This document shows, piece by piece, positions 1-64,000 of a stretch of DNA of 64,000 nt. The stretch comes from Leptotrichia wadei. Its GTDB lineage: Bacteria; Fusobacteriota; Fusobacteriia; Fusobacteriales; Leptotrichiaceae. The notes under the pieces were generated by a model. It made no database searches and was not told the origin of the DNA. It saw only the letters and a program-made list of their open reading frames with translations. The position numbers and the translations under genes were made by a program. The stretch covers positions 1,860,001-1,924,000 of the forward strand of contig NZ_AP019829.2 in NCBI RefSeq assembly GCF_007990545.2, in the 5' to 3' direction. How positions within the stretch are numbered: position 1 is the stretch's first letter; the number at the start of each line of letters is the position of its first letter.

Positions 1-715
1 GGTATAAAGCGTCTATTTCTAGTGGTAAAGTAAATGTTTTTCCTCTCGCTTTTGATAATGCATTTACTGCTCCAAATTCTCCTAACGCTCTTGCTGTACA
101 AAGGATAATTCCATAAAAAAGTCCCCATTTTATTTGTGGTAATGTTATTTTTCTGAAAATTGTGAATCCGTCTGCTCCCATTAATGCAGCCGCTTCTTCC
201 TCATCTTTTCCCTGTGCATTCAGAATCGGAACGATTTCTCTTGAAATAAAAGGGAAAGTTACAAATACAGTAGCTAAAATTACTCCTGGAATTGCAAATA
301 CTATTTTTATGTCAAGTACAAAAAATTTATTTAGATGCTCAATATAAGGTGCTGCCCAGCCCATTCTTCCAAAGGTCATAATGAAGGCAAGACCTGCTAT
401 TACTGGAGAAATCGAGAAAGGGATGTCTATTAGCGTTGCCAAAATATGTTTTCCACGAAATGAAAACTTTGTGAGAAGCCATGCTGCCGCCACTCCAAAA
501 AAAGTATTTATAATTAATGCTGATATTGTTGCAATTACTGTTATTTTCAAAGCTGAAAGGACGTATTTATCTGTTAAGCTTCTTATGTAAAATGCCCAGC
601 CTTTTTGAAGCGAATTTACAATAATTGCAATTAGCGGCAATACTAACATAATACCGACAAACAAAATACTTACTGCTATTAATACATACTTTATAATATT
701 ATTTTTTTTATCCAT
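1..715 (-). CDS. cysW: sulfate ABC transporter permease CysW (3' part beyond left edge)
   Basis: Inner-membrane permease of the sulfate/thiosulfate ABC importer, partner of CysT and CysA. The ATG at 715-713 opens a frame that stays open to the left edge, so about 238 codons are present and the C-terminus is missing. The protein begins MDKKNNIIKYVLIAVSILF, with a first membrane segment at about residues 9-30. The binding-protein-dependent transport signature lies near its end, with EEEAAALMGADG forming the EAA loop that docks the ATPase. It follows cysT by 16 bp and is the last visible gene of the sulfate operon. The call rests on family resemblance plus the neighbours. Confidence 0.88.
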   Translation of the reverse strand, partial: MDKKNNIIKYVLIAVSILFVGIMLVLPLIAIIVNSLQKGWAFYIRSLTDKYVLSALKITVIATISALIINTFFGVAAAWLLTKFSFRGKHILATLIDIPFSISPVIAGLAFIMTFGRMGWAAPYIEHLNKFFVLDIKIVFAIPGVILATVFVTFPFISREIVPILNAQGKDEEEAAALMGADGFTIFRKITLPQIKWGLFYGIILCTARALGEFGAVNALSKARGKTFTLPLEIDALY

Positions 716-731
716 CACTCTTTCCCCTTTC

Positions 732-1580
732 CTAAACATTATTTGTCCGCTTGAACTGGTTCATTTGTACTAAATTTATTAAAAATAAAAGTATGAATGA
801 AAATATTAGCATAACTAGAGCAATTACAGTTGCAGAAGGATAATCCACATAATTTAATTTTTGCATAATTACGTAGGAAACAACCTGTGTATGCTCTTTC
901 AAGCTGTTTCCTGAAATGTAAATTACACTTCCATATTCTCCAAGCCCTCTTGAAAAGGCAAGTCCAAATCCTGTCAACAAAGCAGGTCTTATTTCAGGGG
1001 AAATTACTTTCCAAAAAGTCGTCTTCCCGTCTGCACCTAAGATGTATGCCGCTTCCTCGTACTGATTGTCTAGCTTTTCCAGAATTGGCTGAACTGCTCT
1101 TACCACGAAAGGAATTCCTACAAAAATTAAGGCAATTATTATCCCAATGTGAGTATATGAAATTTTTATCCCAATTTTTGCAAAATATTTTCCAACCATC
1201 CCAGTATCAGAATACATTTTTGAAAGTGTGATTCCTGCAACTGCAGTAGGCAAGGCAAAAGGCAATTCAAGCATTCCGTCTAAAAATCTTTTTCCAAAAA
1301 AGTCATATTTTACAAGCACCCACGCTAAAATTACTCCGAAAACACAGTTTACAGCGGCAGCGATAAATGAACAGATGACGCTTGTAAAAAATGCATTCAA
1401 AACTGGTTTTTCTGTTATAAGTTTCCAAAATTCAGAAGGTGATAGGCGAAAGGAGTAAACTAATATCGAGGCCAGCGGAATTAATATCAAGATTGACAGC
1501 ATTGTCAACGATATTCCAAATGTCAGTCCAAATCCTGGAATTACAGACTGCTCTTTTCTTCTTAATGCTAATATTTTCAT
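732..1580 (-). CDS. cysT: sulfate ABC transporter permease CysT (CysU)
   Basis: Second inner-membrane permease of the sulfate importer. The 282 aa match the usual length of about 275-280. Several hydrophobic segments are visible, the first at about residues 15-45. The EAA loop (EEAAYILGADGKTTFWKV) is the cytoplasmic contact for the ATPase CysA. The start ATG is preceded by AAGGAGTG at good spacing. It lies between the binding-protein gene and cysW, the usual order for this transporter. It could transport thiosulfate or molybdate instead, but the adjoining cysDN and APS reductase genes favour sulfate. Confidence 0.9.
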   Translation of the reverse strand: MKILALRRKEQSVIPGFGLTFGISLTMLSILILIPLASILVYSFRLSPSEFWKLITEKPVLNAFFTSVICSFIAAAVNCVFGVILAWVLVKYDFFGKRFLDGMLELPFALPTAVAGITLSKMYSDTGMVGKYFAKIGIKISYTHIGIIIALIFVGIPFVVRAVQPILEKLDNQYEEAAYILGADGKTTFWKVISPEIRPALLTGFGLAFSRGLGEYGSVIYISGNSLKEHTQVVSYVIMQKLNYVDYPSATVIALVMLIFSFILLFLINLVQMNQFKRTNNV

Positions 1581-1716
1581 TTTTTCACTCCTTTTATAAC
1601 AATATCTCCAATTAAAAAATTTTTTGCCTATTCTCTTATGTTAAAAAAAAACTTTTGACAATGAACCTTTGCTGCACAAGTATTATTGCTATTTAATTTT
1701 GAAATAATTTATACTT

Positions 1717-2748
1717 CTAATTTTCATAAATTTTATCAAATAATGCACCTTCATTGAAAAATTTCTCATAGGCTTTTTTCCAGCCACCAAAATCATCTAT
1801 TTTTGTTAGTTTCATCTTCAAGTCAAATTTATTTTCATATTTTTTTAGAATTTTCTGATTGTAGGGTCTGTAGCCACTTTCAGCGATTATTTCCTGCGCT
1901 TTTTCTGAATACAGATATTTCAAGTATTCTGTACTTATCTGATAAGTCCTGTTGCTTTTTGCAACTTTGTCAACTACCGCTACTGTAGGCTGTGCCAAAA
2001 TACTCACACTCGGATAGACAATCTCATATTTTTCAGGATACTCCCTAATCGTAGCAATCGCCTCATTTTCCCACGCAATCAGTACATCTCCCTGATTATT
2101 TTCCACAAAAGTCGTGGTTGCTGCCCTTGCTCCCGAATCCATTACTGCCACATTGTCATAAATATTTTTCACAAAATTTTGAATCTTATACTCATCATTT
2201 CCAAATTTTTCACGTCCGTATGACCACGCCGCCAAAAAATTCCAGCAAGCTCCACCGCTGCTTTTCGGATCAGGTGTTATCACTTTTATTCCTTTTTCTG
2301 TCAAACTGTTCCAATCCTTAATATTTTTCGGATTTCCTTTTCTTACAAGAAAAACGATTGTAGAGGTATACGGAGAAGAGCTTCCCGGAAATTTGTTTAC
2401 CCAGTCTTTTTCAAGCAAGTCTACCTTCTCAAGAAGTGCCACATCATTTTCCAGTGCCAAAGTTACCACATCCGCATCAAGCCCTTCAATTACCGAACGT
2501 GCCTGTGAGCCTGAGCCTCCATGTGATTGGGAAATTTTCACATCCTGTCCATATTTTTGCCTGTAATATTCTATAAACAGCTTGTTATACTTTTCATACA
2601 GTTCACGAGTAGGATCATAGGAAACATTTACAATTTCCAATTTTTTCCTACTTTTTCCAGATTTGCTGTTTTGCCGCATAATTCCGATAAAATAAAGAAA
2701 AATAACAATTATAGCAAATATTACTGGTATTTTCAGTTTCTTTAACAT
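1717..2748 (-). CDS. sbp: sulfate-binding protein of the ABC importer
   Basis: Extracytoplasmic solute receptor that delivers sulfate to CysTWA. The N-terminus is a hydrophobic signal/anchor (about residues 6-24) without a lipobox cysteine, followed by basic residues and then the mature fold beginning ..LEIVNVSYDPTRELY. SHGGSGSQ, DADVVTLALEND and GGACWNFLAAWSYG are typical of Sbp/CysP proteins. I start it at the ATG ending at 2748, which has AAGGGG 9 nt upstream. A GTG two codons earlier (2754) sits too close to the same site. About 343 aa, normal for the family. Sbp and CysP cannot be told apart here. Confidence 0.87.
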   Translation of the reverse strand: MLKKLKIPVIFAIIVIFLYFIGIMRQNSKSGKSRKKLEIVNVSYDPTRELYEKYNKLFIEYYRQKYGQDVKISQSHGGSGSQARSVIEGLDADVVTLALENDVALLEKVDLLEKDWVNKFPGSSSPYTSTIVFLVRKGNPKNIKDWNSLTEKGIKVITPDPKSSGGACWNFLAAWSYGREKFGNDEYKIQNFVKNIYDNVAVMDSGARAATTTFVENNQGDVLIAWENEAIATIREYPEKYEIVYPSVSILAQPTVAVVDKVAKSNRTYQISTEYLKYLYSEKAQEIIAESGYRPYNQKILKKYENKFDLKMKLTKIDDFGGWKKAYEKFFNEGALFDKIYEN

Positions 2749-2799
2749 GTTCACATTCCCCTTTTTATGAAATCTGTCTATTCAATAATCCGATTAATA

Positions 2800-4485
2800 T
2801 TAAATCATATAGAAATTATCCCCACTTACTACTCTTCTGTAAGTTTCAAATTTTGCCCATTTTTTGTGAATTTCCACTTTATTTACATTTTGATTGTAAT
2901 CTAAAAGATAATTTTTCATATCTTCCCTAGTTTTAATCTGCAATCCAAATCCTGCTGTGTCTAATATTGGCAGTCCTGTAAAATGATAATCTTCCAATTT
3001 AACAATATCAAAAATTTTACAGTCTCGCACTAAAACTGCCGCCTCACTTTCAAGTGATATAACGTCAAAATATTGTGGATATTCAAAACTATCTCCTTTT
3101 TGAGGCACTTCGTCGCCAACATGGTATGTTCTTTCTTTTGTTCCTTCTTTAGACATTCTCGCATTTTCAAAATCGAAATATAGTTCTTCAAAAATGTATC
3201 CGTCAATTTTTATGTCATCCTTTTCAAAATAAGGTTTTTCTCCAATTGTATCAATATTTTCCACTACTCCTGCAGCGGCAGTCTGATGTGAAAGCCTGTC
3301 AATCAGTATCAATTCTCCCAAAGCCTTATTTTTTTTGAACAAATCAACAATAACTTTATCTGAAAATTCAATTTTGCAAAATGCAATTTCATTTTTTGTG
3401 ATACTTTGTGTTTCAATTTTTTCTCCTGTATTCACATCAATTTTATATACAATTTCCTTTAATATTGCGGAAAGTTTCTTTGTTCCAAGTTTTGCCAAAT
3501 ATTCCTTTCCAACTGTCAATTTGTCATCATCCATCCACAATAATACAGCTTCAACCGATTTTGCAACTGGAAGATTTTTATTTTTCGTGATAACAGAACC
3601 ACGGCTCACATCCACTTCCTTGTCCAGCTGAATTGTAACAGCCTGTCCAGAAAATGCCTCTTCTACATTTTTATCTCCATTTAAAATCGTTTTGACAGTC
3701 GCAGTTTCATTACTTGGCAAAACAGTGATTTCTTCTCCAGTTCGTATAATTCCACTTTCAATTTGCCCCTGAAATCCTCTAAATTCATGATTTGGACGGC
3801 ATACACGCTGGATTGGGATATAAAAGTCTGAATTTTCGTTATTTTCTGTCACATCCACTGTTTCCAAATATTCTATAATGCTCTCGCCCTTATACCAGTC
3901 CATATTTTCAGATTTTTTCGTAACATTATCGCCTTCCGTAGCACTCACAGGTATTATTTTTATATTTTCTAATTCCAGTTCCTTCGCTAATTCCTTCACT
4001 TCATCAGCAATTTTGTTAAATTTTTCTTCACTATATTTTGCTAAATCCATTTTATTTACTGCAAAGATAAAGTGCCGTATTCCAACCATCGAGCAAATTC
4101 TCGCATGCCTCCTTGTCTGTACAAGTACTCCTTTTGTAACGTCCAGAAGTAAAATCGCAACTTCCGCAAAAGAAGCTCCAACCGCCATATTTCGAGTATA
4201 TTCCTCATGCCCTGGCGTATCAGCCACAATAAAGCTCCGTTTATTTGTTGTAAAATACCGGTATGCCACATCAATTGTGATTCCTTGCTCCCTTTCAGCC
4301 ATCAATCCATCTAAAAGCAGCGAATAATCGATTTTTCCTCCACGTGAACCGACTTTACTGTCTAAAATTAACGCTTCTTCCTGATCCGCATAAAGCAGTT
4401 TAGAATTGTAAAGGATATTTCCAATTAACGTCGATTTTCCGTCATCCACACTCCCACAAGTTATAAATTTCAATAATCTTACCAT
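2800..4485 (-). CDS. cysN: sulfate adenylyltransferase subunit 1, GTPase CysN, with extra C-terminal region
   Basis: GTPase subunit of ATP sulfurylase; GTP hydrolysis drives CysD to make adenylyl sulfate (APS) from sulfate and ATP. The G1 P-loop is GSVDDGKST (residues 11-19), followed by DTPGHEEYTRNM (G3) and NKMD (G4), then the EF-Tu-like beta-barrel domains. Length is 561 aa against about 475 for E. coli CysN. The additional roughly 100 residues at the C-terminus contain no second P-loop, so this is not a fused APS kinase (CysNC). The start ATG overlaps the cysD stop as TAATG, implying translational coupling. Confidence 0.93.
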   Translation of the reverse strand: MVRLLKFITCGSVDDGKSTLIGNILYNSKLLYADQEEALILDSKVGSRGGKIDYSLLLDGLMAEREQGITIDVAYRYFTTNKRSFIVADTPGHEEYTRNMAVGASFAEVAILLLDVTKGVLVQTRRHARICSMVGIRHFIFAVNKMDLAKYSEEKFNKIADEVKELAKELELENIKIIPVSATEGDNVTKKSENMDWYKGESIIEYLETVDVTENNENSDFYIPIQRVCRPNHEFRGFQGQIESGIIRTGEEITVLPSNETATVKTILNGDKNVEEAFSGQAVTIQLDKEVDVSRGSVITKNKNLPVAKSVEAVLLWMDDDKLTVGKEYLAKLGTKKLSAILKEIVYKIDVNTGEKIETQSITKNEIAFCKIEFSDKVIVDLFKKNKALGELILIDRLSHQTAAAGVVENIDTIGEKPYFEKDDIKIDGYIFEELYFDFENARMSKEGTKERTYHVGDEVPQKGDSFEYPQYFDVISLESEAAVLVRDCKIFDIVKLEDYHFTGLPILDTAGFGLQIKTREDMKNYLLDYNQNVNKVEIHKKWAKFETYRRVVSGDNFYMI

Positions 4486-5387
4486 TAAAAATACCCCTCT
4501 CTTTTTCTTTTTTCCATGCTTGCCGCTCCGCTGTCCTTGTCAATAACCCTGCTTGTTCTTTCAGATTCCACCGAACTTAGCGTTTCATCTATTATTTCCT
4601 CCAAAGTTACAGCATTTGACTCCACAGCCCCTGATAACGGATAATCTCCTAAAGTTCTAAAACGAACCATTCTAATTTCAGGCTCTTCGCCTTCTTCCAG
4701 TCTCATTCTCTCATCATCAACCATTATCAAATTTCCATCTCTTTCTACAACAGGACGTTCTGCCGCCGAATAAAGTGAAACAATCGGTATATTTTCCCTT
4801 TGAATATACTCCCAAATATCTTTTTCAGTCCAGTTGGAAATTGGGAAAACTCTAATACTTTCACCTTTACTAATTTCTGTGTTGTAAAGTTTCCACATTT
4901 CTGGACGTTGATTTTTAGGATCCCATGCTTGTGCTGCATTTCTAAATGAAAAAATTCTTTCTTTAGCACGACTTTTTTCCTCATCTCTACGACCTCCACC
5001 AAATGCCGCAGTAAATCCATATTTATTAAGTGCCTGTTTCAACGCTTGTGTTTTCATAATATCTGTAAATGAAGCTCCGTGGTCAAACGGATTAATATTT
5101 TTTTCAACTCCTTCAGGGTTAATATACTCAATCATTTCAATCCCAAGCTCCTTTGCTCTTCTGTCACGAAAATTTATCATTTCCTTAAATTTCCATCCAG
5201 TATTCACATGAAGAAACGGAAAAGGCGGCTTTTCAGGATAAAATGCCTTCATTGCCAAATGCAGCATAACCGAGCTATCCTTACCAATTGAATACAGCAT
5301 GACAGGATTCTCACATTCAGCCGCAACTTCCCGAATAATATATATTGCTTCCGCTTCCAGTTCATCTAAATGAGATAATTCATTCAT
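4485..5387 (-). CDS. cysD: sulfate adenylyltransferase subunit 2, CysD
   Basis: Catalytic subunit of ATP sulfurylase, forming APS and pyrophosphate. It belongs to the PP-loop ATP pyrophosphatase superfamily. [14 protein letters not shown] (near residue 32) is the modified SGGKDS nucleotide loop. The family markers [16 protein letters not shown] and the basic tail ending [10 protein letters not shown] are intact. 300 aa is the normal length. Its stop codon overlaps the start of cysN. Although the fold is shared with PAPS reductase, these motifs identify CysD rather than CysH. Confidence 0.96.
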
Positions 5388-5429
5388 ATATAAATCACCC
5401 TTTCTTTTTTTATTTTTTATTAAATTTCA

Positions 5430-5759
5430 TCAATATTTATTCGCATCTTTCCTGTTTATATCAATTTCCTCCACAGTTCCATCCCTTTTTTCAATAATCC
5501 ATTTCAGAACATCTCCTTCTTCTTTAGTTGTCATCGTACTTCCATTTCCGCCAATATCTGCCCCAAGGAAAAATGAAATTGCCTGAACCGGACATTCCTT
5601 CACGCAGGAAACACAGCCCCAGCAATCTTTCGGATATTGCATAACCGCCTTTTCAATTTTCATGTCATCCACTTTCTGCATTTCAATTAAAGTCCCTGGA
5701 CATACCAACGTACATTTTGTACATCCTATACACACATACGGATCAATTACTATGCTCAT
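5430..5759 (-). CDS. aprB: APS reductase beta subunit AprB (two [4Fe-4S] ferredoxin)
   Basis: Iron-sulfur subunit that passes electrons to the flavin of AprA during reduction of APS to sulfite and AMP. Two cluster motifs are visible: C10, C13, C16, C20 and C46, C49, C52, C56. After them comes a short tail with WIIEKRDGTVEEIDI, resembling the interaction tail of AprB and not expected of a plain ferredoxin. I start at the ATG ending 5759, preceded by AAGGAGGAG; a longer frame from 5777 has no ribosome site. The protein is about 109 aa, somewhat shorter than I recall for sulfate reducers. It overlaps the end of aprA by 17 bp. Confidence 0.82.
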   Translation of the reverse strand: MSIVIDPYVCIGCTKCTLVCPGTLIEMQKVDDMKIEKAVMQYPKDCWGCVSCVKECPVQAISFFLGADIGGNGSTMTTKEEGDVLKWIIEKRDGTVEEIDINRKDANKY

Positions 5760-7497
5760 ATTTCTCCTCCTTAACAATTTCCCTCGTAAATACTTCCAGT
5801 TCTCCGTTAACTAACCTCGAATTCACATATTTAAAATAGTTTTCATCAGTTTCAGGATAATCCAGATTCTCATTAAATGAATGCCATCTCGTTTCCTTCC
5901 TGAAAAAAAGATGCTCAATTAGCGATTTACACACTATCAATCTCTCTTTCAGCTCATAAGCAAACATTAGATCATGCATATTTTCTGCCGAAAGCTCATC
6001 AGAAAGCTCTATAAGCTGATCAATTTTCTGTTTTGCCAAATTTAGCTGCTTTTCATTAAATTGATAGTTTGTTGAGATTCCACCTGCATATTCATCCATA
6101 ATTTTTTGCATCCCTTCTTCCATATCTTCCGTTGAAAATCTTTTGGCTTCTGTATTTCTTATTTTTTCATACTGATTAATAATTTGATTTTTTTGTTCAT
6201 TCAAGAAGTTTTCCACATTTTCATCAATTTTTCCACAATTAATATTTTTTTCATCAGCTAACTTTGAAATTATGTCAAGCGCCGCAATTTCACCTTCAGC
6301 CAATGCACCTGTAACATATTTCTGTGGACAACCTCCAGCTACATCTCCAGCCGCATAAAGCCCATTAATTGTAGTTTCTCTGTTCGTATTTACCCAAAAG
6401 CCGCTTGCAGTATGCCCTCCGACAATATACGGCTCTGTCCCTTCAATTTCAACATCCTGCTCATTCGGATTCTTTCCGCTTTCAATCCATTTCAATGTCT
6501 GACTTGGCGCCATATTCAAATATGCCTTTAACAAACTTTCACTTTCTTCTTCACTAATTCCACTTGTCTTTAGATAACAAGGCCCATTTCCAAGTTGATT
6601 TTCTCGCACAGTTCCATAAACACGCTCACTAGTCGTAAGCCCATATTTGTCCTCATAAACCACCCCTCTTGAATTTACCTGTTTCGCTCCAACTCCTTGA
6701 GCAATCGTTCCAACTGGCGCAATTGTGTCCTTACATCTCAAAGCAATAAATCTCATCTCAAAAGTTGTCATTTCTGCTCCAGCCAGAATTCCCATTGCAT
6801 ATCCTGCCCCTGTATTAAATGGCGGATACCACATCTTATGCCTTGAAAATCCAGGATTATTAGGCTTATAAAGTCCAGCCGCTCCTCCAGTCGAAATTAT
6901 CACTTTTTTCGCCCTAATCACAATAGCTTCTTCTTTTTTTATAGAAAATCCAACCGCGCCATAAACTTTCCCGTCCTTCACAAGCAAATCCGTAATATTA
7001 AGTGTATTCAGAACTCTCACATTTTTTGTCTTTTTCACAGCATCAGCAAGTATCGGCTTAAAATTTTCTCCATTTATTTTTATATTTCTATTTCCACGTG
7101 CAACATACTCTCCATTCTCATCTTTCAAAATCACAAGCCCCAACTTTTCCACTTCAGCGGTAATCTCATTAAATCTATTCGCAGCAGTAATTAACAAATC
7201 GTGCCGCACAATTCCATTGGCATCCTTTGCCGCATAATCCACATAATCCTGTGGCACACGCCCTTTCACATTATACGCATTTATTGCATTAATCCCAGCC
7301 GCAAGACACCCGCTCCTCTTAATATTCGCCTTCTCTGCCACAATTACCGATAAATCAGAATTTTTTCCAAGCGTAATCGCTGCATAACATCCAGCAGTCC
7401 CCCCACCAATAATCAATACATCCGTTTCCAATTCCTTTATTTCAATTTTTTTTCTTTCTTTATTATTTTTATTTTTGTCAGCCTTATTCTCTACCAT
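5743..7497 (-). CDS. aprA: APS reductase alpha subunit AprA (flavoprotein)
   Basis: FAD enzyme of the fumarate reductase/succinate dehydrogenase flavoprotein superfamily, here most likely reducing adenylyl sulfate to sulfite. The dinucleotide-binding motif LIIGGGTAGCYAA is at about residues 28-40. KANIKRSGCLAAGINAIN and the helical C-terminal domain with RWHSFNENLDYPETDEN resemble AprA more than FrdA or NadB. Length is 584 aa, shorter than the roughly 620-660 of dissimilatory AprA. The aprA-aprB-cysD-cysN order with overlapping or close genes is the main reason for assigning APS as substrate. Using AprBA in an assimilatory operon is uncommon. Confidence 0.8.
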   Translation of the reverse strand: MVENKADKNKNNKERKKIEIKELETDVLIIGGGTAGCYAAITLGKNSDLSVIVAEKANIKRSGCLAAGINAINAYNVKGRVPQDYVDYAAKDANGIVRHDLLITAANRFNEITAEVEKLGLVILKDENGEYVARGNRNIKINGENFKPILADAVKKTKNVRVLNTLNITDLLVKDGKVYGAVGFSIKKEEAIVIRAKKVIISTGGAAGLYKPNNPGFSRHKMWYPPFNTGAGYAMGILAGAEMTTFEMRFIALRCKDTIAPVGTIAQGVGAKQVNSRGVVYEDKYGLTTSERVYGTVRENQLGNGPCYLKTSGISEEESESLLKAYLNMAPSQTLKWIESGKNPNEQDVEIEGTEPYIVGGHTASGFWVNTNRETTINGLYAAGDVAGGCPQKYVTGALAEGEIAALDIISKLADEKNINCGKIDENVENFLNEQKNQIINQYEKIRNTEAKRFSTEDMEEGMQKIMDEYAGGISTNYQFNEKQLNLAKQKIDQLIELSDELSAENMHDLMFAYELKERLIVCKSLIEHLFFRKETRWHSFNENLDYPETDENYFKYVNSRLVNGELEVFTREIVKEEKYEHSN

Positions 7498-7628
7498 AAA
7501 ATTACCTCACAACTTACATCTATTTAGCTTATTCTATAAACTTACTTTTTTATAATTTTACTGTTATAGATTATTGTTATTAAAAATATCTTTCCTAATA
7601 ATTTTTATACTTTTTCTTTTTTCTAAAC

Positions 7629-7658
7629 GTAAAGGGGATCAATCGCCATCCCCTTTAC
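7629..7658. repeat. dispersed hairpin, copy 1 (conserved loop)
   Basis: Arms GTAAAGGGGAT and ATCCCCTTTAC form a perfect 11-bp stem around the loop CAATCGCC. A related hairpin at 30374-30400 shares TCGCCATCCCC and the GGGG arm. Conservation of part of the loop, and not only the pairing, suggests a common origin as a small intergenic repeat. Confidence 0.55.
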
Positions 7659-7697
7659 AATCCCCGCTTGTCTAAGCATTTTTTGAAAACAAAAATT

Positions 7698-7719
7698 AAA
7701 CTCGCTTTGCTCAGACAGT
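7698..7719 (-). repeat. 22-bp dispersed repeat, copy 1
   Basis: Read on the minus strand this begins ACTGTCTGAGCA and ends GCGAGTTT. It matches 49820-49841 (plus strand) at 19 of 22 positions. Both copies are intergenic and lie within hairpin-forming DNA. Confidence 0.5.
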
Positions 7720-7868
7720 AATTTTTATTTTTAAAAAATCACGACATTTTTAATTTAGTTATAAACTGTTATTTTAATTAAAAATTATTATTAATTAAAT
7801 AAATATTCTATAAAAGTTCAAAGACAAATTAACTTAAATATTATATAAAAAATCTTTTTTCAGTTTTT

Positions 7869-8933
7869 TTAAATAACTACATCATTTTGATTTCTTGTAT
7901 TTTCATTTTCCACAATTTCCACTTCCTCATTTTTCCCAAAGGCATAGGCACGATATATGTAGATATTGACTTCTTCTCCCACAGATACAGCATCTTCTTC
8001 AATTTTTCGGTTTCCTTTTATCAAAATTCCGTTTATTTGTACACCAATTTCTACTTCTTTTCCACGAAACAATGTATATTTAACAATTCCACTCTCTGTT
8101 GAAGCTGAATATCTAAATTTTTCATTTGCCTTTATAATACTTACGTTTTCTGGACGAATTATTGCTTTTTGTCCATTTTTTAAGTTTTCAAAACCTTTAA
8201 ATCTGTTTATATTTTCCAATTCTATTGGATTTCCCATAAATTTGGCTACAAATGCTGTTTTGGGATTGGAATAAATTTCTTTTGGACTTCCAATTTGTTC
8301 GATTCTTCCCTTATTTGTTACAATGATTTCATCCGCCACTTCTATTGCCTCTTCCTGATCGTGCGTTACAAAAATGCTCGTAATTCCCACTTTGTCAATT
8401 GTTTCACGTAGCCAGTTCCGAAGTTCCTGCCTAACTTTAGCATCAATTGCAGCAAAAGGCTCATCTAACAGCAATAATTCAGGATGAGGAGCTAATGCCC
8501 TTGCAAATGCCACTCGTTGCCGCTGTCCCCCTGAAAGCTGATTTGGATATCGTTTCCCAAGCCCTTTAATATTTACAAGTTCCATCAATTTCTCCACTCG
8601 CTCTTTAATAACAGACTTTTTCTCTTTCACAATTTTCAACCCAAAAGCGATATTGTCAAAAACCGTCATATAACGAAACAACGCATAATTCTGAAAAACG
8701 AAACCAATTCCTCTTTTACTAGGTGAAACATCATTCACGACTTTTCCATCAATTATAATTTCCCCAGAATCAGGTGTTTCTAATCCCGCAATCATCCGTA
8801 AAATTGTGGATTTTCCACTTCCGCTTGGTCCTAGCAAAGCCACCAGCTTTCCTTTTCTAATGCCTAAATTTATATTGTCTGACGCTTTGTAGCTATTGTA
8901 CATTTTGTTAATATTTTTTAGTTCCACATACAT
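7869..8933 (-). CDS. cysA: sulfate ABC transporter ATP-binding protein CysA
   Basis: Cytoplasmic ATPase that powers sulfate uptake through CysTW. Walker A is GPSGSGKST (near residue 34), the signature is LSGGQRQR, and Walker B/D-loop is LLLDEPFAAIDAKVR, followed by the switch HDQEEA. The C-terminal roughly 110 residues form a TOBE-like regulatory domain. 354 aa is normal. It begins 4 bp after the sulfite reductase stop, so the two are co-transcribed. It is separated from its permease genes by the APS reductase and ATP sulfurylase genes, an unusual split of one transporter. Confidence 0.92.
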   Translation of the reverse strand: MYVELKNINKMYNSYKASDNINLGIRKGKLVALLGPSGSGKSTILRMIAGLETPDSGEIIIDGKVVNDVSPSKRGIGFVFQNYALFRYMTVFDNIAFGLKIVKEKKSVIKERVEKLMELVNIKGLGKRYPNQLSGGQRQRVAFARALAPHPELLLLDEPFAAIDAKVRQELRNWLRETIDKVGITSIFVTHDQEEAIEVADEIIVTNKGRIEQIGSPKEIYSNPKTAFVAKFMGNPIELENINRFKGFENLKNGQKAIIRPENVSIIKANEKFRYSASTESGIVKYTLFRGKEVEIGVQINGILIKGNRKIEEDAVSVGEEVNIYIYRAYAFGKNEEVEIVENENTRNQNDVVI

Positions 8934-8937
8934 TCAT

Positions 8938-10659
8938 CTACCACGCCCTTTCCATATCAGCTTTACGGAAATCATTGAAATCAACCACTTCAAGTTCAAA
9001 TTCCTTGTATTTCTCTATCAGCTCAATAAACCTTTCTTCATGTACAAACTCCTCAAATTCAATATTTTCCTCTTTTATGATATTTGCAATGTCCTCAAGG
9101 AAATATGGAATTTTACTTGCCTTTATTTCTCCCACGATTTCATTCAGCTTGACAGTTTTACCTGTAAATTCTCCTCTTGCAAAAATTGCAAAGTATTCTC
9201 CGTCTTTTTTTCTTCTTCCACTAAATCCAAGTTTCGCTATCTGCGGTGTCGCACAGGAATTTGGACATCCAGCGATCTTTATTTGTGGCAAATAATTTGT
9301 AAGCTCCCTTTTTTCCTCATTTTCAAAATATTTAAAAATATAGTCCAGTATCGGCGGAGTATCTAAAATACCAACATTACAAGTTGTACTTCCAATGCAA
9401 GAATATGAGTTGAAAAATTCATTTCCGCCATAATATTCTTCCATAATTTCTTTTAATTTTAAAACATCTTCTTTTTTTAATCCTTTTACCAAAATACTTT
9501 GAAAACTTGTAAGTTTCAATTCAACTTTATAATTTAAACTTTTTACAAACTTAATTAATTTTTCTCCATCTTCCTTATAAATATTTCCTCTTGCAGGTCT
9601 TAAATAATATCCATATTCTCCCTTATACTTTCCAGCCACAATATTTCTGTCGCTTTTTACAAATTCATCATTTTTAATGCTTTCATCTGTATTTTCTTCG
9701 CTGGAAAATAATTCTATTTTTTTCAATTTCTTTTCTTTATCCAAAATTTCTCTTTCATCAAGCAATTTTCTCGTATAAATTTTAAGACTGTCCCCTTTTT
9801 CAGCATAGAAATTAGAAATATATTCGTTACATAATTCCAAAAATTTTTCTTCTCCCAAATTTAATAAAACATAACGAAGCCTTGCTCTTGCACGAATTTT
9901 ACGGTTTCCGTGATCATTAAATACACTTCTTATTGCGTGAACGTAATATAAAAATTCATCTTCTTCAATAAATTCTCTTAAAACAATGGCATTAGTTGAA
10001 ATCGGTCCAATTCCTCCGCCAACATACACACGAAATCCTTTTTTTCCATTTTGAATTACCGCTTGAAATCCAATGTCGTTTATTTTTACATAAAGAGAGT
10101 TTTCTTCCTTATTTGAAAAAGCAATTTTATATTTTCTTGGCAAATGCATAAATGTACGGCCGTCTAAAATATAATCTGTTGTAATTTTTGCATAAGGCGA
10201 AACATCAAAGACTTCTTCTTCAAATCCGGTTGTTTCTGGTGTAATTACCGCTCTAGTTGAATCTCCACAAGTTGCTTTTGTAAAAAAGTCTCTTTTTGAA
10301 ATAGTTTCCAGTATATCTGGCAAATTTTTCTTTTTTATTCCATGCAGCTGAAAATCTTGTCTAGTTGTAAGATGAAGCCTTTTATCAGAGTATTTTTGTA
10401 CAGTATCTAGCAAATACTCAAAATCTTCAATGTCAATCTTGCTTTCAAAAAAACGAGGTCTTATCATATATGTCCCTTTTTTTCTTCCCTCAGTATAAAG
10501 TGCAAATGAAGTTCTAACTGCATTCCACTCCTTCTCCTTTTCAGGATCAGTCAATGCTTCCCTTGTAAGATTTATAATAAAATCCAACTCTTTTTTTTCT
10601 CTTTCTGCTTCATAATTTTCAATTTTTTCAAAATTATCCAGTTTCATCCCTTCCACCAT
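8938..10659 (-). CDS. siroheme [4Fe-4S] sulfite reductase (sulfite/nitrite reductase hemoprotein family)
   Basis: Likely reduces sulfite to sulfide, the last step of sulfate assimilation. The protein has the duplicated ferredoxin-like/siroheme architecture of the family: an N-terminal half with HLTTRQDFQLHGI and a C-terminal half holding the cluster cysteines C421, C427 (CIGSTTC) and C465, C469 (CPNSC). 573 aa is close to CysI and to ferredoxin-dependent NirA/Sir. No flavoprotein CysJ gene is nearby, so the electron donor may be ferredoxin. Two starts are possible (10659, or an ATG four codons later); neither has ideal ribosome-site spacing. Nitrite reductase is the alternative, made unlikely by the operon. 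Confidence 0.87.
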   Translation of the reverse strand: MVEGMKLDNFEKIENYEAEREKKELDFIINLTREALTDPEKEKEWNAVRTSFALYTEGRKKGTYMIRPRFFESKIDIEDFEYLLDTVQKYSDKRLHLTTRQDFQLHGIKKKNLPDILETISKRDFFTKATCGDSTRAVITPETTGFEEEVFDVSPYAKITTDYILDGRTFMHLPRKYKIAFSNKEENSLYVKINDIGFQAVIQNGKKGFRVYVGGGIGPISTNAIVLREFIEEDEFLYYVHAIRSVFNDHGNRKIRARARLRYVLLNLGEEKFLELCNEYISNFYAEKGDSLKIYTRKLLDEREILDKEKKLKKIELFSSEENTDESIKNDEFVKSDRNIVAGKYKGEYGYYLRPARGNIYKEDGEKLIKFVKSLNYKVELKLTSFQSILVKGLKKEDVLKLKEIMEEYYGGNEFFNSYSCIGSTTCNVGILDTPPILDYIFKYFENEEKRELTNYLPQIKIAGCPNSCATPQIAKLGFSGRRKKDGEYFAIFARGEFTGKTVKLNEIVGEIKASKIPYFLEDIANIIKEENIEFEEFVHEERFIELIEKYKEFELEVVDFNDFRKADMERAW

Positions 10660-10746
10660 TCCTCTCTTTTTTCACAAACTTTAGTTTTCTAATTATCTTT
10701 TTTATCCAAGTAAAAATCTAATTTTAGACTTTTTTATTAAAACTGC

Positions 10747-10764
10747 ATATTAAAATTTTAATAT
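10747..10764. promoter_or_regulatory. 18-bp perfect palindrome, possible operator
   Basis: ATATTAAAATTTTAATAT is a perfect inverted repeat about 88-105 bp upstream of the first gene of the sulfate operon. Such AT-only palindromes can arise by chance in this genome, so an operator role is inference. Confidence 0.3.
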
Positions 10765-11034
10765 CTAATTGAAAATAACCTTTATTTTTTTTATCATTAT
10801 ATTTGTATCTACAATTGTATTTTAACATTTTTATAAAAAAACTTCTACAAATAATATTATTTTGATAATCAAAATTTATTTTTTATGTTTTATCTCTTAA
10901 ATTATACAAATATCGCTAACCGTTTGTAAAAATCTAAAAATTACGATAAATACTGTAGTAATCAAAAATAAAAAATATAGCAGCAAAATACGTGAAAGGC
11001 ATTATTTTTTTATTCATAATATAAATGATAACTC

Positions 11035-11062
11035 AAAACTGGAATTTTATTTCAGTTTTTTT
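11035..11062 (+). terminator. orphan plus-strand terminator-like hairpin
   Basis: AAAACTGGAA pairs with TTTCAGTTTT (one G-T pair) and is followed by a T-run. It points along the plus strand but no plus-strand gene lies upstream of it, so it may end an unannotated short transcript or limit antisense transcription. Confidence 0.4.
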
Positions 11063-11161
11063 ATTTAAGAGGGGTTAGTATTAAATGTGAAATTTATAAT
11101 TATGATAACATTTTTAAATTTATCTCCCAATTTTTCAGTTCTGCATTCAATTTTAAAAAAT

Positions 11162-11190
11162 TTGAAAAAAACTTGCATATATAGTATAAT
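11162..11190 (+). promoter_or_regulatory. sigma70-type promoter of argS
   Basis: TTGAAA (11162-11167), a 17-nt spacer and a consensus TATAAT (11185-11190) lie about 90 bp upstream of the preferred argS start. Confidence 0.7.
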
Positions 11191-11278
11191 AAAACATATT
11201 AAGTTTTTTTAAAAAAGGATTATGCGTTATCCTAAAATTAACGTAAATTTTGAAAGAAAGGAAAAAAATTTTAAAATA

Positions 11279-13003
11279 ATGGAATTGCTGACAATAAAAT
11301 TAAAAAAGTTGTTTTCAGAAAATATAAATAATATTTTTGGTGCTGATTATGCGGAAAAAATTGATATTCAGAATTCTACTAAAAAGGAATTTGGGGATTT
11401 TCAAACAAATTTTGCAATGGTTAGCTCAAAATTAATTGAAAAAAATCCACGTGAAATTGCGAGCACTCTTGTGGAAAATTTTTCAGAAAATGACATCATT
11501 CAAAAGTTGGAAATTGCAGGACCTGGATTTATCAATATTTATCTTAAAAACGGTTTTTTAAATGAGGAAATAAAAAAAGTAGAAAATGAAAAATATGACT
11601 TTTCATTTTTAAATACCGATAAAACTGTAATTATCGACTACTCTTCTCCAAATATTGCAAAAAGAATGCACATTGGACACTTGAGAAGCACGATTATTGG
11701 AGATTCCATCAAGAGAATTTTACAATTTCTAGGATTTCATACACTTGCCGATAACCATATTGGCGACTGGGGAACACAATTTGGAAAACTTATTGTGGCT
11801 TATAAAAACTGGCTGGATAAAAAGGCTTATGAAAAAGATCCCATTGGAGAACTGGAAAAAATCTATGTAAAATTTTCAGATGAAGCTAAAATAAATCCTG
11901 CTTTGGAAGATGAAGCACGAGAAGAATTGAAGAAATTACAGCTTGGAGATGAAAATAATCAAAAATTATGGAAAGAATTTATTGATATTTCACTAAAAGA
12001 ATACAATAAAGTTTACGATAGACTTAACGTAAACTTCGATTACTATTTTGGTGAGTCATTTTACAATGATATGATGCCATCGGTTCTTGAAGAATTAAAG
12101 CAAAAAGGTATCGCAAAAGAAGATCAAGGTGCATTAGTAGTATTTTTTGAAAATAATAGATTGCCGCCTGCAATTGTTCAAAAGAAAGATGGAAGTTTTT
12201 TATATACGACTTCGGATCTTGCTACAATGAAGTTTAGAAAAGATGAGTTAAAAGTCGATGAAGCAGTTTATTTAACTGACGACAGACAGCAAAATCACTT
12301 TAAGCAGGTTTTTGAAATTGGAAGAATGTTAGGCGAGCCTTACAATTATAAAAAGACTCACATTGTATTTGGAATTATGAGACTTGGTAATGGAATAATT
12401 TTCTCTTCTAGAAGCGGAAACACAATAAGGCTTGTGGATTTGCTAGATGAAGCAAAAGCTCAAGTAAAAAAAGTAATTGATGAAAAAAATCCAGATATTC
12501 CAGAAGATGAAAAGGACAAAATTGCTGAAATTGTAGGAAGCGGAGCTATAAAATATTTTGATTTGAGTCAAAATAGAACTTCTGATATAACATTTACTTG
12601 GGATAAAGTGCTTAGTTTTGAAGGAAATACAGGACCTTACCTGCAATATACCTACGTTCGGATTATGTCAATTTTTAGAAAATTGAAGGAAGAAAATATC
12701 GAAGTTAAAAATAACGATATTATTTCGGATGATATGAATGGAATTGAACGTGAACTTGCAGTTGAATTATTAAGATTCCCTCAAGCTGTAGTAAAATCCT
12801 ATGAAAACTACCGTCCAAATATAATTGCAGATTATTTATTTGACACAGCAAAATTATTTAATAACTTCTATAATTCGAGTTCTATCTTGAAAGAGGAAGA
12901 TAAAAAAGTAATGGATGCAAGAATTTTACTGGCAAGAAAAACTGCATTTGTATTAAAAGAAGGACTTAGCCTGCTTGGAATAAATACAGTAAATAGAATG
13001 TAA
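11279..13003 (+). CDS. argS: arginyl-tRNA synthetase
   Basis: Class I synthetase that charges tRNA-Arg. The N-terminal tRNA-binding Add1 domain is followed by the catalytic site with SSPNIAKRMHIGHLRST (HIGH motif). The KMSKS region is degenerate, as usual for ArgS, and the C-terminal anticodon-binding domain carries FEGNTGPYLQYTYVRI. I start at MELLTIKLKKLF (574 aa), which fits the family N-terminus. A longer frame from 11222 adds 19 charged residues and its AAGGA is only 2-3 nt from the ATG, though the internal start also has non-ideal spacing. Monocistronic, with its own promoter. Confidence 0.95.
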   Translation: MELLTIKLKKLFSENINNIFGADYAEKIDIQNSTKKEFGDFQTNFAMVSSKLIEKNPREIASTLVENFSENDIIQKLEIAGPGFINIYLKNGFLNEEIKKVENEKYDFSFLNTDKTVIIDYSSPNIAKRMHIGHLRSTIIGDSIKRILQFLGFHTLADNHIGDWGTQFGKLIVAYKNWLDKKAYEKDPIGELEKIYVKFSDEAKINPALEDEAREELKKLQLGDENNQKLWKEFIDISLKEYNKVYDRLNVNFDYYFGESFYNDMMPSVLEELKQKGIAKEDQGALVVFFENNRLPPAIVQKKDGSFLYTTSDLATMKFRKDELKVDEAVYLTDDRQQNHFKQVFEIGRMLGEPYNYKKTHIVFGIMRLGNGIIFSSRSGNTIRLVDLLDEAKAQVKKVIDEKNPDIPEDEKDKIAEIVGSGAIKYFDLSQNRTSDITFTWDKVLSFEGNTGPYLQYTYVRIMSIFRKLKEENIEVKNNDIISDDMNGIERELAVELLRFPQAVVKSYENYRPNIIADYLFDTAKLFNNFYNSSSILKEEDKKVMDARILLARKTAFVLKEGLSLLGINTVNRM

Positions 13004-13151
13004 ATAAAAAAATTTAAATTGTCAATAAAATTTGAAATGTATAGTTTCAGCCCTTAAAATCAATAATAATATATTATCAATTAAAAAAGAGAAAAAAATT
13101 AATCAAAAAACAATTTTGATTTAATGGTGGTTTAATTGTTATAGTGTATAC

Positions 13152-13231
13152 TATATTCAGATCGATTAAAAGATCTGAAACCTCAATTAACCCCCCCTTT
13201 TATGAGACCTCTTTTTTAAGAGGTCTTTTTT
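13152..13231 (+). ncRNA. candidate C-rich small RNA
   Basis: An extended -10 (TGTTATAGT, hexamer 13140-13145) with TTGATT 18 nt upstream could start a transcript near 13152. It would hold a 6-bp hairpin (CAGATC/GATCTG, 13158-13177), an unpaired stretch with seven consecutive C (13191-13197), and end at the 13205-13231 terminator, about 80 nt in all. A single-stranded C-run can pair with Shine-Dalgarno sequences, as known for C-rich regulatory RNAs in other bacteria. It could equally be just the distal terminator of argS. Confidence 0.35.
13205..13231 (+). terminator. strong intrinsic terminator
   Basis: AGACCTCTT / AAGAGGTCT, a perfect 9-bp stem followed by a run of T. It ends either argS transcription or the small RNA proposed just upstream. 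Confidence 0.85.
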
Positions 13232-13350
13232 CATTTTATATTCTAAAATTTACTTGATTTAAGAATTTGGTATCAGAGGGTTCAAACATATTTAAATAAT
13301 TTTATTAAATTAATAACAACAAAATAAAAAAAGAAAAGAGAGGAAAAAAA

Positions 13351-13638
13351 ATGTCAAAACAACACGAATTTATTTATGATTATAGAGATGATCATAATGA
13401 AGAAAATAACAAAAAATTAGCAAGAAATGCAATTATTTTACTTGTTATTTCTATATTGCTATTTCTTTTTTCACATTTTGTGCTAATTAAACAAGGTGAA
13501 AAATTTAAACAGGAAATTCCAGCATTGAAGGAAAATAAGCAAAAATTGGAAAAGGAAGTTGAAGTTCTTAACGGAAATATAAAACACGGTGAAGACAGTT
13601 ACAAAAAAGTTGAAGCATTAATTAACAAATATAAATAA
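13351..13638 (+). CDS. small membrane protein with coiled coil (FtsB/DivIC-like architecture)
   Basis: A 95-aa protein with a charged cytoplasmic N-terminus, one membrane helix (about residues 28-47, AIILLVISILLFLFSHFVLI) and a coiled-coil tail to the end (KENKQKLEKEVEVL). This layout recalls the FtsB/FtsL/DivIC divisome proteins, but I see no family-specific motif, so the function is unknown. It has AGAGAGGA upstream and lies 20 bp before a polysaccharide deacetylase that also has a membrane anchor and coiled coil, suggesting a shared role at the cell envelope. Confidence 0.7.
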   Translation: MSKQHEFIYDYRDDHNEENNKKLARNAIILLVISILLFLFSHFVLIKQGEKFKQEIPALKENKQKLEKEVEVLNGNIKHGEDSYKKVEALINKYK

Positions 13639-13658
13639 GAAATGAGAGGTAATAAAAA

Positions 13659-14513
13659 ATGAAAAAAACATTTTCAGTCATTGGTATAATAGTGGCTATA
13701 ATTGGATTCATATATTCAGGAGTGCATATTTTTGGTACAACTGCAAAATTTATTGAACACCATAGCTTAGAATCAAGCATAAAAAAATTAACACATGAAA
13801 AAAATACAAAAACTGCAGATTTAGCTGCGGTTACTAAGAAAAATGATGATGTAAAAGCACAATATCAAAAGTTAAAAGCTGACAAAAAAATTAAAACAGT
13901 TTATTTGACATTTGATGACGGACCTTCAGGACATACTGATCAAATTCTTGAAATCCTGAAAAGAAATAATATAAAAGCTACATTTTTTGTAATCGGAATT
14001 GGAAAAAACTTTAAAGACTACAAGAAAATAACTGATCAAGGACATTCAATCGGACTGCACAGCTTTACACATGAATATAAAAAAGTTTATGCAAACGAAG
14101 ACAGTTTCTTTAAGGAATTTTATCAAATACATGATGCTATAAAATCTACAACTGGGCAAGATGTTAAAATTATAAGATTCCCTGGAGGTTCTAGCAACAC
14201 TATTGCTTCAAAGGCTTTAAAAACTGCTATCATTAACAGATTGACAAGAGAAGGATTTGTTTATTTTGACTGGAACTGTGACAGTACAGATGCTTCTGGA
14301 AATAATGTTCCTGTAGCAAAATTAGTAAAATATGGTGTTTGTACAACTCATCCTGACATTAATGTCCTAATGCACGATACAAATGCTAAGAAAACTACTG
14401 TTCAGGCTTTACAGCAAATTATAGACGGGTATAAAAAGGCAGGATATACATTTGAAACGTTAAATGTAAACAGCCCTAGAATCCAACATGTTAAACAGCC
14501 TGAAATAAAATAA
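13659..14513 (+). CDS. membrane-anchored polysaccharide deacetylase (NodB domain)
   Basis: Probably a metal-dependent N-deacetylase of cell-wall glycan, carbohydrate esterase family 4. An N-terminal signal anchor (residues 5-25) and a short coiled coil (about 38-72) precede the NodB domain. Motif 1 is TFDDGP (84-89, base D86 and metal ligand D87), motif 2 is LHSFTH (H134, H138), and motif 3 is RFPGGSSN near residue 170. All expected metal ligands are present. 284 aa. Peptidoglycan GlcNAc is the likely substrate by family; chitin-like or capsular glycan remains possible. Paired with the preceding coiled-coil membrane gene. Confidence 0.88.
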   Translation: MKKTFSVIGIIVAIIGFIYSGVHIFGTTAKFIEHHSLESSIKKLTHEKNTKTADLAAVTKKNDDVKAQYQKLKADKKIKTVYLTFDDGPSGHTDQILEILKRNNIKATFFVIGIGKNFKDYKKITDQGHSIGLHSFTHEYKKVYANEDSFFKEFYQIHDAIKSTTGQDVKIIRFPGGSSNTIASKALKTAIINRLTREGFVYFDWNCDSTDASGNNVPVAKLVKYGVCTTHPDINVLMHDTNAKKTTVQALQQIIDGYKKAGYTFETLNVNSPRIQHVKQPEIK

Positions 14514-14555
14514 TTATAAAATAAGAAAAAAAAAAGTAAATTGACTTTAATAATA

Positions 14556-14564
14556 TGGTATAAT
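14556..14564 (+). promoter_or_regulatory. extended -10 promoter for the RlpA-like gene
   Basis: TGGTATAAT matches the extended -10 consensus. A TTGACT lies upstream but only 12 nt away, too close to act as its -35, so the promoter would depend on the extended -10. Confidence 0.45.
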
Positions 14565-14603
14565 TAAGTTAAATATTCTCAAAATAGGTAATAAAAGGAG
14601 AGT

Positions 14604-14653
14604 CTACTAATAAATATCAAATTGGAGAATATGTTTTTATATATTCTTAGTAG
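14604..14653 (+). promoter_or_regulatory. hairpin enclosing the ribosome site of a leader ORF
   Basis: CTACTAA (14604-14610) pairs with TTAGTAG (14647-14653), extended by AATAT/ATATT (14613-14617 with 14641-14645). The loop exposes the GGAG and ATG of the 10-codon ORF at 14631. The 3' arm lies inside that ORF, so ribosomes translating it would open the stem. Confidence 0.45.
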
Positions 14654-14663
14654 CAAATATTAA
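14631..14663 (+). CDS. ten-codon leader ORF before the RlpA-like gene
   Basis: ATG at 14631 with GGAG 3 nt upstream encodes [10 protein letters not shown] and stops at TAA (14661-14663), one base before the ATG of the RlpA-like gene. That gene has no good ribosome site of its own, so its translation may depend on re-initiation after this peptide. Inferred from arrangement only. Confidence 0.4.
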
Positions 14664-14664
14664 A

Positions 14665-15162
14665 ATGAGAAAAATAATTACTATGTTTGCGGGTCTGATG
14701 GTTTCATTGTCATTAGTTTCAGAAACAAAAACAGATGGAACAAATATAATTTACATAAAAAAAGAAATGATGAAGGCAGCTGATGATGTAGATAATGTAA
14801 CAGATTTAACTGTTTCCAAAAAAGATGAAACTTCTGAAGCCGCAAAATCAAAAACTTCCAAACATTCACAAAAAGGAATTGCTTCATATTATGGTAAAAA
14901 ATTACATGGAAGCAGAACAGCAAGTGGAGAAAGACACAATTCAAATGAAATGGTAGCTGCCCATAGAAGTTTACCATTTGGAACAAAAGTTAAAGTTACA
15001 AATTTAAGTAACGGTAAGGAAGTTATTGTAAAAATAAATGATAGAGGTCCTTTTGCAAAAGGACGTGTAATAGATTTAAGCTACGGAGCTTTTTCAAAAA
15101 TTGAAAGTCCAGGAAAAGGGCTTACAAATGTAAAATTAGAAGTTCTAAATAATTTATACTAA
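14665..15162 (+). CDS. RlpA-like septal/cell-wall protein (double-psi beta-barrel)
   Basis: A secreted 165-aa protein with an N-terminal signal (about residues 1-20, [19 protein letters not shown]) and a Ser/Lys-rich linker. The RlpA-like double-psi beta-barrel starts at about residue 70: [19 protein letters not shown], then [15 protein letters not shown], then the catalytic-type NDRGPF and [10 protein letters not shown]. The family includes lytic transglycosylases acting on denuded glycan. There is no SPOR domain and no lipobox cysteine, so septal targeting of the E. coli RlpA type cannot be assumed. It follows a tiny leader ORF. Confidence 0.88.
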
Positions 15163-15321
15163 ATCCCATTTAAAAAACAGAAATTAAATTTTATGTTATT
15201 TGCTCCTATTGCAAAAAACTCATAATTAATTTACTATTTAAATGGGAAATAGTATTAATTAAAAATTCAAAGCCAAAAAATTAGAAATTAGAAAAATTAA
15301 AAATAGGAAGGTGGAAGTATA

Positions 15322-16032
15322 GTGTTAAATGGTAAAATTGCATTAATTACAGGTGGTTCAAGAGGAATTGGGAAGGAAATTGCATTAAAATTTGCAGAAA
15401 ATGGAGCTACAGTTATTTCTGGGGATTTAATTGATCCTGATTACAGCCATGAAAATGTTTCACATATAAAATTAAATGTTACAGATAGAGAAAATATCAA
15501 GGAAGCTGCAAAGGAAATCAAGGAAAAATATGGAAGACTAGATATTCTTGTAAATAATGCAGGAATTACAAGAGATGCATTGCTTCAAAGAATGAAGGAA
15601 GCTGACTGGGATTTGGTAATTGACATTAACTTAAAAGGTGTTTATAACGTAATGCAAGGATTTGTTTCACTACTATTAAAAAGTAAAGCCTCAAGTGTAA
15701 TTAATATGGCTTCTGTTGTCGGAATTGATGGAAATGCAGGGCAAACTAACTATGCCGCTACTAAAGGTGGAGTAATTGCTATGGCAAAAACTTGGGCAAA
15801 GGAATTTGGTAGAAAAAATCTTAGAGCAAATGCAATTGCACCAGGATTCATAGAAACAAATATGACTCATGCATTGCCTGAAAAAATTGTAGAAAATGTA
15901 CTTGCAAATACTCCTCTTAGAAAAATGGGAGATGCTGAAGATGTAGCAAATGCAGCATTATATTTGGCAAGTGATATGTCTAAATTCGTTACAGGACAAG
16001 TTTTAAGAGTTGACGGAGGATTGAACTTATAA
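15322..16032 (+). CDS. fabG: 3-oxoacyl-[acyl-carrier-protein] reductase family SDR
   Basis: Short-chain dehydrogenase, likely the NADPH-dependent ketoacyl-ACP reductase of fatty-acid synthesis. The Rossmann motif TGGSRGIG (10-17), NNAG (78-81) and catalytic S131, Y144, K148 (YAATK) are intact, and the C-terminus GQVLRVDGGL is typical of FabG. 236 aa. It starts at GTG, preceded by AAGGTGG. It stands apart from any other fab gene, so a role in another acyl or PHB-type pathway is possible. Its stop lies 6 bp before the RNase H gene. Confidence 0.85.
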   Translation: MLNGKIALITGGSRGIGKEIALKFAENGATVISGDLIDPDYSHENVSHIKLNVTDRENIKEAAKEIKEKYGRLDILVNNAGITRDALLQRMKEADWDLVIDINLKGVYNVMQGFVSLLLKSKASSVINMASVVGIDGNAGQTNYAATKGGVIAMAKTWAKEFGRKNLRANAIAPGFIETNMTHALPEKIVENVLANTPLRKMGDAEDVANAALYLASDMSKFVTGQVLRVDGGLNL

Positions 16033-16038
16033 TCTACA

Positions 16039-16671
16039 ATGTCAAAAAATCAAAAATTTTATGCTTATTTCATTATAGATACAAATGAAACTGGAATACT
16101 CGAAAACTGGACGGATTGTCAAAAAAAAGTAAGTGGAAAAAAAGCCCGTTATAAATCATTTAAAAGTCTTTTAGAAGCACAAAACTGGTTAAATTCTGGA
16201 GCAAATTATGAAAAAAAAGAAAAAAAGAATTTAACAGAATTGTACTCTGAACTGGAACGTGATGCAATTTACTTTGATGCAGGAACAGGACGAGGTAATG
16301 GCGTAGAAGTCAGGCTAACTGATTTTGAAGGCAATTCATTACTTCACAAAATTATGGACAAAAAAATTATCAATGAATTTGGAAATTATTATGTTGCCGA
16401 CACCAGAACAAATAATTTTGGTGAATTAGTCGGTATTTATACAGCTCTTGTCTATGCAAAAAAATATGATACAAAAATAATTTGTGGAGATAGTTCGATA
16501 GTCATTGAATATTGGACTAAAGGCCGATATAACAGTTCTAACCTTGAAAATGATACAGTTGAACTCATAAAAAAAACTACCCTAATGAGAAATGAGTTTG
16601 AAAAAAAAGGAGGAATTGTAAAAAAAATCTCTGGAGATATCAATCCAGCTGATTTAGGTTTCCATAAATAA
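16039..16671 (+). CDS. ribonuclease H with N-terminal viroplasmin-like domain
   Basis: Cleaves the RNA strand of RNA-DNA hybrids. The N-terminal roughly 50 residues (FYAYFIIDTNETGILENW, KARYKSFKSLLEAQNWL) resemble the caulimovirus viroplasmin/RNase H1 hybrid-binding fold. A charged linker leads to the RNase H domain with D80 (FDAGTG), E129 (NFGELVGIY), D151 (CGDSS) and D205 (NPADLG). All four acidic residues needed for two-metal catalysis are present. 210 aa. Directly after fabG, probably co-transcribed, with no obvious functional link. Confidence 0.85.
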   Translation: MSKNQKFYAYFIIDTNETGILENWTDCQKKVSGKKARYKSFKSLLEAQNWLNSGANYEKKEKKNLTELYSELERDAIYFDAGTGRGNGVEVRLTDFEGNSLLHKIMDKKIINEFGNYYVADTRTNNFGELVGIYTALVYAKKYDTKIICGDSSIVIEYWTKGRYNSSNLENDTVELIKKTTLMRNEFEKKGGIVKKISGDINPADLGFHK

Positions 16672-16690
16672 TATTAATCAAGGAGATTTT

Positions 16691-17182
16691 ATGAAAAAAT
16701 TACTATTACTAATGATGATGCTTGTAATGTCTGTTATTGGGACAGCTGCAAAAAAAACTTTAAATAGATCTTTTGAAGGACAATATGTAAGATCAACAAA
16801 TACTTTTACTTATGTAAAAGATAATTTAATATTCCCAAATAAAACAATTAACTATACAGTAAAAGATGATTCTGGATTATTAGATCAAATTTATAATTTC
16901 ATTGGTTCAAAATATGGAGTTACAGATACTGATATTATCGTTTTAGATGTTAATGGTGTTGTTTCTAATAAAAATAAAACTATAACAATAAAAAAAGTAA
17001 CCAATTATCAAATACCTGAAGATAGATTACATCCATCAGCATTTGGATTACCATCATCATCAACTACAAATACAAATACTGAAACTAATGAAAATACAAC
17101 AGGTGTATCAAATGATGAAACTAAAGCACCAAATACACCAAATTTAAATAATACTGGTTCATTCTTTAATCAAGAAAATTAA
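16691..17182 (+). CDS. secreted protein of unknown function, Thr/Asn-rich tail
   Basis: A 163-aa protein with a clear signal peptide (LLLLMMMLVMSVIGTAA, cleavage around residue 20). A central region of about 90 residues with many Tyr/Val is followed by a low-complexity tail rich in Thr and Asn (TNTETNENTTG). I recognise no family. AAGGAG precedes the start, and the gene ends shortly before a strong terminator, so it closes the fabG-RNase H row. Confidence 0.75.
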   Translation: MKKLLLLMMMLVMSVIGTAAKKTLNRSFEGQYVRSTNTFTYVKDNLIFPNKTINYTVKDDSGLLDQIYNFIGSKYGVTDTDIIVLDVNGVVSNKNKTITIKKVTNYQIPEDRLHPSAFGLPSSSTTNTNTETNENTTGVSNDETKAPNTPNLNNTGSFFNQEN

Positions 17183-17200
17183 TATTTAAATTATTTTTTT

Positions 17201-17237
17201 AAAGAGACTTTTTTCAAATGAATTAAGTCTCTTTTTT
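17201..17237 (+). terminator. intrinsic terminator after the secreted-protein gene
   Basis: AAAGAGACTT pairs with AAGTCTCTTT, followed by TTTT. Placed 19 bp after the stop codon. Confidence 0.85.
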
Positions 17238-17419
17238 ATATTTTTTATCAAATAATGAACAATCTTATTCTTTTTAATTGATTCAATAAAAAAATGTATC
17301 TTTAAACATTAAAGCCTATTGATACATTTTTAATTTCATAATTTCACAAGTTTTTTATTTTCTCAATATTTTTTAGATAAATCAATTTTCAGTTACTTAA
17401 ATTTTGCTTTAATCTTATT

Positions 17420-18052
17420 CTAGGCATTAGCAATAAGATTTATCAACTCTTCAATAGTTTTAGCACCAACTGATTTTTGCTCTCCATTTATAAATACAAC
17501 TGGTACTGCCTGAATATCTTTTTCCTTTGCTTCTTCAAAGAATACTGCACTATCAACCATTGTTACTGTAATATTCTTATTATATGTTGAAATAAGATTT
17601 AAAGCTTGAATTACATCTGGACAATGTGTACAAGATAATGAAACAAATGTCTCAACATTTAAAGGCTTATCAACAGACTCAACTTTTGAAAGCTGATCTC
17701 CTTCTAATTTTTTCCCAAGCCCAGCTAATCCTAAAACTGCTAGGATAAAGCTATTAAATTCATGTCCGCCAGGAATTCCTGAAAAATTAATTCCTGTATT
17801 TTCTCCATCCTTTAAAATTGTAAAAGATGTTGGGCGAGTAATATTCGCTTTATCCAAATCAGCCTTATCATTTTCAAACGATTTTTTCACATAGTTTACT
17901 TTTTCAGAAATTGCATCAACTTCTTTTAGAAAACTATCTAATTCCTTTGATTTTTCACTATCATCTAAAAATGCAACCAATTCAATATTTGCGTTGATTT
18001 TATCAAAATAACCTTTTAACTGTTCTACAATATTACTGTCTAATAAAGCCAT
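17420..18052 (-). CDS. free-standing AhpF N-terminal domain (dithiol protein for AhpC)
   Basis: Corresponds to the N-terminal tandem thioredoxin-fold domain of AhpF, with the redox pair C141-C144 in SLSCTHCPDVIQALNL, nearly identical to the AhpF motif. The FAD/NADH thioredoxin-reductase part is absent; the frame ends after one NTD (210 aa). It follows ahpC by 44 bp in the same direction, so it probably passes electrons to AhpC after being reduced by thioredoxin reductase or another flavoprotein. The partner is inferred. A role as a general glutaredoxin-like protein cannot be excluded. Confidence 0.82.
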   Translation of the reverse strand: MALLDSNIVEQLKGYFDKINANIELVAFLDDSEKSKELDSFLKEVDAISEKVNYVKKSFENDKADLDKANITRPTSFTILKDGENTGINFSGIPGGHEFNSFILAVLGLAGLGKKLEGDQLSKVESVDKPLNVETFVSLSCTHCPDVIQALNLISTYNKNITVTMVDSAVFFEEAKEKDIQAVPVVFINGEQKSVGAKTIEELINLIANA

Positions 18053-18096
18053 TTTCCCTCCTTCTAAATAATTTTTTACAATTTATTTTTTAATTT

Positions 18097-18663
18097 TTAG
18101 ATTTTACCTACTAAATCTAATCCTGGTTTTAAAGTAGCTTCTCCTTCTTTCCATTTTGCTGGACAAACTAATCCTGGATTATCGGCTACGAATTTTGCAG
18201 CTTTTGCTCTTCTTACAAGTTCTGAGGCATCTCTTCCGATTCCTTCGTCATTTACTTCATAAGCAACGATTTTTCCTTCTGGATTTATAATAAATGTTCC
18301 TCTGTAGGCAAGTCCGCTTTCTTCATTTAATACTTCAAATTCTCTTGAAATAGCTTTTGTTGGATCTCCAATCATTGTAAATTTAACTTTTCCGATTGCT
18401 TCAGAATGATCATGCCAAGCCTTGTGTGTAAAATGAGTATCAGTACTTACTGAATAAACATTAAATCCTAATTTTTCCAATTCTTCCCTATGATCTTCTA
18501 AATCTTCCAATTCTGTAGGACATACAAAAGTAAAATCAGCTGGGTAAAAAACCACAACATTCCATTTCCCTAAAAAGTCCTTCTCAAAACTTACTTCTCT
18601 AAATTCTTCATTTTGATAAGCCTGTGCTGTAAAATTTTCAATTTTTTTTCCTATTAGTGACAT
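18097..18663 (-). CDS. ahpC: alkyl hydroperoxide reductase AhpC (2-Cys peroxiredoxin)
   Basis: Reduces hydrogen peroxide and organic hydroperoxides. Peroxidatic C48 lies in [14 protein letters not shown] and resolving C167 in GLVCPAKW. 188 aa is the standard length for typical 2-Cys AhpC1 enzymes. AGGAGG precedes the ATG, and a near-consensus promoter lies about 70-95 bp upstream. The next gene downstream supplies an AhpF-type dithiol domain, making a two-gene peroxide-defence operon. Confidence 0.96.
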
Positions 18664-18729
18664 AATTTCCTCCTAATTATTAATATTATTGTTTTTAATT
18701 TGAAATGATTACAATTATTTCTTAATTAC

Positions 18730-18757
18730 ATTATATCATAAAATAGAAATTTGTCAA
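18730..18757 (-). promoter_or_regulatory. ahpC promoter
   Basis: On the minus strand TTGACA (18757-18752), a 16-nt spacer ending TGA, then TATAAT (18735-18730): a consensus -35 and an extended consensus -10. I found no clear PerR box beside it. Confidence 0.75.
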
Positions 18758-18819
18758 ATATTTTTTTCCCATTTTATTTTATAGCCTTTAATTTTATTTT
18801 ACAATTCTTTTTTTCAATG

Positions 18820-19677
18820 CTAATGCAGCTGATCAAATCCTTCACCAAAGACTTTTGTTGTATCTGTAACTGTAACAAAAGCAGTAGGATCGTGTGCCTT
18901 TAAAAATTTTCTTAATTGTATAAATTGTCTTCTTTCAATGATTGTAAGCAGAACATCCTTTTCAGTTCCAGAATATCCTCCTATTCCTTTTAAAATAGTG
19001 CATCCTCTATCAAAGTCCTTTAAAATATAATTTAATACAAGATCCTTATTGGAAGTAATAACCATAATCTGTTTACGTGAATTAAATCCTTCAATAAATT
19101 TATCTGTAATGAATCCTGTTACATAAACACTTAATAGTCCAACAAGCCCCAATTCCACACCAAATGCAAAAATTGCCAAAAGAGTAACGATAGCATCAAC
19201 AATGAAACTGGACATTCCGTAGCCGATGTGGCAATACTTGTTAATAATTCTCGCAATTATTGAAGTTCCGCCTGTGGAAGCCTCATATAAATAAATAATT
19301 GTTATTCCTAAGGCACAAATTGCACTTCCAAAAACTGTGGCTAGAAATATGTCTTTAGTAATAGTGTAATTGGGATAATATTTTTCAAAAACAGAAAGAA
19401 AAAAAGATAAAAGCACAGTTGCATAAATGCTCTTAAATCCAAAATGTCCGCTAATTACGATAAAGGCTAAAGCAAATAAAATTAGATTGCTAATAGCGAC
19501 AAAAAGTCCTGTAGGAAAGCCAAATAAGCTATTTATAACCAAAGCTAGCCCTGTTACTCCTCCACTTGCTATTTTATTTGGGAAAAAGAAAAACTGTAAT
19601 CCCATTGCAAGAAAAAGAGTTCCTATTCCAATTAAAAAATATTCTTTAATTAATTTAAAAATTGTTTTTTTATTCAT
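18820..19677 (-). CDS. YitT family membrane protein with DUF2179 domain
   Basis: A 285-aa inner-membrane protein with about five to six hydrophobic segments over residues 12-200 and a soluble C-terminal domain (about 205-285) containing ILKGIGGYSGTEKDVLLTIIERRQ, the DUF2179 signature. GLQFFFFPNKIASGGVTGLALVI near the N-terminus is typical of the YitT family. The substrate is unknown for most members. Separated from ahpC and sppA by AT-rich spacers. Confidence 0.87.
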   Translation of the reverse strand: MNKKTIFKLIKEYFLIGIGTLFLAMGLQFFFFPNKIASGGVTGLALVINSLFGFPTGLFVAISNLILFALAFIVISGHFGFKSIYATVLLSFFLSVFEKYYPNYTITKDIFLATVFGSAICALGITIIYLYEASTGGTSIIARIINKYCHIGYGMSSFIVDAIVTLLAIFAFGVELGLVGLLSVYVTGFITDKFIEGFNSRKQIMVITSNKDLVLNYILKDFDRGCTILKGIGGYSGTEKDVLLTIIERRQFIQLRKFLKAHDPTAFVTVTDTTKVFGEGFDQLH

Positions 19678-19792
19678 AAAATACTCCCTTCATAAAGAAA
19701 TTAAAAAAATAAATGAAAATAAAAAACGAAGCTACTTAAAAAAATTTATTTGATAAACACTATTCTTTTTTCGCTTCGCTTAAATTTACTCA

Positions 19793-21580
19793 TTAGTATA
19801 AATTCAATTTATATGTTAAATAGTATAATGGTTTGTTTTGATTCTGCATTGCAAAGTCATATTCATTGAATACATTTTTTGCTTGCGGAATATTTTTTTG
19901 AAGCTGTGCAGATAAACTAAATCTTTCAGCAATCATTTTTGTAAGAGCCTTTATCTTTTTAGTAAAATCTTCTTCCAAATAAATATTTTCCACAGCATAA
20001 TTATTACGTAATCCCAAATCTCTTGCCATTATTTTTATAACTTCATCAAGACTTGCAATTCCATCAACCAATTTTATATTTTTAGCCTCATCACCAAGCC
20101 ATATTTTACCTTGTGCATAATTTTCAAGAATATTTTCATCAATTTTACGACTTTTAGAAACACGTGATTTAAATTCGCTGTATGTTTCCTGCATTGATTG
20201 GGTAATTTTATCACGAGATTCTTGTGATAATGGTGCAAAACTATCATTAATGTCTGAATATTTACCCTTTGAAATTGAATTTGAATGAACTCCAAATTTT
20301 TCCTGTGCATTGTAGAATTTTGGAATCATTGAAACTACGCCTATTGAGCCTGTAATTGTCGCATTATTGGCAAATACCTTATTTCCTGCCATTGAGATGT
20401 AATAACCTCCAGAAGCTGTGGTATCTGACATTGAAACATAAATTGGAATATTTAATTTTGTCAATTCCTGATAGATTACTTCAGAAGCTAGAGCTGAACC
20501 TCCACCTGAATTTACACGAAGCACGATACCTCTTAAATTTTTAGTTTGCATTGCTTTTTCAACTTTTTCTAAAATATTGTCGGGAGTTATGACACCTTCT
20601 GTAACTCCATTTGGATCGTACATAATTGAACCTTCAGCATAAATTACAGCGATAGTTCCATTTCTAGGATTCCCCACTTTTTCATCCTTTACCCTTTTTT
20701 CATAATAGTCAGTAATATCCGCAACATTATCTTCACGAATATTTAAACGTTTTGTAAAATCAGAAAATTGTTCCAGCTTGTCAACTAAGTTTTTATCACG
20801 TGCGGCAAATGGTGTTAAATTAGTGTCAGTTCCATTTACAATATCGTTATTTAGTGTATTTTTGTCAATTTTACGATTTTTAGAAATATCTTCAATAAAT
20901 TTGCCATATCTATTTTCCAAGATTCTTGTAAGTTCAGAACGTAATTCAGGAGTCATCTCATTTCCAGTATAATTTTCCCCATAAGACTTGTAATTTCCAA
21001 TACGGACAACTTCCATATTCACTCCTAGCTTATCAAAAAGACCTTTATAATACATATCTGAATAATGATAACCTGTCAAATCCAAACTTGCTGAAGCAGA
21101 TGGAATCATTACAACTTCATTTGCAATGGAAGCTAATTTATAATTGGCATTTGTAATATAAGCTCCAAAAGCATATATTTTTTTATTATTTGCCTTTAAT
21201 TCCTCAAATTTCTTTGATAATTCCTCTACTTTTGCAGATGACAAATTTACCGTATCTAAAGCAATAATAACTCCCTTTACCTGATTATTTTTCTTTATGT
21301 CATCTAAACTATTTAAAACGTCCATATAAGATAAATTTTCTCTATCTGAAAGAAAATCTGAACCTATAACTTTATCCTCAACAACGTCAGAAACATTAAA
21401 AAGTATATATTCATAACTTTTTTTAACATTTTCATTTTTATTTTTTGAATTAACAACAGCAATTATTGACATTCCGATAATAAAAATTATAAATATTGAT
21501 AATGAAAGTTTTAAAAAAAATGAATATATTTCTTTTGCTGTGAATATTAAAAATTTTTTGAAAAAATCCCAAAATTTCAT
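19793..21580 (-). CDS. sppA: signal peptide peptidase SppA, long (67 kDa) form
   Basis: Membrane-anchored serine protease that degrades cleaved signal peptides. It has one N-terminal membrane helix (about residues 23-44) and two tandem S49/ClpP-like halves. The catalytic lysine is K198 (RIGNYKSYGENY) in the first half and the serine S390 (TTASGGYYIS) in the second, matching the E. coli Lys-Ser dyad arrangement. 595 aa, close to the 618 of E. coli. Single gene. Confidence 0.93.
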   Translation of the reverse strand: MKFWDFFKKFLIFTAKEIYSFFLKLSLSIFIIFIIGMSIIAVVNSKNKNENVKKSYEYILFNVSDVVEDKVIGSDFLSDRENLSYMDVLNSLDDIKKNNQVKGVIIALDTVNLSSAKVEELSKKFEELKANNKKIYAFGAYITNANYKLASIANEVVMIPSASASLDLTGYHYSDMYYKGLFDKLGVNMEVVRIGNYKSYGENYTGNEMTPELRSELTRILENRYGKFIEDISKNRKIDKNTLNNDIVNGTDTNLTPFAARDKNLVDKLEQFSDFTKRLNIREDNVADITDYYEKRVKDEKVGNPRNGTIAVIYAEGSIMYDPNGVTEGVITPDNILEKVEKAMQTKNLRGIVLRVNSGGGSALASEVIYQELTKLNIPIYVSMSDTTASGGYYISMAGNKVFANNATITGSIGVVSMIPKFYNAQEKFGVHSNSISKGKYSDINDSFAPLSQESRDKITQSMQETYSEFKSRVSKSRKIDENILENYAQGKIWLGDEAKNIKLVDGIASLDEVIKIMARDLGLRNNYAVENIYLEEDFTKKIKALTKMIAERFSLSAQLQKNIPQAKNVFNEYDFAMQNQNKPLYYLTYKLNLY

Positions 21581-21835
21581 TTTTTATTTTCCTCCTTGTA
21601 TTTATATAATTTAATAATTTGCAAAAGTTTAGAAAGTTTTATTAAAATTTAAATTTTTCCTTTGTATTTTACTGTTTTCACTTTTACAATCATCTATTTT
21701 GCACATTGCTATAAATATGACAAATTATATCACTTTACAAAATAAATATCAATAAATTTTCTACTTGCCAAATATCTAAAATTATGCGATAATTTAATAT
21801 ATGTATAATTTGAATTTAAAAATGGAGGACTGAAA

Positions 21836-22111
21836 ATGAATGATAGAATTGTTATTACAGTTATCGGAGCAGATAAAACTGGAATTGTTGCGAATGTTTC
21901 AACAAAATTAAGTGAATTAAACTTAAATATTATTGACATTACACAAAAGGTTTTTGAAGATGATATTTTTGCGATGATTATGCTTGTAGAAGCACCTAAA
22001 AATACAGACATAAAAGGGCTTCAGGAAGAATTTAAGGTCTTTGAAGATCAAATAGGTGTAAGAGTTTACCTGCAGCATGAAAATATTTTTAAAACTATGC
22101 ACAGAATATAG
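21836..22111 (+). CDS. ACT-domain protein (UPF0237 family)
   Basis: A 91-aa single ACT domain starting RIVITVIGADKTGIVANVST, the ligand-binding pattern of amino-acid-sensing regulators. The ATG is preceded by ATGGAGGAC. It lies 27 bp before the UPF0210 gene; the pair ACT (UPF0237) plus UPF0210 is a known conserved association in firmicutes and others, suggesting that the small protein senses a ligand for the larger. The ligand is unknown. Confidence 0.88.
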   Translation: MNDRIVITVIGADKTGIVANVSTKLSELNLNIIDITQKVFEDDIFAMIMLVEAPKNTDIKGLQEEFKVFEDQIGVRVYLQHENIFKTMHRI

Positions 22112-22138
22112 TTCATTATTAAAATTTAGGAGGGAAAA

Positions 22139-23503
22139 ATGAATTTATTACCTGATGAGATACTGGAAACGATAAATATGGTTGAAATGCAGCACCTTGA
22201 TGTAAGAACTGTAACAATGGGAATAAGCCTACTTGACTGCATTGAGGCAGATGCTCAAAAGACAGCAGAAAATATTTATAATAAAATCACAGAAAATGGA
22301 AAAGATTTGGTAAGAATTGCCGATGAAGTAGCAAGTAAATACAATATGCCAATTATAAACAAAAGAGTTTCAGTTACTCCAATTTCAATAATTGGAAATG
22401 CAACAGACGCACAAGATTATACAATTTTTGCAAAAGTTCTTGATAAGGCGGCAAAGGAAATTGGAATTGACTTTATTGGAGGATTTTCAGCTCTTGTTGA
22501 CAAAGGATTTACAAAAGGCGACATTAATCTAATAAACAGTATTCCAAAAGCACTTTCAGAAACAGATAGAGTTTGCTCTTCTGTAAATGTTGGTTCTACA
22601 AAATCTGGAATTAATTTGGATGCAGTAAAAATGATGGGAAAGACTGTAAAAGAATTAGCTGAACTTTCAAAAGATAACGATGGATTAGCAGCTGCAAAAT
22701 TTGTTGTATTTACAAATGCTGTTTCTGATAATCCGTTTATGGCTGGTGCATTTCATGGAGTGGAAAATCCAGATGTTGTACTAAACGTAGGAATTAGTGG
22801 ACCAGGAGTTGTAAGGCATACGCTTGCAAATATTTCAAAAACTGCAACAATTGATGAAATAACAGAAGCGATTAAAAAAGTAAGTTTCAAAATCACAAGA
22901 ATGGGAGAATTAATCGGAAAAGAAGTTGCCCAAAGACTTGGAGTTGAATTTGGAATAATAGACTTATCACTTGCACCAACTCCAGCTGTGGGAGATAGCG
23001 TTGGAAATGTTTTGGAAGAATTTGGACTAGAATCAGTCGGAGCTTATGGAACAACACTTGCACTTGCAATATTAAATGATGCTGTGAAAAAAGGTGGAGC
23101 AATGGCTGCAACTCGTGTTGGCGGACTAACAGGAGCATTTATCCCAGTAAGTGAAGATCAAGGTATGATAGAAGCCACAAGTAAAGGTTATTTGACACTT
23201 GAAAAATTAGAAGCAATGACTTGTGTATGTTCTGTTGGACTTGACATGATCGCTATTCCAGGAGATACTTCAGAAGCTGTAATTTCTGGAATAATAGCTG
23301 ATGAAATGGCAATTGGAATGGTAAACAGCAAAACTACTGCTGTTAGAGTAATTCCAGTTCCAGGTAAAAAAGCTGGAGACCGAGTAGTATTTGGAGGACT
23401 TCTTGGAGAAGCTAATATAATAAACATAAATAATTTAGATTGTTCAATATTAATAAACCGTGGTGGAAAAGTAGCACCTCCAATTCAGGCTTTAAAAAAC
23501 TAA
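22139..23503 (+). CDS. UPF0210 / PFL-family protein (DUF711)
   Basis: A 454-aa cytoplasmic protein of the DUF711 family, related to formate C-acetyltransferase/glycyl-radical folds by structure but without the glycyl-radical motif. Family features include the N-terminal [39 protein letters not shown] and the C-terminal GGLLGEANI. Length is standard. Cellular function is not established. Co-transcribed with the preceding ACT-domain gene and ended by a terminator. Confidence 0.9.
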
Positions 23504-23532
23504 TTTAAAATAAATTAAAAAAATATAAAAAT

Positions 23533-23566
23533 AAGAAAGTTAGGATTTATTCTTGACTTTCTTTTT
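23533..23566 (+). terminator. terminator after the UPF0210 gene
   Basis: AAGAAAGT (23533-23540) pairs with ACTTTCTT (23556-23563), followed by T residues; 30 bp after the stop codon. Confidence 0.7.
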
Positions 23567-23598
23567 AAACTGTAAATAATAAAAAATAAGGAGATATA

Positions 23599-24348
23599 AT
23601 GAATAAAAATGGGAAAATTTATGTAGTAGGAATTGGACCTGGAAAAAAGGCAGATATGACTTTTAAGGCTTATAAGGCAATGAAAAATAGCGATATTATT
23701 GTGGGATATAAAACTTATACTGATTTGGTTAAAGAATATTTCCCAAATATTGAAATCAAAAGTTCTAGTATGATGAAGGAGGTTGATAGATGTATAGAAG
23801 TTTTGAAACTTGCCAAAGATGGGAAAAATGTGGCTCTAATTAGCAGTGGAGATGCTGGAGTTTATGGGATGGCTGGAATTATGTATGAAGTAATTAATGA
23901 AAATGACGATATAGAGGTTGAGATAATCGCAGGAGTTACAGCGACAAATGCTGCTGCTGCAATTGTTGGAGCTCCAATTATGCATGATTATGTAACAATT
24001 AGCCTAAGCAATCTTTTAACAGACTGGAAATTGATAAAAAAACGACTGGAATTGGCAGCACAAGGTGATTTTATTGTAAGTTTGTATAATCCAAAAAGTA
24101 AAGGCCGAACAACACAGATTGCAGAGGCACAGCAAATTATGTTAAAATATAAGTCAAAAAATACTCCAGTTGCAATTGTAAGAAATGCAGGACGTGAAAA
24201 TGAAGAATATGAAATCACAACACTTGAAAATATGCTTAATTTTGAAATAAATATGCTTACAATCGTGTTAATTGGAAATTCAAATACTTACATCAAAAAG
24301 GGAAAAATGATTACGCCTAGAGGATATGAAAAAAAATATGATTATTAA
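23599..24348 (+). CDS. cobJ: precorrin-3B / cobalt-precorrin-3 C17-methyltransferase, isolated
   Basis: SAM-dependent methyltransferase of corrin-ring synthesis. GKIYVVGIGPGKKADMT, SSGDAGVYGMAGIMYE and YNPKSKGRTTQIAEAQ are hallmarks of CobJ/CbiH. 249 aa is standard. TAAGGAGA precedes the ATG. No other cobalamin gene lies in the window, and terminators flank the gene on both sides, so it is transcribed alone. It may serve a pathway encoded elsewhere or be a relic. Tetrapyrrole methyltransferases resemble one another, but these motifs favour CobJ over CysG/CobA. Confidence 0.85.
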   Translation: MNKNGKIYVVGIGPGKKADMTFKAYKAMKNSDIIVGYKTYTDLVKEYFPNIEIKSSSMMKEVDRCIEVLKLAKDGKNVALISSGDAGVYGMAGIMYEVINENDDIEVEIIAGVTATNAAAAIVGAPIMHDYVTISLSNLLTDWKLIKKRLELAAQGDFIVSLYNPKSKGRTTQIAEAQQIMLKYKSKNTPVAIVRNAGRENEEYEITTLENMLNFEINMLTIVLIGNSNTYIKKGKMITPRGYEKKYDY

Positions 24349-24410
24349 TTTTTATTTATCAAAGAAATTAAATTAACAAGTACCATCGTGGCACTCAAAA
24401 AATTATTTTA

Positions 24411-24448
24411 AAAAGGGATAATCTCAATTATAAGAAAATCCCTTATTT
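24411..24448. terminator. bidirectional terminator between cobJ and adhE
   Basis: AAGGGAT and ATCCCTT arms with A-rich and T-rich flanks can end both the rightward cobJ and the leftward adhE transcripts, whose 3' ends face each other here. Confidence 0.7.
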
Positions 24449-24481
24449 TATTATTTTCTACATCTCTATTAAAAACTCAAA

Positions 24482-27109
24482 TTAAAAACCTAAAATTTTT
24501 CCAACTCTTTCTTTTTCATTTTCCCATTCTTTTCCATAATATGATTTCAAGTAAATTTCCCTTAATTCTTCCATCAATGGGTATCTAGGATTAGCTGATG
24601 TACATTGATCATCGAAGGCTTCTAATGACATTTCATCTACTGCTTCTAAGAAATCCCTTTCAGGGATTCCCCATTCTTTAATAGTTGCAGGAATACCAAT
24701 TTTTTTATTTAATTCATTGATTCCTTTAATTAAATTTTCTACTTTTTCCTCTTTAGTATTTCCTCCAAATCCTAAATGTTCTCCCATTTCAGCATATCTT
24801 TGCATTGCATCAGGATATCTATATTGTGGGAATAATCCCATTTTTGTCGGAGCTTCAGCTGAATTATAACGGATAACTTCTTCAAGAATTATTGCATTTG
24901 CTATACCATGCGGGATGTGGAATTTTCCTCCAAGTTTATGTGCAAGTGAGTGATTTATCCCTAAAAACGCATTTGCAAAAGCCATTCCAGCAAGACAAGA
25001 GGCATTTGCCATTTTTTCCTTTGCTTTGATTGCCTTTGCTCCTAATTCTACAGATTCTGGCAAATATTTGAATACAAGTCTTGCCGCTTCTTTTGAATAT
25101 GGTTTTGTATATTCTGTTGCCATAACTGAAACATAAGATTCAAGCGCATGTGTAAATACATCAATTCCAGAAGCTACTGTAAGTCCTTTTGGCATTGTAA
25201 GCATAAGTTCAGGATCGTTAATCGCTACATTTGGTGTCAATGCATAATCTGCAAGCGGATATTTAATTCCTGTTTCATCATCTGTAATTACAGAAAATGG
25301 AGTTACTTCTGAACCAGTTCCTGCTGAAGTTGCAACTGCGATAAATTTAGCTTTTTTACCCATTTCAGGGAATTCCACTATTCTTTTTCTAATATCCATA
25401 AATCTCATTGCTAAATCTCTAAATCTTAATTTTGGATGTTCATATAATACCCACATAATTTTAGCGGCATCCATTGCAGAACCTCCACCAAGGGCTATAA
25501 TAACATCTGGATTATATTCAAGCATAGCCTTCGCACCAGCTTGAGCTGAACTTAATGTTGGGTCTTCCTTTACTTCAGAGAATATTCTGTAATCAATATT
25601 TAAATTGTCTAATACTTTTGTAATATGTTCTGTATAGCCTAATTCTGCTAATACTTTATCTGTTACGATAAATGCTTTTTTATGTTTTCCTTTTAATTCT
25701 TCTAAAGCAGTTGGCAGTGAACCATATTTGAAATAAACTTTTTCAGGAACTCTGAACCATAGCATATTTTCTCTTCTTTCTGCGATTGTCTTTACATTTA
25801 ACAAATGTTTTACTCCTACGTTTTCTGACACGGAATTTCCTCCCCACGAACCACATCCAAGTGTTAATGATGGCTCTAATTTAAAGTTAAATACATCTCC
25901 AATTGCTCCAAGTGAAGCTGGCATATTAATTAATGTACGTCCTGTTTTCATCAGTCTTCCAAATTTATCTATTTTTTCTTTTTCTGCTAAATTAATATAC
26001 AATGAAGAAGTATGTCCTAATCCTCCAAGTCTTACCAATTCATCAGCCTTTTTGAGTCCATCTTCAAAATCTTCAGCCTTGTACATTGCAAGCACTGGAG
26101 ATAATTTTTCGTGTGCAAAAGGTTCTTCTATTCCAGTTGAAGTCACTTCTCCAATCAATACTTTTGAATTTTTAGGAATTTCAAATCCTGCCATACTTGC
26201 AATAATATAAGCACTTTTACCAACTATATCTGCATTCAGGCTACCATTTTTAAATAATACTTCTCTTACCTTATCTAATTCCTCTTCATTTAAGATATAA
26301 GCTCCTCTATTTAAAAATTCATTTCTAACTTTGTCATAAATTTCCTTATCTATAATTACAGATTGTTCTGTTGCACAAATTACTCCATTATCAAATGTTT
26401 TAGACATTAGAATATAGTTTGCCGTCATTTTTATATCTGCAGACTTGTCTATTACAACTGGCGTATTTCCAGCTCCAACTCCAATTGCAGGAGTTCCAGA
26501 TGAATAGGCAGCCTTAACCATTCCAGGCCCACCTGTTGCAAGTATCAAGTCGGCATTTGCCATGAGTTCTCTTGATAATTCAACGCTTGGTTCATCAATC
26601 CATCCGATTATATCTTTTGGTGCTCCATATTTTACTGCTGTCTCCAAGGCAATTCTAGCTGTTTCAATTGTTGCCTGTTTTGCTCTTGGGTGCGGCGAAA
26701 ATATTATTGCATTTCTTGTTTTCAATGAAATTAATGTTTTAAACATTGCTGTAGAAGTTGGATTTGTTGTAGGGACAATTCCTGCGATGATTCCTATTGG
26801 AGTTGCAATTTTTTTAACTCCATAAGATCTGTCGTCTTCCAAAACTCCACAAGTTTTTTCATCTTTGTATTTATTGTAAATATATTCAGAAGCAAAGTGA
26901 TTTTTTATAACTTTATCTTCTACAATTCCCATTCCAGTTTCTGCCACTGCCAAATTTGCCAATGTAATTCTTTCATCATTCATTTTTTGAGCCACTTTTC
27001 TAAAAATCTTATCGACTCTTTCCTGATCAAATGTTGCAAATTCCTCCTGAGCCTTTCTAACCCTTTGAATAAGATCCTTCAAACTCTCTAAATCTTTAAC
27101 TATTGCCAT
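24482..27109 (-). CDS. adhE: bifunctional acetaldehyde-CoA / alcohol dehydrogenase AdhE
   Basis: Converts acetyl-CoA to ethanol in two NADH-dependent steps, re-oxidising NADH in fermentation. The N-terminal aldehyde dehydrogenase half has the catalytic cysteine in FDNGVICATEQSV. The C-terminal iron alcohol dehydrogenase half has GGGSAMDAAK, GTGSEVTPF and the metal-binding GINHSLAHKLGGKFHIPHG. 875 aa is the full fused length. AGGAGGA precedes the ATG. Single gene; a Rex operator would be expected but I could not identify one. Confidence 0.97.
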   Translation of the reverse strand: MAIVKDLESLKDLIQRVRKAQEEFATFDQERVDKIFRKVAQKMNDERITLANLAVAETGMGIVEDKVIKNHFASEYIYNKYKDEKTCGVLEDDRSYGVKKIATPIGIIAGIVPTTNPTSTAMFKTLISLKTRNAIIFSPHPRAKQATIETARIALETAVKYGAPKDIIGWIDEPSVELSRELMANADLILATGGPGMVKAAYSSGTPAIGVGAGNTPVVIDKSADIKMTANYILMSKTFDNGVICATEQSVIIDKEIYDKVRNEFLNRGAYILNEEELDKVREVLFKNGSLNADIVGKSAYIIASMAGFEIPKNSKVLIGEVTSTGIEEPFAHEKLSPVLAMYKAEDFEDGLKKADELVRLGGLGHTSSLYINLAEKEKIDKFGRLMKTGRTLINMPASLGAIGDVFNFKLEPSLTLGCGSWGGNSVSENVGVKHLLNVKTIAERRENMLWFRVPEKVYFKYGSLPTALEELKGKHKKAFIVTDKVLAELGYTEHITKVLDNLNIDYRIFSEVKEDPTLSSAQAGAKAMLEYNPDVIIALGGGSAMDAAKIMWVLYEHPKLRFRDLAMRFMDIRKRIVEFPEMGKKAKFIAVATSAGTGSEVTPFSVITDDETGIKYPLADYALTPNVAINDPELMLTMPKGLTVASGIDVFTHALESYVSVMATEYTKPYSKEAARLVFKYLPESVELGAKAIKAKEKMANASCLAGMAFANAFLGINHSLAHKLGGKFHIPHGIANAIILEEVIRYNSAEAPTKMGLFPQYRYPDAMQRYAEMGEHLGFGGNTKEEKVENLIKGINELNKKIGIPATIKEWGIPERDFLEAVDEMSLEAFDDQCTSANPRYPLMEELREIYLKSYYGKEWENEKERVGKILGF

Positions 27110-27412
27110 TTTTCCTCCTAAAATAAAGCATATATTTCTCGTTCCACTTATATTATAATAATACTCTATTTTCTAAAAAAACTCAAGTTTTTTTTTTCAC
27201 TTTTTAATTTTATACTATTTCTAGCGGAATAGTTATAAGTTTTTTGAAAATGATTAAGATCTTTTGTCAGCATAATGTAAAGTATAATTTTTATTTTTTA
27301 AATAAAATTTAATATTAATATTTATTTTTTACAAAAAGAGAAACTATTCCAATTTTTATCCTAGAAATAGTTTCTTTATTTTTAAATATCTTTATTACTT
27401 ATTTTTACAAAA
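27110..27412. other. adhE promoter region and ppc terminator
   Basis: 303 bp between ppc and adhE. It holds the ppc terminator hairpin (27331-27375) and otherwise AT-rich DNA that must contain the adhE promoter; no clear hexamers or operator stand out. Confidence 0.5.
27331..27375 (-). terminator. ppc terminator
   Basis: AGAAACTATT (27339-27348) and AATAGTTTCT (27366-27375) form a perfect 10-bp stem. Read on the minus strand it is followed by CTTTTTGT, just after the ppc stop codon. Confidence 0.8.
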
Positions 27413-30214
27413 TTATCCACTATTACGAAGTCCTGTTGCCAGTCCATTTATTGAAATATGAATGGCTTTTTTAAGTTCTTCTGAATTATCTCCAGCTCTT
27501 GAACGTTTTATTAACTCAATTTGCAAATAATTCATCGAGTCAAAATAAGGCAGACGATTTCGCAAGCTACTTACTAATTCCGGATTATCTGCAAGTAAAA
27601 CATCATTTCCTGTAATTTTTTTCAAAACGTCAATTGTCAAAATCCATTCTTTTGCAATTTCTTTAAAGATTTTTTGTGCAGTTTCCTGATCACTTGCTAA
27701 TTTTACGTATTCAGAAAAAATTGATAAATCAGATTTTGATAAAACCATATCTACATTTGAAATTGTAGAACGGAAAAATGGCCATTCCTTATACATTTTC
27801 TGTAAAATTTCCAAGTTTTTGTCATTATTGTTAATCCATTTTGTAAATGCTGTTCCGACACCGTACCATCCTGGAAGCATTATTCTAGCTTGCGACCAAG
27901 AAAATACCCATGGAATTGCTCTTAAACTTTCTAGCGACTGTGTTTTCTTACGTGAAGATGGTCTTGAACCGATATTTAATCCAGCAATGAAGTTTATTGG
28001 AGTAACTTCAAAAAAGAAATCTGAAAATCCATCTGTATTGTAAACTAAATCACGATAAGCATGGTAACTCAATTCTGAAACATCTTCTATTATTTTTTCA
28101 TATTCTTCCCAATTTGCATCTTCTACTGTCAATGCACTTGATTCAAGGGCTGCTGAAACTAATGCTTCCAAGTTTTTCAACCCTAAATCTGGATTTCCAT
28201 ATTTTGCACCGATTACTTCCCCTTGTTCTGTAAGTCTGATTGTTCCATCTGTACTTCCCTCAGGCTGTGCTAAAATAGCTTCATAGCTTGGACCTCCACC
28301 ACGTCCTACTGTTCCTCCACGTCCATGGAAGAATGAAATTTCCACATCAAATTCACGTCCAATTGCAGTCAATTCCTTTTGCGCCTTATACAATGACCAG
28401 CTTGAACTTAGATATCCTCCATCTTTATTACTATCTGAATATCCTAGCATAACTTCCTGTTTTCTTCCCTTTTTATCCATCCATTTTTTCACTAATGGCA
28501 AATTAAACCATTTTCTCAAAATATCAGGAGCTGCAACTAAATCTTCAACTGTTTCAAAAAGTGGCACAATTTGCAAATCACAAAATTCATTTCCTTCATT
28601 TCCTTTTGCAAGATTGGCTTCCTTTAATAAAATAGCTATTTCAAGCATATCTGAAACACTTGTTGCATGGGAAATCAGATTTTTTTCAATGATCTTATCT
28701 CCAAAACGATCTCTTAACGATTTTGCTTTTCTATAAATTGCAAGCTCTGAAGCTAATGTTTCACTTTGCGGAATTGTTGGATCACTTAAAATTCTAGGAT
28801 CATACTCTAATTCCCTTAATAAAATTTCACATCTGGCATCTTCTGATAAACTTAAATAATCTCCCAAAATATTTGCACTTTTTAAAAGTTCTGCAACACA
28901 CACTTCATGAACACTTGAATCCTGTCTTAAATCAATTGTTGCAAGATGAAATCCAAATATTTTTGTAGCGCTGATTAAATTATTTAATTTTCCTTGTGTT
29001 AAAAATTCACTATTATTCTTTTTTAGTGATTCTGCCACAATTACCAAATCTTTTGTAAATTCACTTGCTGATTTATAAGGTATATCAACTCCATTTTTTC
29101 TTTTTGGAGGCAATAAATCACGGTTATACTCGCACAAATTGTAAGCTGTAGCAAGCAATCTGTCTCTTATTGCTGTTAAAGCACGACGGTATGGTTCATG
29201 TGTACGATGCGGTGAAACTTCTCCAGAAGCATCAGCTAATTTTTGCAATTCTTCGGTAACATTTGTCATGGCAATTGACATTGACAAATCCCTGTAAATT
29301 TCACGAACTACATCTAAATAGTGCTGGAATAATTTAATAGCCTGCTCTTGTGCCGATTTTTCAAGTGTATTTACTGTAACATAAGGATTTCCATCCCTAT
29401 CTCCACCAATCCACATTCCCATTGTAAGTGGAAGCAGGGCTTGAGATTTTAATTCAGAATTTCCCAATGTTTTTGAAATTTCCTGAAATTTATTCATAAG
29501 CCGTGGAATTTCATTGAAAAATGTAATGTTGTAATAACTTAGGGCATTGCTTATTTCATCTGTCACACGCAACTTTGTAGCCCGCAACATTGCAGTTTGC
29601 CACCAGATTTGAATACCACGGCTCAAGTCATTTAGCCATTCATTTTCATCAATTTGATGTAATTTTACATTTTCATATTTATCCAGAATATCCGTTAATT
29701 TTTTTGTCAAATCCAAAATACTTTTTCTTTGTACTTGAGTCGGATGTGCAGTCAGAACAGGAACAATAGAAACTTTTTCCATAGCCTTTAATATTTTTTC
29801 TTGACTAATTCCCTTATTTTTTAGGTTTTTTAATGATTTTTCAAGCGATCCAATTTGAAGCTTATTGGAAATCTTCGCATATCTCTGTTCGTGAGTTTGA
29901 TACACATCTTCAGCAATATTAGCAAGAGCCGAAAAAATCGAGAAACTTCTTATTACCCTCAAAATTTCTACATCAGTAAGATCTGAACAAAAAGACGACA
30001 AATTTTTTCTAGCCTCTTGTTTTTGTGTCTTATAATATTTACTCGAAGCCTCCTTCAACTTTTCAGTAACTTCATAAATATGCAAACCTGCATACCTAAA
30101 AATCGTTTCTCCAAGTAAATTGGAAAACAGCTCATTATGAAGGAGCAAATCCTCCTGATGCTTATCCAATTTTACTGACGGTAAAGGAGTTATTGGTAAA
30201 TTCTTTAAATCCAT
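27413..30214 (-). CDS. ppc: phosphoenolpyruvate carboxylase
   Basis: Carboxylates PEP to oxaloacetate, feeding the branched TCA reactions and aspartate-family synthesis. Catalytic H157 lies in VLTAHPTQ, and FFHGRGGTVGRGGGP and GYSDSNKDGGYLSSSW are the conserved active-site signatures. The C-terminus ends in GLRNSG, close to the NTG tail of most PEPCs. 933 aa is the full bacterial length. Monocistronic, with a terminator directly downstream. Confidence 0.97.
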   Translation of the reverse strand: MDLKNLPITPLPSVKLDKHQEDLLLHNELFSNLLGETIFRYAGLHIYEVTEKLKEASSKYYKTQKQEARKNLSSFCSDLTDVEILRVIRSFSIFSALANIAEDVYQTHEQRYAKISNKLQIGSLEKSLKNLKNKGISQEKILKAMEKVSIVPVLTAHPTQVQRKSILDLTKKLTDILDKYENVKLHQIDENEWLNDLSRGIQIWWQTAMLRATKLRVTDEISNALSYYNITFFNEIPRLMNKFQEISKTLGNSELKSQALLPLTMGMWIGGDRDGNPYVTVNTLEKSAQEQAIKLFQHYLDVVREIYRDLSMSIAMTNVTEELQKLADASGEVSPHRTHEPYRRALTAIRDRLLATAYNLCEYNRDLLPPKRKNGVDIPYKSASEFTKDLVIVAESLKKNNSEFLTQGKLNNLISATKIFGFHLATIDLRQDSSVHEVCVAELLKSANILGDYLSLSEDARCEILLRELEYDPRILSDPTIPQSETLASELAIYRKAKSLRDRFGDKIIEKNLISHATSVSDMLEIAILLKEANLAKGNEGNEFCDLQIVPLFETVEDLVAAPDILRKWFNLPLVKKWMDKKGRKQEVMLGYSDSNKDGGYLSSSWSLYKAQKELTAIGREFDVEISFFHGRGGTVGRGGGPSYEAILAQPEGSTDGTIRLTEQGEVIGAKYGNPDLGLKNLEALVSAALESSALTVEDANWEEYEKIIEDVSELSYHAYRDLVYNTDGFSDFFFEVTPINFIAGLNIGSRPSSRKKTQSLESLRAIPWVFSWSQARIMLPGWYGVGTAFTKWINNNDKNLEILQKMYKEWPFFRSTISNVDMVLSKSDLSIFSEYVKLASDQETAQKIFKEIAKEWILTIDVLKKITGNDVLLADNPELVSSLRNRLPYFDSMNYLQIELIKRSRAGDNSEELKKAIHISINGLATGLRNSG

Positions 30215-30502
30215 TTATTTCACACTCTCTTTCTTTTAGTAATTATATTTATTGTCTAAATTATTTATTTTAAGTACTTCACCGTTTAAATTATATCATA
30301 AAAAGACTTTATATTAAATAGCGATTTTAAATTATTCCAAAATGTGATATAATTTTAACAAAATAAGACAAGGCAAGGGGAACTGTCGCCATCCCCCTTG
30401 TGTTAAAATAAGAAATAAGTAAAATAGAAAATATTTATTAATAAAAATAATCTTAAAATTAGATAGATATTTGAAATTAAAAAGAATGTTGAGGAAAAGA
30501 AA
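30215..30502. other. divergent ppc/mutS2 spacer
   Basis: An extended -10 (TGATATAAT, 30345-30353) faces mutS2. Its transcript would begin just before the GGGG-arm hairpin at 30374-30400, leaving a leader of about 140 nt. Confidence 0.45.
30374..30400 (+). repeat. dispersed hairpin, copy 2, in the mutS2 leader
   Basis: CAAGGGG pairs with CCCCTTG. The segment TCGCCATCCCC (30386-30396) is identical to that in the hairpin at 7629-7658, in the same orientation. Confidence 0.5.
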
Positions 30503-32842
30503 ATGGAAAAAAATTATGATGTATTGGAATTTTATAAGATAGTTAATGAACTTATTGATTTATCACGATTGGAAAAAACGAAAGAAAAGTTTCTGGATAT
30601 TGATATTATAAAGGAAAAGTCAGTTTTAGATAAGGAACTTATGCTTATGATGGAGATGATTGACTTTTATAAGTATGATGACGGACTTGAACTTGCGGGA
30701 CTTGCGGATATTACTAAGATGATGAATTCCATTGATATTATTGGATCTTATTTGAGTGCTGAGGATTTGGCAGTTTTGAAGAAAAATTTGACGATTTTTA
30801 GAATTTCTAAAAGCAGGGCTAAGAATGTCAGGGATAAATACAGAGCAATTTGGAATTTGTTTAGTGATGTTGAGGAAGTTAAGGATATTGAAAATTTTAT
30901 TTCTGAAGCGATTAATGATGAAGGAGTTTTAAAGGATGATGCTTCAATTGGGCTTCGAGATGTCAGAAGGCAAAAACAAAATATTAATGCAAACATTAAG
31001 GAGAAATTTGATGAGCTAATTTCTAATAAAAATACACAAAATGCAATTCAGGAAAGAATAGTAACTCAAAGAAATGACAGATATGTAATTGCTGTAAAAA
31101 CTGATTTTAAAGGGCTTGTAAAAGGGATAGAACATGATAGATCTGCAACTGGAAGTACAGTTTACATTGAACCTTTAAACGTTGTTTCATTGAATAATAA
31201 ATTACGTGAATATGAAGCTCGTGAACGTGAAGAAATCAGGAAAATATTGCTTAGAATTACAGAAATTGTAAAAACTAAAAAGGAAGAAATTCTGGAAATT
31301 AAGGAAATTCTGGAAAGACTAGACTTTATTGATGCTAAAACGACTTATTCAGTTAATAAAAAATGTATCGTTCCCAAAATTATTAACAAGGAATATTTGA
31401 AACTAGTTGAGGCAAGACATCCGTTAATTGATGAAAATATCGTTGTGCCAATTAATTTTGAGCTTGGAAACCCTGAAAATATAATGCTTATAACAGGACC
31501 TAATACTGGTGGAAAAACGGTAACATTGAAAGTGGCTGGACTTCTTACAATTATGGCATTGTCTGGTATTCCGATTCCTGCAAATGAAAAAACTGAAATT
31601 GGGTATTTTCACAATGTATTAGCGGATATTGGGGATGAACAAAGTCTGGAGCAAAATTTATCTTCATTTTCAGGGCATGTTAGCAAAATAAAAGATATAA
31701 TTGAAAATGCAAACAGTAAATCGCTTGTACTGATGGATGAGCTAGGAAGTGGAACTGACCCAATGGAAGGAGCGGCTTTTGCAATGGCAATCATTGATTA
31801 TTTGAACAAAAAGCACGTAACTTCAATAATCACAACCCATTATAGCGAAGTAAAAGCTTATGCCTTTAACACAACAGGAATTAAAAGCGCCTCAATGGAA
31901 TTTAATGTGGAAACATTGTCACCAACATACAGATTACTGGAAGGAATACCTGGAGAAAGCAATGCTCTTATAATTGCAAGAAAATATGGAATTAGCGAAG
32001 AAATTATTGAAAATGCGAAAAGTTATATAAGCGAAGATAATCAGCGAGTTGAGGAAATGCTAAAATCAATAAAGGAAAAAAATGATGAGCTTGAAACAAT
32101 GCAGGCACAATTAGAAGCGACAAGAACTGAACTTGACAAGCAAAAGAGCATTTATGAGCAAAATATGATAAAACTTGAAAATGAAAAAAATGAAATTATA
32201 AAACGCGCCTATGAAGAAGCCGACAATTACTTGAAAAATATGCAGGCAAAAGCTAAAAACCTAATTGACAAAATTAACAGTGAAGAATCTAAAAAAGAAG
32301 ATGCGAAAAACGCTCAAAGAAGCTTAAATATGCTACGTGAGTCATTCATTACGGATAAAAAGAAAAATGTAAAAGAAAAGAAAATTGTTACTCAAAACGT
32401 AGATTTTGCTGTTGGGGAAGAAGTGCTAGTAAAAACAATGAACCAAAATGGAAAAATTTTGAAAATAATGCCAAACAACCGTATCCAAGTGCAAACTGGA
32501 ATATTAAAGCTGGTTGTATCAACTGACGATATTGTAAAAATCCAAAAGAAAAAAACAAATAAATTCAAAAACTTCGCCTCATTAAAACGAACTTCCCAAG
32601 TACGAGGAGAAATCGACTTACGTGGAATGAATGCCGACGAAGCAATCGCAGAACTAGAAACATACATGGACAGAGCGATGCTAACAGGCTACCACGAAAT
32701 TTGTATAATTCACGGGAAAGGAACAATGGTACTGAGAAAAAAAATCCACGAATACCTAAGAACTTCAAAATATGTAACAGAATTTAAAGATGCCAATCAG
32801 AATGAAGGTGGAATTGGGTGTACGGTGGTTACTTTGAAGTAG
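30503..32842 (+). CDS. mutS2: MutS2 (ATPase and Smr endonuclease)
   Basis: MutS-family protein without the mismatch-recognition domain; known roles include suppressing homologous recombination and rescuing collided ribosomes. It has a long alpha-helical core, Walker A ITGPNTGGKT near residue 330, Walker B LVLMDELGSGTDPMEG, a coiled-coil stretch (about 515-620) and a C-terminal Smr domain (GEIDLRGMNADEA, IIHGKGTMVLR). 779 aa is typical. It lies 30 bp upstream of the Septu-like pair without an intervening terminator. Confidence 0.95.
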   Translation: MEKNYDVLEFYKIVNELIDLSRLEKTKEKFLDIDIIKEKSVLDKELMLMMEMIDFYKYDDGLELAGLADITKMMNSIDIIGSYLSAEDLAVLKKNLTIFRISKSRAKNVRDKYRAIWNLFSDVEEVKDIENFISEAINDEGVLKDDASIGLRDVRRQKQNINANIKEKFDELISNKNTQNAIQERIVTQRNDRYVIAVKTDFKGLVKGIEHDRSATGSTVYIEPLNVVSLNNKLREYEAREREEIRKILLRITEIVKTKKEEILEIKEILERLDFIDAKTTYSVNKKCIVPKIINKEYLKLVEARHPLIDENIVVPINFELGNPENIMLITGPNTGGKTVTLKVAGLLTIMALSGIPIPANEKTEIGYFHNVLADIGDEQSLEQNLSSFSGHVSKIKDIIENANSKSLVLMDELGSGTDPMEGAAFAMAIIDYLNKKHVTSIITTHYSEVKAYAFNTTGIKSASMEFNVETLSPTYRLLEGIPGESNALIIARKYGISEEIIENAKSYISEDNQRVEEMLKSIKEKNDELETMQAQLEATRTELDKQKSIYEQNMIKLENEKNEIIKRAYEEADNYLKNMQAKAKNLIDKINSEESKKEDAKNAQRSLNMLRESFITDKKKNVKEKKIVTQNVDFAVGEEVLVKTMNQNGKILKIMPNNRIQVQTGILKLVVSTDDIVKIQKKKTNKFKNFASLKRTSQVRGEIDLRGMNADEAIAELETYMDRAMLTGYHEICIIHGKGTMVLRKKIHEYLRTSKYVTEFKDANQNEGGIGCTVVTLK

Positions 32843-32872
32843 GACATTTGATTTAAAGGAGAATAAAAATTT

Positions 32873-34090
32873 ATGAAAATCAAAAATCTTCATATAAAAG
32901 AATTTAAAGGATTGAGAGATATATCTATAAATTTTGAAAAAAATGATGAGCCGTTAGATTTAGTAGTTTTAGCAGGTTCAAATGGAAGTGGAAAAACTAG
33001 AATATTAGAAAGTATATTGGATTATTTTAATATTATTCTAGTAGTTCCTGAAGAAGCTCAAAATAAAATAGAATTATTTTTTGAATCAATGGAAGAAAAA
33101 TGCATAGATAAATTAGGACATGAATTAAGTTTTATGTATTGTTTAAAATTCGGATCTAAAGAAAAAAAAATTAGTGTAGGAAGTGTAGGAGCAAGATATT
33201 TAGACATAAAAAAAGAACTAAATATTCTTCCTAAAATAATTTATGCTCCAGCAGAAATGAATTTTAAAAAAATGGATATGGCTTCAACCACTTTGATTCA
33301 AGAATACAATTTTATTAATATTGTAAATACAAATTTAGTTAAAGATATTCCTTCTTATATAGCTACAAAAATAATTTCAGCAATATTTAAAAATAAAAAT
33401 GAAAAGGTTGGAGATGTACAAAAAAAAGTTTTTGATGAAATAAATGAAATATTTGAAATTTTAGATATTGATGTGAAAATTGAGGATATTTCACAAGATG
33501 GTAGAAATATACCAATTTTTACAAATTCAGCAGGAGATAAATTTGATATAAATGAATTATCTTCTGGGGAAAAGCAGTTATTTTTACGAACATTAGCGAT
33601 AAAAATGCTGAATCCTGAAAATTCTATTATTTTGATTGACGAGCCAGAACTTTCGTTGCATCCGAAATGGCAGCAAAGAATTGTCGATGTTTATAGAAAA
33701 ATTGGAAAAAACAATCAGATTATTATTGCGACACATTCTCCACATATTTTAGGGAGTGTAAGAAAAGAAAATATTATGTTGCTGGATAAAAATGATGAAG
33801 GGAAAATTGTGATTAAAACTGGGGATGAGTTCTATGATTCTTATGGACAGCCAACAGAGAGAATATTAGAAGATATAATGGGGCTTAAAACAACTAGAAA
33901 TCAGGAAATATTTGATAAATTGGAAAAAATTAGAGAAATGGTTAATGAGGATAAGTATGAAACTGATGATTTTAAAAAAGAATATGGTGATTTAAAGGAA
34001 ATATTGGGGACAATGGATGAGGATATTATGCTTATAAATGCGGAAATTCAAATCAGAAGGAAAGGATTGAAGAATGTTAAAAATAAATAA
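32873..34090 (+). CDS. ptuA: AAA ATPase of a Septu-like defence pair (PtuA-like)
   Basis: ABC/SMC-type AAA ATPase: Walker A AGSNGSGKTR (residues 34-43), signature ELSSGEKQLF, Walker B IILIDEPELSLHPKWQQ near 250 and ATHSPHIL near 285. Followed, with a 17-bp overlap, by a PtuB-type HNH nuclease gene. This ATPase plus HNH arrangement is that of Septu anti-phage systems (also the effector pair of retron Ec78). 405 aa is shorter than several described PtuA proteins. AAAGGAGA precedes the ATG. No reverse transcriptase is nearby. The ATPase alone would be ambiguous; the partner decides the call. Confidence 0.75.
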   Translation: MKIKNLHIKEFKGLRDISINFEKNDEPLDLVVLAGSNGSGKTRILESILDYFNIILVVPEEAQNKIELFFESMEEKCIDKLGHELSFMYCLKFGSKEKKISVGSVGARYLDIKKELNILPKIIYAPAEMNFKKMDMASTTLIQEYNFINIVNTNLVKDIPSYIATKIISAIFKNKNEKVGDVQKKVFDEINEIFEILDIDVKIEDISQDGRNIPIFTNSAGDKFDINELSSGEKQLFLRTLAIKMLNPENSIILIDEPELSLHPKWQQRIVDVYRKIGKNNQIIIATHSPHILGSVRKENIMLLDKNDEGKIVIKTGDEFYDSYGQPTERILEDIMGLKTTRNQEIFDKLEKIREMVNEDKYETDDFKKEYGDLKEILGTMDEDIMLINAEIQIRRKGLKNVKNK

Positions 34091-34685
34091 AACTTCAGAG
34101 CCAAACTTTTTGAAAGAATTTAAGAAAAAAGAAAAACCAAAAAATTGGAAAGATTTTGATTTTGAAATAAAAAAAGAATTAAAAAATTATATGTTAGAAA
34201 ATGAGCAGAAAATCGGAAATAATAGTTATTGTCCTTATTGTGAAAGAAAAATAATTGCAAGTAAAAATAGTCAGATAGAACATATTAAACCTAAAGATAG
34301 ATTTCCAGAATTATTTTTGGATTATAAAAATTTTATTACAGGATGTCTTAATATTGAGAGTTGTGGCTCAAAGAAAAGCAACAAATGGAGTGATTTGTTT
34401 ATAAATCCAGTAATTGACAATCCAGAGAAATATTTTTCATATAACAGAATGACGGGAGAAATAATTCCAAGAAAAGATATTTCAGAAAAAGAATTGGAAA
34501 AAGTTGAGTACACGATTAAAATATTGAATTTGAATGGTGATAAAAGATTGTTAAAGGGAAGAAAAAGTGTAATAAAAATAATTGAAAATTATCAAAAAAC
34601 TTACGATGATGAAATATTGAGAGAAATATCTGAAGATTTTGATTTTCCAACATTGAGAAATTTTTTAGTTGAGAGTTTTAAATAA
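34074..34685 (+). CDS. ptuB: HNH endonuclease of a Septu-like defence pair (PtuB-like)
   Basis: 203-aa nuclease of the family seen with PtuA (TIGR02646-like). A zinc ribbon C53-x2-C56 (CPYCERK) is matched by C91 and C97 (GCLNIESCGSKK). The HNH residues are in IEHIKPKDRFPELFLDYKN (E69, H70, N86). The following INPVIDNPEKYFSYN with TGEI is also a family pattern. In characterised Septu systems the nuclease degrades phage or host nucleic acid once the ATPase is triggered. All key residues appear intact, so the system is probably functional. Confidence 0.78.
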   Translation: MLKINKTSEPNFLKEFKKKEKPKNWKDFDFEIKKELKNYMLENEQKIGNNSYCPYCERKIIASKNSQIEHIKPKDRFPELFLDYKNFITGCLNIESCGSKKSNKWSDLFINPVIDNPEKYFSYNRMTGEIIPRKDISEKELEKVEYTIKILNLNGDKRLLKGRKSVIKIIENYQKTYDDEILREISEDFDFPTLRNFLVESFK

Positions 34686-34706
34686 TGTAAAAATCGAGGT
34701 TTAATT

Positions 34707-35201
34707 ATGGGAAAAATAACTATTATATTTTTATTATTTGGAATATTGCTTTTTTCAGAAAATTATCCAAAAGAAAAAATAATACGAATTATCGAAAAAA
34801 ATGAAAAATATGAATGTGTTCCTGATAAAAAAGTAAGGAAAATTGGATGGGAATTAAATGGACAGTCTTTTATTGGGCATTTGGATGAGAATGGGGAACG
34901 ATATGGGGAGTTTAGGGAAATAGATGACGATACTCTTAGAGAATGCTATTTAGAAGATGGATACATTAATTATTATAAAAATCGATATTTTTATAAGGAA
35001 AATAAAAAAATATCGTTAATTGTCAGTTATGGTGAGAAAAAAGATAATATTCAATTAATATTAAAAAATGTAAAAGGTATAAGAAGAGCATATTTTTTTG
35101 AGCGAAAAGGTAAGAAATATAAAAGGAAAAATTTGATAATGACATTTGATCCAGCTATTATTTTTTATCCTAGTGATTTAATAAAAGAAAAATCGGAATA
35201 A
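34707..35201 (+). CDS. secreted protein of unknown function
   Basis: A 164-aa protein with a signal peptide (GKITIIFLLFGILLFSE) and a basic, Tyr/Lys-rich mature part; GHLDENGERYGEF looks like a MORN-type or toxin_15-like short repeat but is single. No family recognised. It begins 21 bp after ptuB in the same direction. Its export signal suggests a host envelope gene rather than a third defence component, but co-transcription is likely. Confidence 0.6.
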   Translation: MGKITIIFLLFGILLFSENYPKEKIIRIIEKNEKYECVPDKKVRKIGWELNGQSFIGHLDENGERYGEFREIDDDTLRECYLEDGYINYYKNRYFYKENKKISLIVSYGEKKDNIQLILKNVKGIRRAYFFERKGKKYKRKNLIMTFDPAIIFYPSDLIKEKSE

Positions 35202-35258
35202 CTAAAATTAAATGAACCAAAATAAATTAAAAGTTTTCAAAAGCAGGGAGAATAAAAA

Positions 35259-36710
35259 ATGAAACTTTACAACACAATGACAAATAAAATTGAAGAATTT
35301 AAGACAATAGAAGAAAATAAGGTAAAAATGTATGTTTGCGGGCCTACTGTCTATAATTACATACATTTGGGGAATGCACGTCCGATTGTGGTTTTTGATA
35401 TGTTGGCACGATATTTTAAATATAAAGGGATGGAAGTTGATTATGTGCAGAATTTTACGGATGTGGATGATAAGATTATAAACAAATCAATTGAAGAAGG
35501 AATTTCTGCAAGTGAAGTTTCAGAAAAATATATAAAGTGTTTTTTTGAAGATATTAACAGGCTGAATATTCTTGATAGTGTGAAAAGACCTAAGGTTACT
35601 GAGAATATGGAGAAAATTATTGAGATTATTCAAAAATTGATTGATAATGGGTTTGCTTATGAGAAAGATGGGGATGTTTATTTTGAGGTGAAAAAGTATA
35701 AGGATTATGGGAAATTGTCGAATCAGAAAATTGAGGAGCTGGAACTTGGGGCTAGAATTGACGTGTCAGAAATAAAGAAAAATCCGATGGATTTTGCACT
35801 TTGGAAAAAGAAAAAAGACGGAGAGCCATTTTGGGTGTCGCCTTGGGGTGAAGGACGTCCTGGGTGGCATATAGAATGTAGTGCGATGGCAAAGAAATAT
35901 CTTGGGGACACGTTTGATATTCACGGTGGTGGACAGGATTTGGTTTTTCCACATCATGAAAATGAGATTGCCCAAAGCAAGTGCGCTTATCACGGAAATT
36001 TTGCAAATTACTGGCTTCATAACGGATTTATTCAGATAAATGGCGACAAGATGTCAAAATCACTAGGAAATTTCTTTTTGCTTCGTGAAATACTTGAAAA
36101 ATTTTCTGGGAATGTAGTAAGGCTTTTTATTCTAAGCACGCATTATAGAAAGCCGATTAACTTTTCATTCGAGAATATGGAAGATACAAAAAAGGCATTG
36201 CAAAATATTGTGAAATCAATGAATAAATTTGAAGGCATTGTTGAAAAATATAAGAATGAAAAAACAGCAGATATTAAGAATTTGGATTTTTCTCAAAAAA
36301 TTGATGAATTTGATAAGAAATTTGAAGATGCGATGGATGAGGATATGAATACGCCACAGGCATTGGCGACTATTTTTGATCAGATTAGAGAAACGAATAA
36401 ATTTATTTCTGTAAATAAAGATGAACTTTCTACAATTTATGCTGAAATAGAAAAATCTTATGAATCTTTAAAAAGAAAAATAGGAAATGTTTTTGGAATA
36501 GAAATTGAAATGGAAAATTCTGCAAAGGAAGAAGATGGAGAAAATATGGAATTGACTAAAAAACTGATTGAATTGCTGATAAAATTACGAAGTGAGGCAA
36601 GAAGCGAGAAAAATTTCAAATTATCTGATGAAATTCGGGATGAATTGAAGGTACTTGGAATAGAAATTAAGGATAATCGGGATGGAACGACAGATTATGA
36701 CTTTATGTAA
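35259..36710 (+). CDS. cysS: cysteinyl-tRNA synthetase
   Basis: Class I synthetase charging tRNA-Cys. The HIGH motif is in YNYIHLGNARP, the zinc-binding residues include VCGPTVY near residue 26 and GWHIECSAM, and the KMSKS loop is INGDKMSKSLGNF. The C-terminal DALR/anticodon domain ends in DNRDGTTDYDFM. 483 aa is normal. GGGAG precedes the ATG. It stands directly after the defence segment, next to coaBC. Confidence 0.96.
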   Translation: MKLYNTMTNKIEEFKTIEENKVKMYVCGPTVYNYIHLGNARPIVVFDMLARYFKYKGMEVDYVQNFTDVDDKIINKSIEEGISASEVSEKYIKCFFEDINRLNILDSVKRPKVTENMEKIIEIIQKLIDNGFAYEKDGDVYFEVKKYKDYGKLSNQKIEELELGARIDVSEIKKNPMDFALWKKKKDGEPFWVSPWGEGRPGWHIECSAMAKKYLGDTFDIHGGGQDLVFPHHENEIAQSKCAYHGNFANYWLHNGFIQINGDKMSKSLGNFFLLREILEKFSGNVVRLFILSTHYRKPINFSFENMEDTKKALQNIVKSMNKFEGIVEKYKNEKTADIKNLDFSQKIDEFDKKFEDAMDEDMNTPQALATIFDQIRETNKFISVNKDELSTIYAEIEKSYESLKRKIGNVFGIEIEMENSAKEEDGENMELTKKLIELLIKLRSEARSEKNFKLSDEIRDELKVLGIEIKDNRDGTTDYDFM

Positions 36711-36764
36711 TTTGAGATTAAATTTGAATAGAATCTGAAAAATTTTGGAAAAATGAGGAAAAAT

Positions 36765-37970
36765 ATGAAAAATATTTTAATAGGAGTTACAGGTGGAATT
36801 GCAGCATATAAGTCAGCTGGGATTGTGTCGCTTTTGAAAAAGAAGGGATATAATGCGAAAGTTGTGATGACTGAAAATGCTACAAAAATCATTGGACCTT
36901 TGACTCTTGAAACTTTATCAAGAAATAGGATTTATGTGGATATGTGGGACAGTAATCCACATTATGAGGTGGAGCATATTTCACTTGCGGATTGGGCGGA
37001 TATAGTTTTGATTGCACCTGCGACTTACAATATAATTGGAAAAGTTGCAAACGGGATTGCAGATGATATGCTTACGACAATTCTTGCTGCTGTTTCGGTA
37101 AGAAAGCCAGTATTTTTTGCTTTGGCAATGAATGTGAATATGTATGAAAATCCGATTTTAAAAGAAAATATTAATAAACTCTCATCTTTTGGGTATAGGT
37201 TTATTGATGCAGAAGAAGGATTGCTTGCCTGCAATTATAGTGCGAAGGGTAGAATGAGCGAGCCAGAAGATATTGTCGATGAAATAGAAAGATATAGCAT
37301 TTTTTCAAAAATAGAAAATTTTGATACTGTGCTAAAAGGCAAAAAAATTCTTATAACAAGTGGAAGAACAAAGGAAAATATTGATCCAATCAGATATTTG
37401 TCAAATAATTCAAGTGGAAAAATGGGGTATTCACTTGCTCAAGCGGCTGTTGATTTGGGAGCAGAAGTAACTTTAATTAGCGGGCCTACGGACTTGAAAA
37501 TTCCAAATGGGCTTGAAAACTTTATTTCTGTGGAATCGACGTTGGAAATGTATGAAAAAGTGGATGAATATTTTAAAAATACTGATATTTTCATAGCTTG
37601 TGCGGCAGTTGCTGATTACAGGCCAAAGGAATACAAAAAGGAAAAAATAAAGAAATCCGATTCAGATTTGGTTATGGAATTGGTTAGAAATCCTGATATT
37701 TTATTAGAGATGAGCAAAAAGAAGGAAAAACAGCTATTGGTTGGATTTGCCGCAGAAACTAATGAGATAAGGGAAAATGCATTAAAGAAACTGGAAAAGA
37801 AAAATTTGGATATTATAGTGGCAAATAATGCGTCTGTAATGGGCAGCGATGAAAATGTGATTGAGATTATTAAAAAAGATAGGACTTCGGTGGAAATTAG
37901 TCAGAAAAGTAAGATTGAGTTGGCTTATGATATTTTGAATGAAGTTATTTTTGAGTTGAAAAAGAGATAA
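36765..37970 (+). CDS. coaBC: CoaBC: phosphopantothenoylcysteine decarboxylase / synthetase
   Basis: Bifunctional flavoprotein for coenzyme A synthesis: CoaC removes CO2 from phosphopantothenoylcysteine, CoaB ligates cysteine to phosphopantothenate. The N-terminal HFCD domain has LIGVTGGIAAYKSAG and ALAMNVNMYENP; the C-terminal synthetase has LITSGRTKENIDPIRYLSNN and AAVADYRPKEYKKEKIKK. I start at the ATG at 36765, with GAGG 6 nt upstream; the ATG four codons earlier overlaps that site. 401 aa. Confidence 0.94.
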   Translation: MKNILIGVTGGIAAYKSAGIVSLLKKKGYNAKVVMTENATKIIGPLTLETLSRNRIYVDMWDSNPHYEVEHISLADWADIVLIAPATYNIIGKVANGIADDMLTTILAAVSVRKPVFFALAMNVNMYENPILKENINKLSSFGYRFIDAEEGLLACNYSAKGRMSEPEDIVDEIERYSIFSKIENFDTVLKGKKILITSGRTKENIDPIRYLSNNSSGKMGYSLAQAAVDLGAEVTLISGPTDLKIPNGLENFISVESTLEMYEKVDEYFKNTDIFIACAAVADYRPKEYKKEKIKKSDSDLVMELVRNPDILLEMSKKKEKQLLVGFAAETNEIRENALKKLEKKNLDIIVANNASVMGSDENVIEIIKKDRTSVEISQKSKIELAYDILNEVIFELKKR

Positions 37971-38038
37971 AGTTTTTTGAAATTATGGATGTGTAGATTT
38001 TTATAAGTTCATTGATTTTGTAAAAGGGAGAATAAATT

Positions 38039-38272
38039 ATGAAATCTGAAAAACAAAAGATAAAAAAAGTGTACATGTTGTATCATAGAGATGAAAAGGA
38101 TGACGATAAATTAATAGGATTTTTTTCAACAAAGGAAAAGGCATTGGAAATTGTTGGTAAATGGAAAGAAATGAAAGGTTTTAGGGATTTTCCTGAAGGA
38201 TTTAAAATTAGAACCATGATAATTGGGAAAGATTACTATACAAAAGGGTTTAAATCTAAAAGCCTTAAATAA
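38039..38272 (+). CDS. small protein, one copy of a repeated DUF7336-like domain
   Basis: A 77-aa basic protein. The pattern LYHRDEKDDDKLIGFFSTKE, KALEIVGKW, then MKGFRDFPEGF recurs in the next gene twice, giving three copies side by side. Similar single-domain proteins are known to me as DUF7336, function unknown. GGGAG precedes the ATG. It is 12 bp before its two-domain relative. Confidence 0.7.
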   Translation: MKSEKQKIKKVYMLYHRDEKDDDKLIGFFSTKEKALEIVGKWKEMKGFRDFPEGFKIRTMIIGKDYYTKGFKSKSLK

Positions 38273-38284
38273 TTAGGAGAAACG

Positions 38285-38755
38285 ATGGAAATATGGATTT
38301 TATCACATGGATATGATTATGGAGATGTCTATGATAAATATAAGTGGAATGACGAAGCAAGGTTTTTAGGTGCCTATTATACGAAGGAAGAAGGATTGAA
38401 GGCACTGGAAAAATATAAAAAAATCAAAGGATTTTGTTCACATTTGGATGGGTTCTGGCTAGAAAAATGTCGTTTGGATAAATATGCTGGATGGGAAGGC
38501 GGTTATGTTACTTATTATAAAGAAGATGAGGTAAAAATTGATAATTCAAAAAATCAAAAATTATATGTACTTTCTCATTTTTATTATACTGGTAAAGATA
38601 AAATAAAAGAAAAACATCGAATTTTATCAGTATGTTTGTCAAAATTAGAAGCTAGGAAGAAAATAAAGGAATATCAGAAAATAGAAGGATTTTCTTCACA
38701 TATTTCTAATTTTTACATTGAAGAATATATTTTGGATGAAGAAAAAAACAAATAA
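38285..38755 (+). CDS. protein with two copies of a DUF7336-like domain
   Basis: A 156-aa protein made of two related halves: residues about 1-65 (ILSHGYDYGD, FLGAYYTKEEGLKALEKYKK, IKGFCSHLDGFWLE) and about 92-152 (VLSHFYYTGKDK, CLSKLEARKKIKEYQK, IEGFSSHISNFYIEE). Each matches the 77-aa product of the preceding gene, so the pair arose by duplication and fusion. No signal peptide. Function unknown; such small duplicated cytoplasmic proteins are sometimes immunity proteins, but nothing here shows that. Confidence 0.7.
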   Translation: MEIWILSHGYDYGDVYDKYKWNDEARFLGAYYTKEEGLKALEKYKKIKGFCSHLDGFWLEKCRLDKYAGWEGGYVTYYKEDEVKIDNSKNQKLYVLSHFYYTGKDKIKEKHRILSVCLSKLEARKKIKEYQKIEGFSSHISNFYIEEYILDEEKNK

Positions 38756-38793
38756 AAGAAGGAGAGGCTATACAAATTTAGCAAATTAATGTT

Positions 38794-39759
38794 ATGGATA
38801 ATGAAAAGAAAAATATAAATAAAGTTTTGAATGAAAAAAAAGAAAATTTAGAAAAGAGAAATTCAAAATCTAGAAAAAAAACAGGAATAATTTTGGGAAT
38901 AACAGCTTTATTGATTTTAGGAATTATAATTTTGGGGATGATATTTGGTAGAAAAAATATTAATTTTAGAAATATTGCAACTGAAGATGAAGATGACAAA
39001 ATTTTTAGAATTAATCCAGTAAAAAATCCACAAGTTACGTATTACAATTTTCGTGGAGAAGTTTATCCTGATTGGGCTAAATTTGGGCTTACTCGAAGTA
39101 ATGGGGCAAGAGGACATCAAGGAATTGATATTTTTGCATTACCAGGAACGGATGTTTATGCGGTGCTGGATGGAAAAATTGTGGATATGTATGTGGATAA
39201 AACAGGGTATGGATTAAATTTTTATTTGGAAGTTGATCCAAAGGAGCTTGAGAAAATAAAAAGAAAAAATTATAAGCCTAAAGAAAGTGCAAGAGAATGG
39301 GCATACAGCCCAAATTATGATCCAAATACAATGCAGATAAAATATATTAGATACTGCCATTTAAGCGAAGTAAACGTAAAAATTGGAGATACGGTAAAAG
39401 CTGGACAAGTAATTGCTAAAACAGGAACAACTGGAAATGCAAGTGGTACTCACGCTCCTCATCTCCATTTTGAAATAGCTTTTGAAATGCGTGGAAAAGG
39501 GCTTACAAACAGAGTCGATCCAGAAATGTACTTTAAAATAAAAAATGGAAATCAGATGTCAAAACATGAAATAAAGATTCAAACTGAAGCAGCTAGAACA
39601 GAATGGTTTGAACCAAAAGGGTATGATATTGGATTTAGAAATAAAAGTATATTTTTAGAAAAAAAAGATGATTTACATAAAAAAGAAAAAATAATAAATA
39701 ATACTAAAAATACCAAAAATTTTAAAAAAGCGAATTTAAAAAAAGTGGGAAAAAAATAA
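38794..39759 (+). CDS. membrane-anchored M23 (LytM) peptidase
   Basis: Likely cleaves peptidoglycan cross-links in the periplasm. A basic N-terminus, one membrane helix (about residues 30-50) and a linker precede the M23 domain: metal ligands in RGHQGIDIFALPGTDVYAV, then HLSEV and the C-terminal HAPHLHFEIAF. Active-site residues are complete. 321 aa with a Lys/Asn-rich tail. An in-frame stop directly precedes the ATG, so this start is fixed although no good ribosome site lies at normal distance. Confidence 0.88.
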   Translation: MDNEKKNINKVLNEKKENLEKRNSKSRKKTGIILGITALLILGIIILGMIFGRKNINFRNIATEDEDDKIFRINPVKNPQVTYYNFRGEVYPDWAKFGLTRSNGARGHQGIDIFALPGTDVYAVLDGKIVDMYVDKTGYGLNFYLEVDPKELEKIKRKNYKPKESAREWAYSPNYDPNTMQIKYIRYCHLSEVNVKIGDTVKAGQVIAKTGTTGNASGTHAPHLHFEIAFEMRGKGLTNRVDPEMYFKIKNGNQMSKHEIKIQTEAARTEWFEPKGYDIGFRNKSIFLEKKDDLHKKEKIINNTKNTKNFKKANLKKVGKK

Positions 39760-39765
39760 AATAAA

Positions 39766-39793
39766 AAGCAAGGGACATTCAAATCTCTTGCTT
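39766..39793. terminator. bidirectional terminator between the M23 gene and aroC
   Basis: AAGCAAGGGA pairs with TCTCTTGCTT (one mismatch), with A-run before and T-run after; it separates two genes whose 3' ends converge. Confidence 0.8.
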
Positions 39794-39807
39794 ATTTATT
39801 TTTTTCT

Positions 39808-40905
39808 TTACAATGAACGTTTCTTAGCTTCCAAAACCCTATCCAAAATTACAATTGCCGTAGCCGCCTCCAACACTGGCACTGCTCTCGGCACTATTAT
39901 TGGATCATGTCTTCCATGAACTTCCAAAATATCATTTTTCTTAATTTCAAGATTCACAGTTTTTTGCGCTTTTTCAATCGAAGCCGTCGGTTTTATCGCC
40001 ACTTTAAATGAAATTGGCATTCCAGTAGTTATTCCGCCTATAATTCCACCATTGTTATTTGTAAATGATTTTATTTCTCCATTTTCATCAAAATACATCT
40101 CATCATTAGCTTCATATCCTGTCATTTCTGTAATTCCAAATCCTGCCCCAAACTCTATTCCTTTTGTAGCCGGCACCGAGAAAATCATTCTCGAAAGCTC
40201 ACTTTCCATGGATTCAAAATATGGATCTCCTATTCCCGCAGGAAGTCCTGTAACCATAAGTTCCACAATTCCACCAAGCGAATTCTTTTCTTCCCTAGTT
40301 TTTTCCACAGCCTTTTCAATTTTTTCCACAACTTCCTCATTCAAGACAGGTAAAGTCATATTTCTGAGTTTATTAATATTTTCTTCTGTAATATCGCTTT
40401 CCACAAAATCTCTATCTTCAATATCCTTTACTGATTTGATATGTGCTGCAATTAAAATCCCCTGTTCCTTCAAAATCTGTTTTGCAATTGCTCCAGCAAA
40501 TACCAATGAAGCCGTTATTCGTCCTGAAAAATGTCCACTTCCACGAATATCATTAAATCCGTTATATCTGTTAAATCCACTCCAGTCTGCATGTCCTGGT
40601 CTTGGCTTTCTTTTTAATTCACTGTAATCCTTTGAACGCTGATTTGAATTTCTAATAATCATCGCAAGTGGCGTTCCAGTAGTTTTTCCATCAAAAAATC
40701 CGCTTAAAATCTCAAATTCATCCTTTTCCACTCTAGGTGTTGTCAATTTTGATCTTCCAGGTGCTCTTCTTCTCATTTCCTGCGAGATAAATTCCAAATC
40801 TAGTTCCGTTCCTGCTGGAATTCCGTCAATATTTACGCCCAACGCATTTCCATGCGATTCCCCAAAAATTGAAATTTTATAGTTTTTCCCAAAATTTGCT
40901 GCCAT
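39808..40905 (-). CDS. aroC: chorismate synthase
   Basis: Last step of the shikimate pathway: EPSP to chorismate, needing reduced FMN. Family signatures are GESHGNALGVNIDGIPAG, MRRRAPGRSKLTTPR, RPGHADW and HGRHDPIIVPRAVPVLEA. 365 aa is standard. AAGGAGTG precedes the ATG. Final gene of a leftward row holding aroF, tyrA, aroB, aroA and aroC, but separated from aroA by an esterase gene. Confidence 0.96.
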   Translation of the reverse strand: MAANFGKNYKISIFGESHGNALGVNIDGIPAGTELDLEFISQEMRRRAPGRSKLTTPRVEKDEFEILSGFFDGKTTGTPLAMIIRNSNQRSKDYSELKRKPRPGHADWSGFNRYNGFNDIRGSGHFSGRITASLVFAGAIAKQILKEQGILIAAHIKSVKDIEDRDFVESDITEENINKLRNMTLPVLNEEVVEKIEKAVEKTREEKNSLGGIVELMVTGLPAGIGDPYFESMESELSRMIFSVPATKGIEFGAGFGITEMTGYEANDEMYFDENGEIKSFTNNNGGIIGGITTGMPISFKVAIKPTASIEKAQKTVNLEIKKNDILEVHGRHDPIIVPRAVPVLEAATAIVILDRVLEAKKRSL

Positions 40906-41079
40906 TTTCTCACTCCTTCTATTTTATGAAAATTATAACAAAAAATAATTTTTATCTTTTATCAATTTTTCTTTATATATTTTTAAAAAATTCCACAATA
41001 CTTTAAAAATTTAATTTTTTACTTTATACCCTTTTTTAACAATGTTAATTTCTATTTACAACTTTTAAAATTAAAAATT

Positions 41080-43032
41080 CTATTTTTCAGCCTTTACTAA
41101 ATCTTTATAATTTTTAACTTTTGTTTTTTCTTCTTTTGAAAGTAAATTATATAATTTACGAATCATTTCTAAATATGATTTTTTCGTATATTTTTCGCCA
41201 GTTCTCTTATTCAATACTATTTTTTCAGCGTTCGGAATATCACTTATCAATTTACTCACAATAATATAAGGCTTCCAATCTTCTGTGTAAATATCACTTT
41301 TTCCATTAGGCGTATACTGAGCTGTGTTCAATCCAGCAGTTCCTGAACCCTTTTTAATTTTTCCATCTTTATCACGACCAAGCCATTTATTTTTTAACTG
41401 TTCCACTTTTCCACGAGCTTGAGCAGTTTCCCGTCTTTGCTCAAATAGCCACTCAAAAGGATAATCAATTTGATACCCGTATTTCCAAGTCGACATGTGC
41501 GATCCCTTGCTAAATTCTCCCCAGTTAATTCCAGTACCTGGTTTTGTATTATCACGAGTTGTCATTTTTCTATCAATTTTATTTTGTTCTTCAACAGAAA
41601 GATAGGGATCCCATTCATCATGAGCAATTTCAACTCCTGCAGCCTTAAAATATTCCTGAATCGTTTTCCACAAACTTGTTGCCATCAAATCATCCGCAGC
41701 TGTATGAACAAGTACATTATCGTCTGAAATCATGTAATACCAGTTCTGATAGTTCTTTTTATCAAGTCCGAATCCATTAAAGCTGATTGGGTCATTTTCT
41801 GGTGAACGTGCCGGTGTACCATTATTCTGAAATTCTTTATTATAATTATTAGACCACTGAGAGCCTAAAATTGCCACTCCCGCAAAAAAATTATCTCTTT
41901 GTGCCGCCATATCTAAAAGAAGCATGCCTCCCATAGATTGCCCAGTCCCATAAATACGGCTTTCATTAATATATCCTTTATATTCCTTCAAAACGGAATC
42001 CAAAAGTTCCCAAATTGCTGGATTTTCTTCGCTCGAAGAAACAACATCATTAGTAGAACGACGATTTTCTTCAACTTGTGGAACAATGATTATTGCTGGA
42101 TGTTTCTCTTGAAGTTCTTTACTTGCCATTTTTGCCGCCGCTTTTGAAGAAGTTAGCGAAGCCATTGGATCAGTATCATTTGCTCCTGCGTGTTCCATAT
42201 GAAGAACAACTGAAATATTTCCTTTATTTTTTTCTAAAATTTCTTTATTTGGAACATAAATTGCATAAGGTAACTCAAAATTCTCATATTTTCCAGTATA
42301 TTCACTATATGCTTTAGTCACTTTAAATCCTCCATTTTCAATATAATGTATTTTCCAGCCACTACTCTTATCAAATTCTGGTAAAATAATTTTATTTTTA
42401 TCTGTTGTAATTACTGTTTTTGTAACAGTTTCTTCAGATTGTCTTGTCTGTTTTTCTTCTGATAAAGTATAATTTGAAATTTCTTTTGTTCCTGCATCAA
42501 TTTTCTCATTTTTCCCAGTAATTTCCCCTATCTGTTTTACACCGGCCATCATTGTACTCGTATAGGATAAATTCTGTCCCATAAGCATATATGCTGTATT
42601 CACTTCAATAACAACATATTTTCCTTCTTTAGTACCTCCATTTTTAGAAATTTCCGGCTTATTATTAACATAAACTCTCGTTATTTGTCCTTCATTTCCT
42701 TTCGTACCATCTCTATCAATTTCCACAGTTTTCTCAAAGCCATCTTTTTTCTCACTGTAAATCGCATAATCTATAATCTCATAATCACTTTTATCCACAG
42801 AATCTGCCTTAATATTCTGATTATATTCAACAATAATTGCCGAAGTTTTCGCACCTTCCAAATCTACAAATCCATAAGATTTAACATTAACAATTGCATT
42901 ATCAGCTAAAATTGATTTTGATATTTTACTTTTATTCATAGTTTTTGCAACAGAAATAGTACTAAATGCCATTCCTGCTAAAAATAACACCATCATTTCA
43001 AAATATAGTTTCTTTTTACAATTTAATTTCAT
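41080..43032 (-). CDS. secreted alpha/beta-hydrolase, PHB-depolymerase/esterase-like
   Basis: An exported protein of about 650 aa. A signal peptide (hydrophobic VLFLAGMAFSTISVA) is followed by an Ig-like N-terminal esterase domain (about 45-200) and a hydrolase domain with nucleophile S371 in GTGQSMGGM (numbered from the longer start at 43047). VVLHMEHAG and IIVPQVEENRR lead into the fold. ATG 43032 is preferred because AAGGA lies 7 nt upstream; 43047 remains possible. Substrate unknown: an ester or polyester. Sits between aroA and aroC, unrelated to their pathway. Confidence 0.75.
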   Translation of the reverse strand: MKLNCKKKLYFEMMVLFLAGMAFSTISVAKTMNKSKISKSILADNAIVNVKSYGFVDLEGAKTSAIIVEYNQNIKADSVDKSDYEIIDYAIYSEKKDGFEKTVEIDRDGTKGNEGQITRVYVNNKPEISKNGGTKEGKYVVIEVNTAYMLMGQNLSYTSTMMAGVKQIGEITGKNEKIDAGTKEISNYTLSEEKQTRQSEETVTKTVITTDKNKIILPEFDKSSGWKIHYIENGGFKVTKAYSEYTGKYENFELPYAIYVPNKEILEKNKGNISVVLHMEHAGANDTDPMASLTSSKAAAKMASKELQEKHPAIIIVPQVEENRRSTNDVVSSSEENPAIWELLDSVLKEYKGYINESRIYGTGQSMGGMLLLDMAAQRDNFFAGVAILGSQWSNNYNKEFQNNGTPARSPENDPISFNGFGLDKKNYQNWYYMISDDNVLVHTAADDLMATSLWKTIQEYFKAAGVEIAHDEWDPYLSVEEQNKIDRKMTTRDNTKPGTGINWGEFSKGSHMSTWKYGYQIDYPFEWLFEQRRETAQARGKVEQLKNKWLGRDKDGKIKKGSGTAGLNTAQYTPNGKSDIYTEDWKPYIIVSKLISDIPNAEKIVLNKRTGEKYTKKSYLEMIRKLYNLLSKEEKTKVKNYKDLVKAEK

Positions 43033-43062
43033 AAAGTTTTCCTTCATTTTTTATTCCCAATT

Positions 43063-44358
43063 CTACTTTTCAATAATCTCAATCTCTCCACCCATTTTCA
43101 CAAAATCATCCCAGAAATGCGGATAAGATTTTCTCACACTTTCAGCTTCTTCCAAAATGATCTCTTTTTCACATCGAGACGATGCAACTGCCAAAGACAT
43201 TGCAATTCTATGATCATTCCAAGCACTCACCGTAACTCCGCCTGCAAATCCCTCTACACCTTGAATAATTAAACTGTCCCCTTCCTCAGCCACATTCGCT
43301 CCAAGTTTATTCAGTTCAGTCTTTATTGAAGTAATTCTATCCGACTCCTTAATTCTAAGTCTTTCTCCATTAATAATCCGAGTCTCTCCTTCACTCAATG
43401 CAGCAAGTACAGTCAAAATCGGTGCAATATCAGGACATTGCGAAATATCAATCACAGTACCTTTTGTCTTAGATGGCTTCACAATTACATAATCTTCAAA
43501 AATCTCAAGATTTGCCCCCATTCGAGTAACAATCTCAATGATTTCCCTATCTCCTTGCAACGAGTTCTTATTCACATGCAAGCATTTCATTTCATTATCA
43601 CGATTTGCCGAAATTATTCCAGCTACAATCCAGAACGCCACTTGCGAATAATCCCCCTCAACAGTATAATCAAACGGCCTATAAATCTGATTTCCCCTTA
43701 TATCAAAACTCTTATAGTCATTGTTCACAATCTCAATTCCAGCCAGTTCCAATATTTCCAATGTCAAATCAATATATCCCTTAGACTCCAAATTCTTATT
43801 AATAGTCAGCTTTGAATCCCCATCCAATAGTGGTAAGGCATACAAAAGTCCCGTAATAAACTGTGAACTTATATTCCCGTCAATTTCATAATTCCCTGCC
43901 TTCAATTTTCCATTTACTGTAAGTGGCAATTTCCCATTCTCATTTTTATAAAAAATTCCCTGCTTATCAAAAATCTTATAATATGAATCAAGCGGTCTAT
44001 CCACCAGTTTCCCTTTTCCGTCGAAAATCAGTTCATTTTCATCTGTAATCCCAATCGGTATCAAAAACCTGATTGTAGATCCCGACTCATTACATTGTAC
44101 ATATTTATCTTTTGGAACAACTTTTCCGCCATTTCCGATAATTTCAAGAGAACTTTCCTCTCGATTGATTTTAGCTCCCCAGTTTTCCATAATATCCGTT
44201 GTTGTTGTAATATCCACCGAGAACTTCAAATTATCAATCTTTGACTTCTTCCCGCCTTCAGCTAATGCAGCCGCAATTACCGCCCTGTGTGAATAACTTT
44301 TAGATGGCGGAATTTCTATTGTACCGTTTAATATACTTGGTTTTATCGCTATTTTCAT
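43063..44358 (-). CDS. aroA: EPSP synthase (3-phosphoshikimate 1-carboxyvinyltransferase)
   Basis: Sixth shikimate step: PEP plus shikimate 3-phosphate. KPSILNGTIEIPPSKSYSHR at the N-terminus contains the substrate lysine, NESGSTIRFLIP corresponds to the NxGTxxR region, and RIKESDRI plus DHRIAMSLAVA are the C-terminal signatures. 431 aa is normal. AAGGAGAAA precedes the ATG. Follows the Gabija-like helicase by about 85 bp. Confidence 0.95.
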   Translation of the reverse strand: MKIAIKPSILNGTIEIPPSKSYSHRAVIAAALAEGGKKSKIDNLKFSVDITTTTDIMENWGAKINREESSLEIIGNGGKVVPKDKYVQCNESGSTIRFLIPIGITDENELIFDGKGKLVDRPLDSYYKIFDKQGIFYKNENGKLPLTVNGKLKAGNYEIDGNISSQFITGLLYALPLLDGDSKLTINKNLESKGYIDLTLEILELAGIEIVNNDYKSFDIRGNQIYRPFDYTVEGDYSQVAFWIVAGIISANRDNEMKCLHVNKNSLQGDREIIEIVTRMGANLEIFEDYVIVKPSKTKGTVIDISQCPDIAPILTVLAALSEGETRIINGERLRIKESDRITSIKTELNKLGANVAEEGDSLIIQGVEGFAGGVTVSAWNDHRIAMSLAVASSRCEKEIILEEAESVRKSYPHFWDDFVKMGGEIEIIEK

Positions 44359-44443
44359 AAATTATTTTTCTCCTTTTTTTATTTTAATTAATTATATAGA
44401 CTCTATAATCCGCTTTTTTTACGAATTAAATATTTTAAATTTA

Positions 44444-46432
44444 TCATATGTTATTTATTAACTCATCTCCATTAATAACATTTTCTTCTCCAAATAACTC
44501 TTTTGCATTACTTATTATTTTTTCTTTATTAATTTTTTGATTATTTATTTGAATAAATACAATTAAATTTTCTTTTGCTCTTGTACAACATACATAAAAT
44601 AACTTTTTTGTTCTATTAAAAATATCTTTCTTCGTTTTATCTAAAATATTATTCTCATCAAATATATTTTCTAACAGTAAATTGAAATTATATTTACTCC
44701 ATTTCCCATTGTCTAGAATAACAAGAACATTATCAAATTCACTTCCTTTTACGCTATGCTGCGTTGAATAAGGAAAATACTCTTTCTGATACTCAATAGA
44801 TTTTACATACTCAGAAAAAGAAATATCCTTTATTCTATTCCATAAATACCATCCTTTATTTTCAATAAATTCAATATATCTTTCATCATTTTTTATATTT
44901 AAAATATTATTAGCTTTATCTATTATCTGATAAATTTTATCATTTTGAGACTTCATTAATTCAATTAATTCATTCATTTCTTTTCTTATCTTTATTTTGT
45001 CTTCATAACTGGATATTTTTATTTTTAATTTTTTAAACAATTCAACATATTTATTTTCATTATACAAATTTATTGATTCATATATCAAATCTAACTTTTG
45101 TAAAATTTTATCTCTATTTGAAGTCGATTCATATTTTTCAGTAAGTCCATTAAATTTATAACCTAATAATGAGTCTTTATTTATAAAACTATTTTTTATC
45201 TTCCCCCATTCTATATCTTTTATTTTCTCAATTTCTTTTTTTGACTTCATATCTACTTGTTCCAAAATATTCTTTTTTATTTTTCCTTTTCCTGAAAATA
45301 TTGGAAATTTCTCTATAATATAACCAAAATTATTAATATCTTCATCTTCAGAAATTTTTTTCTCTTTTAATTTAGATATTAATTTACTATAAATGAAATC
45401 ATTAGTATATAGATTGTATAGTTCTTTAAATCCAGAATTTTCAGCATTCAATTTATGCGTTAATCTTAATTCTTTAGTGTTTAAGGTATTTTTAAAATCC
45501 CAATCATTAAAAATATATGTTTTTTTTAATTCTTCAAGAATATTATTATTGCTGTATATAAATTTAACATTTCCTTCTTTTATTTTACCAGTTTTTTCAT
45601 CTATATTAGTTTCTTTCGTATTCTTTGAAGGGATTTGTTTAATTCCATCATCTCTTAATTTATTTGTTAATTCTATTACTTTTAGTGAACTTCTTCTATT
45701 CTGTATTTTATTAATTCGTTTTAGACTATCATCTTTTATATTTCCTATACCTGAATCATATATAGATTGCATAGAATCACCAAAAAAACCTATAATATTT
45801 TCTTTTTTACTATTATTTATATGATTTAAAAATATATTTGCTACTTCTTCACTTGTGTCTTGATATTCATCTATAAAAATAAAATTAGCATTATCTTTTA
45901 AAATATCACATAATTTAGAATATTTTTCAAACATCTTTTCCGCTATTAATAAAACCTCATCATGTCCTATTTTGCTATCCTCTTCTGATTTCAAACTATA
46001 ATATTCATCATATACAATTTCTGAATTTAAGAAATATTCTAAATTTATTTTCATCTTATTTTTTTCCAGGTTATCTTTTGGTAAAGTAAATTTTTTATAT
46101 TTTTCTTCTTCACTATAAATTAGTTCTATTATTGTTTCTTTCAATTCCTTTTGATATTTTTTTATTATTTTCCATAAGAACTCATGAATTGTAGAAACAA
46201 ATAGTTTATCATTAGAAATTCTTGATTTTATTTCAGCAACAGCATTATTTGTATATGTTATACAAACTATTGATTTATTAGGATACATTCTCCCAATTTC
46301 TTGAATTAGTGAAATAAGTGAATATGTTTTTCCACTACCTGCTCCTCCTGTTAATATAAAATTCTGTTTATTTTCTATATATTGCAACATTTCTTTTACT
46401 TCATCTTCTATTTCTAATCTTCTTTCAACCAT
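44444..46432 (-). CDS. gajB: UvrD/Rep-type helicase of a Gabija-like pair (GajB-like)
   Basis: Superfamily 1 helicase: Walker A TGGAGSGKTYS near the N-terminus, VCITYTNNAVAEIKSRI (motif Ia), FIFIDEYQDT (motif II), STQHSVKGSEFDNVLVI (motif V) and FYVCCTRAKENLIVF (motif VI). Paired with an upstream OLD nuclease, the organisation of Gabija. About 660 aa, longer than the roughly 500 of Bacillus GajB. I start at the ATG ending 46432 with AGAGGG upstream, overlapping the nuclease gene by 19 bp; an ATG 12 codons earlier has a weak site. An ordinary UvrD-like repair helicase is the alternative. Confidence 0.75.
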   Translation of the reverse strand: MVERRLEIEDEVKEMLQYIENKQNFILTGGAGSGKTYSLISLIQEIGRMYPNKSIVCITYTNNAVAEIKSRISNDKLFVSTIHEFLWKIIKKYQKELKETIIELIYSEEEKYKKFTLPKDNLEKNKMKINLEYFLNSEIVYDEYYSLKSEEDSKIGHDEVLLIAEKMFEKYSKLCDILKDNANFIFIDEYQDTSEEVANIFLNHINNSKKENIIGFFGDSMQSIYDSGIGNIKDDSLKRINKIQNRRSSLKVIELTNKLRDDGIKQIPSKNTKETNIDEKTGKIKEGNVKFIYSNNNILEELKKTYIFNDWDFKNTLNTKELRLTHKLNAENSGFKELYNLYTNDFIYSKLISKLKEKKISEDEDINNFGYIIEKFPIFSGKGKIKKNILEQVDMKSKKEIEKIKDIEWGKIKNSFINKDSLLGYKFNGLTEKYESTSNRDKILQKLDLIYESINLYNENKYVELFKKLKIKISSYEDKIKIRKEMNELIELMKSQNDKIYQIIDKANNILNIKNDERYIEFIENKGWYLWNRIKDISFSEYVKSIEYQKEYFPYSTQHSVKGSEFDNVLVILDNGKWSKYNFNLLLENIFDENNILDKTKKDIFNRTKKLFYVCCTRAKENLIVFIQINNQKINKEKIISNAKELFGEENVINGDELINNI

Positions 46433-48435
46433 TCTAATCCCTCTTTTATATATTTCGGTATTTTCCAATTACTGTAATTTTCATCGCTACATAACAGAAT
46501 TTCTATTGCAAAACTAGATTTTTTATCTATGCATTCTTGAGCCAAGTTATAAAAATCTATTTTTTCTTCATTTAATTTTTTTTTGTTTTTTAAACCTTCT
46601 GAAAATTCACCTTTATTTTCTTTTATAAAATCATAATTTATACTTATAAATGCATCTTCAAAACTCCTAGCTTGATAATTTTTTTCCTTGACTTGATATA
46701 CAATCATTATTTCACTATCACCACATTTTACTATTTTTTCTTTTTTAGTTAGAGTTAATATTTTTTTAAATTCATTCTGTCCTTTTTTAAATTTCAATTT
46801 TTCTTCTAAATATACTTTTATAGAAGAATTTGTACTTTCTGTTGCCTCTACTGGATTACATTTTTTATTCTCTTTAGCAGCATCTATATCTGTTATAATT
46901 AATACTTTTATATTTAAAAATTCTATAAAATTCTTAAATTTTTGAGTATAATTTCCAACTTCTATAACTGAAATATTTTGAGATAACAATGGTAAAAATT
47001 TCTTTGTTTTATCTTCTAAATCAATTTTTTTCATCATATATGGAAGCAATATTCTTTCTGTAGTTCCTTCAATAAAAATAACTTTTTCAGAAAAAAATAA
47101 CTCTGCACTATTTAATGTTAGATATTGTTTTAAAAATTTATACGCTTTTTCATCATTTTTATAATTTTCCTTCAAAATTTCTATATTTTTACTTTCTACT
47201 CCTTCGTTATTTTTTACAAAATATCTTATATCATTAAAATTACATTCTGAAACTATATGTGATGAATGAGTTGTTATCAATGTTTGTAATTTAATACTGC
47301 TCTCTCTATAACTGTCTATTAATTTTTTTATGTTACGAATAAAAATATATTGTAATTGAGGATGAGTGTGTGCTTCAGGTTCTTCAATGTACAAAATATT
47401 TATATCTGAAACATTATTAGTAAAATCATTTACAATGTTTTCTATTTCAAATATCATTCCTATTAAATTTAAATATCCTAATCCATTATGATTTTCAGGA
47501 AGTTTCATTTTATTGTAATTAAAATACAACCTACTACTACTTTTAAACAATTCTTTTTCTTGTATTTGTGAATTTATATTAATATTTATTTCATTACGAT
47601 TTCCACTAAATTCTCTTATTTTTCTTGTTATTCCAGAAAATACTCCTACTTGACTTTGGCTTCTCCCATTATATAAAATATTTAATTTTTTATCAGTATC
47701 TTCAATTGCTTGTCTTAAATCATCAAATTCTTTGTCATTTTTAGTTTTAGAAATATCAAAATATTTTTCGGATAATTTAGATAACGAATTTTCATTTTCT
47801 TTATTTGATACTTCTCTATTTGCTTTTATTCCATTAAAACTAATAACCCTCTTTATTTGATTTAAATTTGATATTTCTAATATTTCATTTTCCAAATAAC
47901 TATTTGTACTTTTATTATATTTTAAAGCATACATTTCAAGATTGAAATATTTTTCAGAATTTTTTCTCATAAATTTTGTAAAATTATTTTTATCTCTTTT
48001 ATTTTTTTTATTGAATTCTATCAATAATTCTCTCAAATTATCTTCTTTACAGTTATAATTGAATTCTATAATAATATAGTTATTATCTTCATCTAAATCC
48101 ATCATAAAATCTTGAATATTCCCATAAAAATCTTCTTTTGTATATTCTATAAATAATGTTAATCTTATTCCGTATTCATTAATTTTTCTATTTTCTTCTA
48201 GTACTTGAAAATCTCTAGTAGTAATCTTTTCATAAATTTTATTTTGAAACTCTATGTTAAAATCGTCCCATTTGAAATTTTTCTTTCCTTGATTTAATAA
48301 TTTATCCATTATTGTTAACACTGATGTCTTACCAGTATTATTTTTACCTATAATCAATGTGGTATTATCCTTTAAATCTAATTTGAAATCTTTCAAAATT
48401 CTATAATTTTTAACTTCTATTTTTTTTAATTTCAT
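46414..48435 (-). CDS. gajA: OLD-family ATPase/TOPRIM nuclease of a Gabija-like pair (GajA-like)
   Basis: 673 aa. The ABC-type ATPase has Walker A GKNNTGKTS (30-38), Walker B LYIEEPEAHTHPQ (348-360) and the H-loop TTHSSH (388-393). The C-terminal TOPRIM nuclease has E456 (FIEGTTER) and the acidic pair D516/D518 (IITDID). With the overlapping helicase gene this is the Gabija anti-phage arrangement, in which GajA nicks DNA when nucleotides fall. Longer than Bacillus GajA (about 580), the extra residues lying in the ATPase insertion (about 130-300). AAGGGG precedes the ATG, and the codon use is very A/T-rich. Confidence 0.8.
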   Translation of the reverse strand: MKLKKIEVKNYRILKDFKLDLKDNTTLIIGKNNTGKTSVLTIMDKLLNQGKKNFKWDDFNIEFQNKIYEKITTRDFQVLEENRKINEYGIRLTLFIEYTKEDFYGNIQDFMMDLDEDNNYIIIEFNYNCKEDNLRELLIEFNKKNKRDKNNFTKFMRKNSEKYFNLEMYALKYNKSTNSYLENEILEISNLNQIKRVISFNGIKANREVSNKENENSLSKLSEKYFDISKTKNDKEFDDLRQAIEDTDKKLNILYNGRSQSQVGVFSGITRKIREFSGNRNEINININSQIQEKELFKSSSRLYFNYNKMKLPENHNGLGYLNLIGMIFEIENIVNDFTNNVSDINILYIEEPEAHTHPQLQYIFIRNIKKLIDSYRESSIKLQTLITTHSSHIVSECNFNDIRYFVKNNEGVESKNIEILKENYKNDEKAYKFLKQYLTLNSAELFFSEKVIFIEGTTERILLPYMMKKIDLEDKTKKFLPLLSQNISVIEVGNYTQKFKNFIEFLNIKVLIITDIDAAKENKKCNPVEATESTNSSIKVYLEEKLKFKKGQNEFKKILTLTKKEKIVKCGDSEIMIVYQVKEKNYQARSFEDAFISINYDFIKENKGEFSEGLKNKKKLNEEKIDFYNLAQECIDKKSSFAIEILLCSDENYSNWKIPKYIKEGLEWLKED

Positions 48436-48462
48436 AATCTTTTCCCCTTAATTATTAAGATA

Positions 48463-48468
48463 ATTATA
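48463..48468 (-). promoter_or_regulatory. candidate -10 of the Gabija-like pair
   Basis: A consensus TATAAT lies 28 bp upstream of the gajA start on the minus strand, in the 112-bp spacer after aroB. The -35 is poor (TTATTG at 17 nt). Confidence 0.45.
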
Positions 48469-48547
48469 CCGTATTTTCAAATAAACAATAATAATTTTAA
48501 ATATATTTTTTCTCTTATCATTCAAATATATTATTAAAAATCAAAAT

Positions 48548-49639
48548 TTACTCAAAAATCTCCTTTTCTCCAATCTTCATAATCTTAACTTCCCCAATCT
48601 CTTTCAAAATCACAAAATTAATTCCATCACTTGTACTTTTCTTATCTCTTTTCATAATTTCAGAAATCTTGTCTTTCGGATATTCAATCTCAGTCGGTAA
48701 ATTCAATGCCTTCAACAATTTCTCAATTTTTAAAAATTCATCTTTTTTAGTAAAACCTTTTTTCTCCCCAATTTTTGTAATATCTACCATTCCAGCAGAA
48801 ATTGCTTCTCCATGTGAGTATTTCTCATAATTTGTAAACTGCTCTATTGCATGTCCGATAGTATGTCCAAAATTCAATATCATTCTCAAATTACTTTCCT
48901 TCTCGTCTTTTTCCACAACTTCCTTCTTTATCTCACAAGAACGGTAAACAAGCTCATTCACATACTTCATCAGATGTTCACGCAATTTCTGTTTATAATT
49001 TTCATCATCATAAGAACCATCTACTGTTCCCACAATTTCCACAAGTCTGTCGAAAAACTTCTTATCATAAATACATCCATATTTCACAATTTCCGCAAAT
49101 CCGTCATAAAAATATCTGTCCGTCAATGTATTCAGAAAATAATTGTCAATTAAAACAAGTTTCGGCTGATGAAATGCCCCAACAAGATTTTTTCCCTCAG
49201 GCAAGTCAACACCGACTTTTCCTCCAACACTGCTGTCAACCTGTGAAACAATTGTCGTTGGTATCTGTATAAATCCAATTCCACGCATATAACTAGCTGC
49301 CGCAAATCCAGCAATATCTCCAACAACCCCGCCACCAAATGCAACAACCATATCCTTTCTCGTAAGTCCAGCCTTCACCATCCCCGAATAAATCGCAGGC
49401 ATTATACCAATATGCTTATTTTTCTCCCCCGCTTCCAGCACATAAATCGTATAGTCAAACCCTTTAAACATTTTCTCATATTCATTTTTATAAATCTTAT
49501 CCACATTAGAATCTGTAATCACAAATAATTTTTTTCCGCCATAAACATTCCCAATATATTCAGGAAATTTCTCAAAAAAATTCTCTCCAATCAAAATATC
49601 ATAAGAATTTTTCCCCAATCCGACATTCAATATTTCCAT
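48548..49639 (-). CDS. aroB: 3-dehydroquinate synthase
   Basis: Second shikimate step: DAHP to 3-dehydroquinate, using NAD and a divalent metal. GGGVVGDIAGFAAASYMRG and QIPTTIVSQVDSSVGGKVG are the conserved cores; metal ligands include E of AEIVKYG and the histidines of NFGHTIGHAIE and SHGEAISAGM. 363 aa from the ATG ending 49639, with GGAG 7 nt upstream. The ATG four codons earlier abuts AGAGAGG. It precedes the Gabija-like pair. Confidence 0.95.
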   Translation of the reverse strand: MEILNVGLGKNSYDILIGENFFEKFPEYIGNVYGGKKLFVITDSNVDKIYKNEYEKMFKGFDYTIYVLEAGEKNKHIGIMPAIYSGMVKAGLTRKDMVVAFGGGVVGDIAGFAAASYMRGIGFIQIPTTIVSQVDSSVGGKVGVDLPEGKNLVGAFHQPKLVLIDNYFLNTLTDRYFYDGFAEIVKYGCIYDKKFFDRLVEIVGTVDGSYDDENYKQKLREHLMKYVNELVYRSCEIKKEVVEKDEKESNLRMILNFGHTIGHAIEQFTNYEKYSHGEAISAGMVDITKIGEKKGFTKKDEFLKIEKLLKALNLPTEIEYPKDKISEIMKRDKKSTSDGINFVILKEIGEVKIMKIGEKEIFE

Positions 49640-49651
49640 AATTTTCTCCAT

Positions 49652-50104
49652 CCTCTCTTACAATAAATAATTTATATTTAACACCCATTTGAATAACGAA
49701 TTTATTACAAACTTTTCCAAAAAAGTATAAAAAACTAGTATTTTCAAATAATTAAGATATAATTTTCACTTTTTAAACAGAATCTAGTATCAACTAATCT
49801 ATTTTTCTATGCTGACAAAACTGTTTGAGCATAGTGAGTTTTTTTGTTAGGGCAGAAAAATTTCATAGACTAGCCATAGGTATTGCGTAGCAATCTTGCC
49901 ACAATTTAATTATCAAGACAAGAATTTGTGGCAATGAGCAATCCGCAAAATAAAAAAGAAAAAACATAGTAATATAAAAAAATTATTATTAATTAAAATA
50001 AACAAATAAATTTTTAAACTAAGTTATATGTATATTAAAATATAGCAAAACCACTAAATTCAAAATTTAAAATGATTTTACTATAAATAAAATTTTATTT
50101 AAAA
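49652..50104. other. 453-bp spacer with inverted and dispersed repeats
   Basis: No gene seen. It contains CTATGCT/AGCATAG (49807-49813 with 49828-49834), a 22-bp repeat shared with 7698-7719, ATTGC/GCAAT around 49882-49893, and TTGCCACAA/TTGTGGCAA (49896-49904 with 49926-49934). The cluster of palindromes looks like remains of a small mobile repeat. Confidence 0.55.
49820..49841 (+). repeat. 22-bp dispersed repeat, copy 2
   Basis: Begins ACTGTTTGAGCA and ends GTGAGTTT; matches the reverse complement of 7698-7719 at 19 of 22 positions. Confidence 0.5.
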
Positions 50105-50656
50105 CTATCCCATTATATCCCCTTCAGAAAATTCCCCATTAATATTTGCAAGAACATTTATTATATGTCCTGAAAATATCATATCGTTATCTGAAAGATA
50201 AATACTGAAATTCCCATCTCCATAAATAGTCAGTCTTTCCACAGACATTATTTTTTCCATTGTTTCTTGTGTTATTTCACTATCTCTCAATTTTTCAGCA
50301 CTTTCTTCTGATAACACTTGTTTCATATCTTCAACAAATTCATCAATTTCATCGTCTTCATAATAATCTTCCACATCAAACCAGTCGTTTGCTAATTCCA
50401 GCATTACTTCTGCCGAATTTTTTATAATTTTTTCATTCCAGCCATTCACATCTGACAGAATTTCCTTTAAAGTTTTAATTCTGTCTTCCATTTTTTCCTT
50501 ATCAGTCTTTTCCTCATCCTTCTCATTTAACAGCTGATAATCAGATATATCAAAATACACGTCTATTTTTTTATTATTTACCCAGTTAACCTCTGTTTCA
50601 AATCCATCGACACATTCAATTTCACCTAATAATTCATCTTTTATAACTTCTGCCAT
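50105..50656 (-). CDS. acidic protein of unknown function (DUF2262-like)
   Basis: About 183 aa, strongly acidic in the middle (DVEDYYEDDEIDEFVEDM). The start LGEIECVDGFETEVNWVNNK and the end SDNDMIFSGHIINVLANING resemble a group of small proteins I associate with DUF2262, by pattern only. No signal peptide or membrane segment. I start at the ATG ending 50656 because GGAGGG lies 4 nt upstream; the ATG four codons earlier contains that site. It lies 38 bp after the acetyltransferase gene. Function unknown. Confidence 0.65.
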   Translation of the reverse strand: MAEVIKDELLGEIECVDGFETEVNWVNNKKIDVYFDISDYQLLNEKDEEKTDKEKMEDRIKTLKEILSDVNGWNEKIIKNSAEVMLELANDWFDVEDYYEDDEIDEFVEDMKQVLSEESAEKLRDSEITQETMEKIMSVERLTIYGDGNFSIYLSDNDMIFSGHIINVLANINGEFSEGDIMG

Positions 50657-50694
50657 TTTACCCTCCATTAAGTTTTTTGTTTGTCAAAAACGTT

Positions 50695-51294
50695 TTACAA
50701 ATTATATCTTTTTTCAAGTTCTCTTTTTATATAAACCGACTGAAACTCTTCCTTTAACATATCCATTATAATAACATCATAAGTTTTTCCCATAATTTCA
50801 ACTGCTTTCCGTAACCTTCCTACTTCCTTAAATCCAATATTTTTATACAAATTATAGGCTGGTTCATTATATTCAAATACATTTAGCGATATATTTCTCA
50901 AATTTAAAAATGAGAACCCATAATCAAGTATTAATTTCAGAGCTTCTGTTCCATAACCTTTTCGCTGATGTTTAGGATTTCCTATTAAAACTCCCAATAC
51001 ACCATTTCTATTTACCATATCTAATGAATTAAATCCAATATTTCCCAAAAGTTCATCATTTTCAAGTAGTCTAACAGCAAACATTTTTTCTTTTTTTATT
51101 GACGTTAAAAATTCCTTTTCACTTTCAAAATCTGTAATATTTGTATAAGAAACAGAGCCTAGACCAACTGAAACTTTTATATCATTAACCATCTCAGTAT
51201 ACTCTTCAATATCATCAAGAGAAATTGGTGAAAAATAAATATTATCTCCAACTAGTGTTTTTAAATACTTTTTCTTTTCAGAATTATTTTCCAT
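50695..51294 (-). CDS. GNAT acetyltransferase (RimJ/RimL type)
   Basis: 199-aa N-acetyltransferase. LGVLIGNPKHQRKGYGTEALKL is the acetyl-CoA pyrophosphate-binding motif (R/Q-x-x-G-x-G/A), followed by NISLNVFEYNEPAYNLYKNIGF, the usual C-terminal signature. Members acetylate ribosomal protein N-termini, antibiotics or small amines; the substrate is not predictable. Lies between tyrA (25 bp) and the DUF2262-like gene, so probably part of the same transcript. Confidence 0.83.
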   Translation of the reverse strand: MENNSEKKKYLKTLVGDNIYFSPISLDDIEEYTEMVNDIKVSVGLGSVSYTNITDFESEKEFLTSIKKEKMFAVRLLENDELLGNIGFNSLDMVNRNGVLGVLIGNPKHQRKGYGTEALKLILDYGFSFLNLRNISLNVFEYNEPAYNLYKNIGFKEVGRLRKAVEIMGKTYDVIIMDMLKEEFQSVYIKRELEKRYNL

Positions 51295-51319
51295 TTCATC
51301 CCTCCCAAATTAATTTCTC

Positions 51320-52210
51320 TTAATCTATTTTCTCCCTACGTTTCGTAGAAATTATAAATTTCTCTTTTAATGTCCCCAAATCATTATTATTCAAGGCATC
51401 TTTAATTACATCCAATTCCTTTTCAAACTGCTGTATCATTTTCAAAAGATTTTTTTTATTTCCCATAAACAGCTCTGCCCACAAATCTTCATTTATTTTC
51501 GCAATTCTCGTCAAATCCCGATAAGAATCCCCAATAAAACGATTCGTATCATACTTTTCACTATCGCTATTTACAAGTGAAACGGCAATTGCATGGGTAA
51601 GCTGGCTCGTAAAAGCAATAATTTCATCGTGTTCCTGTGCTGTAAGAAAACTGACTTTCTTAAAGCCCATGAGCTTAACAATTTCTGACAGCAATTCTAG
51701 ATTTTCTTTTTTATTTTTTTCATCCTTAATAATTATATAATTTGCATCTTTAAACACTCTATTGTCTGCAAAATCAATCCCACGTTTCTCACGTCCCGCC
51801 ATAGGATGTCCAAAAATAAAGTCAATATTTTTCCCATTCTTTTTATTACTTTCCTCAATAATCGGATCAATATCTCCAATAATTTTCTCCTTAATACCCA
51901 CAACATCAGTAATTATGGCATTTTCCTTAAAATAATTAATATTATTCACAAAAAACGATTTCATTAAGTTTGGATAAAGAGTAATTACCACAAAATCCGA
52001 CGTTTCCAAAGGCTCCCTAGTTTCTAGAAATCCTTTATTTATCATATTTTTCTCTTCTGCCTTCTTTATCGTTTCCTCATCAATATCAATCCCATAAACA
52101 GTCTTAATACCAATTTCCTTAAAACTCTGTGCAAAAGCCGCTCCAATCACTCCAAGCCCAACAATTGTTACTGTCAAATCTTCTATTCTTTTCAAATTAT
52201 TTTTCATCAT
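51320..52210 (-). CDS. tyrA: prephenate dehydrogenase
   Basis: Oxidative decarboxylation of prephenate to 4-hydroxyphenylpyruvate for tyrosine. The NAD-binding motif TIVGLGVIGAAFAQSF lies near residue 15. FGHPMAGREKRGIDFADNRVF and the catalytic-region SQLTHAIAVSLVNSDS are typical of TyrA. 296 aa, without a fused chorismate mutase or ACT domain. 56 bp after aroF in the same direction. Arogenate as substrate is possible. Confidence 0.9.
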   Translation of the reverse strand: MMKNNLKRIEDLTVTIVGLGVIGAAFAQSFKEIGIKTVYGIDIDEETIKKAEEKNMINKGFLETREPLETSDFVVITLYPNLMKSFFVNNINYFKENAIITDVVGIKEKIIGDIDPIIEESNKKNGKNIDFIFGHPMAGREKRGIDFADNRVFKDANYIIIKDEKNKKENLELLSEIVKLMGFKKVSFLTAQEHDEIIAFTSQLTHAIAVSLVNSDSEKYDTNRFIGDSYRDLTRIAKINEDLWAELFMGNKKNLLKMIQQFEKELDVIKDALNNNDLGTLKEKFIISTKRREKID

Positions 52211-52266
52211 AATCTTATCTCATTTCACAATTTTACTTTTAAATTATAATATTATTTGAAATAAAA

Positions 52267-53295
52267 CTATTTTACTTTAAAAGTTTTTCCCAACACATTT
52301 GCAATTTTTTCCACATCTTGCATCAAATCTTCGAATACATTAAATTTCAATGATTGAGGTCCATCTGACAATGCCTTGTCTGGTTCAGGATGCACTTCTA
52401 CCATAAGCCCATCTGCTCCTGCCGCCACTCCTGCCATTGCAAGCGGTTTTACCATCCAGTATTTTCCAGTCGCATGAGCTGAATCTACAATTATTGGTAA
52501 ATGTGTCAATTTTTTAATCATTGGCACTGCATTTAAATCAAGTACATTTCTATAAGCTGTTTCGTAAGTTCTGATTCCTCTTTCACAAAGAACTACATTT
52601 TCATTTCCGCCAGCTAAAATATATTCTGCCGACATAAGCCATTCTTCTATTGTCGCACTAAGTCCTCTTTTTAAAAGCACTGGAATATTTGTCTTTCCAA
52701 CTTCTTTTAACAAGTCAAAGTTTTGCATATTTCTTGCTCCAAGCTGAATCATATCAACGTGTGGACCAAATTCGTGAAGTTGAGAAATTGACATAATTTC
52801 ACATATTATTGGAAGCCCTGTTTCTTCTTTTGCCTTTTCCATAAGTTTAATACCTTCCATCCCAAGTCCTTGGAATGCATAAGGAGATGTTCTAGGTTTC
52901 ACTACTCCTCCTCTTAAAATAGTTGCTCCTGCGGCTTTAACAGCTTTTGCAGTATCAATAATTTGTTTTTCATTTTCCACTGAGCAAGGCCCCGCCATCA
53001 TCACAAGATTACTTCCTCCAATTTCCACATCCCCTACTTTTACAATCGTATCTTCTGGTTTGAATTTTCTGCTTGCTCTTTTATAAGGTTCTTGAACTCT
53101 TTGAACATCTAATACATAGTCAAGCGATTGAATATGTTTAATATCAATTGTACTAATATCTCCAACTAATCCTAAAATAGAGTAATCTTTTCCAGCAATT
53201 AATTTTACACTTACGTTATTTTCTGTTTCCAATCTATTTATCATTTTCTCCAAAATTTTTTCATCAATTCCACCGTCTACTTTAATAATCATCAT
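52267..53295 (-). CDS. aroF: DAHP synthase with N-terminal regulatory domain
   Basis: First shikimate-pathway step: PEP plus erythrose 4-phosphate. The first roughly 70 residues form a ferredoxin-like domain of the sort that binds aromatic end products in Thermotoga-type type I-beta enzymes. The catalytic barrel has VMMAGPCSVENEKQI, LRGGVVKPRTSPYAFQG, LCERGIRTYE and IVDSAHATGKYW. 342 aa. GGAG lies 5 nt before the ATG. First gene of the aromatic row; feedback control by Tyr/Phe is inferred from the domain. Confidence 0.93.
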   Translation of the reverse strand: MMIIKVDGGIDEKILEKMINRLETENNVSVKLIAGKDYSILGLVGDISTIDIKHIQSLDYVLDVQRVQEPYKRASRKFKPEDTIVKVGDVEIGGSNLVMMAGPCSVENEKQIIDTAKAVKAAGATILRGGVVKPRTSPYAFQGLGMEGIKLMEKAKEETGLPIICEIMSISQLHEFGPHVDMIQLGARNMQNFDLLKEVGKTNIPVLLKRGLSATIEEWLMSAEYILAGGNENVVLCERGIRTYETAYRNVLDLNAVPMIKKLTHLPIIVDSAHATGKYWMVKPLAMAGVAAGADGLMVEVHPEPDKALSDGPQSLKFNVFEDLMQDVEKIANVLGKTFKVK

Positions 53296-53443
53296 TTTTT
53301 CTCCTATTCTTTCTCTTTATATTTAAAATTCAATTAATTCAGCATTTTTTTTGCAATGAATTTGTACCGTTATTACTACAAACATTATTATTAGGTTTTT
53401 AAAATCCTTACTTTTAAAATTTCATATTTTTATATTTTACAAA

Positions 53444-53764
53444 TTAATCTACAATTACAGCTGTACCGCTGCAAGTTACCATAAGCATTCCATTATCCGC
53501 TCCCAAAACTTCATAATCCATTTTTACTCCAATAACAGCATTTGCACCCATAGCCGCCGCTCTGCTCTCCATTTCCTCCAAAGCATTCGTTCTAGCAGCC
53601 AAAAGCTCATTTTCATAACCTTTAGATCTTCCTCCAAATATGTTTCTCAAATTTGCTCCCAAATCCTTAAACATATTAACTCCCGAAATAACTTCTCCAA
53701 AGACAATTCCCTTGTATTCCACAACTTTTTTATCCTGGACTTCATTCGTAGTTGTAATAACCAT
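53444..53764 (-). CDS. YbjQ family protein (UPF0145)
   Basis: A 106-aa heavy-metal-binding-domain-like protein of the UPF0145 family: [18 protein letters not shown] near residue 18 and [17 protein letters not shown] near 72 are conserved features. Normal length. Function not established. Single gene upstream of aroF, separated by about 150 bp. Confidence 0.88.
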
Positions 53765-54359
53765 CCTTACCTACCTCATTTCTTTAATTTTTTTATAAAA
53801 AAAACTCTCTTAAAATAACTTTAGGAGAGGATAAAATTAAATATCTATATATCAATACTTATTTACACATTTTACAATGCTCTAATAGTTCATTTGCTAC
53901 AGCTAAAATTTACGCCAACTAAATTAATTTATAAAATACTCTAAACAATTATCCTATTTTAAACTCCACATCCATCAATTATAATTGAATTAATCTAAAA
54001 AATTATTCAATTTTATAATTTTAAATATACAACATTAAATATTTTTCAAAATTAATTACCCGTAAATTCCCGCTTTTTTTACATTTTTCTTCTAAGCTTC
54101 AACACTACATTTTTTCTAAACTACTAAATTATCTTCTATTCTTCTATAAATTTAAATTTCTTCTACCCTACTATCCTACTAAATTATTTTCCCAAATCCT
54201 TTAAAATCAAACTATAAATGTTAATTAAAAAAAATTATCCATTACTCTTCGATTCAATTTCAAAATGATTTATTATATAATAACAAATATTAAATGTATT
54301 GTCAACTATTAAAATTTAATAAAATAAAAAATACTAATAAGTAAATTATATTAGTATTC
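53765..54359. other. 595-bp AT-rich spacer
   Basis: Apart from a minus-strand terminator at its left end (53792-53829) I see no gene, RNA or repeat. The DNA is extremely AT-rich with many stops in all frames. Confidence 0.5.
53792..53829 (-). terminator. intrinsic terminator, minus strand
   Basis: On the minus strand CTCTCCTAAA pairs with TTTAAGAGAG, followed by eight T. It lies just upstream of ybjQ and would stop transcripts from the lipoprotein side. Confidence 0.75.
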
Positions 54360-54566
54360 TCAATTTCCCATATAATGATGTCTGCCACAAGGCATATTAT
54401 CATTTGAATAATAATGATAACGATGATGATAACTTCTATTTTCACAATATCCGCCTTCACAATTATAATATCGTCCATTATCATGATTATGATAATACTT
54501 TTTTGAAGCAGAACAACCTATTATGCCTATAACTGCCAAAAGTAAAAAAATTAGTTTTTTTACCAT
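54360..54566 (-). CDS. small His/Tyr-rich lipoprotein
   Basis: A 68-aa protein with a lipoprotein signal (LIFLLLAVIGIIGCSAS, acylated C18) and a mature part of about 50 residues with many His and Tyr (KYYHNHDNGRYYN, SYHHRYHYYS). GAGGAGA precedes the ATG. A metal-binding role is suggested by composition only. Another frame at 54302-54484 overlaps it but lacks a ribosome site. No family recognised. Confidence 0.72.
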   Translation of the reverse strand: MVKKLIFLLLAVIGIIGCSASKKYYHNHDNGRYYNCEGGYCENRSYHHRYHYYSNDNMPCGRHHYMGN

Positions 54567-54617
54567 TTTATCTCATCTCCTCTAAAATTACCAAAATTAT
54601 GAACATTTTTTATCTAT

Positions 54618-54650
54618 AAAAATAAAAACAGAGAATGAATTATCCCTGTT
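54618..54650 (-). terminator. rpmE2 terminator
   Basis: On the minus strand AACAGGGA pairs with TCTCTGTT (one mismatch), followed by a T-rich run, 17 bp after the rpmE2 stop. Confidence 0.7.
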
Positions 54651-54666
54651 TCCAATATCTTCAAAA

Positions 54667-54906
54667 TTATAAGTTGTATTTTTTCTTAAATTTGTCAACT
54701 CTTCCAGTTTCATCAACAAATTTAGATTTTCCAGTATAGAATGGGTGAGAAGTTGAACTTGTTGCAACTTTTATTACTGGATATTCCTTTCCTTCAAAAG
54801 TTGTTGTTTCTTTAGAAGTTTTAGTTGATTTTCCTAAGAATTTTTCTCCGTTACTTGTATCTTCAAATACTACAAATCCGTATGATGGATGTAAATCTTT
54901 TTTCAT
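54667..54906 (-). CDS. rpmE2: 50S ribosomal protein L31 type B
   Basis: 79-aa ribosomal protein. [20 protein letters not shown] at the start and [21 protein letters not shown] at the end are diagnostic of the B-type L31. The zinc-binding cysteines of A-type L31 are absent, as expected for the form that needs no zinc. AAAGGAGC precedes the ATG. Ends in its own terminator. Confidence 0.96.
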
Positions 54907-55116
54907 AATTGCCTATGCTCCTTTCTATTTATAACTATGTTTATTTTCAATATTTCATATAATAATACCATATTTTTCTTTAATTTTCAAGTCTCGATAT
55001 TGTAAAAATTTAGAGGAAATATTAAAATTCTATTTTTCTATATTTTAAAAACATTCAATCACATCTTCAAGCATTTATATTACATTTTTTCAATTTTACA
55101 ATTAATCGGCTCTTTT

Positions 55117-55683
55117 TTATTCATCCCAAAATAATTCATCTATTTTATTTTTTATCTCCATTATTTTACTAATTTCCACTAAAATTTCCTTATTTTCTGG
55201 CAATATATCCTCATAAGGCAAACTTATCATTATATCATCCATTACTTTTTTATTCCCAAATTTTTCAAAAAATATATGAATATTTCCATCGTCAAATAAA
55301 TATTCTCCAAAAAACCTATCTTCTTCATAATCAAATTTTATATTTTTATTATTTCTTTTAAGATATTTCCTTATTTTAGGAAGAACTGTCTTTATTTCAT
55401 CTCCCACTTTTATACTTTCCCAATTATTCAAGTACAATTTTTCCATACAAAAAGTCAAAGACTGATTATCTGGTTTTTTGAGATTTTCAACAAAAAAATA
55501 TAATGAATAGTATATTTTCAATCCTTTATATATCAAATCTATTGATATTGTTATTTTATCATCGCTCAATTTCATTTCTACTTCTTCAGGTACAGAAAAA
55601 ATTTTCATTACCTCCTTTAAAGATATTTTTTCTATCCCATTGATTCCATAAGTATTATTTAAAATATACTTTTGCTTTTCCAT
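55117..55683 (-). CDS. protein of unknown function
   Basis: A 188-aa cytoplasmic protein, acidic and Lys/Ile-rich, without membrane segment or signal. KISLKEVMKIFSVPEEVEM near residue 20 and FDYEEDRFFGEYLFDDGNIHIFF near 140 are the most distinctive stretches; I recognise no family. GGGAGGG lies upstream of the ATG. The MITE-like element at 55712 sits 28 bp upstream of its start and may have displaced or supplied its promoter. Confidence 0.65.
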   Translation of the reverse strand: MEKQKYILNNTYGINGIEKISLKEVMKIFSVPEEVEMKLSDDKITISIDLIYKGLKIYYSLYFFVENLKKPDNQSLTFCMEKLYLNNWESIKVGDEIKTVLPKIRKYLKRNNKNIKFDYEEDRFFGEYLFDDGNIHIFFEKFGNKKVMDDIMISLPYEDILPENKEILVEISKIMEIKNKIDELFWDE

Positions 55684-55711
55684 TTAATTTCCCTCCCATA
55701 AAATATTTTTT

Positions 55712-55860
55712 TAGCCATTTGTAAAAGTCTAAAAATCCGTTAAATACTTTATTTTTTATGTTTGAGTTTTTGTTTCACTCCACTCACTAACAAGCAGCCT
55801 TGACCCTTATGACTATAAATACTACTGTTACTCAATCTTCATTACTTTTACAATCGCCTA
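55712..55860. repeat. MITE-like element with inverted ends and direct flanking repeat
   Basis: Left end TAGCCATTTGTAAAAGT (55712-55728) and right end, read in reverse, TAGGCGATTGTAAAAGT (55844-55860) agree at 14 of 17 positions. Both sides are flanked by AATATTTTTT (55702-55711 and 55861-55870), a possible 10-bp target-site duplication. 149 bp with no coding capacity. A similar left end occurs at 10916-10951. AT-richness raises the odds of a chance direct repeat. Confidence 0.5.
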
Positions 55861-55895
55861 AATATTTTTTATGAATAAGAAAATTCCAAATCTCA

Positions 55896-56594
55896 CTATT
55901 TTGACATCTCCGATAATATTATTCCTCCAGCCACAGACACATTCAGCGAGTTTATTTGCCCCTTCAAATGTATTTTTACAATTTTGTCGCAATGCTCCTT
56001 CACTTTTTTTCTCATACCATTTCCTTCGCTTCCAAGCACAAGGCACGTTTTTTCTGGATAATTTTCTTCATAATAATAATTTTGCCCATCAGCTTCTGCA
56101 CCGTAAACTGTATATCCGTATTTTTTTAATTTATCAATTGTATCAGAAATATTTGTAACTTTTACAATATCTACATGCTCAATCGCTCCTGTCGATGATT
56201 TTACAACGGTTTCTGTAACTTTTACGCTATTTCTGTCCTGAATAATAATTCCATCCACTCCAAAACATTCTGCACTTCTTATAATTGCCCCAAAATTTCT
56301 CGGATCTTGAATTTGATCCAGTACAACAACTATCGATTTTTCTTTTCTTAAAAGTTTTTCCAGAAACTCAGCAAAGTCAACATAATAGTCAAATTCTGAA
56401 ACAAGTGCCACAACTCCTTGAGAATTTTCAGTCCGTCTATCAGTATAAAAAATCTTTATGTTTCTTTTGCTCGCCAAATTCAATATTTCTTTTATTGTTT
56501 CTTTCTTTATTTTTTTATAAACTTCCAGTTTCTCAATATTTTTATCTGATTTTAATACTTCTATTACTGGATTTATTCCTATTATTTTTTCCAT
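55896..56594 (-). CDS. rlmB: 23S rRNA 2'-O-ribose methyltransferase, RlmB/TrmH family
   Basis: SPOUT-class methyltransferase that probably modifies G2251 of 23S rRNA. The N-terminal substrate-binding domain starts MEKIIGINPVIEVLKS; the catalytic knot has LDQIQDPRNFGAIIRSAECF, LVLGSEGNGMRKKVKEHCD and LNVSVAGGIILSEM. 232 aa is slightly short for RlmB. Other TrmH-family rRNA targets are possible. Lies 26 bp after kdsD. Confidence 0.87.
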   Translation of the reverse strand: MEKIIGINPVIEVLKSDKNIEKLEVYKKIKKETIKEILNLASKRNIKIFYTDRRTENSQGVVALVSEFDYYVDFAEFLEKLLRKEKSIVVVLDQIQDPRNFGAIIRSAECFGVDGIIIQDRNSVKVTETVVKSSTGAIEHVDIVKVTNISDTIDKLKKYGYTVYGAEADGQNYYYEENYPEKTCLVLGSEGNGMRKKVKEHCDKIVKIHLKGQINSLNVSVAGGIILSEMSK

Positions 56595-56620
56595 TTTCTC
56601 TCTCTTTCTATTTTTTATTC

Positions 56621-57601
56621 TTATCTCAATCCTATTAAATCGTGAATTCTTATAAGCCCCACAATATTCCCATTTTCCACAACTGGCAGCACATTAATCT
56701 GGCTTTTTCTATTTTCCATCAGATGAAGTGCATCAAGAGCCATCGCATTCTTTTCAATCGTTACTGGAGCAGAAATCATAATATCAGAAGCCACATAATC
56801 AAAAAATTTGTCCTTATGCTTCAAGGCTCGCCGAATATCTCCTTCTGTTATAATTCCAAGCAACTTCCCATTTTCAAGACCTGTATCAGAAATACACACA
56901 GCTCCTAGTTTTTTCTTTGTAAGCACCATTAATACATTTTCAATTTTTTCATCTTTTTTCACAACTGGCAGTTCATCTCCAATATGCATTAAATCTGAAA
57001 CATGTAGCAGCAAGCGCTTCCCAAGACTTCCACCCGGATGATATTTTGCAAAGTCATTTTCAGTAAAGTCTTTTAATTTCATAAGACAAGCAGCAAGAGC
57101 GTCTCCTGTTACAAGTGTCGCCGTAGTTGAACTCATCGGAGCTTGCCCTAGTGGACATGCCTCCTTTTCAACTCCAACATTAACCGTAAGTTCTGCATAT
57201 TTTCCCAATGTAGAATTAGGATTTCCAGTAAATGCAACAATCTTTCCGCCAATTTTTCTTATCGGCGCTAAAATGCTCAATACTTCATCAGAATTTCCGC
57301 TATTTGAAATGGCAATTACTACATCTCCATTACTGACCATTCCCAAATCGCCGTGAAGCGCTTCTGCCGCATTTATAAATACTGCAGTTGTCCCAGTCGA
57401 AGCGAGTGTCGCCGCAATTTTTTTCCCAATTATTCCAGATTTTCCAATTCCTGTAATAATAACTTTGTTATTATTTTTTAATTCTAAAATCATCTGAACT
57501 AATTTTTGAAAAGTATCTCCCAATTTACTTTTCAATTTTTCAAGTTCTGCAATTTCAATATCAAATACATTTCTAGCTTCTTTTATAATATCTATTTCCA
57601 T
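56621..57601 (-). CDS. kdsD: arabinose-5-phosphate isomerase (Kdo pathway)
   Basis: Converts ribulose 5-phosphate to arabinose 5-phosphate, precursor of Kdo in lipopolysaccharide. The SIS sugar-isomerase domain has ITGIGKSGIIGKKIAATLAS and ISNSGNSDEVL, followed by two CBS domains (about 205-326). YHPGGSLGKRLLLHVSDLM at the junction is typical of KdsD/GutQ. 326 aa. Downstream of manC, with kdsA about 2.8 kb away, supporting an envelope-sugar region. Confidence 0.93.
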   Translation of the reverse strand: MEIDIIKEARNVFDIEIAELEKLKSKLGDTFQKLVQMILELKNNNKVIITGIGKSGIIGKKIAATLASTGTTAVFINAAEALHGDLGMVSNGDVVIAISNSGNSDEVLSILAPIRKIGGKIVAFTGNPNSTLGKYAELTVNVGVEKEACPLGQAPMSSTTATLVTGDALAACLMKLKDFTENDFAKYHPGGSLGKRLLLHVSDLMHIGDELPVVKKDEKIENVLMVLTKKKLGAVCISDTGLENGKLLGIITEGDIRRALKHKDKFFDYVASDIMISAPVTIEKNAMALDALHLMENRKSQINVLPVVENGNIVGLIRIHDLIGLR

Positions 57602-57642
57602 TTTTTATTTTTCTCCTTTTTTGAATATCTCTGCTTAATAGC

Positions 57643-58767
57643 TTAATTTTTTTTATTTAATTCAATTTTATTTAAGATTTTCTTTACTTCCTGACTTTTA
57701 TCCTTATGACAAACAAGCAAGGCATCCTTTGTATTTACAATAACAATATTTTCCAGCCCAATTGTAGCGATAATCTTATCATTTTCCTTATTAATCACAA
57801 TATTTCCTTCAGATTCAATCTGTTCAAAATGACTGGCCTGCACAACATTCCTATATTTGTCCCTTGGAAAAATATCTTCAAGCGACTTAAAATTCCCAAC
57901 ATCATTCCAGTCAATATCAACAGGAATTACACTCACAGATTTAGTATGCTCCATCACTCCAAAATCTATCGAGATTTTTTCAAATTTTTCAAACTCATCT
58001 TTTACAAAATTACTCAATGTCTCTCCAAAAACTTGATCTAAATCCACATTTTCAAGTATTTTTTCAATATTTTCCAAAATCACTTTATGCGTTTCCATGT
58101 GTTTTTTTATTTCGCTTAAAATAAATTCCGTTTTCCATACGAACATTCCGCTGTTCCAAAGATAATTCCCCTGCTCAATATATTTTTCAGCCAATTCCTT
58201 ATTTGGCTTTTCTCTAAATTTTTTCACTTTATACGATTCAAATTTTTCTTTAATTCCATTCTTTTCACAATCATTTTTTTTATTTTTTCTATCAATATAC
58301 TCAATATATCCATATCCAGTTTCAGCATAAGTCGGCTTAACCCCAAGCGTAACAATCTTATTCTTTTGAGCCTCACAAAATGCAAATTTCAGGCTTTCCA
58401 AAAATTCCTTTTCTTTTTTTATTAAATGATCTGATGGTAAAACTGCCATAATGCTATTTTTATAAATTTTCCTAATAATGCAGGCTGCATATCCTATACA
58501 AGCCGCCGTATCTCGTGCCATTGGTTCAAAAATTATATTTCTGTCAGCAATTTCAGGCAATTCTTTTTTTATTATATCAAAATATTTAATATTTGTGGAA
58601 ATGAATATTTTTTCTACTGGAATGATTTCTTTTATTCTGTCGATAGTTTCCTTAATCATCGTCTTTTCCGACACCAGATCCAAAAATTGCTTCGGCTTGT
58701 CATTTGTAGATAATGGCCAAAATCTTGTTCCACTTCCTCCAGCCATAATTAAAGCTACTTTATCCAT
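57643..58767 (-). CDS. manC: mannose-1-phosphate guanylyltransferase
   Basis: Makes GDP-mannose for surface polysaccharides. The nucleotide-binding signature is LIMAGGSGTRFWPLST with KPKQFLDL, then VLPSDHLIKKEKEFL and the sugar-binding FREKPNKELAEKYI and GNYLWNSGMF. 374 aa: the pyrophosphorylase domain only, without the C-terminal phosphomannose isomerase fusion of some ManC/AlgA. AGGAGAAA precedes the ATG. Confidence 0.92.
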   Translation of the reverse strand: MDKVALIMAGGSGTRFWPLSTNDKPKQFLDLVSEKTMIKETIDRIKEIIPVEKIFISTNIKYFDIIKKELPEIADRNIIFEPMARDTAACIGYAACIIRKIYKNSIMAVLPSDHLIKKEKEFLESLKFAFCEAQKNKIVTLGVKPTYAETGYGYIEYIDRKNKKNDCEKNGIKEKFESYKVKKFREKPNKELAEKYIEQGNYLWNSGMFVWKTEFILSEIKKHMETHKVILENIEKILENVDLDQVFGETLSNFVKDEFEKFEKISIDFGVMEHTKSVSVIPVDIDWNDVGNFKSLEDIFPRDKYRNVVQASHFEQIESEGNIVINKENDKIIATIGLENIVIVNTKDALLVCHKDKSQEVKKILNKIELNKKN

Positions 58768-58850
58768 ATTTTTTCTCCTGTTCTTCTAATTAATTTCATT
58801 TATCTCATGATAAGGGTTTGTAACCTCTTGCTAAATAGCATTTATCCTAT

Positions 58851-58985
58851 GTGAACTACTCCCGCTTTTAGAAGCAGGAGCTTCTTGGGAAGTATCTGCT
58901 TTTGCTAGCCAAATATATTTACCAAGCTCTTCGGGTAGTTCCTACCCTGTCTTTTTTTATTTTCTTAATATTCCAACATCAATTT
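58851..58985 (-). ncRNA. predicted TnpB guide RNA (reRNA / omega RNA) scaffold
   Basis: In TnpB elements the guide RNA spans the end of tnpB and the right end of the transposon. Here the region holds a short hairpin (GGGTAGGAACTACCC, 58931-58945) and the terminal hairpin ending in TAGTTCAC at 58851. The guide would be the flanking sequence read leftward from 58850, starting ATAGGATAAATGC. Position inferred from the family; exact 5' end unknown. Confidence 0.5.
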
Positions 58986-60062
58986 TCCAATGTTTTTTAT
59001 ATTCAGTGCCGCATTGTAATCTCTATCAATCTCAATTCCACAGCACTCACATTTATAACTTCTTTCTGATAATTTCAGTTCCTCTTTAACATTTCCACAT
59101 CTACTACAAGTTTTCGATGACGGAAACCATTTATTTATCTTCAAAAATTGTTTCCCTAAAAACATCAGTTTATACTCAAGCATCCTCAAAAACATTCCCC
59201 ATCCATTATCTCCTACACTTTTCCCAAAATTTAATGCCTGACTCATCCCTTTCATATTCAAATCCTCAACAACCACAGCATTATACGCTTCAGATAATTT
59301 TTTTGATAATTTATGTAAAAAATCTCTTCGACAATTTTTGATATACTCATACAATTTTGATATTTTTTCTTTTTGTTTATACCAATTTTTAGAAAATTTT
59401 ACTTTTCTTGACAATGACTTTTGTAATTCTTTCAATTTTTTCTCCAACATCCTAAAATATCTTGGATAATCAGCCCTTTGGTTTTCAGAACTGACAAATA
59501 ATTCAAACATTGAAAAATCAAGTCCTATTACTTTATCATTACTAGCTACCTTTTGTATTTCTTTTTCAAATTCTGTCAAAATAGAAACATAGTAATTTCC
59601 ATTACTGTTTGTTAGTGTTACCGACTTTATCTTGTAATCTTCTGGTATTTCTCTATGATATTTCAATTTTATTCTTTTCAATTTTGGCAAAACCAAATAT
59701 TTGTTTTCCTCAATTCGGATTGAATTATTCACACAATTTGTCGTGTAACTTTTAACATTATTCTTTTTAGATTTGAACTTTGGAAACTTCGCTCTCTTTT
59801 GAAAAAAATTCTTAAACGATCGTTTTACATTCAATTGAGCATTTGAAAGTGCTAGACTGTCTACTTCTTTTAAAAATTGATTTTCACTTTTCAAACTGGC
59901 AGGTGTAATTATTTTATTTTTTCCAGTTTCTTCATAAATTTTATTCGCAGTGTACAAAATTGTATTGTAAACAAAACGAACACATCCAAAAGTCTTGTTT
60001 ATCAATAATTCTTGCTCTTTATTTGGATAAATCCTGTATTTGAATGCTAAATTATACTTCAT
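58965..60062 (-). CDS. tnpB: TnpB, RNA-guided nuclease of an IS605-type element
   Basis: 365-aa transposon-encoded endonuclease related to Cas12. It has an N-terminal helix-turn-helix region, RuvC residues D182 (VIGLDFSM), E266 (VVVEDLNMKGM) and D348 (DRDYNAALNI), and a zinc ribbon C319, C322, C338, C341. All catalytic residues are present and the frame is intact, so it may be active. AAAGGAGGTG precedes the ATG. Both element ends are recognisable around it; no TnpA partner. Confidence 0.92.
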   Translation of the reverse strand: MKYNLAFKYRIYPNKEQELLINKTFGCVRFVYNTILYTANKIYEETGKNKIITPASLKSENQFLKEVDSLALSNAQLNVKRSFKNFFQKRAKFPKFKSKKNNVKSYTTNCVNNSIRIEENKYLVLPKLKRIKLKYHREIPEDYKIKSVTLTNSNGNYYVSILTEFEKEIQKVASNDKVIGLDFSMFELFVSSENQRADYPRYFRMLEKKLKELQKSLSRKVKFSKNWYKQKEKISKLYEYIKNCRRDFLHKLSKKLSEAYNAVVVEDLNMKGMSQALNFGKSVGDNGWGMFLRMLEYKLMFLGKQFLKINKWFPSSKTCSRCGNVKEELKLSERSYKCECCGIEIDRDYNAALNIKNIGKLMLEY

Positions 60063-60399
60063 AAAATTACACCTCCTTTTGATTTTGAATATTATTTTTA
60101 ATTATTTCTTTAGAAATTTTATTATTTATAACTTCTCTTCAATATTTTATACAAAAATTGTATCATAGACATATCCTTTTTTCAATTTTTTTACAAAAAA
60201 AGCAATTCATCTCCCACTTGTAGAAGTCGGAGACTTCTTGCTATCTTTTTGTTAAATAAGTATAATTAATTTTTCCTTTAAAAGTATAACATAATTTATC
60301 TGTTTTATCAAAAGGAATTATTTAGAAAAAAATTAGCAAAAAAAGTAATATTGTGATAAAATAAATTATATGAAAAACTTTTTAGAAAGGATTCAGATT

Positions 60400-61236
60400 A
60401 TGCTAATAGATAAAGTGAAAAAAGTTAAAATTACTGATGATATTACGATTGGTAATGACAAGATTTTCTTGATTGCAGGACCTTGCGTGATTGAATCGGA
60501 AGATCTGGTTATGGAAGTGGCTGGGAAAATGAAAGAAATTACGGATAAACTGGGCATTCAATATGTTTTTAAGGCTTCATTTGACAAGGCTAACCGTTCT
60601 TCAATTTCATCTTTTAGAGGACCTGGACTTGAAAAAGGGCTTGAAATTTTATCAAGAGTCAAGTCTAAATATGGCGTTGCTCTTGCGACTGATATTCACG
60701 AACCTTATCAATGTAAAGAAGCTGCAAAAGTAATTGACCTTTTACAAATTCCAGCTTTTTTATCACGGCAAACCGACTTGCTTGTTGCCGCAGCCAAAAC
60801 AGGAAAAGCTGTAAATATAAAAAAAGGGCAGTTTTTAGCACCTTGGGATATGAAAAATGTTGTAAAAAAATTTCAGGAAGTTGGAAATGAGAATATAATG
60901 CTTTGTGAACGTGGAGCTTCTTTTGGATACAATAATCTTGTTGTAGATATGCGTGGACTTTTGGAAATGAGAAAATTTGGATATCCAGTTATATTTGATG
61001 CAACACATTCAGTACAAATTCCAGGAGGAAGAGGTGAAACTTCAGGTGGTAACCGTGATTATGTTTATCCACTTGCAAGAGCGGCTGTATCTGTGGGAGT
61101 AGATGGGATTTTTGCTGAAGTACATCCCGATCCCGATAAAGGTCTATCTGATGGACCAAATATGCTAAAATTAGATAATGTTGAAAAAATTTTAACAAAA
61201 CTTTTGAAATATGATAAATTAACAAAAGAACTATAA
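60400..61236 (+). CDS. kdsA: Kdo-8-phosphate synthase
   Basis: Condenses PEP with arabinose 5-phosphate to Kdo 8-phosphate. LIAGPCVIESEDLVMEVA, FKASFDKANRSSISSFRGPG, MLCERGASFGYNNLVVDMR and FAEVHPDPDKGLSDGPNML are diagnostic. I start at the ATG at 60400, with AAAGGA 8 nt upstream (278 aa); an ATG at 60370 lacks a ribosome site. It uses the product of KdsD, encoded about 2.8 kb away. First gene after the TnpB element. Confidence 0.95.
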   Translation: MLIDKVKKVKITDDITIGNDKIFLIAGPCVIESEDLVMEVAGKMKEITDKLGIQYVFKASFDKANRSSISSFRGPGLEKGLEILSRVKSKYGVALATDIHEPYQCKEAAKVIDLLQIPAFLSRQTDLLVAAAKTGKAVNIKKGQFLAPWDMKNVVKKFQEVGNENIMLCERGASFGYNNLVVDMRGLLEMRKFGYPVIFDATHSVQIPGGRGETSGGNRDYVYPLARAAVSVGVDGIFAEVHPDPDKGLSDGPNMLKLDNVEKILTKLLKYDKLTKEL

Positions 61237-61272
61237 AAAAATAAAAAATATAAATTTTAGGAGGAAAGATTT

Positions 61273-62361
61273 ATGAGTTCAAAATTATTATTAACACCTG
61301 GGCCAACAAATATACCAGAAGAATATCTAGAAATTTTAGGAAATGACATTATTCATCACAGAACACCTGAATTTAGAAGAATTATGAAAGAAAACAATGA
61401 AAACTTGAAAAAAGTATTCAAGACAACACAAAATGATGTTGCTGTTCTAACTTCTTCTGGAACAGGTTCAATGGAAACTGCCATTGTAAACTTTTTCTCA
61501 AAGGGAGATAAAGTTTTAGCTGTAAATACTGGATATTTTGGTGACAGATTTAGAAAAATCGCAGAAATTTATGGCTTGAATGTAATTAATTTACAATATG
61601 AATTTGGAGAAAGCTATAAATTAGAAGATGTTAAAAAAGTTATTTCAGAAAATCCTGATTTAAAGGGAATTTTAGCTACTCATAGTGAAACTTCAGTTGG
61701 AATTTTAAATGACATAAAATCACTTGGAGATTTGACTAAAAACACTGAAATTTTATTAGTAGTTGACACAATTAGTGGACTTGTAGTAAATGAATTTAAT
61801 TTTGATGAATGGCATGTTGACGTTGCAATAGCAGGAAGCCAAAAGGCATTTTTAATACCTCCAGGGTTAGCTTTTGTAGCAATTAGCGATAAGGCAAAAA
61901 AAGCGATGGAAACTTCTGATTTACCAAAATATTACTTTGATTTAAAACAATATATTAAATATTTTGAAGAAAAAGGAGAAACACCTTATACTCCAGCAAT
62001 TGCATTAATTTTAGCATTAAATCAATCATTGAAAGATTTAATCAAAAATGGAATTGAAAATACAATAAAACAAAAACACGAGTTGAGAAAATATGTGGAA
62101 GAAAAAGCAGAAAAACTTGGATTTAAATTATTAGTTAAAAATGAAGAAAATAGAACAAATACATTAATTTCTGTTTACAGAGAAGGAATCGTAATAAAAT
62201 CAATTATTGCCGCTCTTGAGGAAAAGGGTTATACTGTTACAGGCGGAAAAGGAAAATATGCTGAAAGCCTTATGAGAATTGGTATTTTGGGACAAATTTC
62301 AAAAGAACAAATTGATGACTTCTTTGTTATCTTTGAAGAAGAATTAAAAAAACAATTATAA
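61273..62361 (+). CDS. class V aminotransferase (alanine-glyoxylate / serine-pyruvate type)
   Basis: A 362-aa PLP enzyme. LLLTPGPTNIPEEYLEILG at the N-terminus and the Schiff-base lysine in AIAGSQKAFLIPPGLA are typical of the AGXT/SPT subgroup. LTSSGTGSMETAIVN binds the cofactor phosphate. Substrates could be serine, alanine, glyoxylate or phosphonates; context gives no decision. AGGAGGAAA precedes the ATG; 36 bp after kdsA. Confidence 0.88.
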   Translation: MSSKLLLTPGPTNIPEEYLEILGNDIIHHRTPEFRRIMKENNENLKKVFKTTQNDVAVLTSSGTGSMETAIVNFFSKGDKVLAVNTGYFGDRFRKIAEIYGLNVINLQYEFGESYKLEDVKKVISENPDLKGILATHSETSVGILNDIKSLGDLTKNTEILLVVDTISGLVVNEFNFDEWHVDVAIAGSQKAFLIPPGLAFVAISDKAKKAMETSDLPKYYFDLKQYIKYFEEKGETPYTPAIALILALNQSLKDLIKNGIENTIKQKHELRKYVEEKAEKLGFKLLVKNEENRTNTLISVYREGIVIKSIIAALEEKGYTVTGGKGKYAESLMRIGILGQISKEQIDDFFVIFEEELKKQL

Positions 62362-62373
62362 AACTTAAAAAAT

Positions 62374-62408
62374 AGGGGCTTGTTTTTAAAAAAATCAGAA
62401 GCCCTTAT
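62374..62408 (+). terminator. probable terminator after the aminotransferase gene
   Basis: GGGCTT (62376-62381) pairs with AAGCCC (62399-62404); the loop is 17 nt and the T-run is weak, so read-through into lgt is possible. Confidence 0.5.
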
Positions 62409-62433
62409 TACATAATATTGAAAAGGAGCGTAA

Positions 62434-63333
62434 ATGAGACCATATTTATTTAAAATTGGAGGTTTTGAACTTAGAATTTACAGTTTGATGTATATTTTAG
62501 CTTTTCTTTTTGGAATGTTTATCGCACTTTCAGATGATGTTGCTGAAAAAAGAGGAGTTAATGATCGAAAAATTATTGAAGATTTTGCATTTACAACGAT
62601 AGTATCAGGATTAATTGGAGCAAGGCTATATTATGTTATTTTTAAATTTGCCGATTATATTGGAAATCCTTTATCCATATTTTATATTTGGGAAGGCGGT
62701 CTTGCAATTCATGGCGGAATTATCGGAGCATTTATTGGTGCATGTTTTTATGCTAAAAAAAATAAAATGAATTTATGGGTGCTTACAGATATGGCTGTTG
62801 GACCTTTATTATTTGGACAATTTTTAGGAAGATTTGGAAACTTGGCAAATGGCGAAGTTCATGGAGTTCCTACATTTACTCCACTTAGCATAATTTTTTC
62901 AGGAAAATTCAATGAATGGTGGATAAAATACCAATCAATGAGCACTACTGCACAAGCTCAATTTAAGCAGCTTGTACCTTGGGGATTAGTTTTTCCGCTA
63001 AATACACCAGCTGGATCAGAATTTCCAAATTTGCCGTTACATCCTGCTATGCTTTACGAAGCATTTTTAAATTTAATTGGATTTACAATTCTCTGGTTTT
63101 ATTTTAGAAAAAAAGAATATAATCCTGGAGTTTTATCAATGATTTATTTAATTATGTATGCGATTATAAGAACATTTGTAAGTACATTTAGAGCAGAAGA
63201 TTTATTAATTTTTGGAATAAGACTCCCATATTTAATAAGTATAGTTATGATTATTGTTGCGATTATTGGAATAAAATTCTTTAGCAATCCAGAAAGAAAA
63301 TTTGTGCCTGCTAAAAATGAAGAAAAACAATAA
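62434..63333 (+). CDS. lgt: prolipoprotein diacylglyceryl transferase
   Basis: Inner-membrane enzyme that attaches diacylglycerol to the lipobox cysteine of prolipoproteins, the first step of lipoprotein maturation. About seven membrane segments. IHGGIIGAFIG, GRFGNLANGEVHG (the Lgt signature) and LHPAMLYEAFLNL are present. 299 aa. AAAAGGAG precedes the ATG. It would act on the His/Tyr-rich lipoprotein encoded in this window. Confidence 0.95.
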   Translation: MRPYLFKIGGFELRIYSLMYILAFLFGMFIALSDDVAEKRGVNDRKIIEDFAFTTIVSGLIGARLYYVIFKFADYIGNPLSIFYIWEGGLAIHGGIIGAFIGACFYAKKNKMNLWVLTDMAVGPLLFGQFLGRFGNLANGEVHGVPTFTPLSIIFSGKFNEWWIKYQSMSTTAQAQFKQLVPWGLVFPLNTPAGSEFPNLPLHPAMLYEAFLNLIGFTILWFYFRKKEYNPGVLSMIYLIMYAIIRTFVSTFRAEDLLIFGIRLPYLISIVMIIVAIIGIKFFSNPERKFVPAKNEEKQ

Positions 63334-63476
63334 CTTAATACTAAATAGACTAATACTGTTCTTTCTTAAAATAATGGATTTATTATAAATTCTGTTTAAA
63401 AAAAAATTTTAACTCCTTGTCAGAAAATAATAAAATACGTTTTTTATTTTAAAAATAGGAATTATTGTAAATAAAA

Positions 63477-63511
63477 ACTGTCATTTTCATCTTATCAATG
63501 AATTTGACAGT
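63477..63511. terminator. hairpin between lgt and the transposase gene
   Basis: ACTGTCA (63477-63483) plus TTCAT pairs with ATGAA plus TGACAGT (63505-63511) around a TT/TT mismatch. Lies between converging genes; the plus strand is followed by a T-rich stretch. Confidence 0.6.
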
Positions 63512-63532
63512 CATTTCTTTTAATACTCAATA

Positions 63533-64000
63533 CTATTTTTCTGTTTTAGAACGTCTTTTTCCACGATTATCTATCAATGCATCAACTCCGCCATTTTCAT
63601 ATTTTTTTACCCACGAATAAATTTGTTGGTATGAAATTCCAAATTTACGGATAGTTAAATTATAATCATGATTATTATTTTGACAGAATTGAACAGCTTC
63701 AACTTTAGCCTCAATAGTTTTTCTTATATGTTTCTTTAATAATGAGATTTTTCCATTTTCATCAATACTTCTTCTATAATCTCTAATCCAGTAATTTAGT
63801 ACACTTACAGAGGCAATATCATATTTTTTACAAATTTCAAATAATGAACCTTCATTATTTAAATAACTTTTAACAGCTTTTTCTTTAGTTTCGCGAGAGT
63901 AATGTCTATTTTTATTTTCAACTTTTATACTTTCTTCACCTATTTCAAGATACTTTTTCTTCCATGTCATTAATGATGACTTTGCAACATTATATTCCTT
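63533..64000 (-). CDS. IS3-type transposase OrfA-like HTH protein (5' end beyond right edge)
   Basis: DNA-binding helix-turn-helix subunit of an insertion sequence. Two HTH units are visible: SREMKE-like (HYSRETKEKAVKSYLN, IASVSVLNYWIRDYR) and LTIRKFGISYQQIYSWVKKYE. The frame stays open from the internal ATG at 63970 through the right edge (…KEYNVAKSSLM), so the gene starts outside the window. No OrfB with an integrase core follows in the 200 bp before lgt, so the element is incomplete, or the protein is a solitary OrfA relic. Confidence 0.75.
   Translation of the reverse strand, partial: KEYNVAKSSLMTWKKKYLEIGEESIKVENKNRHYSRETKEKAVKSYLNNEGSLFEICKKYDIASVSVLNYWIRDYRRSIDENGKISLLKKHIRKTIEAKVEAVQFCQNNNHDYNLTIRKFGISYQQIYSWVKKYENGGVDALIDNRGKRRSKTEK

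What the first reader, a model, noticed from the sequence alone, without database searches (positions are those of the whole stretch)
13116..13231. Candidate C-rich small regulatory RNA after argS
An extended -10 promoter, a small hairpin, an unpaired run of seven C and a strong terminator fit in about 115 bp. A run of C is rare in this AT-rich DNA and is complementary to the GGAGG-type ribosome sites used here, as in known C-rich sRNAs.
Basis: partly seen in the sequence, partly recalled or inferred. Interest (0 to 1): 0.5.

Follow-up and report, generated by a model that had tools for sequence, protein, structure and literature searches.

The report
Conserved C-rich small RNA of Leptotrichiaceae
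A short gene next to argS very probably makes a roughly 72-letter regulatory RNA whose 22-letter unpaired middle is almost perfectly preserved across most Leptotrichiaceae examined, and its promoter looks like one switched on by a two-component sensor system.

Summary
The locus (sRNA about 13159-13231, + strand) is a single-copy gene in 27 of 33 Leptotrichiaceae genomes examined; its core is in none of the other 65 phylum genomes. The unpaired core AACCTCAATTAACCCCCCCTTT is identical in 26 of 27 copies (one has six C, not seven), although the flanking hairpin and terminator diverge to 38% identity while keeping their pairing. In six genomes of five other genera argS points away from it, and in Sebaldella- and Streptobacillus-type genomes it sits elsewhere, so it is neither mere argS read-through nor a leader of one gene. 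Hfq was found in 0 of 33 genomes. Best reading: a response-regulator-activated, Hfq-independent C-rich sRNA that pairs with ribosome-binding sites, a new family of a known kind. Expression, regulator and targets are not shown; target prediction gave only weak leads.

The parts
13098..13103 (+). half-site 1 (ATTAAT), outermost of an 11-bp-phased array
   Evidence: 4-6 of 6 matches to TTTAAT in 19 of 19 array-type promoters
13109..13114 (+). half-site 2 (AACAAT), weak/degenerate
   Evidence: in phase but only 2-5 of 6 matches
13120..13125 (+). half-site 3 (TTTAAT)
   Evidence: five of six columns invariant in 19 promoters; following spacer variable; with 13131-13136 it forms the only 0-mismatch TTTAAT-N5-TTTAAT in the window
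13131..13136 (+). half-site 4 (TTTAAT), ends 10 bp before the -10, in place of a -35 box
   Evidence: geometry as in CiaR/csRNA promoters (PMC3091779)
13147..13152 (+). -10 element TATACT (TATAAT in most other genera)
13159..13231 (+). predicted sRNA, about 72-73 nt (start inferred from -10 distance and start of hairpin)
   Evidence: covariance model match 13159-13234, 99.9 bits, the model having been built with this copy among 27; fold z -4.55
13159..13176 (+). 5'-terminal hairpin AGATC/GATCT
   Evidence: a 5' helix forms in 27 of 27, with a wholly different sequence in the 4 Streptobacillus-type copies
13179..13200 (+). unpaired core AACCTCAATTAACCCCCCCTTT (seed; ACCTC and C7 motifs)
   Evidence: 22/22 in 26 of 27, 21/22 in one; mostly unpaired in the predicted ensemble, with the 3' edge partly paired in 3 Sebaldella-type copies
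13204..13231 (+). intrinsic terminator hairpin and T tract
   Evidence: 16 variants of the helix, some differing only in length

Best explanation
This is a stand-alone gene for a trans-acting, Hfq-independent small RNA of Leptotrichiaceae. Supported by sequence comparison: a dedicated promoter, a start at about 13159, a 5' hairpin, a 22-nt nearly invariant single-stranded seed carrying two anti-Shine-Dalgarno-like motifs (ACCUC and CCCCCCC), and its own terminator. Inferred: an OmpR/PhoB-family response regulator binds the 11-bp-phased TTTAAT half-sites that replace the -35 box and switches the gene on; the RNA then pairs through ACCUC and/or the C run with G-rich ribosome-binding sites of several mRNAs and mostly blocks their translation, the 5' hairpin and terminator serving for stability. 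In Streptobacillus-type genomes the array is gone and a TTGCAA-N17-TATAAT-type promoter probably makes expression constitutive.
For: Single copy in 27 of 33 family genomes and in none of 65 others of the phylum at up to 1 mismatch. In the scan of genome contigs, 7 of 12 exact hits are from this family and 5 are isolated 17-mers without hairpins, no more than chance would give. Core 22/22 in 26 of 27 copies against 38-40% identity outside it in Streptobacillus-type copies. Both helices keep pairing through sequence change: 4 variants of helix 1, 16 of the terminator. Different genomic contexts, with argS divergent in 6 loci. Array: TTTAAT matches peak at 10, 21 and 43 bp, weakly at 32, before the -10 (with 4 promoters misregistered; corrected); in 8 representative array-type promoters 0, 13, 1, 0, 0, 1, 0 and 0 of 2000 shuffles reach the phased score. 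The published CiaR csRNA search used the same distances, 5 and 10. Hfq 0 of 33. G5-to-ATG sites in this genome 87 against 36 for the reversed pattern.
Against: No RNA data. The half-site consensus and phase were chosen after seeing the sequences, and the promoters are homologous, so the shuffle counts are descriptive. Sebaldella-type and Streptobacillus-type promoters lack the array (660 and 1656 of 2000 shuffles, one promoter each). No regulator was identified, and the promoter pattern is not enriched elsewhere in 13 genus genomes (30 matches, 10 of them the sRNA itself, against 24 for the reversed control). Targets: GGGGGTTAA is not enriched (35 against 66 over 11 genomes), TTAATTGAGGTT with up to 1 mismatch is rarer than its control in 13 of 13 genomes (390 against 705), and the bivalent complement GGGGN{5,9}GAGGTT is rarer too (158 against 303 over 33 genomes; sums). 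G5 sites could simply be ordinary ribosome sites. 6 of 33 family genomes lack it, four of them at least 97% complete and a fifth 92%.
Confidence: 0.66

Rival explanations
1. A 5' leader or attenuator of the downstream gene (13351, short coiled-coil protein) that acts in cis: premature termination at 13204-13227, relieved by a signal.
For: A homologue of the coiled-coil ORF follows in 13 of 27 loci and of the deacetylase in 18 of 27; ACCTC could pair with GAGGT of this terminator (my reading of the sequence).
Against: In the 4 Sebaldella-type loci the next recognised gene is the RlpA-like one, and in the 4 Streptobacillus-type loci none of the window's proteins was matched nearby. The terminator arms change to sequences without that full complementarity in other genera, so no alternative structure is conserved. 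The conserved part is unpaired, unlike a riboswitch.
Confidence: 0.07
2. A protein-binding or sponge RNA: the 22-nt single strand binds an RNA-binding protein rather than mRNA Shine-Dalgarno sites.
For: Invariance of the A/U-rich linker AAUUAA as well as of the two C motifs is stricter than anti-SD pairing alone would need; bivalent targets were not enriched.
Against: C-rich unpaired seeds are reported as mRNA-pairing regions of FoxI, FoxJ, LhrC and RsaE (PMC11005410, PMC4132741; passages). Three of the four Sebaldella-type paralogues keep both C motifs but shorten the linker.
Confidence: 0.13
3. Only a terminator of argS (plus read-through), with the C run incidental.
For: In Leptotrichia argS is co-directional and no other + strand terminator was found between its stop and the sRNA; a 3'-end RNA processed from argS is conceivable there.
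Against: argS is divergent or not found in the flank in 14 of 27 loci, and the promoter is conserved in 19. The core is the most conserved part, the terminator is not.
Confidence: 0.04

Closest known systems
FoxI and FoxJ sRNAs of Fusobacterium nucleatum (PMC11005410: abstract, passages and one section read)
   Same: Same phylum, no Hfq, C-stretch seed used to repress mRNAs; FoxI's C stretch is described as lying in a long linear stretch, as here.
   Different: They are sigmaE-dependent; here the promoter carries phased TTTAAT repeats and a sigma70-type -10. The core of this RNA was not found (at most 1 mismatch) in any of 65 non-family genomes of the phylum.
csRNAs of streptococci (CiaRH regulon; PMC3091779, passages read)
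   Same: Many have two stem-loops with an unpaired anti-SD region between; promoter with a direct repeat at N5 and 10 nt to TATAAT.
   Different: Repeat ends in T, not the G reported as extremely important for CiaR; seed carries C7 and ACCUC; no anti-AUG CAU in the core; different phylum; single copy (extra relatives seen only in Sebaldella-type genomes).
LhrC1-5 of Listeria (PMC4132741, passages read)
   Same: Two-component system (LisRK)-dependent, C-rich UCCC motifs that bind a target's SD region.
   Different: Five copies, motifs also in loops; sequences were not compared.
RsaE/RoxS of Staphylococcus and Bacillus (listings and one mention in PMC4132741 seen; details recalled)
   Same: Conserved C-rich sRNA of low-GC bacteria.
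   Different: No Rfam match of this locus at gathering level; sequences were not compared directly.

Membership tests
C-rich (anti-SD) trans-acting sRNA, as a kind | independent transcription unit with own promoter and intrinsic terminator | tested here: met
   by sequence only: conserved promoter and terminator, argS divergent or not found nearby in 14 of 27 loci; transcription itself not testable
C-rich (anti-SD) trans-acting sRNA, as a kind | conserved unpaired C-rich seed | tested here: met
C-rich (anti-SD) trans-acting sRNA, as a kind | regulates mRNAs by pairing near the SD | tested here: inconclusive
   G5-SD sites exceed the reversed control in 5 of 5 genomes, but longer complements do not
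csRNA (CiaR-dependent sRNA) | NTTAAG-N5-TTTAAG repeat with its G, 10 nt to -10 | tested here: not met
   spacing identical but the repeat is TTTAAT
csRNA (CiaR-dependent sRNA) | dependence on CiaR | not testable with these tools
   regulator unknown
FoxI/FoxJ | sigmaE promoter | tested here: inconclusive
   the -10 is TATAMT of sigma70 type; the fusobacterial sigmaE motif letters were not available
FoxI/FoxJ | sequence homology | not tested
   FoxI/FoxJ sequences not obtained; core absent at up to 1 mismatch from 65 non-family genomes of the phylum
any Rfam 15 family | score at or above gathering threshold | tested here: not met
   none in the window; best sub-threshold match tsr26, 29.8 bits against 141

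The most novel reading that the evidence does not exclude
A two-component system of Leptotrichiaceae acts through one single-copy master sRNA whose whole 22-nt strand, not only the C run, is under near-absolute constraint. It would be a fusobacterial counterpart, of separate origin, to CiaR-csRNA and LisR-LhrC circuits, with the sensor input lost in Streptobacillus-type genomes and the RNA duplicated in Sebaldella-type ones; the two motifs at fixed distance could clamp SD and start codon of the same mRNA at once, as the best predicted pairing among the sites examined in this genome (a ToxN-type toxin mRNA) would.
Probability: 0.25. Interest if true: 0.65.

Novelty: new member of a known kind. 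Interest (0 to 1): 0.5.

Why it matters
Leptotrichia and Streptobacillus are oral and zoonotic bacteria for which my searches of the held papers (for Leptotrichia, 84 for Streptobacillus, 13 and 63 for Fusobacterium) listed no study of an sRNA of their own; only the listings were looked at. An RNA with a seed kept almost unchanged across the family is a natural entry point to their post-transcriptional regulation without Hfq. It also offers a test of whether response-regulator-driven C-rich sRNAs arose separately in Fusobacteriota and Firmicutes.

Tried and rejected
The 43 hits in the 40 stretches that I fetched showed no C run with an adjacent terminator; one (L261) has a strong hairpin 40 nt further on. 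Most look antisense to G-runs of genes (my reading). The four hits in G001, three of them clustered, were among these. The Sebaldella-type paralogues are also in that list but came from the covariance model.

Weak covariance-model hits outside the family: G036 (E 1.7e-5) and G047 show a C run before a terminator but no shared core; not counted. The G060 and G027 hits look like chance; the other hits up to E 0.1 were not inspected. L029 (second hit of G003) was dropped as chance; L001 and L002 are this genome itself.

Missing copies: for the six family genomes without the gene, the loci around argS were searched with the model, filters off; nothing (best E 0.55).

Regulon: the promoter pattern in 13 genus genomes gave 20 matches besides the sRNA against 24 control matches. 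I looked at 19 of the 20; four precede a lipoprotein-like gene (two genomes), an outer-membrane-like gene and an autotransporter-like gene, names judged from the letters only. No enrichment, so not used.

Targets: 77 of 87 own G5-ATG rows (five double listings and five copies of one repeated 19-mer left out) and 40 of 101 from G017 (only part of that list is printed, and I left out some of it by eye) were fetched; 39 of 117 had an ORF of at least 50 aa with an upstream in-frame stop, 22 of them in this genome. Five pairs of similar proteins have G5 sites in both genomes: RadC, an Abi_2 protein, an SSB-like protein (named from the letters), and two distant pairs of about 25% identity, one of them ABC-3 permeases; no functional theme. 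TTAATTGAGGTT is rarer than its control.

Rfam at gathering level, plasmids and phages: no match.

Full report
What was checked. The window lies in a 2.34-Mb genome. I take it for a Leptotrichia: genomes of the same genus include contigs whose lengths equal those of named Leptotrichia records (2,261,073 bp, L. hongkongensis; 208,106 bp, oral taxon 879). In the same way genus g11 holds a contig of Streptobacillus notomytis length and g9 one of a Sebaldella MAG; I call these genomes Streptobacillus-type and Sebaldella-type. The stretch after argS contains a hairpin, a single-stranded stretch with seven C, and a terminator. The predicted 73-nt RNA has a folding energy of -19.1 kcal/mol against a shuffle mean of -8.8 (z -4.55). 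C7 by itself is not improbable: about 0.7 such runs are expected on the + strand.

Conservation. A BLAST search found the element in 27 of 33 family genomes. A 17-base core pattern with up to one mismatch occurs exactly once in each of 27 of 98 phylum genomes, all in this family and all exact. In genome contigs 12 exact hits were found: seven in this family (two Leptotrichia, Streptobacillus notomytis, a Sebaldella MAG, three other MAGs) and five scattered ones without hairpins. In the 27-row alignment, which includes this genome and one 99% identical relative, 22 consecutive columns, AACCTCAATTAACCCCCCCTTT, are identical in 26 rows; one row has six C. Outside the core, identity to this genome falls to 57-66% in Sebaldella-type copies and 38-40% in Streptobacillus-type copies.

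Structure. Folding each copy shows the same layout: 5' hairpin, unpaired core, terminator. Helix 1 is AGATC/GATCT in 22 copies, with a G-U variant in one. In the four Streptobacillus-type copies it is replaced by an unrelated 7-8-bp helix, itself with an A-U to G-C change in one of them. The terminator helix has 16 variants, some differing only in length. For three Sebaldella-type copies the 3' edge of the core can partly pair with the terminator tail.

Independence. In the 13 Leptotrichia loci argS precedes the sRNA on the same strand. In six genomes of five other genera argS is transcribed away from it. In four Sebaldella-type and four Streptobacillus-type loci argS was not found in the flank (1.5 kb where the contig allowed; two of the Streptobacillus-type loci are cut short). 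In G026 argS lies about 5 kb away and in G030 some 650 kb away. In G026 the RNA lies between an RlpA-like gene and what I read as a ferredoxin-oxidoreductase operon; in G030 between an ORF that I take from memory to be YaaA-like and a 722-aa outer-surface-like ORF. Downstream genes in the window are a short coiled-coil ORF (only a sub-threshold Pfam match), a polysaccharide deacetylase, an RlpA-like protein and a short-chain dehydrogenase.

Promoter. In all 27 copies a TATAAT-like hexamer begins 12 nt before the hairpin. In 19 copies (all except Sebaldella-type and Streptobacillus-type) there is no clear -35 hexamer, but TTTAAT-like half-sites end 10, 21, 32 (weak) and 43 bp upstream of the -10. 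In the two proximal sites most columns are invariant while the N5 spacer between them varies. The phased score is reached by 0-13 of 2000 dinucleotide shuffles in eight representatives, but by 660 and 1656 of 2000 in one Sebaldella-type and one Streptobacillus-type promoter. The consensus was read off these same sequences, so these counts describe rather than test. Direct repeats of a hexamer with an 11-bp period are typical of OmpR/PhoB-family response regulators (established knowledge), and the csRNA search in PMC3091779 used TTTAAG, five, TTTAAG, ten, TATAAT (passages). Streptobacillus-type copies have TTGCAA, 17 bp, TATAAT (TACAAT in one) instead.

Chaperone. An Hfq profile found nothing in 33 of 33 family genomes while recognising 5 of 14 control genomes, among them E. 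coli and B. subtilis. F. nucleatum is likewise reported to lack Hfq and ProQ (PMC11005410, section read).

Paralogues. The covariance model found, besides the 27, further RNAs in Sebaldella-type genomes. Three have AACCTCATAACCCCCCCTTT and a fourth CTTCATAACCCCCCCTTT, each with its own terminator. They keep the C run, and in three cases ACCTC, but shorten the linker and put ACCTC partly in a hairpin.

Targets. Sites GGGGG-N3-11-ATG number 87 against 36 for the reversed pattern in this genome, and exceed their controls in all five genomes tried. That is compatible with C-run targets but equally with ordinary G-rich ribosome sites. Longer complements are not enriched: 390 against 705 (13 genomes), 35 against 66 (11 genomes), 158 against 303 (33 genomes); sums. 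Among the 22 own sites kept, the strongest predicted pairing is with the start of a ToxN-type toxin gene (Pfam PF13958): GGGGGAATTATGAGGTT can pair with both motifs, duplex -22.9 kcal/mol against a median of -8.6 and a best of -14.8 for 55 starts in the window; the 22 were picked for G5, so they start with an advantage. Co-folding gains about 19 kcal/mol over the separate folds. One such gene cannot explain family-wide conservation, so this is a lead only.

Mechanism. Shown by comparison: a conserved, structurally constrained, independent RNA gene with a nearly invariant unpaired seed. Inferred: that it is transcribed, that a response regulator drives it, that it represses translation by pairing at ribosome sites. 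FoxI/FoxJ, csRNAs and LhrC are reported or proposed to work this way, which makes it the leading reading; the strictness of the 22-nt constraint leaves room for a protein partner.

Novelty. No Rfam family reaches its gathering score, and no plasmid or phage record matches. Literature searches listed nothing on this RNA; the two main papers on FoxI (recalled) were not held. I file it as a new member of a known kind: a new sRNA family, with a promoter input that differs from the sigmaE input of the fusobacterial C-stretch sRNAs I could read about.

Noticed in passing
L170, L171, L173, L174 (genomes G024, G026, G023): Sebaldella-type genomes carry additional C-rich sRNA-like genes with related seeds (AACCTCATAACCCCCCCTTT or CTTCATAACCCCCCCTTT) and their own terminators.
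   Followed up: partly
L169 (G036:C2:289210-289286) and L175 (G047:C8:20109-20185): C run followed by a strong terminator in genomes of another family of the order; possible unrelated C-rich sRNAs.
   Followed up: partly
G000:C1:178818 (L285): ToxN-type toxin gene (type III toxin-antitoxin family) just after a terminator-like hairpin, whose ribosome site and start codon could pair with both seed motifs of the sRNA.
   Followed up: partly
window 13032-13060: A second promoter-like match (TTGAAA-17-TAAAAT, 10 of 12) between argS and the sRNA array; conservation not examined.
   Followed up: no
window, + strand: Eight runs of five or more C but no run of five or more G in 64 kb.
   Followed up: no
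L239, L240 (G001): Four long C runs, three within 3 kb, in a small genome without this sRNA; perhaps poly-G tracts of phase-variable genes read from the other strand.
   Followed up: no
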